From Oidiodendron maius Zn (taxonomy: Eukaryota; Ascomycota; Leotiomycetes; Myxotrichaceae): a stretch of 64,000 nucleotides of DNA. The stretch lies in contig KN832870.1 of assembly GCA_000827325.1 (NCBI GenBank), forward strand, positions 5,890,001-5,954,000, in the 5' to 3' direction. The notes under the pieces are model-generated. The model was given only the letters and a program-made list of their open reading frames with translations, made no database searches and was not told where the DNA came from. Positions 1 to 64,000 of the stretch are shown piece after piece (the stretch's first letter is position 1; each line of letters opens with the position of its first letter). The translations under genes were made by a program, and so were the position numbers.

Positions 1-939
1 AAATTGGTATCGTCGGAGATTTAGAAGCACGAAGTCTAAATGTAATAATATGGCGCGTGTTGATCCACGTGAACCAGTTGTTCAGCCGCCATGAACAGGT
101 TTCCATTAGATAATGATGCCCGGTCAAAGTTATCTCGGCGTTGTGTTCACAACAATGCTCCTGTTATGTCATCCCTTTTACTGTGCACCCTTCTTAATAC
201 TACTTCATAGTCCTATCAATTAGTCCCGGGAGAGGTTCCTTACTATTAAAATCCAAATATTCCACGAATTCTCGAAATGATACTCCACCCACTCTGGTAA
301 AGAGAGGATATACATATATTATTCCCTAGCAGCAATTGGCAATTATCTTGCCACCATTCCTCCCCGCTCTCATTCGAGATATTCACGCCCACCGGCAGAA
401 GAAAGGCGAGGGTCAGCGGATAGCCACAACGATGGGTCTGCACTATATTCGAGAAACTTTTGCAAAGCCTTGCCAACCAATTTCTTTTATTAAACCCACA
501 GAATATTCGAAGTACAGAGCGACTAAAAGCACAAATTGCTCCCCGAAGGTTCGGTCGCTGCTGCCAAGAGCAGTCCAGTCAGAACCTGGCCCATCGGATT
601 CGGACATGCTATTCCGATCGCTAGCATGCTGATTTTACTGTACATATAAATCTTTGAGAATTATCAGCGACAGATAGACAATCTTCCCGTCTGGAAGTCA
701 ACTCGGCGATAAATATCACGTGACTTTGACTGTCTATCAAAGGTAAGTGCTTGATTTGACTGCGTGACTGTGTAGTGCGTTCAGGTAAAGGTGAAAACTG
801 AAGCGTCGGTCACATCGACCTGCATAGACTCGTCTTGTCCAATGACTCTGGCATTGGAGATTAAGGTGACGGAAGTGACGCTTCAAACTAAATCATTTTT
901 TATTATATGTAAATAAATAAGCGAGTTTCTTATCGAAAT
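1..939. other. Gene-poor stretch, no gene recognised
   Basis: Only short, mutually overlapping reading frames without recognisable motifs are present on either strand. The one structured element is the first of two diverged repeat copies at 626-699. I see no second RNA gene and no clear transposon. Confidence 0.5.
626..699 (+). repeat. Diverged repeat, copy A
   Basis: This stretch aligns by eye with 1343-1421. Both begin with TGCTGATTTTACT/TGCTGATTTACTCT, share AATCTTCCCGTCTGG/AATCTCCCTCTCTGG, and end in CTGGAAGTC. The two copies differ by many substitutions and small indels. Copy B is open as a 76-residue frame (1318-1548), while copy A is interrupted. They are probably an old duplication of part of an unidentified gene or element. 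Confidence 0.5.
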
Positions 940-1099
940 GTCTTCGTGGCTCAGTGTAAGCACCCTCTTCTTCCAACCACCAAAACAATTCACTAACATC
1001 CAAAAAGTGGTTAGAGCGTTGGTCTCATATTTACATATGAAAAGATTGTTAACAGTCTGGGCCATCCAAAGGTCGTGAGTTCGAGTCTCACCGAGGACA
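940..1099 (+). tRNA. Elongator tRNA-Met(CAT), interrupted twice
   Basis: The exons fold as a cloverleaf. The acceptor GTCTTCG (940-946) pairs with CGAGGAC (1092-1098), with discriminator A1099. The D stem is GCTC/GAGC. The anticodon loop is CTCATAA, giving CAT, with the U31:U39 mismatch also seen in other elongator tRNA-Met. The T arm is GTGAG-TTCGAGT-CTCAC. One intron, 1030-1063 (34 nt), lies at the canonical place after base 37 and contains ATG that can pair with the anticodon. A second insertion of 52-53 nt splits the D loop. Read as 956-1007 it begins GTAAGC, holds CACTAAC (991-997) and ends AAAAAG, and its removal gives CAGTTGGTTA, a normal D loop and A box. The B box and a T-run terminator are intact. 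It could instead be an insertion-damaged pseudogene. Confidence 0.8.
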
Positions 1100-1103
1100 A
1101 TAA

Positions 1104-1132
1104 TTTTTATTTATTTTTTTTCAACCTACTTT
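1104..1132 (+). terminator. Pol III terminator T-runs
   Basis: A run of five T and then a run of eight or more T follow the tRNA 3' end within about 35 bases, as expected for RNA polymerase III termination. This supports the tRNA locus being transcribed. Confidence 0.6.
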
Positions 1133-1342
1133 TTTTGTAGCACTAACTCAGCCGAAGACGACTGGCGCCGTGTCATATTCGGCAGCTTACCGGGTAAAAC
1201 TCCTAGCATCCCAAATTTCGCGATCTCCTCCGTAGATGTCATAGTCCCCTAGGCATAAGGCAGCTTTGTCCACGGCAGTGTGACCGTAACCACAGTAGGC
1301 TAGGCAATAGATTTTCCGTGGTTGGCGTTCCCAACAGCGATG

Positions 1343-1421
1343 TGCTGATTTACTCTGCATATCAATCTGACAATCTCGAGACTTATCAACGTCGATTGAA
1401 CAATCTCCCTCTCTGGAAGTC
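1343..1421 (+). repeat. Diverged repeat, copy B
   Basis: Partner of 626-699. It lies within a 76-codon open frame at 1318-1548 whose product I do not recognise. The frame has no signal peptide or known motif. It may be the better preserved fragment of whatever gene or element was duplicated. Confidence 0.45.
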
Positions 1422-1548
1422 GTTTATCTTGCCGCTTCTAGTCAGCAACTTTTTCCATCGGGAGCTCAATGATGCCAAGGCCAAGAGTCTCCAGAGAGTC
1501 GAGCTGGCTGACTTGAATAAAAGTGCTGATGCAAATGTTGCCTGTTAG

Positions 1549-4235
1549 TCAACGATGATAAAAGCTGTGGATTACTGGTGGTCGACCACCAAGCTGAGAA
1601 CCGGGAGAAGCATCAGAAATTCACAAAGCGGACTTCAGCGACACCAAGGGTAGAATAAATAGCACACTACAAAGTTGTGTTTTAGCTTCTTAGGGTAAGG
1701 ATATATCATCATCATTACCGTCTGCTTTTGTATCGATACTTTAGGCATGGTGTTCATTCGAATATAGCGGCGGATGACTATAATCTGAATCCTCGTTGGT
1801 ATTTCGATATCGGGTATTAGCCTAGCCTAATATATCTCATTCGGATAGTATCCCTACATGCACTCTCACTTTATATTTATCTAGGCATTTGGAGTATCTC
1901 AAGTCTTTAAAAGTTATGATATTAATACACCATGTTAGGAATATGTCAGGTGCCGATTAAAGGGTTCAGAGGCAGCGACGTGGCAAATGTGAGGGCGGCC
2001 CCAATTAATGGGAGCCTAGCAACCAGTTATGTTTGAATGTGACTCTATTGCTGCGATCTATCAAGCCAGCCTCCCGTGACGTCCCAGTGATTCCACTACT
2101 ATCTGCTGTTTCCGTTTCATCAAGTTGGCACGCCCTTTCATGCTGCATGAGTGACACATAACAGACTAATACTAGTAGGATTGAGGTTGTAAGTCACCAG
2201 ATTAGTACCATTGGGGTTCATTAGCCATATGGTCCTCCTCCTACATCAAAACGCGCAAACTGCAGAGCTGAACATTAATCCAATTTCGAACGGGACGGAC
2301 TGGCTTAGCTAGCTTCCCGCACAACATTGGGGCTCCTGGTTTCCCTTCCTAGTCTGTCAATACTCTTGGCAGGAGGAAACACCGATACATGTCCCGTCCC
2401 ACCACCCCTTAAGGAGGGCAAAATGGGGGAGCTCCGTTGTTGTACAAGGAAGTCGATAGCATACGGCTACTCGATATGCCAGCTGGGGCAAATATTGCTA
2501 CGTGTTAGATCGCATGATTACGGCGACTACCTCAATTCTGTCTCGCCTAAGCCTTATCATACGAATAATTTATCATAAAATCGGTCATTGCTGGCTGCGG
2601 GGAACATTGGGATTTTGCCAACCATAGCACTTAGGTTTCCCCACCCGTTACAGTCTTGCTAAGGAAGGCCATTTTAAAGTACTACGTAGTTGTATTTTAT
2701 CTAGTTTAGTAAGAAATAAATAAATAATAATTTATTATATAAAGAAGTATTGTCCATAGTGTATAACTTCTACATAAGTTTCAATACTATCAACAAGGTA
2801 TTATAAATAGTTCAGATTGATCTATTTGGCTTCTTTAGAGGTATGCAACTTAAAGGTACTATATAAGTATAACACTCCGTTTCCCACAAACCTGAAAGGC
2901 ATGTTCGAAACCGTCCCCGAATAACCTTCCGATGCCGACCCATTCATACTCCACCCCACCGACCACGCTCTTCACGAAAGAAAACAGCATACACCTTGTC
3001 CTTTCGAAAGAAGAGTTCTTGACTATGCGGGTTGGCGCGTGTTTTCTTACCATACAGCTAGAGCCTAGTTGATTGTGCCGTGCCGGATCTTCCAGGAACT
3101 CCGGTTGTCCCAAGACACCCACCCGCAACGAGGCTACACCACTCAGGTGAGCCAAGACTTCTCCAATTTTCTGCCCGTGGCGCTTTGTCACCCAATCCAC
3201 CAGCTTCCTCTGAGTTAGAGAGACGACAGGTAGTGGTCCTTTGCTCTCCAAACCGGAGACAACTTGGCATCAAGACTGGTTGCATGAATGTTCGTGTTCC
3301 CCGGGATATACTTCAGATGATAATGGTCCAAGGAGCGGTCTAGAACGGGGGGTGGGGGCTGTGATACGGACCGCCTCGCTTTATCAGGCCGTCTTATTAG
3401 TGGGGGAAGTCGGGCTGTAGCGACAACAAACTCGACTCGGGGCTGGGCGCCAACACATCAATAAAAAAGCCACACAGTTCAGCCCTGAACTATGTTATTC
3501 CGATCTAGGGTAGGCCTCGTAATCTATCGGCTCAGGTCCACACGTGGCAGGGTGCCTGATAACCGCTCTTTTTGCCATGCGCATGTCAAAATATCCCGCG
3601 GGAAGGGGATATACTTATGCGAAGATTGCCAGTCTACCATCTCACATCCTTGTGTGTCCATGGCTTTCTCTTCTCGGTTGCACGTCCACCAATTCCTTCC
3701 TGAATGTTGCCCGAATGCGCGAAAATTTGACGTGAGGGTCTGAACACGCACAGATACGAGACGCCACAAACGCTATGGGCCGTCTCCTTGCATCCGTGCA
3801 GATATATTGGTAGCGCAGCCGAGCGAGTCCATTCACATCTAGATCTCTCCCTTCTCTCCTCTGCCGCGCGCCCAGATGAAGTTACCTGATGGCTTGGATA
3901 GGCCATACAGAGCCGCTCTTGCAAGCCCAGCTGAATGGACTGCAACTACTTCGATCGACAGATACGAGCCATGGGTACCGGCCCTACAGACAGGGGAAGC
4001 TCCCAGATTTGGGCTGGGCTGCGGAGCTGAATTAGCTCAATAATTTCTCGGTCGCCCATCTTTCCTGTATCTGCTGGTTACACTCTATTATCATCGTTTG
4101 ACTATTCCAAGTAGTATGGGAATTGTCAATTCATTATCTCCAATCGTTTTATAATTTGGATGAATCCATGATCAGCACTGTTATTTGTATTAACTTAATT
4201 ATTCTCATTGGGCTCTGTATAGGAGGCTGCCCGTA
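1549..4235. other. Intergenic, no gene recognised
   Basis: About 2.7 kb with overlapping short frames only. The longest, on the minus strand at 2859-3251 (130 residues), matches no family I know and overlaps equally long frames on the other strand. 2680-2880 is AT-rich. The last few hundred bases presumably carry the promoter of the glyoxal oxidase gene. Confidence 0.4.
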
Positions 4236-7200
4236 ATGTTTGAAAGCTTAGGGCTTGCTCTGGCAGCAACCTTTGTCATATTACAGGTCATTATTCAAAG
4301 AAGCAAAAACCTCTCACGATAAATCGCTGACTTTGCAAAGGTTCCGGTCTGTAATGCCCTGGGAATCGAAAAAAGAGCCGCGGTTATACCCGCAACTCTG
4401 CCTGGGTCATGGACATCTAAAGGCTGTTATGTGTATGTTACTGCAAAATTCTCCTGTTTTATAGAACCGCAATGGCTGATTTACTCATAGGGACGTTGGA
4501 CGAACCTTGACAGGTGGAGGATATACTAGCAATACGGCCATGACTGATGAGTCCTGCATTAATTACTGCGACACGGCTGGCTACATATATGCTGGAACCG
4601 AATATTCTACACAATGCTGCAGGTTTTCCTCTATAAATAGAATTGCAGACAATGCTGATGAACTGCAGTTTGCGGAAACTCCCTGGCAGCAGGCGCCGCA
4701 TCTGCAGCTGCGACAGACTGCAGTATGACATGTTCTGGCAACACAACCGAACAATGTGGCGGCCCCAACAGACTGAATCTCTTCTGGAGTGGAACATCTG
4801 GACCACAAACAAATCTAGGCGTGGGTAATTGGACCTTTTCTGGTTGCTATGCGTAAGTCACCTTCGGTTTAAATCTAGACGGAAACAGTTCTGACAAGGT
4901 TTGATTGCAGAGAAGGAACCACAGGTCGCGCTCTCCCTAATGGAGTCGCGACAGCTGGCGGGTCAGCAGTATTTACTGTTGAGCTCTGCTTGGCTGCGTG
5001 CAAAACCGCAGGATACGTTCTTGCAGGAGTAGAATACTCAGATGAATGCTGTAAGATTCATTTTAACTCCTATTCCTCCACAGTCACTTTGAGAACTAAA
5101 TCGTATCTATAGATTGTGGCAACAAAATTGCAAATGGGGGCGTCCTTGCTCCAGAAGGACTGGCCGGATGTAATATGCTTTGCAATGGCAATCACTCTGA
5201 ATTCTGTGGAGGTTCAAGCAGGCTTGATGTCTATGACTATAATGACTCTGTCAATCTTCCGCCTTGGACGAGCACATCTGGCGTTGTGCCTCCTGCTACA
5301 TCGACGGCTACGAGCGTTAGCACCGTCGTCTCGCCAACTACGAGCGTCAGCACCGTCGCTGCACCAGCTCAGACTCTTGCCGTGAAGCCTGATGTTGGAA
5401 ACTACATATTCCAAGGATGCTACACCGAGGCAACGAATGGGCGTGCTCTGTCCGCAGCCTCATTTTTCGATTACACTGCAATGACCTTGGAAGAGTGCGC
5501 AACTGATTGTGCAGCATATAAGTACTTCGGTGTTGAGTATGGAGGAGAATGTTGGTCCAATCTTCAATTTCCGATCTCGCTCATCTTTATTAATATGTGT
5601 AATTAGGCTATTGTGGAAACTCTCTGAATGCCGGCTCAGTTCTAGCTGCTGCTACAGACTGCAGCTTTGTCTGCCCGGGAAACCAGTATGAGTATTGCGG
5701 GGCAGGAAATCGACTAGAGTTGTACTTGCTCAATGGAACTGCCGTAACTACCACGACTGCTCCTGGAGGCGGATCGGGCACAACCAGTTCAACCCCCGTC
5801 TCCGTCACGACTCCTCCTGCCCAAACAGGCTTCCCAACCGGCTGGACCTACCAGGGCTGTTGGGTCGACGGTCTGAACGGGCGTATTCTCAACCACCAAC
5901 AACCGGACAGTCAAACGCTCACGCAACAGTCGTGCGTGGCCGCTTGTGCCGCTGCGGGATATACGATTGCCGGTATGGAGTGGAGCGTTCAATGCTTCTG
6001 TGATACCAAAATCTATAATGGCGGCGCGCTTGCCGCGAATCAAGCCGATTGCAACATGCCATGCTCAGGCAATTCCGCAGAAGATTGTGGAGCCGGAAGC
6101 AGAATGACCCTCTACTCAATAGGAACTCCACAGGTATATCAACCACCGGCGGTTCAGACAACCGGTCTACCAGCCAATTGGGTTTATAAAGGATGTCTTC
6201 AGTAAGTATAGTATAAATTACTAAACATATACATCTTCTGCACGTTGTATTACTCTTCTTTGTTTTCAGGCTAACAAATTGGCACAGAGATAACATTCCT
6301 TCAAAGGAAGATGCAAATGAGATCTTACCCACATTCCCGTACATGGTCTGGAATAACGCGAGTAACTCTCCAGATGCGTGCATTACACAGTGTCAGGCAT
6401 TCGGTTTCAATGCAGCAGGATTGGAATACGGATCACAGTGCTGTAAGCTCCCCAATTCCTGAAGCATTATCCTCATGCTAAAGCTTGAAAAGTTTGTGGC
6501 GATGTCCAGAATATCCTTGTCGCTTCAGCTCCATCGGTATCCACAAATCCTAATGACGTCCAATTCTATACTCGAAGTGCTGTACCGCAGATTGTGGCCG
6601 ACTCCCAATGTAATTCCGTGTGCTCTGGCGACCCCCAGCACCTATGTGGATCGGGTAACTTATTGACTTACTATGCCTGGAATGGACCGGCGCCTCTTTA
6701 CAACTTCAACTTCCCTACCGGTACCAACGCGGGAGAATACAGCTTATTGATTGGTGGAGTGGTCGTCCCCCTAATTACATCGCAAGGCGTCAACGGAAAG
6801 GTTACATTTACGGAGAAGTATGGTTCTGGTGAGCCGAATGGTACTGGAGCTTACGAACTCGATTTATCCCAGATTAATAACTTCTCCGCTGCATGGAGGA
6901 CCATGACAGGGTTAGAGACCGACGTTTTTTGTAGTGCGGGACTCACTTTGCCTGACAAGGCCGGTCGACAAGTTACTGTGGGTGGCTGGGCTGGCATATC
7001 CAACTTTGGTGTCAGACTCTATACGCCTGATGGATCTCCAGGAGTACCTGGAAAGAATCAGTGGCAAGAAGATTCCGGTGTCCTCTCTCTGCAAGGTTAG
7101 TCTTTTCGACAACCCCTCCCCATATTCCCTTATCATATTCTTGGATATGTTGTCTTTGGGAATGCAATGTTAATTAGGCAAAATAGTGCCTCGCTGGTAC

Positions 7201-8449
7201 CCATCTGCCATGGTCATGGCAAATGGTTCCATTATGATTGTTGGTGGAGAAATAGGAAGCAACGATGCGGAGCAGCCCACGCTCGAACTGCTTCCCGCGA
7301 CTGGAGTACCTCAGGCGGGTACTACGAGTGGCTATTCAAACACGACTGTCTATCTGGACTTCCTTCAACGAACTGCTCCTTTCAACTTGTATCCTTTCGT
7401 ATGTGTTGTTCCCAGCGGTATCTTCATCGCCTATTACAACGAGGCTCGGATTCTAGATGAGGCCACATTCGAGACTGTCAAGACATTGCCGAACATGCCG
7501 GGAGCCGTGAATGATCCTACCGGTGGCCGCACGTACCAGCTCGAAGGTAGTATGGTTCTATTGCCTCAATATGCGCCGTACACGGAAAATCTAGGTGTTT
7601 TAATCTGCGGTGGATCTACTAGTGGCGGCGGATATCCCATTGACAACTGCATTTCCACGAGACCAGAAGATGCAAACCCGGTCTGGACAATTGAAAGAAT
7701 GGTATGGACCCATTTCCAACTCAATATCTTCATACTTACCTCTCTTGCAGCCTTCCCGTCGTGTAATGCCATGCATGGCAGGTCTCCCAGATGGAACCTA
7801 CGTGATTGTCAATGGCGCCCAGCACGGCGTCGCTGGCTTCGGACTTGGAGGTGATCCAAACTACAATGCAGTTCTCTATGACCCAACAAAGCCTGTTAAT
7901 TCTCGTATGAGTATCATGGCTAATACCACCGTTGCGCGTCTGTACCACTCTGAGGCCATCACACTTCTCGACGGCCGTGTTTTAATTTCTGGCTCTGATC
8001 CCACTGGCGACTATGATCAACCCGCCAACACCTGGCCAGAAGAATATCGTGTCGAGGTCTTCACGCCGCCCTATCTACTCTCTGGCCTCCCGCGCCCAAC
8101 TTTCACGATCCAAAACAAAGACTGGAACTGGGGTCAGACTGTCCAGTTCACTTTGACAGCTGGTTCGACAGCCAATCTCCGAGTCTCGATGCTAGGATCC
8201 GTTGTCAGCACACACGGCAATGCAATGGGACAGCGAACCATCTTCCCAGCTGTGTCATGCGCTGGCAATACGTGTACCATCACGGCGCCACCAAATGCGC
8301 ATGTTGCGCCTCCGGGCTGGTTCATGCTCTTCGTACTGGATGGACCTACGCCTTCTGTGGGACAGTTTATCAGAATTGGGAAGGATCCTGCCAATATTGG
8401 AAACTGGCCTGCGAACCTTCCAGCGTTTGCGCCGCTTCCTGGGGTGTAG
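4236..8449 (+). CDS. Secreted glyoxal oxidase with five WSC domains
   Basis: The spliced model (introns 4287-4340, 4433-4490, 4619-4668, 4853-4910, 5051-5112, 5551-5606, 6202-6269, 6443-6492, 7096-7177, 7702-7750) encodes 1208 residues. A short hydrophobic leader and an EKR pro-site precede five Cys-rich WSC carbohydrate-binding repeats, seen as GCY...EY..QC[FY]CGN...NRL blocks. Ser/Thr-rich linkers separate some of them. From about 6700 follows a galactose-oxidase-like beta-propeller (PF07250) with RWYPSAMVMANG and VARLYHSEAITLLDGRV, then a C-terminal DUF1929 domain ending at GQFIRIGK. Such copper-radical oxidases oxidise aldehydes or alcohols and release H2O2 outside the cell. The WSC repeats probably tether it to wall glucan. 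Intron 3 must be GC-AG to keep frame. The first exon is the least certain part. Confidence 0.9.
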
Positions 8450-8624
8450 AGTCAAGGATGTTTTTAGCCTTAATATAAACCTGTCCATGATAGCCTTTTG
8501 TCCTTAATACAAATACTATTTCGATATTATTTCAGTCTACTCTTAATACAAGCGGGTGCTGTTACAACAGTTGTGTGATCTACCACGCGCACTTGTAGTA
8601 TCTATTATATATCTCTTATATTTG

Positions 8625-9415
8625 TCAGACGGCGGAGAAGGATTTGTACCCTACGTCCTTCACAAATGTCTGTTGCCACGCTCTCTGTGTCTCCCCTTCA
8701 GCGAGTTCCAGGTAGAGCTTTGCATGCGCCTCCCCGTCGACTTTAAAGGCTGCCGAACCATCCACCTTCCGCTCATCGCCGTAGTAGAACCTATTCCTAT
8801 TAGTATATGCTGATAAAGTCTAGAGAGGGTACTATACTTATATCCCCGGTCCTTGTATGCCGCTGCTGCAGACTGGATGATATGTGCAGCTCCCGACTTG
8901 CCCACGCCCAGACCCAAAAATGATGGGAGGGTTATTGTGTTTAGTATATTTCCGGTGTAGATGAATGTTCTCGATGCGGAGTCTGGGAGCTGCGAAAAGC
9001 CAAGCGCAGCTTGTTGCGCAGCAACGAATGCACTGGTAGTGGTGATGGTCGTGCCCCTCGTGAAGTCGGTCAGTGGCAGTGAGAGCGGATCATCCGGTGG
9101 AGTGGCAGTCAAAGAACTGGCTTCACCGTGTCAGTAACACTATTTGTCCGTAACAGGCTGCGTACTCTTACCATTATAAACGACAACACTTGGGATACCC
9201 AATAGCGCCTTGACCTTTGAGAATACATCGACTACTGAGTTCGGGTCTGAGAAATCGCTAGGGATGTGCACTTCATCAGGAGTATTGTCTGCCTCCTTTG
9301 CCCTCCGGGCTGCGAGAGCAACTCTGTAGCCTTTTGCAGCAAAGGCTCGGGCTACATGCTGGCCGACGTTTGGTCCTGCGCCGAGGATGAGGATGACAGG
9401 TGAGGTACTTGGCAT
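8625..9415 (-). CDS. Short-chain dehydrogenase/reductase (SDR)
   Basis: The three-exon model (introns 9121-9171 and 8791-8837) gives 230 residues, about the usual length for classical SDRs. The N-terminus has the Rossmann nucleotide motif ILGAGPNVGQ followed by AARR, a basic pair consistent with NADP binding. The usual YxxxK catalytic pair is not obvious. The corresponding region reads GVGKSGAAHIIQSAAAAYKDRG, so the active site may be altered. It lies tail-to-tail with the glyoxal oxidase, with stop codons less than 180 bases apart. The substrate cannot be inferred. Confidence 0.85.
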
Positions 9416-10379
9416 GATTGCGAATACGCTTGTCTACAGTAATTACAACAGACCACGAACTCGGGGATGCCTTACATAAATTTTTGGTTGTTCATAATGT
9501 GCATCTGAAGAGAAACCCCAAAACCGAAAGGCTAGATTTCAACCGGCAATTCGGGGCGGAGGTTAAGCTGCCAGCAGTTTTAATAAGCAATATCCAGACG
9601 ATCCTACCCCGGAGGCTACGAAGACTCCGAAACTCCCCAGCCACAGCATCAGCCACATAACGTGATCTTCCATTATAGGAGGTGTTGAACGAATTCTAGC
9701 AGCAGGAGAGCACATAGGGGGCTAGAAACAAAGGCTTATATTGCATGACATATGCAAATATATCGCAAGAATTTGCCGGCCTTATTTCATAATGTTTATA
9801 TATTGCTCACGATTACTGACATCCTTAAAGCTAGCAGTTTTATTTGTTCCGATATTTCCCAAAACATTTTTAAATATATCAATTACTGCTTTCAACACAG
9901 TTGAGTAGTCAATCAATCTTCTAACCCCTGCCAGATTATATTTATACGCGCTCCCTCATCTAGACTTAGACTCCGTGATTTGATAATGGATCCCCTCATT
10001 TGTATATGAAGATCTGGATGTCTTACGAAGGTACGTCCATATACCTCTTTCCCTATTTATTATTCTTCAGTCGAGTAGCCAAAATTTAATGGATAGCCCT
10101 TTAAATATAAAAGGTAGAATTAACATTCTCAGTAACAGTCGAAGCCAGGAGGCTGATCTCGCCTCTAGTCATGTGTTGCGCTTTGAAATCAAGGTCCACG
10201 TGAATCAAGCTTAGTCAGCTCGTGCGGCTGGCGCTCCAGTTCTTTGTTGTCGCAAACATGAGGAGGCACAGCGAGATGTGTATATTAACAGTTCTCTTAA
10301 TTCCCCCTGTTATTTCCTCATAATTGCACAATTCTCCGAGGAGTCTCCAATTTCAGATCACCGAAGGCGCTATATCAGA
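9416..10379. other. Divergent intergenic region
   Basis: About 960 bases between the minus-strand SDR and a plus-strand transcription factor, so it should hold both promoters. It is AT-rich with no open frame I can support. No clear repeat or palindrome was found. Confidence 0.5.
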
Positions 10380-12547
10380 ATGTCGGAGGCCGGAAGTTCC
10401 AGCTTAGGAAATGAAGATTCCTTGTTGCTTATTACCAGAGTCCGTATCCCCGCCCTCTGCTTCTAGCAAGGTGTACTCTGCTGATGTGGACTAGGCGTGT
10501 GACATGTGCCGGAAAAAGAAGATTCGCTGTGAAGTGACCTCGGGTACCTGTGTGCAATGCATCAGGTACAAGACTCAATGTCATTTCACTCCCATCAGTG
10601 TGAAACGAAAACCAAGGCGATCTGTCAGGTGAGTATCGCCAAATTGAACAGAGTTGAATGACTCCAAGCCGAAAATTTGTCTAAATAGGACTGAGATTAT
10701 ATAGGATTAAGCAAGTCGAGGAACTACAGCAGAAGCTGCAATGGATGGAAAAGCAATTGAATCGTGCCACGGAGCGTCAGGTGTCTGTACCACATAGTGA
10801 CCTGAGGAATGATCGTCCTCTGCTGGAGACGCCGAATTCAAGTCAATCCCGATCGGGAATTGCCTATTTGGATGAGATTGTTTCTGGCGATGGCCTGATA
10901 AATTATTCTCCTGCTATGTCGGCAGAGTCCCCCGAAGTTTCAAACGCCAACAACTCATCCCACGAAAGTAATGGCAAACCTTCTGTTTACTTGTCCGTGC
11001 TAATGCTCCCCAGCTCCTTCCTCATCAGTTCCTGATAACCAAATAACAATCTCTCATTGGATTCCAACATTTGACAACAATGAATTCATGAGACCATATT
11101 TTAAGGTTCTTCCGCCGAAAGATGAAACGTTGGATCTGATTAAAAAATCATTTAAAGGGTTTTACAGCGCGTACCCACTATTCGACATACCTACTTTCAT
11201 CTCCACATTTGAATCTCAAGGCACTGATATCACTGATCTACGCTGGTGGGCATGCTTGAATGTTGTATTGGCGCTTAGAACCCAATTTCTGCCAACAATG
11301 TCGGGAGATAAAGAAGAAGACCGTCAAGCTTGGGGATATTTTCAAAATGCTCTTGCAGTTACTAACCAGCTTATGACGATGCATTCTACGATTTCATCGG
11401 TACAAGCACTGCTTGGCATGTCTCTTGTAATACTGGGGACGCCAAATCAAGGACCGGCTTCGTTATTGATCTCGTCCGCAATCAAACTGGCGCATAGAAT
11501 TGGCTTGCATAGACGTAGCCACGAACTTGGTCTCAGTCAGGCCGAAATCAACGAACGGAATCGAGTCTTTTGGATTGCATATTGCTTAGATAAGGATATC
11601 AGCCTACAAACAGGACAGCCACCGACACAAGACGATGAGGATATGGATGTAGAGTTACCCTTTGAGAATAATTTCCCCGAACCCCATCCCGGCGAACTGA
11701 ACCGTGGAGGCTATTTTAGTTTCCGAGCCAGATTGGCGATTATCCAGGGAGAGATATACACACGTCTGTTATCCGTGAAAGCTGGCAAACAGTCTACGAC
11801 CGAGCGAATAATAGCGGCTAGAGACCTTGAATCTAGGCTTGAAGTGTGGAGAGCATGTGTTCCGAGCGATTACTTACGTAGGCCAGGTACCCAGGGTCCG
11901 GCCGTCGAAACTGGTAGACACCCAGCCATTCTTCAGCTGACCTATTTTAAGTGCCTCGCTATCGTCTATGGGTCTCTACCGACGCTTCCAATATATCGCG
12001 AGGTTGCCATACCAGACGACTCCAATAGGTATCAAATCAAATCAGCAGCGATCTATGCAACTCAAGCCCGGAAAGCGATACAGTTACTACCAGTAATTCC
12101 ACGCAGAAAGCATGCATGTATCTGGTAAGTCTAATAACTTATATTTGCCCTTATCTCGAAACATCCTCTCCTCCTTGCCGGGTAAGCGGTAATAATTACA
12201 GGTCTGTTCTCCACATATTTGTCACGGCCACAAAAACATTACTCACGCATACCATTTCAAACCCCTCGAACGCACAGGCTCAGGCAGATCTCGAGCTTAT
12301 GGAGCCACTCCTCACGCTGATGGGGATGCTAGCCGCGAGCGGCGAGAGTAATAAAGTTGGTGAGATATATCAATCTTGTGTCGAAATGTTTAATATGGCG
12401 AGGACGGCTGTCTTGAATGCGAGTCTTCCCGATATCAGCCCTAATCAAACCAGAATAATGGGGCGACTTAGAGGTGAAGAAAGTATGCAAGATTTTCTTC
12501 GAAGAATGGAAAATATACGCGAAGGATACGATGGGGATATGAACTGA
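10380..12547 (+). CDS. Zn2Cys6 transcription factor
   Basis: The model with introns 10440-10494, 10629-10704, 10968-11013 and 12125-12201 gives 637 residues. Exon 2 opens with the binuclear zinc cluster ACDMCRKKKIRCE...CVQC...QC, followed by a short heptad-like dimerisation stretch (VEELQQKLQWMEKQL). The middle is a fungal transcription-factor regulatory domain (PF04082), including SSAIKLAHRIGLHRRS and NRVFWIAYCLDKDIS. The first intron is needed to bring the initiator ATG into the zinc-cluster frame and bypass a TAG directly before it. It is a nuclear DNA-binding regulator and a candidate local regulator of the neighbouring metabolic genes. Confidence 0.9.
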
Positions 12548-12898
12548 TTTCCTTGGCCGCTCCACAAGAGTCAGTTGCTGAACCCTTTACTGATGAATCG
12601 CGTTCTGAAGCAAATTAGCCCATGTGAGTTATATGATTCGCTACGGCGATAATGAAATGCAGCTAATATGATATGTCTAAATGTATATATAAGGAGTTTA
12701 TTAAGTCATTTAGTTAGGATATCAAGATTAAATGCAATTATTAGCTTGTATTATATTATGATGGTTCCGAAAGTAAAAGTACACAGGTGACACATTTATC
12801 GTAATTTTTGGCCAGGTATTAATAAATTAGATCCATAGTAAAGGAGTAGCTCTTGTATCATAAAAGACTGTTTTGAAATAATATGTGTCTTACGGAAA
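12548..12898. other. Convergent intergenic region
   Basis: About 350 AT-rich bases between two gene 3' ends. They presumably carry 3' untranslated sequence and polyadenylation signals. Nothing else is seen. Confidence 0.5.
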
Positions 12899-14092
12899 CT
12901 AGTAATTTAATGAAACCGAGAAAGGACAGCCCACAGCTGCGGCACCGCCTCTCTCGGCATACTCCTTCATCAACTCGGCCTCATTTAAGACAGAGTTCCG
13001 CGACAGCTTTTCAAACTCTGCTGGACCAAGCTCCTCTGGTAAGTATCCATTGCTCTTGAATTGTGGTCCCGGGGCTAGCCTTCCTTGAGTTGCCCACCAA
13101 GTCTTCCAGCGGTTCCACGTTGTGTCCTTGATATACCACGGCTCCGGACCGATCGACTTGCTATGAAACCGACCATCCGACGATTGTTCCGCTCTCATAT
13201 CTAAAGGTCTCCATCGCGGAAGAAAGAGGTTCTGAATTGCCCAGCCACGAGCGCTGAAAAAGAGCCACACCAAGTTGGCAATCCATGGCGGTGGCGATGA
13301 CATCCCCAGGGCTATGCGAACATGCTCTTCCAAGAAGGATGCTGAAACTCCCCGTACAAAGTTATGCATAAATTTAGGAATGTTTTTAAGAAGCATATCC
13401 ATTGTGCACTCAGCACATATCCTGTTGCTCTCGCAATAGTATATGTTGGACTTTTCAAATTCAAATGTCCATTTCTCACAGTCTTCAAGTGTCGCCGGAA
13501 TGTCTTTTATGCCCATTCTATTTCCAATCTCCTTCCAATATATGTAAGATGCATTCTTTTCTAAGTTCGTCATCGGCCGCCACTCATATCTGTCTATCCA
13601 CCTCTGCGGTTCGAGTACGAACATGGCCAATGTGTGGATCATCTCATCGTTGGTAATCCGATTTCCGTACCGTCGATGTATCCAATTCAACTTAGAAAGG
13701 GCCTTCAATCCTCGGTCACTGTCCACAGATCCAATGAGAAACTCGGAGAGAATTGCTCCCGTGTCTGCGGCCCGCTTGGCTACCTTCGTTTCGGTTGTGA
13801 GCTGTCGTGTCTTGACAAGGAGAGGTGTTCCGGATGACACTGCGAAGGTTTTCAAGAGTGCCCACTGTGTGCCAAAACCGAATCCAAATGGCATGTCGCA
13901 GAGCATCGACAGCTTCATAATCTCGTGAGCTGTCTTATAGTCCATTGAGTATGGGTCGCGGACATAGCAGGCATATTTTTCTTCTATCTTTCGAACTGCA
14001 CGAAAGCGGAGTATTCGGACGAGAATAAGATACAATATTATAAGGAGAAGGAAACTTTTCGTTAATAATTCATTGCTCATATATTGTTGCAT
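12899..14092 (-). CDS. MpaB-like ER-bound oxygenase (DUF2236/rubber oxygenase fold)
   Basis: A single open exon. The preferred start at 14092 gives 397 residues beginning with an N-terminal membrane anchor (TKSFLLLIILYLILVRIL). The frame stays open upstream to 14341, adding 83 residues of uncertain reality. The body resembles the MpaB/DUF2236 family: GFGTQWALLKTF, a helix with IHRRYGNRITNDEMIHTLAMF, then an aromatic WRPMTNLEKNASYIYWKEIG stretch. Family members include MpaB', which oxidatively cleaves a prenyl side chain in mycophenolic acid synthesis, and bacterial rubber oxygenases, which are heme enzymes. A role as ER-bound oxygenase on a lipophilic intermediate is inferred. It is transcribed divergently from the aldehyde dehydrogenase, which could oxidise an aldehyde produced by such a cleavage. 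Confidence 0.8.
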   Translation of the reverse strand: MQQYMSNELLTKSFLLLIILYLILVRILRFRAVRKIEEKYACYVRDPYSMDYKTAHEIMKLSMLCDMPFGFGFGTQWALLKTFAVSSGTPLLVKTRQLTTETKVAKRAADTGAILSEFLIGSVDSDRGLKALSKLNWIHRRYGNRITNDEMIHTLAMFVLEPQRWIDRYEWRPMTNLEKNASYIYWKEIGNRMGIKDIPATLEDCEKWTFEFEKSNIYYCESNRICAECTMDMLLKNIPKFMHNFVRGVSASFLEEHVRIALGMSSPPPWIANLVWLFFSARGWAIQNLFLPRWRPLDMRAEQSSDGRFHSKSIGPEPWYIKDTTWNRWKTWWATQGRLAPGPQFKSNGYLPEELGPAEFEKLSRNSVLNEAELMKEYAERGGAAAVGCPFSVSLNY

Positions 14093-15018
14093 GCCATGTG
14101 GTCGGGGAGTGGAGTGGAAAGCCGACTCAAACATTCTGTTTACTCTTGTGGAGAGCCAGTGATCTGCTGCAGGCCGATCAGGAATCTGATACATGTTCAG
14201 GTCAATTAGAAACTCTGTCAAAACGAACCATCGGCGTTTACTTTCGGTTCTTCTCTTATAATGTAGAGCATTTAAGGCCAGGCGTGAGATTTTATGTCGC
14301 CACACATGAAATGCCGATAAGTGCGGGGAAGTGCGGGGCACAGAACTGCTTTGAAAATGGCAGCTCCAGGAATAGTTCTAAAGTATCAACCAAACCCAGC
14401 GAGCAAGATTTTTCTCGTTGCGGATATCTTGGCTAGAAATACACGATTCTCGGATTTTAGAAGAGCACTTATAATTCGCTTTAGCGGAACATAATACCAT
14501 GCGGGGTATGGTCTTGTTGCATGGATACTCTAGAGCCTGTCATGAACTTCTGACTCGTTCATACACTTTCTCAAGCCCGAAGCCAGTTATATCCGATTCA
14601 CACCGCACACATCTCGGCTATATTTATCAATAACCGAGGCGCCAGCCATTGTAGACACGGTCTGGTACTAAGGGGGCCTTTAATGAGGGGTTCCTAAAGA
14701 GATTTCAACCGTGACCTGATATAACCGCATATATGTAAATATATTAGCTTAACCCTTGGCCGAAAATGCAAATTGGGGTGTGACATTTGGCTGAAAAGAG
14801 TAAGTACAACAGAATATGGATCTTGCATCAACTTTGCTTTGGCATGGAGATGTAGCACTGACCCAATCTATCCACTGCTTTATGGAGATATTCGAGTACT
14901 GGCCGTTGCTCTTTCAGTGCCTTTGTGAATTTAGCCTTCTACACTCCGTCGCTAACACAACATTAGTTGACCAAATATCAGCAACTCATACCAATTTATC
15001 TTGTCGGATGCTAACAAG
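14093..15018. promoter_or_regulatory. Shared promoter of MpaB-like gene and ALDH
   Basis: About 900 bases separate the two divergent start codons (680 if the longer MpaB-like start is used). Co-regulation of the pair is plausible. The region contains the inverted CGG/CCG element annotated separately. No TATA box can be assigned with confidence. Confidence 0.4.
14613..14638. promoter_or_regulatory. Inverted repeat CTCGG-N16-CCGAG
   Basis: Inverted CTCGG and CCGAG half-sites spaced by 16 bases lie in the divergent MpaB-like/ALDH promoter. Zn2Cys6 dimers commonly bind inverted CGG triplets, and two such factors are encoded within 10 kb. The right half extends to ATAACCGAGG, a 10-mer also present (reverse orientation) at about 22998-23007 upstream of the EthD gene. 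This is suggestive only. Confidence 0.3.
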
Positions 15019-16737
15019 ATGGCACCTTCAGCAATAAACCTAAATGGACAACCGAGCAGTGCAAAGATCGATGTTTTTAATAACTATGCCAATTGGATCA
15101 ATGGGAAAGCACATATAACTCCAGAAAAACGCCACGGCGTCAACCCTGCCACTCTCGAAAACCTGCCTGACGTTCCTGTCTCGACGAGAGAAGATGTCGA
15201 GGCGGCGGTAAAGTCTGCTCGTGAGGCGTTTAAATCTTGGAAAGCCGTCCCGGTCGAAGAGCGTCAAGCTGCAGTGACGAAATTTGCTGAGGCATTACAA
15301 GAAGTCGCAGGGGACTTTGCCAAACTGCTAACTACAGAACAAGGGAAACCAGTGGGTGCATCCTGAGCTCGATATGATCTATACTCGAAGAACGGTGCTT
15401 CATGTTTGTTAATTATAAGGCTGAAGCTAACACGTAGCAGTTAGCCTTGGCTCAAGCAGAAGTAGCAGGTAGCCATATTTGGATGGAGGCGATGGCCAAA
15501 ATTACTCTCAAATCAGAAATTATACAAGAAACGGAAACAAAACAGACAATTGAAAGATATACACCCCTCGGTGTTTGTGTCGGTATTGTGCCATGGAACT
15601 GTGAGTTTTATCCTACAATCTCGCTCTAGCTACTCATTAACTGAGTCGTCAGTCCCTCTTCAACTTGCCTGCGGTAAGATTGCACCTGCCCTGGTGACAG
15701 GCAATACCAATATAATAAAACCATCGTGAGCTCTCTATCACAGCACTTTAAATCCTTCTAGCACGGCTAATAATATGTACCTCAGTCCATTCACCCCATA
15801 CTGCGGTATCAAACTTGTCGAGCTCGCCCAGCAATTCTTTCCCCCGGGTGTCGTCCAAGTCCTCTCTGGTAATGATTCCCTCGGGCCGTGGCTCATAGAG
15901 CACATTGACGTTGACAAAATATCTTTCACTGGTTCCATAGCAACGGGTAAGCGTGTCATGCAGTCAGCTGCCGGCACGCTGAAACGCATCACCCTAGAAC
16001 TAGGTGGGAACGATCCGGCCATTGTTTGTGAAGATGTGGATATTGAGACAGTTGCTCCCACAATTGCTACCTTAGCCTTCGCTAATTCTGGACAAATCTG
16101 CATAGCAATTAAGAGAGTTTACGTGCAAGACACCATCTACGAGAAGTTTAGAGATGCTATGTTTAAACATATAAAGACGCTGAAGTTGGGTAATGGACTT
16201 GACTCCGAGACCAGTCACGGTCCGGTTCAAAATGAAATGCAGTATGAGCGGGTGCAGGGCTTTATTAAAGATATTGAGAGTCAGAAATGGATTGCAGCGA
16301 CTGGAGGAGAAAAGCCTATTAATTTAAAAGGCTACTTTATCACACCCACGATCGTTGACGGTCCTGCTGATGACTCTCGAATCGTCGTTGAAGAGCCATT
16401 CGGTAAATGTCAAAGTGCCCGTGACAAATTGCATTGCTAATTAGACCCTCTAGGTCCAATCGTCCCTCTCCTTTCTTGGAAGACTGAATCTGAGGTACTT
16501 GCACGCGCCAACAACACCAGAATGGGCCTCGGAGCATCAGTGTGGACGAGAAATCTTGAGCGGGGTCGCCGCATTGCCGAGCAGATTGAAGCTGGGAGTG
16601 TGTGGATTAATTCCCATCTAGAGGTGTCACCATATGCCGCCTTTGGTGGTCATAAGCAGAGCGGCATTGGATCGGAATGGGGACTTTCAGGCCTAAAATC
16701 ATTTTGTAATGTCCAGACACTCTTTTTGGCCAAGTGA
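15019..16737 (+). CDS. NAD(P)-dependent aldehyde dehydrogenase
   Basis: The five-exon model (introns 15352-15440, 15601-15652, 15726-15785, 16403-16453) gives 488 residues, normal for the family. Signature elements occur in order: VPWN in the cofactor domain, ISFTGSIATGKRVM, the general-base motif LELGGND, the catalytic cysteine in FANSGQICIAIKR, EEPFGPIVPLL, and the C-terminal GGHKQSGIGSEWG. The enzyme oxidises an aldehyde to a carboxylate in the cytosol. No peroxisomal targeting signal is seen (it ends LAK). The divergent arrangement with the MpaB-like oxygenase suggests consecutive steps, which is inference. Confidence 0.95.
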
Positions 16738-16759
16738 GTGGTAATTCAGTAGCCCAACA

Positions 16760-17330
16760 TAGCAGTTTGTACCAGTCAAATAAATTCATTGGAATATCAC
16801 AGAGCACCATCCGGGTTTGTTGTACTCCATATTGCCATGAGTGACCGTCTAGCTTGAGAAGTTCCATGATTTCGACACACCACAGCAACTGTTCTTGTTG
16901 ACAGCGCTTCCTGTAATACCATTGCGCTGTATACAGAGCGATCATCGTCTCGTGCACGGTAAACAGGCAACTTCAAAGACCAGCAAATACGGATCCACAT
17001 ATATTCTCCGCGTACATGTCTAATATTACTCGATCTTTCCTTGCCTCTGCAATTACCTCGGAGAGTCAATGATCTCTAGGTATACTAGAGCTTAGGTCAG
17101 AGCTTAAAATTGATAGTTGAGTCTGTATTTGATTGATGAGTTCATGGACGTATATGGACATGCACCAGTAGAGAGCCCAAAGGTCGCTATCTGTCACACT
17201 CCTATAGAGCAAACGAGGAGGGGCAAACTTGGTACTCTGGTTAGCCTGCAGAGTTAATTTTCCTGATAGAATAGGAGGCGAGACTATTTCCCTTATCTCA
17301 CTCATCCAACGGGCTAGATTTCCTCCAGAT
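16760..17330 (-). pseudogene. Decayed C-terminal part of a fungal transcription factor
   Basis: Minus-strand translation shows pieces resembling the C-terminal half of fungal regulatory proteins: LWALYWCMSIYVHELINQIQ, then after a stop LDMYAENICGSV, then MIALYTAQWYYRKRC. The pieces are separated by in-frame stops and no start or DNA-binding domain is found. The similarity is judged from general pattern only, so the identity is weak. An unrecognised intron pattern could rescue part of it. Confidence 0.35.
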
Positions 17331-17954
17331 TGGATGCCAACATTTGGGCAGTCTCCTCTGCACTGATATCATCCTCCAATTCTCCATCAGATATGTTCCG
17401 ATTTAATTATGAAAACTAAAAGAGACCCAAGAAATGCTTGTAGGAGTGAATTTTACTTCTTTGAAACTATTTGCAATTGCTCTCGTAGTTTATCAAGTGC
17501 ATTGTACTTACAAGTCCATTCTGCATTCCGGAAAGCATCCGAATTGGTTAGGATATATACTGCAATGAGAACATTCCAAGTGTACAGCAACATCCTAGAT
17601 GAAGCACACAAGTGTAAGTGCATCATTGTATGTACTCATAGAGTCTCCAAGCTTCGTCGCAAAAAATTTCGTATTAGGCTGTTCACCGCTTGTAGGGATT
17701 TTCAGATGTCTGCTGGGTTTAATTTATGCCAAGAATTTAGTTGCTGACTCTGCGTCAGCCTCTCACTTTAGAGGTTAGACCAGAACTTGACCAAGAAAAG
17801 TGGGCACTCTGTAAGATTATTTACCACTGCCATACCATTCCCCTCCTATGCACGACTCCGCCGCTTCTATGTATCGCGCCATCGCGTATTTTGAATCCCG
17901 GGTACCTGGAACCCAGCAAGTTATAAGTTCTTCAATCAACGAAATAGTAACATT
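17331..17954. other. Intergenic, no gene recognised
   Basis: Short frames only. A 112-codon frame at 17409-17747 has no recognisable motif and atypical composition. The region probably contains the promoter of the next regulator gene. Confidence 0.4.
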
Positions 17955-18009
17955 ATGTCTGGTTCAAAGCAAGTAACCAAAGCCTGCAGTTACATGGTTC
18001 AACAAATTA

Positions 18010-19760
18010 ACGGATTAGTAGCTTTGCATTTGTGTTATGCGCCGATCCCAGGCAGCCCTTGAATCCCACTACTCGTAGATTGATTAAAAAACATGCTATG
18101 AAAGAAATTGGGAAATCTAGGAGACACGCAAAATATGAGAAGCACTCATACGAGCTTTCCGTCGCCCAGTCTAGCACTCGCAAAACGGTTACGCCGGCTA
18201 GGGAGCAGTCTGTCAGGCAGTTTCAATCCATCAACGAATGTGATGAGCAATGCGACTCTGCTGATGTCCTGGCTCCCCTAGACAGCAGGCCAAATGAAGT
18301 TCAGAGAGAGCGGCCGCCAGACTGGGAAACAATATTGTCTGATCCAATTTCAAGAAAGTGGGGAGGACGAATTGACTACTTTAAGGATTATCCCATCGAA
18401 ATGAATATTCACTTCTATGGTTTAATGGACCATGGTTAGTGCACTGTCTCCCCCACGAGTCAATTGATGAAAATTCTGAAGCAAGCCAGTCTATGATACA
18501 TCCGTAGCCAAGTTCAAATCGGGCAGAGACTTGTGGCTTCCAATTGTTCTAGCAGACCCTGCAGCCTTCCATCAGGCTCTCGCTCTAGCGTCCCTGAATT
18601 TAAACTTCTTACGTGGCGCAAGGACAGTTAACGTCGAGGCGGCTGCTCACCATGCTTCTGCAATCAAGTCTGTGAATGAAAGGCTCATGCACCCAACGCT
18701 CGGCATAACGGATGAAATTATTGGCACTATTGCCTCGTTTGGCTGCTACTACGTTAGTACCCTACTATTGCTAAGCAGCTGCAGCCGCTCTAACTGGTAC
18801 CGATAGCTTATGATGGAGAATCTTTCTCAGTGGAGAGTTCATATTGCTGGAATTAGGAAAATAATTCAACTTCGAGGCGGACTTGATTCCATCAGGTCAA
18901 ATTCGAGCCTGCGTCTGGTGCTCCTATGGTCAGTATGGGCTATCATTGTCTTCGCATCCTGCACTCGCTACTAATATCCTTTCCCTGCGGACACTAATGC
19001 TTTACACAGGATAGACGTATGCGGCGCTTCTGCCCAAGACATTACACCGAGCTTTCCAATTCCAGTTGATCTTATTACCCAGTTCAATGAAGACTTCAAT
19101 TATTCCCAATACTTGAAGGGGAATTTCCGGTTATGGACGACTGTGTTCCCCGACCAGCCAAGGGCCATTGAAGCGTTTTCCGACATCTCAGCTTTGTCTA
19201 TCATTCTCAATAACCAGTCATCCGTGAGGGGCTTTTGGGAAAGCCCGATGTTTGTCTGTCAGTGTCTATTCCCGATCGCCCACAAACTGCTCTCTCTGCC
19301 ACGTTATGATGCTGCAAGTAGGGCTACGGACGCGACGCTGAGCGTAATGCTCGAGTCATGCCGCCATGCTGCTCTACTGTACATCGTTCTAGTGGAGCAA
19401 AAGTTTGGCGTTTACCTAATTCCCACTGAGATCCAGTTGGCGAAATTGATCGCCGTTCTTAGCTTAAAAGAGAATCATGATCCTAACTGGAGGCCATTTG
19501 AAGTTCTCAGACTCTGGGTAGTACTGATTGCCTGGGTCTGTTCTTACAACGCATCTGCCAAGAGTAATATTACGACAACATCTCCTTCACCATCCACAGA
19601 TGAATGGGTTGCGAAGGAGCTTAAGACTCTGTTTCGTGTTCTGCAGCTGCGTTCTGTGGAAGATGTGTTAATGGCATTCTCGAACCTTCAGCTGCCATGG
19701 AACGATGATGTTTTTTACATGCCATTGGAATTATTTCGTGAGATCCTAGATCAATGTTGA
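18010..19760 (+). CDS. Fungal-specific transcription factor-like regulator (5' end unresolved)
   Basis: The supported exons run from about 18010 with introns 18435-18507, 18753-18806 and 18929-19009, giving at least 507 residues to the stop. The N-terminus has the short conserved pattern seen in Zn-cluster-less fungal regulators: FAFVLCADP, then RRLIKKHAMKEIGKSRR. It is followed by a variable basic segment, then the regulatory domain from DLWLPIVLADPAAFHQALALAS to the C-terminal LELFREILDQC. No Cys6 cluster is visible. ATG 17955 is the nearest start, but its frame does not join exon 2 through any GT-AG intron I could find. It may use a non-obvious first exon or be damaged at the 5' end. Confidence 0.75.
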
Positions 19761-20104
19761 AGTAAGTATATAGTAGTGTATATGGTAAGAATGTGCCAGA
19801 GACTCGCCGGGGAATTTGCTTGCAAGTGGGAAAATATTTCACGCCGAAATTTCCAAATCCGCTGAAAGACAGTCAGTCAAATTGGACATGTACATAAAGT
19901 AGTAATAGGAGCGTATGATGAGAGTCAGACACTGGTAGTGGACCCGACTCGGGATGCAACATATTGACCCCGCGACATACGAGTGAAGATTTTTAACAAT
20001 TCTCCCATCTCTATTCAAAATATTAACTTCTAAACACTTTTTCACCAGTAACCTGCTAACCTCTGGGAGCTGAACCCAGAATTCTGGCCATGCACTTCTC
20101 CGTA

Positions 20105-20701
20105 TCATACCTCAATCCCAACATCATCCAATGCTTGTCCATCATGGGAAATAACCGCATCACTTGGCAGGATTATAAACATCATCCGTACTGAACTGTC
20201 CGTTCGATTATGCCACGCATGTATTGTTCCTCGCTGCACGATGCTATCATGCTCCTTTAGTATCCTCTCCACTCCATCATCTAGTTCAAGAACAACCTCT
20301 CCCTTTAGCACAACGCCCAGATCCACGCTAGTGGTTCGGTGGAGCGGAGCAGTGCTATGCGGGGGTAGATCGAGCAGTCGCCAGTTTACGTGTCCAGGTT
20401 CGACGATTTGCATGGCAGTTTTGTATGGGTCTCGGAAAGGGACCGTGTTAGATATGGAAATGGAGGCAGGACTAGCTATCGTTTTGCTATCATCGGTAGA
20501 ACTAGCTTCAGCCTCGGAGCGAAAAAGCAGAGTAAGACCAAAATCGGTGGATGAAGCTAATGACGATGGATCAAAGAAGTTTACTGGACAGAGGACGTCA
20601 TCATTTGTGACGATTGCCTTTCCGGTTGAAGAGTGGCCCGTGACGATACGGCGTAAAGGGGATGGAGACGCCGCTGGGTCGTTTGTATGATTTGTTGTCA
20701 T
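20105..20701 (-). CDS. Small cupin-fold protein
   Basis: One exon gives 198 residues from the preferred start at 20701. Upstream in-frame ATGs extend it to 20764. The C-terminal half is a single cupin barrel: a motif-1-like HRTTSVDLGVVLKGEVVLELD, then motif 2 DSIVQRGTIHAWHN. The first motif keeps only one of the usual HxH histidines, so metal binding may be weak or altered. Fungal proteins of this type often sit in metabolite loci, with roles from decarboxylase or isomerase to binding protein. The reaction here is unknown. It is convergent with the upstream regulator gene. Confidence 0.8.
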   Translation of the reverse strand: MTTNHTNDPAASPSPLRRIVTGHSSTGKAIVTNDDVLCPVNFFDPSSLASSTDFGLTLLFRSEAEASSTDDSKTIASPASISISNTVPFRDPYKTAMQIVEPGHVNWRLLDLPPHSTAPLHRTTSVDLGVVLKGEVVLELDDGVERILKEHDSIVQRGTIHAWHNRTDSSVRMMFIILPSDAVISHDGQALDDVGIEV

Positions 20702-20764
20702 GGTCAAATTTTTCATCAAAAGAATCATGGTGAAAAGTAAAAATTGGTGTTGGCAATCCTCCAT

Positions 20765-22126
20765 TTATACTTGGGCTCAGGCCACAAAAGACGCTATGGT
20801 AGTACAACTTTCTCGAGTAACCTAGGACTTACCTGGTAAAGATGATACAGGGATCATGAATATTCAGTCAGATTTAAACGCTGTAACATGAGCCCGGATA
20901 ATTACTACTGGTGCATGCTAAAGCGACAATGGTCATATCCCAGGGCGAAGGAGGTGGCTTCAGTTCCATCTAGATCTAATGTTTACTGCAATATTTACTC
21001 AGATGGCAGCTTGTTTTACACTATAGTCTTTCAATTAGAGATTATTGAGGTAGCTAGTCGAAATTTAAAGCTCCAAAAAATTAAAAGAGCAAATATGTAG
21101 TTGCTACTAATTACTGTAGGAGATCTTAGGGTTGAGTCAACTAAGCGGTCGGAGAAGATATACCCTGTTTCCCTGCACGTACGCCGTAACATGGCTTGGA
21201 GAAATTAAGATGTTTACTGCGGTAGTAATTGCTGCGAATACGAACGCGAGCCTAATGTCGAAGGATCAAAGGGGTAAATAGTAGTGATTCGAACTAATAC
21301 CTCCTATCTACGTTCATGGAACGATGTAGGAAGGTGGTCCCCTGTCTCGAGGGCTACCCTGCACTTAACTGCTAACGTCAGCGGACGCGCCTACATGAAT
21401 CAGCGAAACCAGCCCAGGATCCTTGATCTTCACGGAAGATATCACCGACTAATCCAAATGCAGTAGTTGGTCCCCTGCAGGGCTGGACGAATCAACCACA
21501 TTACGGTAACTTGTAGCTCAGATGCAGCAGAAGTAGCAGAGGTAATAAGTGAGCGAATATTGAAACTTGTCTGGGGTAAACATGCAAGGTCGAATTGACC
21601 GTAACGAAGAGTAGGATGGAAGTCGACAGTTAGGGGAATAATTCTGGGAATAGCGCCACGCACTTATTTGCTCTTCATTGAGTAAACAAAGAAAAGAAAA
21701 GGTTGTGAGGAGGAGTTTACAGATATGCACAGTCAATCATCTGGGAACAAAAGGAGCTTGCATCATTAATATACTGACCGAAGCTAACACGAGAGAATTT
21801 ACAGGTACATACTTTCAGATGTCTAGTATGTAAGTTCCATTCTGTGGGAAGAAGTTCCGGGCTGGTAAACGTGTTGGAATCTAAGTTCTATTATAGTTTG
21901 ATCATTATTTTAATAATATTATCGAAGCTTAGTGTTTTCTAGAAAGAGATTTGGAGGATCTCTGGTGTGAGTTCATTGCATAAAGAAAGACGGGTTATGT
22001 TGTGCTGACAGTAGACTAAACACACAAATATCTTTCAGATGTTAGGTTATTACAGCATACTAGTCGGAATGCAGGGGAATATTTCGAAGCCATAGTGACC
22101 ATATGATGAGTAAAGTGTACTTAGAG
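20765..22126. other. Intergenic, no gene recognised
   Basis: About 1.36 kb between the cupin start side and the EthD stop. Frames on both strands are short and lack motifs. It must carry the cupin promoter on its left side. Confidence 0.45.
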
Positions 22127-22645
22127 CTAATTTGCCCCGCGCATCTCATACTCTCTCCACACCTTCCAAATCTCTTCTTTAACCTCTATCAGACACTTCC
22201 CGTTTTCAATTATTACCTTCTTCTCTCCTGTAACAGTTCCAGGATCCACTCTCAAGATATGCTCTAGTGCCTCACTAAGTAAGAAACGCCTCTCGTCTGA
22301 TAGAATAATCTCCTTATAATAATCATCCTTCCATTTTGGCATAGGCGTAGGCATATCCAGGAGTTCTTGGGCTGGCATTGCTGCCGCTCCATCCCAGGCT
22401 GAGACATCGAGGGTGGGATTGGAGGCATTTAATGGACCGTGGATCTGTAGAAGTACGACTGTCAGATGGCGAAGAGAGTCCGAGGGCGAGGCATTACATA
22501 CCTGCTCGTAATGTGTTATACCGGAATGGAGGAAAAAAGGAATTACCAGAGGCGCGTGCTTAGTCAACCAGTGATTTGAGAATTCTTTCTGTGTCATTGT
22601 TGGATTTCTCTTGAGAAGCCCTTGGTCCATAGTGCTTACAGACAT
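22127..22645 (-). CDS. EthD-domain protein
   Basis: Two exons around the predicted intron 22445-22501 give 153 residues. The start matches the EthD fold: LLKRNPTMTQKEFSNHWLTKHAPLVIPFF, with the KHAPLV motif typical of small dimeric ferredoxin-like EthD proteins, followed by YEQ|IHGPL across the splice. Fungal EthD proteins act as dehydratases or related catalysts in aromatic polyketide routes, but many members are uncharacterised. The predicted intron is 57 nt long and stop-free, so the retained form would add 19 residues in frame. Confidence 0.8.
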   Translation of the reverse strand: MSVSTMDQGLLKRNPTMTQKEFSNHWLTKHAPLVIPFFLHSGITHYEQVCNASPSDSLRHLTVVLLQIHGPLNASNPTLDVSAWDGAAAMPAQELLDMPTPMPKWKDDYYKEIILSDERRFLLSEALEHILRVDPGTVTGEKKVIIENGKCLIEVKEEIWKVWREYEMRGAN

Positions 22646-23679
22646 GGTGTGTAATGTTCAAGCGGGGCCAAGGATGAGCGTACTTGCTAGAGCATAAATG
22701 CTAGGTTGGATATTTTCCTTTGTAGATATAGGGACTTGGATATACTAAATATATAGACTACAGCATACTCTTTCGTAGGGAGTCTATGGAACTGCTTACT
22801 ATCCCAAGTCTGACTCATCTTATACTGCCCTTCTTACAAGACATGCTTACTACTTACAATATAGCCTATATTCATTAGTCCATTTAGGCTATACGAAGTG
22901 AAAACTTTTGCGGACCAATTTGTAAGTCGAAGTCTGGTAAGAAGAGTAACTGTTCCATCAGCTCTAGTTAACGGTAATTGCCTTAAGGATATCCTAGTCC
23001 TCGGTTATCTCGGAGAACGACCAAATCGTATTCACAGCATGGTGGTTGGCGTGAGGATCTAGGTTAAACTGTCCACCAAGTGCACATTCCCGAACTGGAC
23101 GGTAAAAGATTGTCGCTTGAATTGAAGTTGGTAAAGCTGCACGACCATAGCAACCTTCTTATGGTATTGCAACTAACCCCCATCTGTTACGACAAGACTC
23201 AACCGTATCTATACATCTAATTCAACAGAGCGCAGTCGCCCAAGTTCGTTCATCATTTATTAATATTGGTGTAAAGACTCGTCTTGATATTCCTATTCCG
23301 GACCTCCAATACTTTGTATAAAACATGCCATCTATTGTCCTTGTCCTACTTGAATAGTCGGCTCAGAGCGAATAAGGCTCCTCTCCGCGTGCATTTCTAG
23401 GCCGTTAAGATATCAATTATCTCTCGCTTCTAGCGGACTATAAAAGAGAGCCAGCATATGCGTCACATCATTCTGCTAAGATCTACTATATCGACGAAGG
23501 ATAAAATGAGAAATATATCAATATGGCTTTACACACCTCTAAACCAAAACTTTTGTCTAAACTAGCTATCGTAGACAAGAGCTATATGAACCATAGATGC
23601 GATGTATAGATAACTTACTTTAAACAGTGCCGTAGTTACTTTTTCCCAAGTAACATATCAACGCCTTAGATGGGCAACT
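22646..23679. other. Intergenic with a repeated CTCGG element
   Basis: About 1 kb with no supportable gene. At roughly 22999-23012 the sequence CTCGGTTATCTCGG contains two direct CTCGG copies. Its reverse complement carries ATAACCGAGG, the same 10-mer found in the MpaB-like/ALDH promoter. It lies about 350 bases upstream of the EthD start. Confidence 0.35.
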
Positions 23680-24812
23680 TCACTTGTCTAACGGTTTCCT
23701 TCCGTAAATAAATCTCACGATGACATAAAGATGATTCTTCGGGTTTCGAAAATCCGCCCTGACACCGGCCATCAAAGCCTGGGCCTCTTGATTGCTCCAG
23801 CCCAAAGAACGCGTAAAAACCGCGAGAGTAAAAGGCTCAACCGCGGCCAGCATCTGTGCCATCTGATACCGTCCGATCAGCTTTTGCTTCTTGTCCTTCG
23901 GCCAAGGCCCTTGAGGGAGCTAGTTACTTGTAAGCACAGATTCAGCATTATCTGAGATGAAGAGACTGACCTTATAAATATCTTCAGTGACATCTTCAAA
24001 CCCAGCATCCTGGATGTATCCTTTCTGCAGCCCCGCAACATTCATCTGCTTACCAAAGGCTTTACTCGCCTCGTCAATCTTCTCTTGCCATTCGATGATA
24101 AACTTGGCATTCTCAAGCGTCCCGTCATCGGATCTCACCCAGGTCTCATACTCCTGCATCTCAAGATACCCTCCCGGTTTCAAATTCTTATAAATCTGCT
24201 CATATAGCTTAGGCCAGTCCCTTATCGATCCAGCCATCCCTCTCCCATGTATGAAATCGAAAGCCTCGCTCTCCCGATAAACCCACTCACTCTCCACATC
24301 GTCCACATAGAACCGGCAATTCGGCTGCACCCACATCGGTTGAATTGGGCTCAGATCGGTGCCGATAACCTCTGCACTTGGAAACTGATCCGCGAAATCC
24401 ATTGCCCATATGCCCGTGCCGGTGCCAAAGTCAAGGACACGGTGGGGATCTGGAGGGACAGGGGCCCGGAACAGTTCGCCGTCGAGCATGAGTTTGAAGA
24501 TGTGGTGAAGGAGGTCGAGACGCTCTTGCTCGCTCTCATCGTTGGGGAGAGGATACGAGCCTTCGCGATAGGAATGGTATCGGCGACCATTTTCGTACTT
24601 ATAGTTTATTACGGAGGACGCGAGACTCGTACTGTATTGAGACTCATTCACAGACTCCTCGTAGGCCGAATCGGCGCTGTTGGAGCTGGCCTGCAAGTTG
24701 TTAGCTAGGTGCAGGGGCCGGGAGATCAATGAGGGGGATGTACATCGGCTTCAATGGCTGGAACGGCGTCTACCGCGTCAATATCGCCTTGTTCCTGGGG
24801 AGAGTTACACAT
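23680..24812 (-). CDS. LaeA/UMTA-type SAM-dependent methyltransferase
   Basis: The three-exon model (introns 24691-24743 and 23920-23970) gives 342 residues. The start at 24812 is preferred over the open frame beginning at 24729. A clear GT...GCTAAC...CAG intron joins a short acidic first exon (QGDIDAVDAVP) to ASSNSADSAYEE. Motif I VLDFGTGTGIWAMDFADQFP, the acidic strand VIGTDLSPIQP, RFYVDDVESEWV and the post-motif LKPGGYLEMQEYE mark a class I methyltransferase. The YHSYREGSYPLPNDESEQ lead-in is typical of fungal UMTA/LaeA-like proteins. It may methylate a metabolite or act as a regulator; the sequence does not decide. It is divergent from the P450. Confidence 0.92.
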
Positions 24813-25413
24813 GGTTAAGATGGAGAAAAAGGCACAACATGACTTCGCAACAAAACTTTCTCCAGGAGTGCGGGGAAATATGTCAATTCGTTTAATTTCT
24901 TATGGGACACCGATCGCACGCCGCCGCTAAGTTATTGGAGCTCAGAAGTTAGTTTGCCCGAAATCAGGGGCCTTGAACAAGTCTACTCACACCCATCGTA
25001 GCTGTGTAGCCATGACACTCTTTACCCAGTAGATGAAGAACACATGATCCGGTATGTGTTGAAGAGCACATGAATTTGGTATATGTCTTACGTACGTGAG
25101 CTGAGGGAGAGAAAATCGAGTTGTGCGAATGCAAAAGTAGATTGTAGGCGGCCAGAGTCTGGTGACGGAAATGCCCCGGAAACAACGCGACGCCCGTGTG
25201 GCCGTTGTGACACGGGCACGGGCACGGGGAATAGTGCCGTAGAACTGGTTCCACAACTGCGGCCATTCTCACTGGGCGGTGGAGCGGTGTGACCTGTCCT
25301 AGAGGCTGTAGAAGCTGCTGATTCGACCTTGGGGCCGGTTGTAATTTGTTGCAACGGAGGTGTCGAGCTGTACAGGCCGACTTCACAATCTTCCATCATA
25401 TCTGACAGTCGTC
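24813..25413. promoter_or_regulatory. Divergent promoter, methyltransferase and P450
   Basis: Six hundred bases separate the two divergent start codons. A small GC-rich direct repeat of GGGCAC occurs at about 25214-25227. No specific binding site can be assigned. Confidence 0.35.
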
Positions 25414-27202
25414 ATGGCTTGGTCGTACAGCTTCGCAGCTGGGCTGCCGCTCTGGCTGGTGGGTGTCGCGGCTTATAATGTCTACTTCCACCCCCTGGCC
25501 AAGGTTCCAGGGCCTAAACTGGCCGCCGTAACCTCCCTTTACAAGACGTACTTCAACGCCACGGATGCTAGCAAGTTCTACCTCCAGATTGCGAAGCTGC
25601 ACGAACAGTTTGGTTTGTCGACTCGACTCTCCTCTGCTCCCTTGATTGACGTTTCCCAGGTCCCGTGGTACGAATTAGCCCAAATGAGATCCATCTCAGC
25701 GACCCAGAGAACTATGATAAGATATACCATATCGGGACGAAATTTTCCAAAGACCCCATCTTTTATGGCGCTTTTGGCTATGGCACGGCGGCCTTCCCCA
25801 CACCAAGTAATGAGATTCATCGTGTGAGACGAGCAGCCTTGAACCCTCTGTTCTCGCGAAAACGTGTCCTGGAGCTTGAGAACATCATACATGACAAAGT
25901 GGAGAAAGTAGGCCGTCGTATTGGCCAGTCCGCAATGTCAAAGACTCCCGTTGACCTCCACCATGCATGTCGCGCCATCTCCGTCGATGCGATTACGGAT
26001 TATGGGTTTGGCAATTGCTATAACCTATTAGATGAAGAAGATTTCGGTATCCCATTTTTTGATGCCATGAGGGAGCTTGGCCCAGCTGTATGGTTCTTCC
26101 AGCAATGGCCGTTCCTTCAGAGTCTTGCGTTGTCGATCCCATATTGGCTGGCAAAGAGATTAAGCGCAAATTTGGAAGCTTTTATGAGGTTGCAGATGGT
26201 CCGTATCTCCTTTATCTCACAGGCTAATTATTAACTATGATAGGACTGTAAGGATCAAATATTAGCGATCAAAGAGGCTAAAGACAGAGGAGAAACCCCT
26301 AAAAGAGTCACCATATTTAGTCATCTCATGGATCCAAAAGCTGCTGAGGGCCATATAGTTCCTTCCGTCGATGATCTTACGGACGAGGCTTTCATTATCC
26401 TTTCCGCTGCGCAAGACACAACTGGGAATGCAATGACTATTGCTCTATACGAGACCATTTCGAATCCTGAGATTTATGCCGCAGTTGTTGAAGAGATAAA
26501 GTTGACCTTCCCTGACCCGAACGTCAGATTGGATTTCTTGACGCTTGAAAAATTACCGTATCTGGTACGTATCTTTGATCTCTCTTACAAGACCGATACT
26601 AACTACATCAGACTGCTGTTATCAAGGAGTCTCTCAGGTAAGCTCCTTTTCACAACATGTCCTGCGTCTGCTGACACTAGTAGACTCTCCTATGGGGTGA
26701 TTGGGCGTCTGCCCAGGGTCACTCCATCTGGCGGAGCCGAATTCAACGGCATATCAATTCCTGCTGGTGTGGGTAAATGTTCTTTTTACTGCAGCCGTCA
26801 ACTAAGTTATTCCTAGACTGTCGTAGGCATGTCAGCTTATATGATGCATCGTGACCCAACCATCTTTCCCTCGCCAGATAGTTTCCACCCGTCACGTTGG
26901 CTCGAACCAGGAGCTGCTCGGCATCTTGAGAAGTACCTAGTCCCATTCTCGAAAGGGCCAAGGCAATGTGTTGGAATGCCGTAAGCTTGCCTATATCCTT
27001 TATCACTGACCTCACTGAATTTGAAAATAGACTAGCTTATAGTGAGCTCTATATAACGATAGGCACCCTCCTTCGCAGATATCCTAATTTAAAGACAGAG
27101 AAGTTGGAAGGAAGAAGTCTTGAGTATGAGGATTACTTCGCTCCATATCGACCAAAGGATGCAAAACTATTCAGTGTTTGGGCTGAGAGTGGTGATCTCT
27201 AA
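25414..27202 (+). CDS. Cytochrome P450 monooxygenase (cluster P450)
   Basis: Seven exons (introns 25613-25659, 26199-26243, 26565-26611, 26638-26683, 26769-26816, 26981-27030) give 501 residues. It starts with a membrane anchor ([26 protein letters not shown]). The I-helix oxygen motif is AAQDTTGNA, the ExxR motif is KESLR (spliced), PERF is replaced by FHPSRW, and the heme-binding loop is [11 protein letters not shown] with the axial cysteine present. All key residues are intact. It is an ER-bound microsomal P450 needing a reductase partner encoded elsewhere. The substrate is unknown. Its divergence from the methyltransferase suggests co-regulation. Confidence 0.93.
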
Positions 27203-28579
27203 TCGCAAGATTCTAGGCCACTAGGGTGCTCAATGCTCGGGGAACTAGTGTTAGTAGATAGCAAGCGATCCTATCCTGAATACTGATTGATGATGCTCAA
27301 TGATAATGCTCAATTACCAGATGTATAGCGGTTTGCATGAATCAGACCTTTTCCCTCTGAATTTTGTAAGCGTGAATTACTGCGATGATATTACGGCTGC
27401 AAGGCAGCTAGTACTAGACTCTGCAGGAGAAGCGCAACTTGGGACAACGTCCATACCCCATAGCTTCTCCCTCTACTGCCCTGATATCCACCGGTGAGCC
27501 AATAATGTGCAACACATATCCCATCGCAGATCATAGCGTCAATCTTCTTACGGGCCGACAAATTCCATTCGAAACTAGACGAACAATAAATTAATGGCAG
27601 AGAGGAGTCAATGACTATCAGTAGTTAACTGAAACCCTCATCAATAATAGATGCTTCGTTCCACGTGTTGGAATCTTTTGCCACAGGATTCGGCAGTCAA
27701 TGGCAAATTACTTGGTTCAAACTGGACCTTTCTATTCATCAGATTAACTATCGGATGGCTACTACTCAGGGCGTCTGGAAATTTATGCTGGAATTGGAGG
27801 AAGGTCCTGATATGACGTGTTATCATTTCTCCAATCTCTCTAGACTACTCGACTTTTGTTTCTGGTACACAGAGGATCGTATCACAAAACAGCATTTAAA
27901 TAAGGACCAGCTAAATCGCTGCCACCTTTCATCTACCAATAATATCACGACATGTTCGCCAAAATGTTATATAATATTCTTAAGGCATCCTGGTGAACAA
28001 CATATCTTCATTAAATCTTGAAGCATATAATAACTTTTTAATACAAATGTTAGGATTAGTCTTGGGGGGTGGGGAGTGTCTTGGCTGTGGCTTGGTGTAC
28101 TGTACATCTTGCTAGGTACGTGAGCAGTCAGTTAAGAGAATTAGCTTGGCCTGCAAAAACAAACAATATATTAGGCCAAAATCATCTATAGACACGGAAT
28201 CGCCAATACTTCGGTAAAATCCTTCAAGCTTCTCTCGATCAATTGGCTACGCAACGCGTGTTGTGCGTGGAGTTGTGACATACGTCGGCCCAGTAATTTC
28301 GTTATCGTGCGCCCGAGACTGGCAGCCCTCCGCGCCTTGGCAATCACACGGAGCAGGGAAATAAACAGAAGCTCAAAAGAAGCTCCTATAACAATTCGAT
28401 GTATAACCACGTGTTTTAGAAGGCTTCCACATGAATTTCCCTCCCGTAAATATGGATATATACCATATATATATATGGAGAGAGAGAGGAGAAGGCCATG
28501 GCAGGTCTAATAATTTGGCATCGCGGCCTGGCACCTGAATTACTACGCGGATAACTAAATACGAAGAGAGACTTCCAAG
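27203..28579. other. Intergenic, no gene recognised
   Basis: About 1.4 kb. A 118-codon plus-strand frame at 27665-28021 has no recognised motif. A short (AT)n tract followed by (GA)n occurs near 28455-28490, just upstream of the transporter. Confidence 0.45.
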
Positions 28580-30501
28580 ATGCCGCTTATGAACTGGGAG
28601 GATGCAGCGTACCTTAGAAAGGACGCAGACGGGAGCTTTATCCCACTTGTAGGTCAAGTACTTTACGTTGCGAGTCGTGTGCTGAAGAGTACTAGGAAGA
28701 ATACGAGAGACGCACCAAGCAGACCGGTAGATTGCCTTTGTCAACTTGGGAGGTCAAGCTGCTTGTAATTACCGGGTTAGTTTGTCGCTTCTTTCATTAT
28801 ATGCCACGCCTCTCTGTGTGGTTAGAAGTCTTGTCTAATGCCTTTCTACAAACTGCAGGGCAGGATTCTTCCTCGACTCCTACGATCTCTTCATTATCAA
28901 CCTAGTCGCACCCGTTTGGCAGTATGAGTACTGGGGCGGCCTTACCAGCCATCCTAAGGGCGGCCACTACCCACCGGGCCTACGAGGTCTTGTGAATGCT
29001 GGCGCGAATATTGGGAACATTTTCGGCCAACTCACATTCGGCTTCCTAGGCGATCTTTTCGGTCGCAAATTCGTCTATGGAAAGGAACTCATTGTTTGCA
29101 TTATCGGCATGATTCTGGTTATATCACTTCCCAATAGTATTCCTACGTCAACTCTGAAGATGATATGGATCTTTTGCTGGCGTCTTCTCATGGGTAACGT
29201 CATCTCCTTTCTACTTTCTTTTTAGCAGAATACGGCATGAGTAGTACTGACAAAAGTTCACAGGAGCTGGAATCGGCGGTGACTATCCTATGTCTGCTTC
29301 TATAGTATCCGAACGTGATCACTTAAAACGTCGGGGGGCCTTTCTAGGTTGGATCTTCTCAAACCAGGGCTGGGGGATGCTGGCTGGCTCTATCGTCACA
29401 ATCACTGTACTAGCTTGTTTCGAGCCAGCACTGAACGTACGTGGAGAGTACAATCAATTGGATGCCGTTTGGAGGCTTCAGATGGGCATCGCCCTTGTCC
29501 CGGCGCTGATTATCCTTCCTTTCCGACTTACAATGCCTGAAGGAAAAAAATATCTCGAAAGTAAAGAACTCAATTACTCGACTTCCTCCTCCCTTATCGA
29601 GCCACGGCCTGAGCCCAAACCTGCAGATCCTGGCAACATAGCTGACACCGATGTGGCTATTCGAAATGAAAAGGCGATTAAAACACAGCAGAATGCCGCC
29701 ATCCTAGGGACACCGGACCAGGGAACAAAATGGAACGCTTTTATTGTATATTTCAGCGAGTGGCGGCATCTTAGAACCCTTCTAGGTACCTCTTTGTCCT
29801 GGTTCCTCCTCGACATTGCATTTTACGGGACCAACCTAAATCAATCAGTTATTCTGACCGACATCGGTTTCAGCACTGGGAAGAATGAGTACCATACGCT
29901 TATGCGGAATGCTTTAGGAAACTTGATTGTCGCTGTTGCAGGCTACGTACCTAGATACTTTATCACTATTGCATTGATTGAGGTTCTGGGCAGAAAGTGG
30001 ATTCAAATTCAAGGATTTCTTATCTGCGCGCTCATGTTCGGCATTCTGGCGGGTGATTATGGAGGATTAAGCACAGCAGGCAAGTTCGTCCTGTTTGCAA
30101 TTGCACAAGTGAGTATCCCTTTTTCTCATGGCTCTTGCCATTCATCATAAGATCTTTTCTGATGTTGCGTCTAGTTTTTCTTCAACTTTGGCCCAAATTC
30201 CACAACATTTATTATTCCGGCAGAGGTATTTCCCTCTCGAGTCCGAGGATCGGCACACGGCCTCTCTGCGGCAACTGGCAAGTTGGGCGCAATTCTTGCA
30301 GCACTCTTGTTCAATTTCCTCAGCAGCAATATTATAGGACTTCCAAATGTGCTGTGGATTTTTTTTGCATGCAACATTCTTGGGGCTATCATCACCTTCC
30401 TCCTTTTGCCTGAGATGAAAGGCCGTGATGCCGATCTTATCGATTGGGAAGAAATCCAGGAAGCCCGTAGAAATAACATGGAACACGGGAAGACGAAATA
30501 A
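28580..30501 (+). CDS. MFS transporter, phosphate:proton symporter type
   Basis: Five exons (introns 28649-28695, 28776-28858, 29194-29263, 30109-30174) give 551 residues with about twelve membrane segments. Signature segments match the Pho84-like family: [20 protein letters not shown] in the first helix, [32 protein letters not shown], and [21 protein letters not shown] near the C-terminus. It has a long central cytosolic loop. It probably imports phosphate or a related anion at the plasma membrane. Export of a pathway product is possible but would be unusual for this family. It ends the run of tailoring genes. Confidence 0.88.
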
Positions 30502-31431
30502 TGATGGGAAGTAATAGTACAAAGTATTTGAGATGTTAATTGTCCACACGTGATATAATTTATAATTGCGGACGGTTTAATAAGACGTCTCTATGATATA
30601 TGTTTTAAATCTAGATTTATCCTTATGACTATCAATATCTGTCCAGGTTGCTGTATGGTTCTTGCGCTATCGTCTTCCATAACAGCCTATCTCACATGGG
30701 AATGTTCTTATGTCATTTTCTATTTCCGTCTCTGGACCTGAGCTGCTGCTGCTTTTGCCTGAGCTAAAGGTGAGCACACAAAGTAAGCCTGAGTATGCAT
30801 TAAAGAGCTATTATAGTATCCACACAGGCCCGGTTGCAATTTCCTCGTCTTGTCTTCTAAGAGGTCCTATCTTAGCTCCAACAAGGGTTCCTCTGGAGCC
30901 ATTTTGGGATGTACATTCGCTTTTACGCACGTGATACTTAGGTAAGGAGGATGATGTTGGAGTCTGAACTAGGATTAGTGGTGTACTAGTGTACTTTCCC
31001 ACCTGATTGTGTATTCATGCAATTCCTCCACCACTCGGCATCTGGGAGGGGGCTGAGTTGGTATTCGCTAGGCCCCACCTTTCAGCCTCGGATTGCCCCT
31101 CTGTCTATTCCACATGCAACAAACATGGCTACTAGAATTCTCAAGCTTACTCATTGAGAATTACTAGAATACATCCCAGCATCCTTTGTTTTACTTGTAG
31201 AATCCACAGAACTACATTTCTTTTATCTCGAATCAACTCTACGCGGACGGTGATAGCAAAACTGCCTCTTGGTTTTTTAGGCAGCAGAGTACGCACTCGC
31301 CCTTGCGTTATGACCCAACCGTCCCCCAGAGGGCGAAGAGAGAGACTGCGACAACATGAAGCCTCCTCGATTAATGGACTAAATGAGTAAGAGAAACTCT
31401 GGCTGCCAGACACCAACCAAACTCGCACTAC
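30502..31431. other. Intergenic; possible upstream exon of the HET gene
   Basis: About 930 bases. A frame at 31309-31386 starts with ATG and ends near a possible donor (GTAAGAG). Joining it to the HET gene through the acceptor at about 31443 does not keep frame, so it is not included. Confidence 0.35.
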
Positions 31432-33636
31432 TTGCCATGTGCAGGACAACGGTATTGTGAGTCAAACGCTAACATTACAATCAGGGCTCAATGCAGTGTG
31501 TGTGTGGAAATTTTGCATCTGCTAAGTTCCAAAGAGAGTAATTATTCCTTTTTTGGCGACTTCAAGGACGTAATGATGTCGACAAAATGCGATGTACATC
31601 CAAGAATGTTCCGGTCTTGTTTCAATAACGATTTGGAAAATGCCTCTGACTTTGAGGCCGATGGTTGCTGCAATTCGGTAATCTTATTCGCGAAAGCAGC
31701 GAACAGTAGCAAATTATTATTCGCTTGGTCTCTGCACCTCGTCTCTGATACGAATCAAAGGGACCCGACTGCCAGAGGTAAGATCGTCAATCCACACTGG
31801 ATTGAGAAAAACGTTATTCGACAATGGAAAAGGGGTTGCGATCGCAGGAATAACAAAGACTGTCAGATGTGCCCCGCCGCTTCTCGACTTATTTTGACTC
31901 GGCCATGTTGGCTCATTGATACTTGGCGTCTATGTCTGACCACAGGAGCGGTGAATGCCCCTTATGTTGCTTTAAGCTACGTGTGGGGAGAGGAACCTTT
32001 CTTCAAGACAACAAGAAATGATCTACCTTGGTTACAACTTGATCAGGCTTTCTTCGACTCCCACAACAGACTCAGAGTGCCCAGGGTGATTGCAGACGCA
32101 ATCAAACTTCTGGATCTCCTAGAGGAACGATATCTTTGGGTCGATGCTCTCTGTATTGTTCAAGATGATGATGAAGCAAGGCATTCTCAGATTCAAAACA
32201 TGGCTTCCATATTTGCCAATGCGACCGTCACTATTATAGCAATGCAGGGAGCCAACGCTAACTACGGTTTGCGTGGATTGAGAGGCATATCGAAACCGAG
32301 AAACCTTGTCCAAGACATCTTCACACTGGGGGAAGGATCCAGTATCACTACTACGCAGCAACAAAATGAAGATCAAAACCCATGGTCCCAAAGGGGTTGG
32401 ACATTCCAAGAGCAAATCTTTTCTCGAAGACAATTGGTGTTTTCTGCCGATAGAGTTCAATGGAAGTGTGCATGCGGCAATTTTCTCGAAGATTTGATGC
32501 CGCCCCCAGCTTCAGAAGTCGTCAGCCAATCCACGCAGAGCAGAGATCATGTATTCTCTACTTCTATTCCTAATTTTAATCGTTATGCGGAGCTTGTGCG
32601 ACAGTATAACGATAGACAATTCACGTTTCCAGAAGACGCTTTGGCTGCCTTTTCCGGTATAACCACTGCACTCAGCCACACCTTTTACGGCGGGTTCATT
32701 TGCGGGTTGCCAGCATTATTCTTAGACATGGCACTCGTTTGGCAACCAGATGCTAAATGTCAACGGAGAGTTCCTTCGAAGCCCTCAAATCCAACCAAAT
32801 TGGGCCTGCCGAGCTGGTCATGGGTGGGTTGGAAAGGTAAGATCGACCACAACTGGAGCTTGGGGTGCCGATTTGAGTACATGGTATCGAGTAGACATGA
32901 GTCCTTGAGCGTGCCGCGAACCATTCCTCTTGTTCAATGGTACAGCCGTTCGTGGGAAAATATGGAGTTGGCTGCTATTAAAGAGCCTTTGGAGCTCCAA
33001 GAGTTAAAGAAACGAGGGCTGAAGGGTATTGGAAGCATTCCACCTGGCTGGAGGAGGTTTGACTACCATGGTGTAGCATATGAGCCGGAAATGCCCCCAG
33101 CACGATACGTCTATAAGCATGACTGTGATCCAACTACCGAATTTTGGTACCCAATACCTCTGTGTGAGGGTCAACACAACCCTCCAAGGCCCCGCGGTAC
33201 GGACACATTACTCTGTTGCCGTACGCAGAGGATATGGGCTTTCCTGAGCCAGAAATTCTCCCATTCTACAAGGGAATATACGAATTCTTCTATTCGCAAC
33301 AGCAAAGGAACTTGGATTGGAGAGCTCCGGTTGCATGACAACAAAATACCGACTAAAAATTTGTCTCAAAGCCACCAGGGTTCCGAGAGTGGCGACTTGT
33401 GCGAGTTAATTGCTATTTCATGGGGTTATTTCTATGAGAAGTGGGACTGGTCAGTGTTTCAAATAGACGAATGGAATCACAAGGAACGTCCAAGGGATTC
33501 TGAGAAGTACGAGTTTTATAATGTGCTTTGGGTTGAGTGGCAAGACGGGATAGCATATAGGAAAGCTTGTGGACGCGTCATGAAAAGCGCATGGGAATGT
33601 CAAGAACTTGAATGGGTCGATTTAGTATTAGGATGA
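31432..33636 (+). CDS. HET-domain (heterokaryon incompatibility) protein
   Basis: One long open exon of 734 residues. The N-terminus has a short Cys-containing CSVCVEILHLL segment common in HET proteins. The HET domain (PF06985) runs from APYVALSYVWGEEPFFKTTR through RYLWVDALCIVQDDD and MASIFANATVTIIA to the WSQRGWTFQEQIFSRRQLVF block. All three conserved blocks are present, so the domain looks functional. HET proteins trigger cell death on non-self recognition during hyphal fusion. Many paralogues have unknown partners. The true start could be upstream or at an internal Met (about 31573). No NACHT/STAND or repeat domain follows. Confidence 0.9.
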   Translation: MPCAGQRYCESNANITIRAQCSVCVEILHLLSSKESNYSFFGDFKDVMMSTKCDVHPRMFRSCFNNDLENASDFEADGCCNSVILFAKAANSSKLLFAWSLHLVSDTNQRDPTARGKIVNPHWIEKNVIRQWKRGCDRRNNKDCQMCPAASRLILTRPCWLIDTWRLCLTTGAVNAPYVALSYVWGEEPFFKTTRNDLPWLQLDQAFFDSHNRLRVPRVIADAIKLLDLLEERYLWVDALCIVQDDDEARHSQIQNMASIFANATVTIIAMQGANANYGLRGLRGISKPRNLVQDIFTLGEGSSITTTQQQNEDQNPWSQRGWTFQEQIFSRRQLVFSADRVQWKCACGNFLEDLMPPPASEVVSQSTQSRDHVFSTSIPNFNRYAELVRQYNDRQFTFPEDALAAFSGITTALSHTFYGGFICGLPALFLDMALVWQPDAKCQRRVPSKPSNPTKLGLPSWSWVGWKGKIDHNWSLGCRFEYMVSSRHESLSVPRTIPLVQWYSRSWENMELAAIKEPLELQELKKRGLKGIGSIPPGWRRFDYHGVAYEPEMPPARYVYKHDCDPTTEFWYPIPLCEGQHNPPRPRGTDTLLCCRTQRIWAFLSQKFSHSTREYTNSSIRNSKGTWIGELRLHDNKIPTKNLSQSHQGSESGDLCELIAISWGYFYEKWDWSVFQIDEWNHKERPRDSEKYEFYNVLWVEWQDGIAYRKACGRVMKSAWECQELEWVDLVLG

Positions 33637-34106
33637 ATATTAGCCTAAGTTGACTTTTTACTATAGCCAATTCTTATCAAAGATAGTCTACTAAAACTTC
33701 TCTATTCCCTTAAGAGTTTATAAATATTAAACTAGTACTGGAGGCTCCGTATTTGGGTTTCAAGCCTCATAAAGCTTAATTATGCCAACTTTAGCAACCG
33801 GAAATTATCAAATGTCGAATGTGTAGACACTAGGACAAATAGCATCAAAGGATATATGTCAAAAAGCAAAGAATTACCACCTCAAACAACAGCTTTTCTG
33901 CCTCCTAGAGAAAAAAGCAAATAAAATATAGCCTTCTCTGGTTTATTATACTTTCCTCTTAAAACTGGGTTATTTGAAGAATTTAGAACATGACTATAAT
34001 TCTGATATATACACTGATAGTGAAAGCCTGTTAATACTATGCAACATCTCTAGGAAATAATTTAAGACTTCACTGTCTCGAGTCTTAAACTACTGAGATT
34101 GTGCTC
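33637..34106. other. Convergent intergenic region
   Basis: About 470 AT-rich bases between two gene 3' ends. No frame or repeat of note. Confidence 0.5.
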
Positions 34107-35142
34107 TTACCACCCACACCTTGCTCGATATCCTTCACCATCATTTCCGTTCCAGCCCTGGAGTCGATTTGCGATGTCGCTAACATAAGAGCCTGTGCTT
34201 CCTAACCCGTCATTCAGGTTGCTAAAATCAATACTACCAGAGTTATACCCTCGAGCTACATTGTACGGATTGCCGCCAGCATTATTATTCACATTATCCT
34301 GATCGTTAAACCACTGTACAAGACCAGGGCCTTGAGAAGTCCCTTGAGTACCATCGATGACCATTTGAGTGATACTAGATTGGGGACTGTTGGGGTTAAA
34401 AGATACAGACCCGGCGTAAGCTTGCATCAGACCGCAATTTTCGACTCCGTTATTCGTACACGGTACGTACACATTGGCGGTAGACTAATTATCTCAGTTT
34501 AGATTTAAACATACGATTGAATGGGTGCAGAAAAGGGAGGAGAAAATACCTCTTGCATGATAATAGCCAGAATAAACCGAGCATCAACCTTGCTGTCCGC
34601 ACTAACCTGAACGATCGCATTCCATATGTCTCCTTGAATTGGCCCACTCTCCTCGTAAACCATTGAGTCCTGCTGGTTCAAATCAAACATGGCGTAGAAA
34701 TTCATCCAGTTCGCAAATGGAGGAAAGCTGCTGGCCGAGCCGCCGAAACAGTAATAGTATTGGGGATCAGCATATCCGGAGTTTCCAGTGCTGAAAGAAG
34801 ATGTATACCAGTTCAGTCCCGAGCCAGTAACTGAACTGCCAGCCCCATTACGTGTTTGTAAGGCGGACAATTTCTCAGCAATCTTCGCAGCTCGTACTAC
34901 ATTGGGATGCGCAATAGCGTGGGCCCCTTGATTGCCATGCGTTCCGGCAGTGGTGATTGTGTAGTTGTGCGTGTCCGGGAAACTAGGGGGGCCAGTAGGA
35001 GCAGCTATTGCGGGGGCAAATAGTGATAGCCATGCTGCGATCTTAGAAAAGTTAGATTATAAGAGCTGTATATTAATTGTCAAGGAATAAACTTGTAAAG
35101 GTGGAAGTGCTATACTAATTTGATGGTCCTGAGGGAAGCCAT
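34107..35142 (-). CDS. Secreted lysozyme-like protein (GH23-type fold)
   Basis: Three exons (introns 35042-35115 and 34485-34549) give 298 residues. A signal peptide (SLRTIKL|IAAWLSLFAPAIAAP) is formed across the first splice. The catalytic core reads DARFILAIIMQES, in which the Glu sits where goose-type lysozymes and lytic transglycosylases have their acid. NNGVENCGLMQ and NPYNVARGYNSGSID follow, then the C-terminal YVSDIANRLQGW. This is the pattern of fungal secreted SLT/GH23-like proteins, which may cleave bacterial peptidoglycan. The catalytic Glu is recreated exactly at the exon 2/3 junction, supporting the splice model. It is likely extracellular, with antibacterial or wall-related action. 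Confidence 0.8.
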
Positions 35143-36470
35143 TGTTACCCGGTTTAAGAATGAATAATATGGCAGTATATGCGGATAATATAGAATGCTC
35201 AAGACGGACAAATCAAGACTTGAGGGGCCTTTCCTTGGCACACTTGCCAGCGTGTCCCCGCGTTATATATAATTCAAGCCCGAGTGTTCTCCTAGTCCTA
35301 GGCGGTGCTTAGCCGCCCTTTCCATTCTGCAACGTAGTAGAATAGGGCCATGTTGCCCTCACAGTATCAAGAACCATCCCATCATATCAGTAACCTGAAT
35401 CTCAGTAGTGGCCCGACTGGGACGGACTTAGAGGACAAAAGCGATGGAGCAAAGTCTAGCTTTAACAGTAATGTAACATTGCATTGCAGCAGTATGTTAT
35501 CGCCATATCTCCAGACTCATCCTTTTTGGCCCCTCCGTCGTTTGACCCCTGACTTGTGGCGTTAATACCGCCGAGTGAGAATTTCCAGGAACGGCGGCAT
35601 GTGATCAAAATGCGCCTTATTCCCCGGCTTGCCCCAACGTGGGGTGGACCTGCAGATTGAAGATTAACTACGCCCACTACCCCACTACCACGCGATAAGA
35701 TCGAACTTCAATTAATGTCCCGTCCTAATACGAGGTATAAGAACCTCATCTATTCTTCTGTCGTACATAGCAGCAAGCATGTTTTGGGCTCCTCGTAGCC
35801 TTTTGTTTCATACTTCGCAACGGATGCATCCATTATCCCCATTCTTTGACCAGCCCTATCATTAGTTGCGACACACGGGCAAACTTTCGGCATATCGCTC
35901 CACTTCCTTGCAAGCCACACTTTTGTAGACGTCGTCTGCTATGAGCGCGAAGGCATCTTGGCGCAGAGATGCCGACGAATTTTCCATATTTGCCGATTAT
36001 TGGTCCGTCTTCTGCTGTATCGATGCAGCTCGAGACCGATTTTGTCTCCTACAACTACAGTCCTTGTGACCCCTCTCACGGTAAACTACAATATCCGGGG
36101 CTTGCTGGCTAATTTTCTAGTTGCTTCTTTACTTTAATCAAAACAAGATGCAGCAAAAATGCCACGTTACCCCAATTCAAGTTCCTTGCATGTTTCTATA
36201 ATCCGATTCGCGATAATTGCATAGGACTGATCTTTTCATAGGTTTACTGCCAGAATGAAGTAACATGCCCGATTTTTCGTGCGTCTTTGGTCTCTTACGT
36301 AGCATCCATAGTCTCCTGGGTATCTCTAGGGCTCAAATAGCTGTATAAGAGACGTGTCCCCACCATGATTATGGGAACAATTTGTAAATTTTGAGTACGG
36401 TCTAACTTACTCGCGCGCAACCTTTGTACATACATTATTCAATTGTATATATTTCCAAGTTAGTACGATT
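35143..36470. other. Intergenic, divergent promoter region
   Basis: About 1.3 kb between the lysozyme-like gene and the GH16 gene, which are divergently transcribed. No gene supported. It should hold both promoters. Confidence 0.45.
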
Positions 36471-37530
36471 ATGTCACCAAGCTATTCTCTTCTGGCAGTT
36501 GCCAGCCTTGCTCTGTGTCTGCCCGTCACCAATGGTCTAGCTATTGCTACCAATGACTCTTATCTTGAATACGCCGCCGCCGTTTACAGCCTTAAGGATA
36601 CGTACAATTCAGCCAACTTCTTCTCATCTTTCAGCCTCTTCTCTGGAGCTGATCCAACTGGCGGTTTTGTAAATTACCAAGGGTCACTGTCTTCCGCCCA
36701 GTCTGCGGGCTTAGTCAATACAAATAACAATCAAGTCTATATGGGAGTAGATCACACTTCCACTTTGAGCACATCTTCCGCAGGCCGCCCGTCTATTCGT
36801 GTTAGCTCTAACAAGGCTTATACACATGGACTCTTTATTGCCGATATAGCTCACATGCCGGGTTCCATTTGCGGGTCAGTATCCTCAACCAGGCTGTGTG
36901 TTCGCAATGGGAGGCTAATGAACATGTAGAACGTGGCCCGCCTACTGGCTTGTTGGACCAAATTGGCCCGCAGGAGGAGAAATTGATATCATCGAAGGAG
37001 TCAACACCCAGTCTACTAACGATATCACGTTGCACACGTCAGCCGGCTGTTCAATCAACATATCCGGCTCCCAGGGAGGGACAGTGCTTAGTAACTCCAA
37101 CTGCAATGCTGGTAACGCTGGAAATGGATGTGGCGTCACAACAACCACCGCGAATGCGTACGGTACCTCATTCAATAATAACGGTGGTGGAGTGTATGCT
37201 ATGCAGTGGGAAACGTCAGGAGTATATGTCTGGTTTTGGCCCCATGGCTCAGTGCCTGCCGATATCACGAATGGCGCTCCCGTAACTGGAAACTGGGGAC
37301 TTCCCATCGTGGCTTTTAACGGCGGGAGCACATGCGCGGTTGATAGCCACTTTTACAGTCAGCAAATTGTCTTCGACACAACATTCTGCGGTCAATGGGC
37401 TGGTGCAGTATGGGGGAGCTCATCGTGCTCCGGCCTGGCATCTAGTTGCAATGCTTACGTTGCAGGGAACCCGTCAGCGTTCCAGCAATCATACTGGCTT
37501 ATTAACTCGATAAAGGTCTATCAACAGTAA
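36471..37530 (+). CDS. Secreted GH16 endo-1,3(4)-beta-glucanase
   Basis: Two exons (intron 36875-36929) give 334 residues. A signal peptide is present (LLAVASLALCLPVTNGLA). The catalytic motif GEIDIIEG has the ExDxxE nucleophile/acid pair intact. It is preceded by TWPAYWLVGPNWPAG, which is formed only after splicing, and followed by YAMQWETSGVYVWFWPHGSVP. These define the fungal GH16 laminarinase-like group, which hydrolyses beta-1,3/1,4-glucans of plant or fungal walls outside the cell. Length is typical and there is no GPI tail or carbohydrate-binding module. Confidence 0.93.
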
Positions 37531-37924
37531 AAAGTCAGCTCTAGTTCTGTTAAAAAAAATTCAAACCTTTGCAACAAGTAAAAGGATAATGCAACTTGCC
37601 AAGTGATATGAAGTGCAACGCCGCATCACAATAACAATCAACACCTTCACCCACTAGCTCTTGTATAAAGGTAGGCATCCCTCGAGCAGCAAGTCTACGC
37701 TTAATATATGCAACTAAAGTCAATAAAGCATGACAAATCGACAGGATAAATTAAATATTTAATAAAATAAAGGTTCAATACGAAAGCACAACTAGAACAT
37801 TTTAAATACGTATAAATAAATCTCCTACGACGATGGCCAATAACATTTTACTCGTTTTAACTTTTGAAACTTTATAGTAGTAGTGACTTATTTCTGGGCA
37901 TAATGCTATATATGGACTTAGGCA

Positions 37925-38546
37925 TTATGCACTTGGTATAGTAGGGCATGGCTCCCTTAAGCCTGTCCAAACTGTCTCACAACCAGGACAGCCAGTTGCA
38001 CACTTGGTTTTCGTCTCAATCCCTGTACATCCACACGGGATATCCACCGTGCTCAACAGTATGCAATCTGGGACAGCGCAGCCTGAAGGGACTGCGCATC
38101 CAGGGCCGGTTGTCTTCGTTACAACTGGGCAGGAGACAGGAGGTGGTGTTTTGCATGGCGCTAAGATTGAGCTTACAGGGCAATCAGGGCATGTGCCACA
38201 TGGCGCAGTTTGGTAGACCGTGGGAATAGGTGATGCGCATGTGCATGGTTGAGTGACGGTAGTGATGTTGAGGGAACAGATATCAGGACAAATTTTCGGG
38301 GTGGAGCAGGAACTGGGGAGGACAGTATTGGTGGCAGTCACGCAGGTGGTGGGCGCTGGAGCCGTGGTTATTTGGGCGGATGATGATAGGGCGAAGAGGC
38401 TATGAGATCTATGTCAGATGTATTGCTTTATGTAATTTCGTATTTGGTTGGGTGTCTGACGGGAAGTAGAGAAAGAGAAATGACACTCACAATAGGACGA
38501 GGTATAGAGCTGAAGATATAGACTTCCAGTTATATGACGTCGCCAT
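37925..38546 (-). CDS. Small Cys/Pro-rich secreted protein
   Basis: Two exons (intron 38409-38490) give 179 residues. The first exon supplies the start and most of a signal peptide (SSALYLVLLSHSLFALSSSAQ). The mature part is rich in Cys, Pro and Thr, with repeating C-x2-C and PC patterns such as TVYQTAPCGTCPDCP and CGCTGIETKTKCATGCPGC. It resembles fungal cell-wall or surface proteins with tandem TxPC motifs, but matches no named family I can assert. Its place within a run of secreted-protein genes suggests an extracellular structural or interaction role. Confidence 0.7.
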
Positions 38547-39857
38547 TGAGTGAGAATGAGACTAATACAGGCTTTAAAAGGTATGGTTATTCTTGCTGCA
38601 ATTGAAAATTTATCACTATATATTTGAGAAGAGAAAAGCGAATGCCTGCCATGGGAAGTGAGAGTGTTTCGGACTATATATCTTTCCGCGTATTATTCCA
38701 GATCACGAATCAGCCCTGTCACTTTAAATGAAGACGTTTTTATCCGCCAAACCTAGCTTGTATTTTAGCCAGTAAACATATTACATCAGGCATCTGCGAA
38801 AGCATTGTCCTTTTTACCCGCAACATTAACTTATCCCGTGCCTCGTCGTAGGTAGTTTCTTCTCACCAACTAAACTTAGTTGGATGCTGGAACATAGTTT
38901 GCTTTAGATATTATTGCTCAATCTCAAAACAATGGCAAGTTTAAGACTAACTTTGACATAGCACGCTTTAGATAAGGACGAAGCAGTTGTTCTCTTCTTC
39001 CTTCTTCCTTGCCCAGATTGCCCTTTGGATCCCTTCAGCTAAGGCTGACATACTTACTCCCTTGCACGGAGCTGAAATAATTCCGAGAAATTGCATCCGT
39101 TTTCGCTATCCTAACAGCAATTCAATCTTTCACGTTACACAGTCATGGGGAACACTTCTGTGGTCGCTACCCCGCAATCGACCCGTGGCAGTACAGGGTT
39201 TTATACCGCACCTCACGTCACTTCCATCCAGGTGGGATCGGGCGGCAAAAATATAGCAATATATAAAATAACGCCGTATGGGAGAAGAGATAGCCTAGAA
39301 AAATCCTATTGGCAGGAAAGAAATCAAGAGAACCTTTTATATTGCTTGGTGTAGAAAATTCTCGAACATTATATTGTGGCTTATGCTTCTACTTATCCAA
39401 GCCGTCTCTAAACCACTCACGTCCATTTGCTGACACTTTTAGAATCGATTTAGTCTTGATACAGCTCCCCGGCCAGGGGATTTATTTGGTACGGGCACCA
39501 ATGCAAAATACGGGCCGTGCGACTCCATCCTGAACCCCTGGACTGAAAGAAATCCAAATGAAAGAAAGAGAGGTGGTACGATGGAGGGGTTCCAGGAACT
39601 CATACCTATATTCCGATTAAATCCCGACCATCCATAGAGCGATCAGCGCAGGGATCCATACTGGCCAACGACCAGAGGAACTATGCCGCCATTGAGAGCA
39701 TAAATTTAAACTGGGGTCACGTAGGTTATTTAAGCATTGGGAGATTGGTCGAGCTTTGCAATATATTGCGCTTTTATCATTATGCCTAGTGATAAATACT
39801 CGAACTCCAGTAATCCTGCCCTTATTGGGATACATGCGATCGTTATAAAAGTAAAAT
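38547..39857. other. Intergenic with a weak signal-peptide frame
   Basis: About 1.3 kb. A plus-strand frame at 38987-39256 begins with a signal-peptide-like stretch (SSSFFLAQIALWIPSAKA) but continues into unremarkable sequence and overlaps another frame. It could be a relic of a secreted-protein gene. No family is recognised. Confidence 0.35.
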
Positions 39858-39937
39858 TTACACATCTCTGTTCGCTGCCACAGAGAACATCCCAGCCAAA
39901 CCGGCCATTAACAACAAGATCGACACCGGAACAAATG

Positions 39938-40815
39938 CTATAGCGGTATTTGAAACGGCGGTGCGGACATTGTATAGACTTCGTTGAAAGAGATATCAGA
40001 ACTGTTGAAGCAGGTTGATGAATTCGCAACCGGGACCTTTTCGGGCTCAGCAAAGGTTATGTCAGCGCACTTGAGACAGTTAGCGCGTTGCTCTTTCACT
40101 AGTTCCTTTTCCTACTCTCTACTAGAACATGGAATTGGATAATACGGGAAACTTACAGCGAACAGTGAAGCACCATGTTGAGCGGTCAAAATGACCTGAA
40201 TTGTCGCATTGTCGCCCGCTTTAACACTGGCGTTTGCCGGGACTGGCACGTTTGGGAAACACATAGTGCCCGGATACGGATTATTTGACGGCCCAGCTAC
40301 CTGGACAAGGTCGAGCAGTGGAATATCCATGCTTAGAGGTCCGCCGTCAGGTCCCGAATTATCAAGTCCCATGTTGATTCGGAAGAAGGCAAGGGCGTGA
40401 CCTTGGAACCAGCCTGGCTGTACTGAGATTGCCCCTCCACCGACAGGCCACAGTGTTCGATTAGTGGTTAACGACATACCGCCGCCTAGAGTTGAGCCAG
40501 TTAGCATGATGTAAGAAGGGGTCGTTATCAATACGGAGTAGAGTTCAACGATGAAATATTAAAAGAGTCGAGAGTTCAGTTGTTCCGGCAGCATCAGACA
40601 TGATCTCTCCTGATCATAGTCGGGCCATAGGATGCTAAATTAACGCAAGAAGATAAAGTACACCTACAAGGATACATCCATTGCATTCCATATGGCCAAG
40701 TGTCGTTCGTGATCAAATTATTTCCTCTCCATCCGGGATAGGTAATGACCGTGTGGGTTTCGCCAGTCGATGCAAGCCATACCAGGGCGATAAGAGCTGA
40801 GAGCCGTAAAATCAT
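39938..40815 (-). CDS. BIM1-like/X325 copper-binding LPMO-like protein
   Basis: Three exons (introns 40486-40667 and 40070-40156) give 202 residues to the first stop. The signal peptide (LRLSALIALVWLASTGET) should be cleaved before HTVITYPGWRGNNL, exposing an N-terminal His as needed for a histidine-brace copper site. YPCGGM is formed at the first splice. GWFQGHALAFFRINMG, NNPYPGTMCFP and CADITF are typical of the X325/BIM1 family, which handles copper at the cell surface rather than cutting polysaccharides. Family members usually end in a GPI signal. Here the frame stops early, and a hydrophobic tail lies in another frame (see findings). Confidence 0.82.
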
Positions 40816-42248
40816 GGTCGGTAGAATTTATGCTTATTAAAACAGCCTGTCTCTCATACAAATGTTTGCGATGACACGGACTCCAGCCGTGATTGAGGAA
40901 GGGAGAGAGTAGAAAAGAGTCGTGAATTTGACGTCTGAAGGGTGCAGAAGGCCCATATATTTGACCAGCAAACTAACCCGCTGTTCATGCACGCAATCTA
41001 GCCGCTGTATTCTTTCTGGCAAATCAGAAGTTCTCGCTGATAGATGGGCGTAACTGGTGGTGTTTTGAATCGTGCTGTAGCCGCCCGGATTAATTCGGGA
41101 TATCCATTTATAGCATCCGCTAGATAACCGCCGTCCTGGCCAGCGGCTGAAATTAAAGCAAACCGAAGCCGCCAGACTAGCTCAACGCCTTAGTTTGACT
41201 AGAGGGAGTGTGTATGCTGTAGCTCGAACTGACTTGGGCAGAGTAGTCCTATTTATCTGAGAGGTCTTTATGGGCCATCAAGCTGGCTGAACGGCCAACA
41301 AGAGTGGGACAACATGCAGGCAATAAGCTTTTGTGGAGACACTTTCGAAATCCCCTAATCAACTGGGAGCAGCCCCACCATCTCTCTGTGCGGAGAGGCT
41401 GGCTGTGGCCTCTTTTGTGGCCAAAGCTGCAAAGCTGACACCCAGGCGGTTATCGAGATGGGAGATCTAATGCGCAACCCTTGGAGAAATTCCATGGATT
41501 GTCAGCTGCGTAACTTTGGCCTCACGGATATCGGCAAGATTGCACAGAAGATCTACATTGCATCCAATAGCCAGAGACATCAAAGAAAAGCCTTTTCAAA
41601 GTATGGCTGCACTGAAAACTTTTCATCTATGGGAGTGAACAAAGACATTGCAGCATTAACTGGTCAGAAGCATCCCACCTACCGTAGTCACGAGAGAGGT
41701 AATTCCGTAGCAGCAGGAAATGGGTGGCTAGGAAATGAGCGGAGCAGAAAATCGTTCATGATGGCGCGCTGTCACAGGCTCGCGGTGTAGAATCTCGACT
41801 GCCTTATTAGGAATGTACGTAAATACAGTTAGGCGGCGCTATATATAACTATCAAATCAGCGCATTCCCTATGCGACGGGAATCTTAAGTGGAGCTATGC
41901 TAAATTGAGAAGAGCCATTGTGGGATGGTGATTGGGTGTGTTAACGCTCCGAACTGCCTATAAATAGCGCTGAGTAAGACACTGGCTTTGAGATGTACTC
42001 TGCGTACAATGAATACGGCGAAAGAACCTGCGAAGCGAAACTTATCGTATCACGTGTACCTACGTCACGGGACTTTTCCTTCCCGATCGCATGCACCTTT
42101 TATGCTTAGCACTTTAACACCTCTAGTAATAGATTTTCTTTAACCCCTCCTATGACCACTAGTATTTATATATAGGTGATTTGACTACTATTTTTAAGGG
42201 GTTATCCAGCTGTTTTACGGGAGTTCTTGCTCGTTTAGCTCTCAAAGC
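40816..42248. other. Intergenic, no gene recognised
   Basis: About 1.4 kb. A 110-codon frame at 41458-41790 has no recognised motif. The sequence becomes AT-rich towards the transposon relic. Confidence 0.45.
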
Positions 42249-42390
42249 TTAGGCTATAGTTAATACTATTTCCCCCTTGTTAATTGTGCAGGCTCCAGTT
42301 ATTTTCCTACTAAATCCTTCATATTTGAGTGTATTTGGTGTTTTATGATATTTTAGGATTACCGCCTTCCAAATATAATTAAGAACTAAA

Positions 42391-42597
42391 CTAGTATCGA
42401 GTAGGACCGCCATTTGCATCAATAACTGCTTGACATTGCTCCCTCCAGGAGCCATAAAGGCTCTCGATATAAGAGTCTGGTACAGCATTCCAGGCGTCTA
42501 TTATTCTACGTCTTACTTGACTGAGCGTAAGCTTCGATGGGTCGCATATAACACGCCAGATATGCTTTTGGATCCAATTCTTCATCCAATTCTTCAT
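42391..42597 (-). mobile_element. Tc1/mariner transposase C-terminal relic
   Basis: Minus-strand translation gives a fragment with WIQKHIW, LTLSQVRRRIIDAWNAVPD and REQCQAVIDANGGPTRY, the C-terminal end of fungal Tc1/mariner (DDE) transposases. Nothing resembling the SPDLNPIE motif or the catalytic DDE residues precedes it, so only the tail survives. Its 5' side is scrambled by a 12-bp tandem repeat (CCAATTCTTCAT, 42573-42605). Terminal inverted repeats were not found. The element is inactive. Confidence 0.75.
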
Positions 42598-42605
42598 CCA
42601 ATTCC
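42573..42605. repeat. 12-bp tandem repeat inside transposase relic
   Basis: Nearly three copies of CCAATTCTTCAT, encoding a repeated MKNW on the minus strand. It is probably slippage within the decaying transposase sequence. Confidence 0.7.
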
Positions 42606-43101
42606 AGACATGTTCGATTTATTGCGACTAGCTCCTCCTGAGCCACCGCTTCCTCATCACACATATTAGAGACAGGCAAGAGCAGCTTTCTTATAATCCC
42701 TTCTGCTAATGAGAGAAGTTGATGAAGAAAATTGACCACAGAATACTTCATGATGCCTCAACTAAGCTGTCTGCTTATGGTTCTGGTGCCTCGAACCTGA
42801 TGAACTATCACGACTGCCGCAGACAGCTGAAAACTCTCTACTCATCTACCAATCAAGACATCGTTGGCGGCAACCGAAGATGCATGTAGGTAATAGCCTT
42901 GGCTCGTGTGGTAGATCCGTTAGTCGAGGTCAAAATAGTCGACACTAATCCTTTCTCGAGTCGTCTCACATGTCGCAGGTGTACAATACAGGTTTGCCCT
43001 TTCTTTGCGGTATGGAAATTTTTAAATTTTTTCTAAAAAAAAATTGCTTTAGAAATCCTTCTCACTTTGAAATTAAGAGGTCCTTATTGGCATATCTAAT
43101 T

Positions 43102-43359
43102 ATGGGAAATTTGGTCATGGAAGATATTGAATCAGGTTCTAAGTTTGTCGAGCACATCCCACTCATGGTCGAGGATCAGCACGGCCATGAGGTCAATTTC
43201 GAAATCAAGACTTCTACCACCCTGAAGAAGCTGAAGGATGCTTTCTGCGCGAACCAAGGTCGCGCACCCGGCTCACTTCGATTCTCCACGCCAGATGGAG
43301 CTGGTGTTAATGACGATCATACTCTGGCGGAATTTCTATTGGAAGATAGTGATATATGA
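43102..43359 (+). CDS. SUMO-like ubiquitin-fold protein without Gly-Gly tail
   Basis: One short frame of 85 residues (an upstream in-frame ATG at 42970 is possible). HIPLMVEDQHGHEVNFEIKT, TLKKLKDAFCANQG and SLRFSTPDGAGVNDDHTLAEF match the SUMO fold in order, including the strand-helix-strand core and the DDHT turn. It ends LLEDSDI-stop, where SUMO proteins continue with an acidic strand and QEQxGG. The mature Gly-Gly needed for conjugation is therefore absent. Readable sequence continues after the TGA for 11 codons without a Gly pair. It is either a decayed SUMO paralogue or a stand-alone SUMO-like domain that cannot be conjugated. Confidence 0.65.
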   Translation: MGNLVMEDIESGSKFVEHIPLMVEDQHGHEVNFEIKTSTTLKKLKDAFCANQGRAPGSLRFSTPDGAGVNDDHTLAEFLLEDSDI

Positions 43360-45229
43360 TATACTCAGGCTCATGAGCAGAGTGAATGGGCTTAATTTAG
43401 ACGGATCTAGTGGATATCACAACCAGACGGAGCCGTAAAAACATACTAGCAAAGGCGTTATTTAGATGGATTACAGGCAAGAAAGATCCAATCAAAACTT
43501 AGGTAATGATATCGACAAAGATCACCTCTCTGACTATGTGCCAATAAGAAATTTTAGGATAGGAAGAGATTGCTGTTAAGTTTCAGCTTTATTTAATTTA
43601 TTTGGTGTGGTAGGGGGGATATTGCTCTAAGATGAGCTAGAGGAACATCTCGTTTTCACAGACCGAATTTCTTTGGAGTTACCAGATCAGGCTAGCTGAT
43701 TACAGCGCACTTTAGGGTTCTTTCATTACGGGAACTTAGGTTTGCTAATTGCTAGGCGTGTACATAGCATTGATTGCACAGCAGGTGAATGATACCCGTA
43801 ATTTCTGCGAACTCCTCCTGTACAAGACCACAATCTACATCCTAGATGTTTCTGACCTGCGTTTCTTTCCATATATTTTCCTTTTCAGCTCATACACTTT
43901 CCACAGTAATTCCTTATTGTACTTTTTGTCGGAGAAGAAGTGCGGCTGAGAGAGTCTCTCAGTGATGGTGGGTCTGCGTAGATGTATGCAGCGAGCGAAG
44001 CTGCTTTGGCTTTGTTTTGCTTGCTCATTCTGTTATATTGTGAAGGGTCCCATTAATGTGTTGATTCTAGTGTTGGCTTTTTTAACATGCCTTGAACTTC
44101 TCATACTTGGATTGGGAGTTTGGCTTTGCATTTCGACCTAGGAGACCCTACAGCCCAACTGTAACACGATCGATTCTCGAGTAAGATTTAATAATATCAC
44201 TCCTGGGTTATTGTATAATTTACGGATTCAGCAATGTCAAAGTGTGTACAGTCTTTGAGTTCGAAATTCCAGATGTTCTGCGTTGTGCTGGATATTACTC
44301 AACATTTGTATGCCAGATCTAGGTCTCCTGAGACATCTCTCGCAGTATTCCCACCCTTGCGAACATTTTGAGAGTTTTTCATTTCTAACCCATGCCTTCG
44401 TTTTTAATGCGAGTTCACGGCGTGTTTGTATTTCCAAACAATGTTCTCGCTGGATCCTTTCCAAACACTAAGTATTTCCCAATTGGACTGCTGCTGTGGC
44501 TTGCTTGCGTGCATGGGTGATCTCACATTGTGGTGCTGTAAGAGAATCTCGCAAAAATCTCGCAGGCGATGATTCTCACGACAAAATTCGCCTTGCTCAA
44601 GTTCACGAAAGCGTATCGCGGCACTTTCAGTGTCCTTCAATAATCCGACATCGCACTCCGAATAACTTCGCGATTGTTGGAATCATTCATCACTTCAGTG
44701 CTTGCATCCGGCCTTTGGAGAGTAGTCTGTCTCTCACTAACCAGGGTATTTGACATTTCTGGTAAATCGTGTAAACCGTGCCTACCACGACAGTATATGC
44801 GCCGTGACTTTTCTAAGGACTTCAGAGTTTCGAGTGCGTATTGAAGGACTAAAATCCAGCAAATAAGTTGGTACACATGCTGTGCCATGTGCATTATTTG
44901 TCTCAGGATTCCCCGCGTTGTACAATACATCCTCGTTCAACCAGTTGCTCAGTTGGGTATCCCGCCACTTACTTTCGAACATATCGGACTGTCAACGGGA
45001 ATGACCTCTGATTGGCTGACTCGGCTAATCAGCTAAGTCTCGCTTATGGCAATCCCATTTTGTATTTAGTTTCATGTCCTTCCTGCCCTCAGTTAGGCCC
45101 TCATTGAATTCGCTTGGAGTGTCACATGCGAAGAGCTTGTTTTCTTTTGTCATTTGTAGTTTGCTCACTTTCTTCCTTCACAAATATCTTGAAACATTCT
45201 AGATACAGTTGAGTTGCATTAATCCAGAG
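43360..45229. other. Intergenic, no gene recognised
   Basis: About 1.9 kb with scattered short frames on both strands and no motif or repeat of note. The distal part probably holds the ribokinase promoter. Confidence 0.45.
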
Positions 45230-46333
45230 ATGGCCGAACCAATTATTGCCGTGGTGGGGGGTTTGAATATGGATCTGATTTTCGAGACCGACCGCATGCC
45301 TGAGATCGGCGAGTCTATGAATTGCTCGACCTTAGTGAGTTTCCCAGGCGGAAAAGGCGCGAATACGGCTATTGCGACTTTCCGGGCGAGCCGCTCCAGG
45401 CCAACCAGCGAGGACAAAGGAAGCGATAACAAAAGCAACCTGCGGGTGTATATGAATGGTGCCGTGGGAGACGACGACTTTGGCATCGCGTTGAAGATGA
45501 AACTGCAGCAACAGGGCGTTGATGTTTCCGGCGTTCGCACCATCAACAACGAGAGGAGTGGTACATGCGTTGTCATCGTCGAGACAGAATCAGGCGATAG
45601 TAGAAATATAGCGTACCAGGGAGCTAATCTGAAGTGGACACCACGCGAGCACAATTCGGTAGAATGCCTTGCAGGAGGAGCGAAGCCTGATCTTGTCATC
45701 GCCCATCTCGGCGTGCGACGGGAAGAAGTAGAGCGTGTGTTAGAAACAGCACATAGGAATGACGTCGAAACTCTGCTGAATCCTTCTCCGGCAGTATATT
45801 TGGTCAACTCCACATATAAAAATCTTACACATCTTGTCTTGAATGAGACGGAGGCTGCTTTGCTATCTGGTCGCAATATCGATGAGCTTAACGACCTGAC
45901 CGCCTGGCAGGAGGCGGTGGAAGACTTTATTCAGCTAGGCGTCAAGAACGTGGTTGTTACCTTGGGCGCAAAGGGCGCCTATTATGCTACAAGCGCGGGA
46001 GATAAAGGAGTAGTGGATGCTGAGAAGAACGTCAAGGTTATTGACACGACGGGAGCAGGGTATGTCTCAGGTCCTCTTACTTTCACCGTTATCCCTCCCT
46101 TTGTGACGAATTGTATCCAATTAGCTTCTCGATCAGTATAGAAGTACTAACCACTAGATCTAAACAGAGACACTTTTGTAGGAAACTACGCTACGGAGTA
46201 TATTAGACAAAGGCAGTTGAACCAGTGGGATATTAGCAAAGCCGTTGCTCGTGCGTGCAAAGCATCAGCGCGAACCGTTGAGCGACTTGGCGCCCAGGAA
46301 TCCATTCCTTGGGCGGATGAGATAGATGGGTAG
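45230..46333 (+). CDS. Ribokinase (PfkB family)
   Basis: Two exons (intron 46060-46167, long for this window) give 331 residues. The N-terminal PfkB motif is VVGGLNMDLIFETDRMPEIG with SFPGGKGANTAIAT. The C-terminal signature TTGAGDTFVGNYATEY, with the catalytic Asp, is created by the splice. NGAVGDDDFG and VVTLGAKGAYY are typical of ribokinases. It phosphorylates D-ribose to ribose-5-phosphate with ATP in the cytosol. A basic, Ser-rich insertion (about residues 55-72) in the N-terminal domain is commonly seen in fungal copies. No neighbour suggests a pathway. Confidence 0.93.
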
Positions 46334-47489
46334 ATGCGCCAGAATACATTGCGTCAATGCATATTTTACAGAATAGGTTGGTTAGTTAGATGTAAGGCCA
46401 ATTCACTACTACAATCCTGGTGCATTGTTCTGACCCCTGATTAACGCATCAATGGTGAACCTGAAAGTAACAACCTCTAGTACTGGACGATTTACCTGTA
46501 CTACAGGCAGCACTCAAACCACCCAAAGTGGCAGGCACCTGACGCACCCAAATGGCTTCGTCTATATCTCTTAAAGCAGAGTGTCTAGCCACAGCATGCT
46601 TCTGCTAGTGGCTTCATCTAAATAACGCTACCGTCAGCCAGTCTGATATTCTTATCGGCCTAGTCTATTCACCTATCTACTAAGTTTGCGTATTTATAGC
46701 AGATATCTTAAATCAAGATCATTTCAATCTATCACGATTTACAAAACTTCTATTGATTGATTGACTGATTGATCGATTGATTCTTGCTCTAGCTAGCTAA
46801 AAGAAAGCTACGAAGTACCCCTATAGTCTGGCCCCTAGGAGAACTATAAAATGTAATAAAATCTTAAGATCTGCCTTTCTTATTCCCTTACTACTCCTTA
46901 TGGCTAGTCAATACTAACTAATTTTCACTGGATTATTCGTATAATAAGGACTAGCTATTGAAAACTAACTTTAAGACTCACGAGGAGAGATGCCGAAACA
47001 GAACTTTTAAGTGCTGCGTTGCTACCTCATCTGAAAGTTCTCGAACGGTAGATACAACAAGTTAGATAGCTCCAGCAACTAGTTAGGTGATACCATAGGC
47101 CAGACAAGACTAAGTTACAGATCTATCCCTCACAACCATACATTGAGCAAGACCAAAGTGGTGCTTATTTCTAAGGCGAGAGTTCAAGAAGCAGAAGCTC
47201 AACAAGTTAAATGATTATTCGGATTGCCTGAAATTTGTATTGCATTTTCAGCCTTCAAAGCATTCCTAACAAAATCAATCACGTCCCTAAGATTGAAACA
47301 AATCCTCCCTTACTCAGCTCAATTCTTATCACATCTTTTTTTCTTATAAGCTTCATCCACTATCTTCAATCTCAAGTCTTCCTTACGGAGGCCAACATCT
47401 AGCATCTTATGGTTTGTGCAGAATCAGTCAGTTTATAGAAACAAATTTGTAATTGATAATTTCCAAACTACTCTTATACCCTTCCTCTC
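46334..47489. other. Convergent intergenic region with microsatellite
   Basis: About 1.15 kb between two 3' ends, with no supportable gene. A (GATT)n tract lies at 46752-46782. Confidence 0.5.
46752..46782. repeat. Imperfect GATT microsatellite
   Basis: Seven to eight tandem units of ATTG/GATT with two single-base interruptions. Confidence 0.8.
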
Positions 47490-50400
47490 CTACTCCCTAG
47501 CCGTCACGATCCACGAGTGTTCCTCAAACATCAAACTCCTCCCACGATGAGCCTCAGGATCGACGTAAATCTTCACGTTCAGGTTTTCTCTTCCTAGATT
47601 ATGAACTCTAAAAATGACATATATTTTATTAGAAACCCGCCCTTCTACCAATGCCATGTTTTGCATCTTTGTGAATTAGCAAAGGTATGTAAAGCAGTGA
47701 GTAGAAGTGTTAGCCTACCATGCGGTATTGATTGGCGCTCATGTAGAACCGATCACTAAAATCGCCAGTCGTTGTTTTAACCTCAATCAGGTACTCTGGC
47801 ATAGCGTTTGCCCAGACATTTGCGTCCAAATAGCCTGCGTTAATGAGAAATATGGTGAGCATACGATCGGCGTCTTTGTAAGTAAGGTCAGAGGTCTCGC
47901 GTCGACCCGGCCAAGCACCCATATGCCTATACTCAGGATGAATTAATACTTCCTTGCGAATGGTGCTCGTCCAGTTGTGCGGGCCAAATGATGAGAGTCG
48001 GAGACTTGCGAGACATTCGTATACCTATAAACAAATTAGTGTAAGAATTGTGGGCGAATTTGAATCAAGGTTCCTTACGAAGAGCTCGCCTGCGGCCCCA
48101 ATTTTGATATCATGATTCATTTGTCCTTGAGATCGAATACCAAATGCAGCATCATGATCGAAACCTTGATGAAATTGGCTATTGGCGGGTCCTGCTAGAG
48201 CGTCACGGTGTGGTAAAGCTACCTGACGAGCAATGCGAATGACGTTGTTGAGAAGTTCCAGATATGCACTATGTGTAAAGAAGCCGTAGTCTTCAGGATA
48301 TGCCGGACTCCTCGGTGGGTGGACAACTTGGCCAGGTGATGCGCGCAAGCCGCCTTCCGGAAAAACACTTGAAATTGGAGTATCTAAGAGCTCCAAGAGT
48401 CTTGGGCTTTCTACACTTTCTTCAGAAGGTGTCGCTTCTTGGCCAATGACTGCATTTCGGTCTAAGTCTTCGAGGACTCTTCTCGGCTGGGGATCGATGC
48501 CTGGCACTTGCCCAATTCCTCCCTGTTCTAGGAGTTCATCTATTACCATAATGCTGGAATTAAGGACGTGGCCAATATTCTCTCCGGCCGATAGGGGGAT
48601 TTTGAGCAGCTTTGCTAAAGCGTGTGGGAGTTCTCTCATGTAACAGACTTCCCTGGCATCTCTATTCTCAGGAACGAATATTTGCCACCCGCCATCTTGC
48701 TCCTGGATATGGACATGCCCAGTATTCTGCGTTATTGGTCCTACGATATCTCCATTTGGATGCCGAATGGTATATTTCGTTGATATGCCATCTGTTTTCA
48801 GAACCAAGGTCGCCAAAAGTCGATTGTAAAGTGTTCGAGGGCCTCCGTGGACAAGAGGACTTCGATTGGAAACGGCACATCTGTAGGCTCCTGTCAATAA
48901 TCTACACTTTTCATAATGTATTTACTTACCGGAGGAGATGGTAAGCCCTATCTTTGAATTTCTCTGTCAAGGCCATGTCAAGGATACCGCTATTGTTACA
49001 GGCTGTCTCTTCAATGCAAGCATATGACAAATACTTTTTGCTTAGGTCCAATGCCTTCAAGAAAGGATCTAACTGCTGTACTTCTTCCAAAGAGAAGTTC
49101 AGGAATCCAATATGTCCCCTAAATATGTCTGCGAGTTTCGTCCGATCAATGATAGTGAAATTGGCCCCGCAATTTTGGAGGGTAATTCCGGCCGAGACGA
49201 TACCTGGCCCTCTAATGGGAAGAACATTGCGATTTACGAGAGAGATCAGGTCACCTTGTACCGGATCCATGGCATTGATAGCCCATATCATATCTTTGAT
49301 ATCAGGTATCGAGGGCTCTCCTTGGGCCAGAGAGCAGAGTCCTTCTATAAGCGTGCTTAGAGAAGCTGGAGATATTCTCAAACGATCTCGAAAGAAGGGT
49401 TCGAGCTCATCTGGATATAAACTTTCCATAATCGCCTTACCCGGAACTGGTACAGGACTAGCCCAGAGACATTGAGAAGGAGCGAACCACGTACGATCGG
49501 ACGGAATATAAATTAAACGCTCATTCTCGAAGGTGTTTCTGAAGGTTCTTAATTAGAATCTGTTCGGCAAGTCAAGGTGGATTGCCTTACAGAAGCGCGC
49601 CCCAGTCTTCATCGCTCAGCCTGCATTGGGCAAGTAGTTTGTATAGCTGGAGTACTTTATCATTTAGTTCAGGTGTCCAAGACTGGCCTCTCCTAAATTT
49701 TAAAAGCATGTCTCGATAATCTTGCCAGTTGGCGTTTTTGATACCCAGAATCTCACGGAAAAGGTGCTCTACTTTTCGGTTGGTTCGATATGAAGCGACA
49801 GTAGTCAGGGTTGTCTTATCTAGGAGGTCATCAGGCGGCCCTCTCCATACACAGCGTTGGGAGTCAAGCCAAGTAGCCGCTGTGGAAGTTGGTTGAAATG
49901 AACGAGGGTGCAGAATCAAGCTATCTCGATAGAAAGTTTCTCTGTCATTGTTAACCAAATATTATACTTCTGGAAAGGACTCATGGTTTACATCAACATG
50001 GCTCTGCTGATCTCGTTACAGTGATCTGCAATTAATTCGTATGTTTTCACAATGCCATTTCTGGTATCTCTGTTCCAAGGCTGCTGAGTTTGGGCTTCAT
50101 GTTGTCGCAAAATGTCGAGAAAAAATTCAAGATTAGCATCGAACTTGACAGAAAATCTTTCAAGGAATGTCCAATCCTCGAATGCCCTCTCCTCATCGGA
50201 AAGATCAGGGACAACCAGAAATGGAAAGCCTCGAGAAATTCCAAGTTCCTGAGCCTTTTGCATCAGGCTCTGCAATGGAAAGTAAGTTGTCGATAGAACT
50301 GCTGGTGGTGCATCTAGGCATGTAACCTTTGCTTGGGATATTTCTTCCTCGATAGGATTGCTCATTTCATTTCTATAGGTGGGCCAATAGTTCCTTAAAG

Positions 50401-52751
50401 TCGCGATGATCTTCTCTGGCCGATGCGAAAGAATGTGTCGGAATTCGGTAGACAATGCTCCTGCATCATATTTCAGCCGGGGAATGCGACGTACTCCGAG
50501 AACCCTTTCCAACCAGTCCAACCAGGATAAGTTGTGCCGTCGAATTTGTGGGTGAAACAAATCCACATACCCAGTGTTCAGATATGGAACGGCATATTCC
50601 GGGATAGTTCGTCCGGGATTTCGGGGATCAGGCACAGATTTGAGAAGCTCTCGGGGACCATATTCGTCATCGGAAGGCATGTATATGAGCCCATGACGAC
50701 AGGTGACCTTGTTTAGATGGTTGTCGAATAGCCAGAGTAGTGAGAATCTACGATCGTCAGAATTCGCATAATGCCAATACAAATACATTAAATGTCCTCT
50801 CGAATCATCCAAGTCAGATGCTCCATTGCGTCGTGAATAGCCAGTCCACAATTTATCAATAACTCTCGCTGGTGGAAAGTCATTAGCTCCAAGGTGTGAG
50901 AACATGTTTCTTCGTGAAGTGTTTCTGGCTGCTTCGGGATGAATCGTGACTACCAAGTCTTGGGGTATGGCAGGTCCATTTCGAGGGGGGAAGAATAAAT
51001 CCCCTGTTGATGCTCTCACCCAATCCCCATCGTTAAGCGGGATGAGATATAATTCTTCCTTTATCATTCTTCCAACATCCGGTCTCCGTACAAGAATGGA
51101 CGTTATAAGATCAGCAGCCAGGCTATGCCAGTTATCATCAGTACCAGGATCTTTCATCATCGAGGTCGGACTAAGCAAATCTTGTTTTATCCTGTGAAAC
51201 ATCAAAGGGTCCGATATATCTTCCAAATCAAAAGCCGTTCTCAGCAGTTCGATATCTTCTTGCTCATAGCTGAGGGAAAGGTATCTTCTGTTGATTCCAG
51301 GCCGGTCTGCAAATAATGGTGACCCATTTCCGTCCAGGCATTCTTCAGGCAATGTTCGTAAATCCGGCGGTCGCCGCATGATTTCATCGAGGTATGCTTG
51401 ACTAGGATCGTGAGCGAAAAGAATTCTTTGCTCCTTCAGCGTTTCGACCACTTTGGACGAGAGGTTCATCCACAGTGGATTCATGGCAAATGCTCTCCCA
51501 ACTGGTAAGAATCTCATCCAGCGAAAGCGAAGAGACGGATTGGAGCAAAATCTAATCATCGCTTCACAAAAAGCTGCTGCGACGTGATCGATAATGGCGT
51601 TGTTCCGGGCTGAATCAACAATGACTTCTTCTCTATTTGCCTGTAAAAGGAAGTCCGATTGAATGAGGAACTGTCACTGATGTCAGTTGGACTATTGAAC
51701 AATGTTTGAGACCACTTACGTTGAAACCAACAGTGCAAACAGGAAGAAATGCATAGACGTCATGCTGGGTGTGCGTTCGTGGACAACCATTTTCATCAAT
51801 TGGAAATGCTAAAACTACTTCGCATTCGCTGACGTTAGGTCGAGCAGGATCATCTGGTAGCTCAACCGCAGGAGCTCTCATAACATGATATCGCCATTCA
51901 GCTGGACTACCAGTCCCTTCCACGTGCCTGGATATGCACGTAATCCCATGTGCTTCGGCTGATATACGAAATGTGCTAAAGGTAGTCCTTCCTTGATCCG
52001 GGTAATGGATTTTGAACCTAATCTCTTTGATTTTGGATAAGAAGAGGAGCAAAGTGTTAGGAATCGCCGTAAAATCAGAGACCAAGTCAGGATATCGAGT
52101 ATTGCCGTCGAGGGTGAGGGTCATCCTAGTGAGAGGGCGCGAGCGCAGTGGAATGGGATCATCTCCGACAATAGGAGTAATAATTCCTAGCTTATCCTCG
52201 CTAGTTACTCCTCCGTTGTACTCAAAATAAAAAGAAAATGCGTTTGATTGTATGTCCACTCTGGATGCAACCTTGAAGACCGACTTGAACCCAATCCCCT
52301 TCTCGCCAACGTACCCTCGCCGTCCATTCTTCCAGCTGTTCCCCGTATCACAGATCTGTCGGACATCATTTGCCCCAAAGCCATCTTGGTTACTTTCAAT
52401 AACAATCTTCTGTGGGCTGACTTCAAAACTAATCCAAGGTGTGTCAGCGTGGTTGAAGTCTGCATCTTCAACGTTTTGGATCAGTTCCAAGATGAAGTGA
52501 CCCCTCCTCGAATAGATGCCCCGTGCGATCCTTTGAATATCAGCAAACGAACCATGACAGTTGTATAGGCATGCTTACACCTCAACGGTGCCTCCATATG
52601 ATTCTCGGGTTCTTCGAAGAGACTCTAAAACCTCCTGGGTCTCTGGATTCTGTGATTGGAGGAGCCCGGGCCGCACCCACCCTTTATTCCGGCTCTCTTC
52701 AAGGACGATCTGGCGTGCCTGCTCAACCGTGATATCAAGTGGGTTGGACAT
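47490..52751 (-). CDS. Giant HSP90-like ATPase/NO VEIN-type protein with C-terminal DUF3883
   Basis: Eight exons (introns 52531-52578, 51671-51719, 49942-49991, 49539-49590, 48881-48929, 48025-48078, 47667-47718) give 1635 residues from ATG 52751 (52766 is possible). Residues 60-330 form a Bergerat ATPase domain (HATPase_c_3/sacsin-like): FILELIQNVEDADF (N box), SNQDGFGANDV, KGIGFKSVFKVAS, and then FLIQSDFLLQANREEV, built by splicing. A long helical region follows. The C-terminus (about 1420-1600) is a DUF3883/NOV_C domain: AAGELFVYECL, GYLDANVW, EYLIEVKTTTG, FYMSANQYRM and IYVIFRVHNLGREN. The E-(x)-K pattern recalls PD-(D/E)xK nucleases. The same two-end architecture occurs in the plant NO VEIN protein. 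Function in fungi is unknown; chaperone-like or defence roles are inference. Confidence 0.88.
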
Positions 52752-53275
52752 TGAGTAGGGAAACACGAAAGTTTGTTGTAATAATAAATTCTTGAGTGCA
52801 TTATTGAAAGTAGGGAATGTACGGAGATGAATGGGGGTGTGCCGAAATAGCCGCCCAGTTTTCAGCTTCCGGGGGTTCCTGCATGAATTCCTCAGGGAGT
52901 CGTCGCGGCCTTGCGCTCTTTACCTGCCCCCTGCATTAAGTTTCGTTCAATCCTTGGCTCTTGGCGCAGATACTCCATGCAAGATTGGGTGGCTCCGTAA
53001 CATTTTTTGGGGCATTTGTCCTACCGTCCTCACTATGTCAATGATAAACTGTTAAGCCTGCTTGACCAAACGTGGCGGCGAGAGTTATTCATCATGTCCA
53101 TATTCGGGAGTTCTGAAATACTGCAGCATATTGTTATTTATAAGCTCATCAAGTGCAACATCCAGGAAGGTGTCCTCCATTTGGCGTCCTTAGTGTTGGA
53201 CGTGCTAGTCATCAATTTGTTTTTAATTTCATTTGATATACGAATATGGAAAACTATAACTGCGAAGCGTCCGGA
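52752..53275. other. Short intergenic region between two minus-strand genes
   Basis: About 520 bases from the Hsp70-like stop to the start of the giant ATPase gene, so it should carry the latter's promoter. No other feature seen. Confidence 0.5.
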
Positions 53276-55527
53276 TCACCGCTGATCAAATTCAATATCT
53301 GCCGTTGACACTACATTTCCGTCTACAATATTTTTGAACGTGAGATTATTACCTTCATCCCCAAACACTACTTCGGTTACAAATGAAAATTTGTGTACAA
53401 GTTTCCCTGCTTCTGCATTGAATACGGATCTCACTTGAGGTCCAAAATTGAAGTTTGTCTCGAACTTTGATTTAATGGAGCCAACTATATCGACCCCTAT
53501 ATTCAGTTAGACTTGAAAAATTTGTCAACGGCTCCTTTTTTGTTCCAGTAACATACGTGGATGAGTAAAGTATTCGGGAGCATCAGCCAACGAGCATGAG
53601 TATAGTACCGCTTCATATAATATTTCAACCCCAGGAGAATACTCCTGTTCGCAAGCTACGGCTCGGGAAGTGCCTTGAACTACCTCGTCTCCCTGAACAG
53701 GTTAGCTTTTAGGGAGACGAAAGCATGATAACTCTCTAATGCTTTTTATGATCTTACCTTCGATATCAGCCATTTCATTCTACTTCTACACACCTTCCTC
53801 TTGTCCATCAAGTCATAGTAAGCACTGTCCTCTGGGTCGATGCCTTCTCGAAAGACCATCCCAAGAGAAATACCATAATGCCTACGAACATGCTTAATGC
53901 GAGGTGCAATTCCTTCAAGACCACGCAGGGCTGCGCCAAGCACAACGGCAGATTGACTGGAAAGAATTAGTTAGGACAGGCCAGTCTCCTTGAGGGAATC
54001 ACTTACGGGCGTTCAGGACATATCAAAGTGATGTCGCCATTCCGCCAGCACCAGTCTTGCAGCGCATTATTGAGATATTGTGACTCAGCAAATCCGCCTA
54101 CAAGAACAATGCGCTAATGGGAAGCTGAAGTTAGTATGATTCCTGAGAAAGTACCAATATGAGAAGGATCAGTCATTACGTCTATCGTCGCATTCTTTTT
54201 CGCTTTGGCCTCATTGACTTGCTTGCCTACTAAGCTCGTAATTTCGGAGATGACTGGATCAAAAATAGTCTGCATGTCTTCGCTATATTTTGGTCAGATT
54301 CAGACTTATGGTGGCAACAGATGCAAGTGACGTACTATGTAAGTTTCACAAAACGTTCTAATTCATCATAGTACTCTGAGTCTGGAGCATCTAATCTAAT
54401 TGGGCCAATTTCTTGCGTGTCTCTATCATCACTCAGTCCAAATTTTTGTTTACACCTCTCAAATGACATCATGAATCTGCTTCCCGGGCCCTTTTGTGCA
54501 AATGGAAGATCATCAAAGCTTGACCCGAATCTTTTGGAAAGAAGGCTGTGCAAGTTCCGGTCGATATACGTTGCACCGCACTTGCCACCTACAAAGCAGA
54601 TAGAAATTTAGCACATATTCCCCAGAGATTGCAGGGGAGTTCGAAAGTCTTACCTACGCCGATATGCAGTTCGTCAAAGCCCAAGTGCGGAGATACCTGG
54701 GTGATCACGTACGTTGTTATATCAATAGTCCCACCACCACAATCACATATCAGGATATTATCATTAGGCTAATTTCATCAGCAATGCCTTGCAAACTTGA
54801 TGGATATATACGCATACCTTGATTGGATTGAGAGAGTTTGGGTCCGAAAATCTGGTTAACGTTGCGATTGCTGCCGCCTCTGGCTCTGCAATAGTGAAAA
54901 CTTCATCACCAGTCCGGTTCCCAAAGCCAGCTCTCCTTGCAGCCGCTAAAGTGGAATCCTTCGCCTCGTCCGACCATATCGCCGGCAATGTGATCCAGTA
55001 CTCCATAGGAGTATTTTCAAAAGTAAAGTCAGTCAATTTCTGGCGCAATTTCCCGGACACATAAGTGTAAACCTCTCGCAGAAAATCTTCACACACATCC
55101 GCTGCTTGGCGGAAAGCTGGTAACTTCAGCATTCCAGAGCCAGCCACCTTGGAAAGTGCTGGATCGTCGTGTTCTCCTACGGTAGCATTCTTATCAAGCA
55201 GAAGTTTTGTCCACGAGTAAGATATGAGTTTCGGGTCAACCTCGAAACCCCACCTGTTTTTCGAGATCTGAGGGTTTTCTTGCACGTAGGCGATTCTCGT
55301 CGGAGTTTTCCACGAGGTATGTTGTTCGCCAGGCCATTTGCTGATGATGTTGATATCATCTATGTCGCTCATGTCTGTAGTCACATAGCTCACGCCTGAA
55401 ATTTGTTTTATAAATACCACTGAAACAAAGGTGAGTGCTTGAGCCACTTACCAGAGAAAGTAGTACCGTAGTCAATTCCGACGATGATTTTATGTGCAGT
55501 ACTGGGCTGGTTTTGGTCAGAAGACAT
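53276..55527 (-). CDS. Hsp70-like ATPase (fungal HSPA12-like group)
   Basis: Nine exons (introns 55396-55451, 54769-54817, 54589-54653, 54283-54335, 54114-54179, 53957-54006, 53693-53757, 53497-53556) give 595 residues. The actin/Hsp70 ATPase motifs are present: phosphate-1 IIVGIDYGTTFSGVSY, phosphate-2 ILICDCGGGTIDITTY, and the adenosine motif IVLVGGFAESQYL. FTIAEPEAAAIATL matches the connect region. The C-terminal part (about 480-595) is divergent, with no canonical substrate-binding cleft or EEVD tail. This pattern fits the fungal expansion of HSPA12-type proteins rather than housekeeping Hsp70. It lies just upstream of the giant HSP90-like ATPase gene on the same strand and is divergent from the coiled-coil gene. 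Confidence 0.92.
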
Positions 55528-56096
55528 ATTTAGTTGTGTAATCGCGTAAGCAGCGTGCACCCTCGAACGCCTCGAACACCACGAGGGATGAGAATAAAAA
55601 TTTAAGCGTGACAGAAATTCTCTGAATGCTCTTTGCCCGTAACCGGCGGCAATCGGTTTTGTAGCTCTTCAAAAATAAATGTGGCGTTCATGTACCCTTG
55701 ACCTGACTTGGAGAAATTGTTTCAGACTTTGGATTTCAGAGGCATGTTAATCCTTCTGGAACCAACAGTTGGTTGTGTCTTGATGGGGATTGGTTCACAT
55801 GGGTTCTTGGTATGTTGATTGTTGCCTATTATGTGGTCACCCGGAAGGGCCGGCGCGTAAGTTCTGCTGCACCCTACATTACATTGCCTCTGTTAGGTTG
55901 CAGTACTCTCCACTCACCTGATTATTTGTAATTGTAGGTTAAAAGTGGGGTTTTAAGCTAGGGCTTCTAGAATAGAATTCGCTCGCTTGGGCCTATCATC
56001 AGGGGACTTGGACCCAGAGTCAAGGCTGTGTAGCAATTGAGAGTGCTTATATCAGGGATTGGCACCACTGGCTAGCCAGAGCTCACCCTCGCGGAC
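55528..56096. promoter_or_regulatory. Divergent promoter, Hsp70-like and coiled-coil genes
   Basis: About 570 bases separate the two divergent start codons. No classical heat-shock element (three alternating GAA/TTC units) is clear, although single GAAnnTTC-like pairs occur (TTCTGGAA near 55750). Confidence 0.35.
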
Positions 56097-57760
56097 ATGC
56101 TCTTCAAAATGGACTCTCACCAAATGGACTCTCACCAATTAGACAATCCGCAACAAGATCCTCAGCGATTGGATCCTCAGCGAGAAGATCCAGTCCAGCA
56201 GATTGAGGTCCTTGACGCTGATGAAGTTCCGTCACAGTATCGGGAGGACAGAGTCGCATCAGGATGTGTGCGGCAGCACGACAATTGTGGAGATAATAAC
56301 ACAAATTCTCTAAGTATCTCGAAAGACCAATATAAATTGTCCTCTCGCGGAGAGGCGGAGAGGGTTGGCGATCATAACGCTTACGGTCCTGCACCAGCCA
56401 AAGACTCCCCCGGTTTCTTTAAGTCATTTACCAACTGGTCATTTACCAACTGGGCTTCGGGTCCCAAACGACCTTCTGCGAAAGAGAGGGCCAAACAGAA
56501 AATGCACAAGAAACAGAATAATACGGACCATCGACTAGAAGATGTTCATCGGGGAGATGGTGCAAGTGAGCTGATTCCGATATCTCAGAATGATATCATC
56601 CGGTTGAAGCGAAATTTTCAGCATACCCTTGATGGCAAGGAACGCCAGTGGGAGGCGAGAGAAAGGGAGTTCCGCCAGCACATTAGTCAAATGAGCCACC
56701 ATCTGGAAGAGAATACTCGAATCCTAAAATCCAAGCTTCACGAGAGCGAGTCAGAAAAGCTTTCCTTGCAAGAGCAACATAACGCCTTCATTCGCAAACA
56801 GCAAGAAGCATCTTTCAGACTGCAAGAATCTGCGCGCTGGCTTCCAATGGATGAAGGTAAAGTAATGAGTGAGCTTGAGGGATTGAAGGGAGAGATGAGA
56901 AAGTGGGCAAGAGAGACGTCCATCAAAGACATTTCACTGTTGGAGTTGCGCGGAGAGGCCGAGAAGATAGCTTTGATGCAAGATTTGGCAAACGTGGTCC
57001 TGTTTGAGAATGGCCAACTTCCAGAAGGGCTATCCACAGCGCCAAGATCTTCAATGCTTCTCTTGAACGCCCTACTCGCCCACAGTATCTATACAAGCTT
57101 CTTCCAAAGTCCTTTCTTTTTTCTGGGTAAAACCGATGAAATACCTTCTCTCAATAGCCGGCCTGTGGGAGTACTTGAAGACATATATGAAATGTCACAA
57201 AATGGTAAATCAGTATCGGTATGCACAATTGCCTTCCGCTGACCGTTCTAGCAAATCAGCAAGACGCGCATATGTGGCGTTCTCAAACATTAAGACTGCT
57301 TATGCCTCCCATGCGAGATAATATATCAGATGCAGAGAAGCATCTGCGTAGCACAACAGAGGAATCAATTGCCCGGGTCGCAGATCGGCAAGCTTCGGAG
57401 TTCCTAGCAAGCTCAGCATGCTATCTGATTAAGAGTGAATCCAAGGGCAGCTTCACGAACAGGCTCAAAAAGATGTTCAGCGACGCTGCGAATCTTTCAT
57501 TCCAGCTATGGACAAGAAGGACACAAATACGATGTTTCACTCTACGTGATTTGAAGACTTTAAGTTTCGACGCTGAGAGTCCAGAATTCGAACCAGACAG
57601 TTTGGTGAGGTGGGATGACCATGAAGATCATCTGAAAGACAGACCAGTCACTGTAATGGTACATCCTCTGCTGAAAGCATATGGTAATGATGAAGCAGCG
57701 GACTATGATCAAGGACGGGTATGGGCGAAGGGAGCCGTCTGGCTTGATAGCAAAGATTAG
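56097..57760 (+). CDS. Coiled-coil protein of unknown function
   Basis: Two exons (intron 57205-57251) give 538 residues. The N-terminus is low-complexity with degenerate DPQ/DSHQ repeats, then a disordered charged stretch containing a tandem SFTNW duplication. A coiled coil spans about residues 160-260, rich in E, K and R (KERQWEAREREFRQ). The C-terminal region looks globular: VVLFENGQLPEG, LLAHSIYTSFFQSPFFFLG and, across the splice, DAHMWRSQTLRLL. The pattern resembles a family of uncharacterised fungal proteins, but I cannot assign a function. It is divergent from the Hsp70-like gene and may be co-regulated with it. Confidence 0.8.
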
Positions 57761-58727
57761 GCTTAATGGCGTTGCGTTCAAAATGGCAAGAGAGGCAGTA
57801 AAAGGCGTCTTTTATACAATGCCCCCACCAAAACGTCGATGGGGACTGGTCAGTTGCTTGGGATGTCGTGGCGGCTGACATGTATGGCCAATTTCCTAAA
57901 TATTAGAACAATCAATTTTTCCATAGGAGATCCTCGTATATTCGGAACATCATTCAGTCATGTCCATTTATCCCAGATATCTGAGCTGCCTTCAACATTA
58001 TCCTTCTGTCTCTATTCTCTGCTCTCCATTCTTACGTCGCTTCCCTCATTACTGAGTGATAGATACAATGCTCCGGGTACATTATTATATGTTGACTGTG
58101 TCAGGGCTTCAGGCATATACATCATAATGTCTCAGGGTTAGTGGCAACATACACAACAGCATACGACTGTATAGTCGTAAGGGCTTACGCATATTGCCAC
58201 CTAAGCAGGTATATAATAAGTGTTGTGTTCTGCAGTCTTATCCCCTTAGTTGTCTCTGCATCACTCAATAGCCAATATAACTGAGTTTCACCTTGATCCG
58301 ACTACAACCTGTGCACCTATATTGCCTCTGATTAAGATTATATATACTCTATCTTATAAAGTAGGCTGATAGGAATGGTGATCTATGGGGAATAGATATA
58401 CACTTTAGCAGGTTGCATCGACCTACGGCCCGAATAACGGCTATCGTGGCCACTCCTGGAGTAGTTGGTCTCAGTGTGAACTGTCCATGACAATTTGTTT
58501 TGCATTCTCCTTCTCTTTCTAGTATTATCGGTCTCAAAAGACAAAGCTGTGAATAATTAGGGCATTTAAGAAGATATAAATCCCCAGTTTTCATTGGCCT
58601 CATATTTATAACCCGGCTCAGATGACATATCGCGATATAACTCAAGGCGAACATCTATAAAATCAGACAATCAGTAATACACACATACTCATTCATAGAC
58701 ACCTGAGAGTGTAAATTGTCTACCACT
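57761..58727. other. Convergent intergenic region
   Basis: About 970 bases between two 3' ends. Short frames only. Confidence 0.45.
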
Positions 58728-60829
58728 CTATGAGATATAGCTTTTCATAAATCTCTCTTCTCCCCGCTTCACAAATCTCACAGGCACATTTGTCCCAAGC
58801 ATCTGCAGCGTTATAACCGACTCGCTCTCGCGTATCAATTTTATCGCTTTTCTTTTCGCTTTATCATATATCGCTCTTCGCTCATCGTTCCCCATCTGCT
58901 CGATTTCTTCATCACTCGCCCACTCACTGACATCTAATTCTACCGTGTGGGTCTTGAAGATGACAGCTATAACTGCCGTTATCTCAACCTGAGCAAAACG
59001 TCGACCGGGACAGGCTCGCGCTCCTTCGGAGAACGGAATAAATGCACCTTTGATTGGGGTGAACAGTTTGTCGCTAGAATCAAAAGACGCATTTTCAAGG
59101 CCGTCAACACTTCCTGAGTTTCTACACTCCTTGGGTTCAGAGACAGACTTGCTGGCGGGCGAAAGCCACCGTTCAGGCACAAAGTCGTCGAGATCGTGTG
59201 GCTTGCTCGATATCTTGCTGGGGCTATGTGGCCAGTATCGAGGATTCCTATGAACACCTACGGTATTGATATGGATGAACGTGTTAGTCGGTATCATGAA
59301 AGATTTCCCTTCGATGGTCAACGGTTGAGGAATCTTTTTCACGATTTTTGGGATGTCAACAATCGGCGGCATGAGGCGGAGAGTTTCGTTCATCGTAGCA
59401 CCGACCATGCTCATATAAAGACGGCCCATGTCAACGTCATAGGTCCAGTCTTCAAACGATCGAGAGCCGACTATGGAGTCAATTTCACCTTGAAGACGAG
59501 CTTGTGAGTCGAGTGCGATAGCTAGAAAAAGAAAGCTAAAATGTAAAGTGTTTGCACTGGTTTCGTGCCCTGCAAAGAGGAAGATCCACGAATTAGCAAT
59601 AACGTCTTGTTTGCTCATATATTGCCCATTCGAATCATCTGGCTTGTTCTCAGAGGCGATGATAAGAGGTCCTACTAATGTTAGACAGCTGACTTAAGCC
59701 AATGGGGAAGTAATCACCCATAAGATCCATTGTGCCATTTTCTGCTTTCTCGCCACGCTCGAGTTGGTGGACTTTATAATCGCACAATTCCTTTAAATAC
59801 TCCGAGCATTCGACATATGACTGTACAAGTTTCTTGTGTTCATCAAAGGGCAACAGCTCTAAGAGAAGATTAGTGTTTTGTCACGGGATGAAGGTGTCCG
59901 ACTCACTTAGCAACCAGATAGGAAATATTGCCATCCAAATAATGCCGTGCGAAAGCGTATTTAGGCAATACTTAAATGTCAGGCTATGATTTTCTCTCAG
60001 TTTTGCCGTGTTGAATCCCGGGATGGTCCGAATACCGAGGTCCTTTTCATCCTCGTCGTCCCAGACTTGTCTCACACCAAATCCAGCGCCGCTGATCACA
60101 TGTAATGCCATCAAAGCAGTATCTGGTGCGGTGTCCTTGACTTTCATGTATTCGGGACTATTTCCTTCAAGCTTTGACCAAAATTTAAGCATGCCACTTG
60201 CTTGTTTCAGGCTTTCTTTCCAAACCAGGGCGTTGCTCTTTTCAGAAAATGCCGGCGCAACAACTTTGCGATGCCTCTTCCAGTTATCGCCCTCTGATGA
60301 TAGCATATTACTACCGAATATATCTATAATACCATATATTTCAACGGGTTTGAGAAAGTCATTTCGCCGTGCTGTCATTTGAATGATAGCTCCTGGGTTG
60401 CTGAGGTTTAGGTATATTTGTCCAGGGCTGACAATAAGGAAGACTTCTCCAAAGGCTTTGTGAAGTTCTTCGGCATAGTTCCAGCCACGGTGTGGCTCAA
60501 GGATTCTACGTCACTGTGAGTTATGCGGTGGATCTGAGGCGGGAATGCTTACATGTGCCATAATCGACCTCGAGAGTATGGTATTGCTTTAAGGATATTG
60601 AGGATAGGGTCGTGAATTGCGGTCCACAAAAAGCCGGCGATGCCATCCAAAGCTGAGATTATATGAGAGGCAAGCCCGTCTACATAGTTCTGAGTGGATA
60701 CTCACGAGAAACAGCATAGGGGAGCCCAGAGTCTTTGGCAATGGAAATATTATGGCGAAGTGATATTACATTTTTTGATATCCAAAGTAGCACAATAGTG
60801 CACAATGCAATAGGAATGTATCCAAGCAT
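58728..60829 (-). CDS. Cytochrome P450 monooxygenase (second)
   Basis: Five exons (introns 60653-60705, 60506-60552, 59859-59906, 59672-59717) give 635 residues, long for a P450. The start at 60829 gives a membrane anchor (GYIPIALCTIVLLWI). Diagnostic parts are GDNWKRHRKVVAPAFSE (C-helix WxxxR), the I-helix FLFAGHETSANTL, the ExxR motif NETLRL, VPERWL, and the heme loop FSEGARACPGRRF with the axial Cys. Extra length comes from a Ser-rich insertion between the PERF motif and the heme loop (about residues 470-515). AGHETS and the overall pattern resemble fungal CYP4/CYP52-like clan enzymes. No pathway partners are adjacent. Confidence 0.93.
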
Positions 60830-62189
60830 GGCAAACGTCAATGATTGACAGACAAGTGAATTTTTACCAGTATAGTCACAGTATTAACAAATTTGAAATC
60901 GAAGAGGAAAGGGATTGCATAGAAAGCACTTATATAAAAAGATAAGCAACCATTTTCTAACAATAGGCCTAGACAAAGAATATCCTAGACCAAAACCATA
61001 GGAATAAAGCCTTGCGGAATCGCCGGACTTTTTGACACAAAAAAAATGGAGATGACGTTTCCGCCAGCTAAATGGAGGCCATAGTTGGCTAAAGCGAGGC
61101 CGCTACCTCAATCTCAACAGCAGCCAAACAGCACCATATCTACTGAAATATACCCGAAAATACAAGATCAGACACCCCAAAACCCCTGAAATTAATCCAA
61201 CTCAGCCTTAACCTCTGGACTCTGAACTTTATAGCAAATGTTATTGTAAATCTCGAAATATATATCATCTGCACTATCTCACAGCATTATTGGTAGAGCT
61301 CGGTCGAAGGAGCAGTGGCCGCGATTTAGCGAAGTACAGTCTCGATTTAGCTGGACGTATATTTGTCCAGTAAAGAGGCAGCTCGGAAAGGCCCTACTCC
61401 AAAGCTTCCGCTCAGTATCTATCGTTAATTGATTGGACGCCTAACACTCAGCCCGGCGCCAGCCCTATCACAGTGGAGGTGCCCGTCACCGGCCACGAAA
61501 ATTAAAGAATAAGCATCTTAAAAATCGGATTCGCTGTATCAGCTACATATGTTGCTAAGCGGCATCTTTCAGCCTTGCTGCCTATCTTTGTATTCCCAGA
61601 GACTTTCACTTGTGCCACTATCAGCTAGACAATGCCTACGTGGGGATATGCTAGAATGAAATAGGGAGAAGCCCAACCAAGCGATCAAAACAATCGTATA
61701 CCTTGAGATTGGCAGCGGCATTGCTCGTCGGCTCAATGATGATGAGGATCACGTCGGGCTGTGAAAGCGGACCTACTTTGTAGGAAAGATGTTACACTTC
61801 TCAAAACTGGAAGCCACCTTTCTTTGCGGTATATTTCTTTCCCGCGGGACGTTAGTTTCCCATACTGAGCAGGGTGCAAAATGAGTACCATACGATACGG
61901 AGGGGCGGGAGGGGGGTCCGTTATTCTAGATTCAGCCTTTCGGTATCCCCGGCTGAGTAAGCCCTATCGCTATCTTCTTCAGGCCAGAGCCTTCGGTATG
62001 GGACATCCATATGACCTCGTTCATGTATTGTACCTTCGTCTTATTATCGTTTATTATCGTTTATTATATCTATTATTAATCTTATTATTATAATTACTGC
62101 GGTTAAGATGTTAGTGATTTAGCAACTGTTTTTAGAGCTATTCCAGCTGCTCCTTTGCATTAACACTCACTGGAGCACGCCCGGCATAT
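60830..62189. other. Intergenic, no gene recognised
   Basis: About 1.36 kb. Contains an AT-rich TTATTATCG-type tandem at 62041-62092. No supportable frame. Confidence 0.45.
62041..62092. repeat. TTATTATCGT tandem/TTA-rich tract
   Basis: Two exact copies of TTATTATCGT followed by irregular TTATTA units. Confidence 0.75.
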
Positions 62190-62999
62190 GATAGTGTGCG
62201 CAGTTCTACATTCGGTGTTATCTATGCTCTCCGTGGCCATCGAGCATTAACCAGTACTGGCGGCCCCGAGCCTGACAGTTCTCGAACCAGATTGCTCGAA
62301 GCCAGTATTCTGCAGGAGGTTTCGCTCATAAATACGACTGGGGGAGACGAAAATGTCTCTAGAGTTGGCTTTGACTCGTGATGGTCGTAGTGTACTGGTC
62401 GCCCAGGGCCAGGGAGCGGTCGTACTGAATGTTGCGAAACTGTCAGTCTGCGATGTGAATGCCATTGAGGGCAGCTTGATCGGTCTCGGTGGGCTACCGC
62501 CATCGAGGTGGCGGTCTCCCTCGATGACCGATATGCCTTCCATCAGCACGGAATTTAGACCGAATCTGATGGCTGGTGTCGACGGAATCCAAAGTATTTG
62601 ACTTGTAGAAAGGATTCGACACGGCATTTGGAGCCAGTTCTTATATCAGTTACTCAAGTTTTGTTCGAGATGTCGTGGGCTGCGCGCTCTCCTTTGACGG
62701 TAACATCTTGTACGTGACGATTGAGATTATCATGAAATCGAGCAACTCCCAGCAACTTGGCAGTCTCAGTATCATCCATGTCTCGACTTGGGCGACTGAT
62801 CTTGTCAAGACTCTGATGCGCATTGTGCACGCCAGTTGTGAACCTGCGAGAGTTGCTATTTGCCTGGTGGCGAGACTGTATGGGACTGCAAGATCGAGCA
62901 ACAATCTTCTCGGTCTTGATCCTGTCAAAGACTTAGCGAGTCGTGAAAATCTGTGCAAGTCGAGACTGATCCCTCAGGACTTAATTACTTCAACCTAAA
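62190..62999 (+). pseudogene. Frameshifted YVTN-type beta-propeller protein relic
   Basis: Propeller-blade fragments are spread over different frames of the plus strand: TTGGDENVS, then LTRDGRSVLVAQGQGAVVLN with NVAKLSVCDVNAIEGSL, then STEFRPNLMAGVDGIQ, then VGCALSFDGNILYVTIE and LGSLSIIHVSTWATDLVKT, and finally SNNLLGLDPVKDL. The order and spacing fit a secreted YVTN/lactonase-like propeller as found in many fungi. Switching frames is needed at least three times, no start or signal peptide is seen, and GT-AG introns do not explain the breaks. It is therefore probably a decayed copy. Confidence 0.6.
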
Positions 63000-63575
63000 T
63001 GTAAATAATAATTATTAATTAACAGGAGTTAATTCCTTTTATTTCTCATAAATATGGATGATATTTGCGTCGCGCATATGCCTATAGTCTCAGAGATCAA
63101 GGTGACGGGGTCGGCGTTGCTATCAACTCTGCAGGAGGGCAAAGATTCGCGGCCTTGTTGAGCGTGCCAGGCGACAATATTTTTGCGCAAAGACTTTGTG
63201 CGAGCCTTTATGTAGTACAGTATGCGATCGGGATCCTGGTGTGACCTCGAATGTTTACGACCCAGCCAATGCGAATCAAGCGCTCGAGTGATGCTGCCTT
63301 CCGGGATACCAAGTCCACGGAAGCCACCCCGTAACTTCGTTCACTCGTACCAAGATTAGGAGGCTTCGGCAGTTGCTAAGACAAAGTGGGCTCCATTAGG
63401 CTTAAGCTCGGACTTGGGGGGGATGGCCAAGCCCCAGTCGCATATAAACACATCTCGCTCCTCGGATCTCGTTCCTCGTTTACTTAATACAATTACCCAC
63501 CACGAACCCTCGTTTAGTGCTTCTCCTCCCCCGCGTCAGGACGATAGCCCACGAACGGACGGCACTTGAGCGGGG
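63000..63575. other. Intergenic; promoter side of the last gene
   Basis: About 575 bases. Its start could include further propeller remnants, not recognisable. The rest precedes the Zn2Cys6 gene. Confidence 0.4.
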
Positions 63576-64000
63576 ATGTCCAGCAACAAGCCCGTCTTCG
63601 TAGACGGTATGAATCCACATGGCCCTATTCAGGATGGCCACCACTCCAGACTATACCATAAAAAGTCCCGAACAGGGTGCCAGAGATGCAGGCTACGTCG
63701 GGTCAAGGTGAGGCTCACAACCACCCTCTTAGGTCCCCTGGCGCAACAGCCGGTCCTGGTATTAACAGATCCAATCTTGATAGTGCAACGAAGCGAAGCC
63801 CGCCTGCCGCCACTGTGAGCGTCACGGGGTGTGTTGCATATACGATCGCCTTGACCCTCCGACAAAGCATAGTACTGAGTCCAGGTCGGTCGATGCGCCC
63901 CAGAGTTATGCACCGGTGGCCGAGCCTATAGTATCCCCTCTACACCGGCAGAACTTAAGAGTAGAGGAGTCTTTTACGTCATTGGACGCAAATTATGCTC
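63576..64000 (+). CDS. Zn2Cys6 transcription factor, 3' part beyond window
   Basis: Exon 1 (63576-63707) encodes a short leader and the first half of a zinc cluster (KKSRTGCQRCRLRRVK). The intron 63708-63783 (GTGAGG...TTGATAG) joins it to CNEAKPACRHCERHGVCCIYD, completing the Cys6 pattern C-x2-C-x6-C-x6-C-x2-C-x6-C. The frame then stays open through a Ser/Pro-rich linker to the window edge. An intron between the two zinc-binding halves is common in this family. It is a nuclear regulator with unknown targets. The regulatory domain is not visible. Confidence 0.88.

Follow-up and report, generated by a model that had tools for sequence, protein, structure and literature searches.

A gene for the elongator tRNA-Met(CAT) in the window, by which we mean the whole 64,000-nt stretch of Oidiodendron maius DNA that was analysed, raises the question of which machinery removes the introns of a tRNA. 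In textbooks the spliceosome has no part in this task, which falls to a protein endonuclease and a ligase. The gene carries, in addition to a canonical intron after position 37, an insert in the D loop that looks like the intron of an mRNA. Judging from the sequence, this insert is very probably a U2-type spliceosomal intron that resides in a Pol III gene and is removed by the spliceosome, and the same would hold for introns in at least 12 other tRNA genes and in a U6 gene of this genome.

A tRNA-Met gene interrupted twice

The first-pass annotation had described a tRNA-Met(CAT) gene with a 34-nt canonical intron and a 52-nt D-loop insert, and we found its coordinates and motifs to be correct base for base (Table 1). 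The acceptor strand of exon 1 pairs 7/7 with positions 1092-1098. The Rfam tRNA model spans the gene from end to end and, knowing nothing of splice sites, assigns a long insert to the D loop purely from sequence and structure, and ARAGORN, run in its bacterial setting, called no tRNA at this locus. The insert reads GTAAGC...AAAAAG, with the last base of CACTAAC 10 nt before its end. Our splice model demands GTRNGY at the start, a CTRAY whose branch A lies 8-20 nt before the end, and a terminal AG. The 52-nt end of the insert is the first AG to satisfy it, and removal up to this point restores the D arm; later AGs, at 59 and 61 nt, also satisfy the model. Within the canonical intron, a motif scan detected zero splice-motif starts.

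Table 1. Coordinates (window numbering) of the tRNA-Met locus and of four protein-gene introns
Feature	Positions	Strand	Basis or remark
Elongator tRNA-Met(CAT) gene, twice interrupted	940..1099	+	Rfam RF00005, 41 bits
Exon 1: acceptor 5' strand, positions 8-9, D stem 5' strand, D loop start	940..955	+	Sequence
Spliceosomal-type intron, 52 nt, D loop	956..1007	+	Fits GTRNGY/CTRAY/AG model
5' splice site GTAAGC (predicted)	956..961	+	Sequence
Branch site CACTAAC (predicted)	991..997	+	Branch A = 996, 11 nt before intron end
Exon 2: remaining D arm, anticodon stem 5' strand, anticodon CAT, A37	1008..1029	+	Sequence
Canonical tRNA intron, 34 nt, after position 37	1030..1063	+	Position, segmentation
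Exon 3: position 38, anticodon stem 3' strand, variable loop, T arm, acceptor 3' strand, discriminator A	1064..1099	+	
B box of internal Pol III promoter, AGTTCGAGTCT	1078..1088	+	Sequence; B-box search match
Upstream element AAATAAGC at -25	915..922	+	Pattern search
T run, probable Pol III terminator	1104..1108	+	Sequence
Sugar transporter intron, 66 nt	30109-30174		Pfam domain spans junction
Aldehyde dehydrogenase intron, 60 nt	15726-15785		Pfam domain spans junction
P450 intron, 48 nt	59859-59906	-	Pfam domain spans junction
Short-chain dehydrogenase intron, 45 nt	9121-9165	-	Pfam domain spans junction

A diverged direct repeat of 44 nt (75%) flanks the tRNA-Met gene, its two copies lying 722 nt apart at window positions 656-699 and 1378-1421. 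Exact-match scans with an exon in bacterial/archaeal and viral collections gave no relatives.

Introns of mRNA type across the tRNA genes and in U6

The tRNA genes compared here were collected from RF00005 matches, B-box searches and short stretches, with anticodons and positions read by eye, and the catalogue is a sample. Among its 32 fully read genes, 13 contain mRNA-type introns, 15 in total, and these lie in the acceptor stem, the D arm, the anticodon loop (33/34), the variable arm and the T stem. The intron follows the GGTA of the D loop in Ala-AGC, Ala-CGC, Pro-TGG and the second Thr-AGT gene and sits elsewhere in the D loop in Arg-ACG. Other sites are found in tRNA-Arg(CCG) (between positions 7 and 8), in the initiator tRNA-Met (between 8 and 9), in Leu-TAG (acceptor stem, 6/7), in Pro-AGG (between 33 and 34) and in Ser-CGA (variable arm). 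Two genes carry more: Gly-CCC has mRNA-type introns in the D loop, at a place other than after GGTA, and in the T stem, plus a long canonical intron of about 41 nt, while the three introns of Thr-CGT comprise two of mRNA type, in the D stem (12/13) and the anticodon loop (33/34), and a canonical one at 37/38.

The RF00005 profile search, in which 63 of 1,439 first-look candidates were scored, contributed 17 tRNA genes, two of them, tRNA-Arg(CCG) and the initiator tRNA-Met, with mRNA-type introns at places where the model had shortened the gene; the window gene is absent from its result. The 19 genes without such introns are the other 15 of this set, Val-TAC and two Glu-CTC genes (all three from 20 fetched stretches) and Pro-CGG (from 12 others). 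Only Thr-AGT, Lys-CTT and Glu-CTC occur twice among the 32 read genes. The B-box patterns gave no genes for Phe, Tyr, Trp, Asp, Ile and Gly-GCC, which may have an intron in the T arm or may simply have been missed; Leu-AAG and others are likewise absent from the catalogue. A search with TGTTCGANYCA returned 11 places, and when these were judged by eye from the letters, the known Cys gene was the only one resembling a tRNA. Of the remaining fetched stretches, two are candidate tRNA loci and the others are not tRNA genes. In one of the two (L072) the T stem pairs 2/5. The other (L098, G000:C7:510240-510600) resembles a tRNA in its acceptor, D and T arms; its 5' end lies about 178 nt from the T arm, and no anticodon is clear.

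All 15 introns start with GTRNGY, as fungal 5' splice sites do, end with AG and contain a CTRAY branch site whose A lies 9-13 nt before the end, the boundaries having been placed with the splice consensus in mind; only three D-loop inserts (in the window gene, L073 and L081) were located by the Rfam model alone. Their lengths fall between 48 and 54 nt, with a mean of 51.5 nt. The 5' sites are GTAAGT (7), GTAAGC (2), GTACGT (2), GTGAGT (2), GTGCGT (1) and GTATGT (1), and the 3' ends are CAG (7), TAG (6) and AAG (2). A later AG also satisfies the model in 7 of the 15, and the first AG, which restores the tRNA, was taken. By chance the model is satisfied in 75 of 2,000,000 random window segments of 45-60 nt, with three registers allowed. 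The sense strand of the 13 gene bodies (1,899 nt) holds 16 motif starts, namely the 15 introns and one nested start, GTGTGC, in the second Thr-AGT gene, and the antisense strand holds none. With 28 motif starts in the 128,000 nt of both window strands, the motif is about 40 times denser in the 13 intron-bearing genes than in the window. The 19 other tRNA genes contain zero motif starts in 1,695 nt, but the two groups were sorted by the presence of an intron and this zero therefore does not count as independent evidence, as do the density and the absence of antisense starts.

Removal of the introns restores the tRNAs, as judged by sequence. The acceptor stem pairs 7/7 in all 13 genes, the T stem 5/5 in 12 of them (4/5 in the second Thr-AGT gene), and the D stems form all pairs but at most one. 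The anticodon stem pairs 5/5 in 10 of the 11 genes scored, Leu and Ser being outside this count, and 4/5 in the elongator tRNA-Met. ARAGORN returned the correct anticodon for 2 of the 13 genes when unspliced versus 10 of 13 when joined.

The same signals mark the introns of protein genes in the window. In a small sample of five introns, predicted mechanically using the motif, four fall within Pfam domains that extend over the junction (Table 1), and in the fifth gene the Pfam match, SACS, does not cross the junction. A PDB search with one joined window protein confirmed the aldehyde dehydrogenase. In length, the tRNA introns are more tightly grouped than the supported protein-gene introns (45-66 nt). 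Elsewhere in the window, we noted a HET-domain protein at 31432-33636 and a Fungal_trans factor at 11088-12128, which are suggestive of a filamentous ascomycete.

AAATAAG or a close variant is found upstream of 8 of 13 genes with introns and 11 of 19 without, as raw counts from a simple pattern. It lies at -23 to -31 in 6 of 13 intron-bearing and 6 of 19 intron-free genes, and farther away in the others (-72 in the initiator tRNA-Met). A U6 gene (L105, G000:C1:2364972-2365077 plus flanks) likewise has the upstream AAATAAGC and a T-run terminator, and contains two mRNA-type introns, one of 49 nt (GTTAGT...AACTAAC...TAG), which departs from GTRNGY, and one of 54 nt (GTAAGT...TTAAT...TAG), in which CTRAY is absent. 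The suggestion of the first-pass annotation that an mRNA-type intron had entered a tRNA gene thus gains support from 14 similar introns in 12 other tRNA genes and from the two in U6. A second U6-like gene (L104, G000:C3:851693-851795) is intronless and diverged, and is followed by a long T run.

Copy number and competing explanations

A genome-wide count of other elongator tRNA-Met(CAT) genes, which the first-pass annotation had named as a check, gave none besides the window gene in pattern searches and BLAST over the 45.9-Mb genome, the assembly of which is possibly incomplete. A 24-nt pattern running from the end of the anticodon stem through the T arm was found, with up to 3 mismatches, at one place in the genome, that of the window gene, and its backward control at none. 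At the same tolerance, a D arm-to-anticodon pattern was found at 88 places versus 131 for its backward control, and among the best-matching 20 of the 88 the window gene is the sole tRNA. A looser elongator pattern gave 166 places versus 265 for the backward control; 30 of the 166 were inspected, including the four exact matches, and the window gene alone resembles a tRNA. BLAST with the joined 74-nt tRNA-Met matched the window locus only. For the initiator, a 20-nt pattern with up to 3 mismatches was found at 6 places versus 5 for the control, one exact (L048), one with a single mismatch (L106) and four with 3 mismatches. L048, the only complete initiator tRNA-Met gene found, carries an mRNA-type intron, and this initiator therefore needs intron removal. 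L106 (G000:C6:1037753) is a second initiator 3' half, located directly after a GTAAGC...CTAACATAACATAG segment, with no readable 5' half upstream.

These counts bear on the possibility that the intron-bearing genes are pseudogenes and that intact tRNA genes do the work, a possibility that the first-pass annotation had entertained for the window gene as a dead copy. A tRNA left unspliced, with its D loop broken, would indeed be inactive. The initiator 3' half L106 looks broken and Thr-AGT has a second, intron-free gene (L033); moreover, the B-box searches cover part of the T-arm types and the searches for intact twins covered 2 of the 13 genes. In a review of tRNA introns, non-canonical introns of eukaryotic nuclear tRNA genes are described as lying mostly in one of many synonymous genes, which are supposed to be pseudogenes (PMC4090602). 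However, the absence of a second elongator tRNA-Met from the searches, be it by the 3' part, by the 20 best 5'-part places or by BLAST of the joined tRNA, disfavours a dead copy in the window. The acceptor stems of all 13 genes, fully paired once the introns are removed, speak against the pseudogene explanation too, as does the retention of splice signals in all 15 introns, which would hardly be expected of dead genes. We therefore consider the pseudogene explanation highly unlikely.

It is still less probable that the extra segments belong to the class of ectopic tRNA introns found in nucleomorphs and Cyanidioschyzon, which the tRNA endonuclease excises at bulge-helix-bulge sites. Such introns are reported from the D and T arms of algal tRNAs (PMC4090602), and in 4 of our 15 introns three of the four pairs of the central helix can form in one of two arrangements. 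Yet the complete four-pair helix forms in none of the 15 in either of the two arrangements tested, and all 15 bear spliceosomal signals. The canonical tRNA introns do not fit the splice model (0 of 12), a weak control, most of them being too short to fit.

For the window gene alone, the insert could be an intron-like 53-nt insertion that leaves CAGTGGTTA if excised, flanked by a direct repeat. The repeat claimed by the first-pass annotation is present, as AGTG at 953-956 and 1006-1009, and the resulting D loop, AGTGGTTA, is acceptable. Folding gives minimum free energies of -23.7 and -22.6 kcal/mol for the forms with 52 and 53 nt removed, neither predicted as a cloverleaf, and ensemble energies of -24.28 versus -24.26. 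Nevertheless, 26% of same-sized random segments of the window have a repeat of at least 4 nt equally near both ends, set against the rarity with which such segments satisfy the splice model, and around the 15 junction pairs the repeats are about as long as expected by chance (mean longest 3.13 nt versus 3.07 nt in random segments). This makes a repeat-flanked insertion hardly credible as an explanation of the D-loop insert. Group I and group II introns were rejected, the inserts being far too short for either.

Known systems and a possible route of processing

Capless Pol III transcripts are unusual substrates for the spliceosome, and U6 and U3 show that such splicing is possible. The introns of fungal U3 genes are GT-AG in 98.54% of cases and have an RCTRAC branch in 129 of 138, and U3 and U6 were named in 2017 as the only small structured RNAs so far known to be often interrupted by introns (PMC5832005). 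The tRNA introns described here resemble those of fungal U6 and U3 in their GT-AG ends, fungal branch sites and small structured RNA hosts, but the hosts here are tRNAs, many at once, and stems as well as the anticodon loop are split by the introns. In ascomycetes, often lichenised ones, spliceosomal introns are on record in rDNA (Bhattacharya et al. 2000, as cited in PMC6652019); those introns and the ones described here are short, of mRNA type and located in structured non-coding RNA. Pol I makes large rRNA, whereas the introns described here are hosted by Pol III tRNA genes.

The tRNA introns of nucleomorphs and of Cyanidioschyzon merolae also occupy non-canonical positions, including the D and T arms (PMC4090602, PMC3978253). 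Those ectopic algal introns are described as substrates of the tRNA endonuclease; they show bulge-helix-bulge motifs in C. merolae and are 3-24 nt long in Guillardia (PMC4090602). Non-canonical position is common to both, whereas the introns described here carry spliceosomal signals and measure 48-54 nt. Canonical nuclear tRNA introns at 37/38 are present in many of our genes, the window gene included, and differ in position from the mRNA-type ones. Introner-like elements are many short introns of similar size, a property that the introns described here share, but the interiors of the latter resemble one another no better than shuffled sequences do (best local score 16, against a shuffled maximum of 23), and their junction repeats show no excess.

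Spliceosomal introns in tRNA genes were reported by none of the matches listed in full-text searches that we judged by title and start of abstract and that mostly covered literature outside subscription, and the phrase 'spliceosomal introns in tRNA' is absent from the full-text literature searched. A word search of the main text of the tRNA-intron review, as available, gave no word starting with 'spliceosom' (PMC4090602), and the accessible portions of PMC3978253, PMC11782384 and PMC4494063 report no spliceosomal tRNA introns. Within the literature so covered, such introns are already known in U6, U3 and rRNA genes, and we found no earlier report for tRNA genes.

With this in mind, one may outline how the tRNA-Met of the window would be made. 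The gene would be transcribed by Pol III, as suggested by the upstream AAATAAGC, the internal B box and the T-run terminator. In the precursor, the spliceosome would recognise GTAAGC, CACTAAC and AAG and take out 52 nt, thereby restoring the D loop AGTTGGTTA, and the separate 34-nt intron after position 37 would be cut out by the tRNA endonuclease and the ends joined by the ligase. We infer the transcription by Pol III, the removal by the spliceosome and the order of the two splicing steps from the signals in the DNA. Spliceosomal removal would likewise serve a U6 gene and no fewer than 12 further tRNA genes of the genome, and several tRNAs, including the product of the sole complete initiator tRNA-Met gene found, would then depend on the spliceosome.

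We think it likely that, in this fungal lineage, spliceosomal introns have spread across the Pol III transcriptome. A large share of the tRNAs, among them those of the one elongator and the one complete initiator tRNA-Met gene found, could then not be made without the spliceosome, and several would pass through two machines in series, the spliceosome and the tRNA endonuclease. U6, the core of the spliceosome, would itself need two splicing events. Reverse splicing into abundant small RNAs is an old idea for U6. The introns may have arisen when excised introns were reverse-spliced into Pol III RNAs, or by some other kind of intron gain, and our observations bear on whether reverse splicing is how introns spread among such RNAs.

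The sequence points to Pol III tRNA precursors as spliceosome substrates in at least 13 genes, which bears on how the spliceosome chooses its substrates without a cap or Pol II. If this is true, translation would depend directly on tRNA splicing. An A box split by an intron, as in several genes here, could weaken TFIIIC binding, and the genes described bear on how Pol III copes with such a split. The low tRNA counts annotated in such genomes would, if this reading is true, be in part an artefact of undetected interrupted genes. Programs that find tRNAs can miss or misname such genes, as is seen from the omission of the window gene by the RF00005 search and the few correct calls by ARAGORN on unspliced genes. 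Even after joining, ARAGORN read the elongator tRNA-Met as Phe, Arg-CCG as cct and Arg-ACG as Ser.
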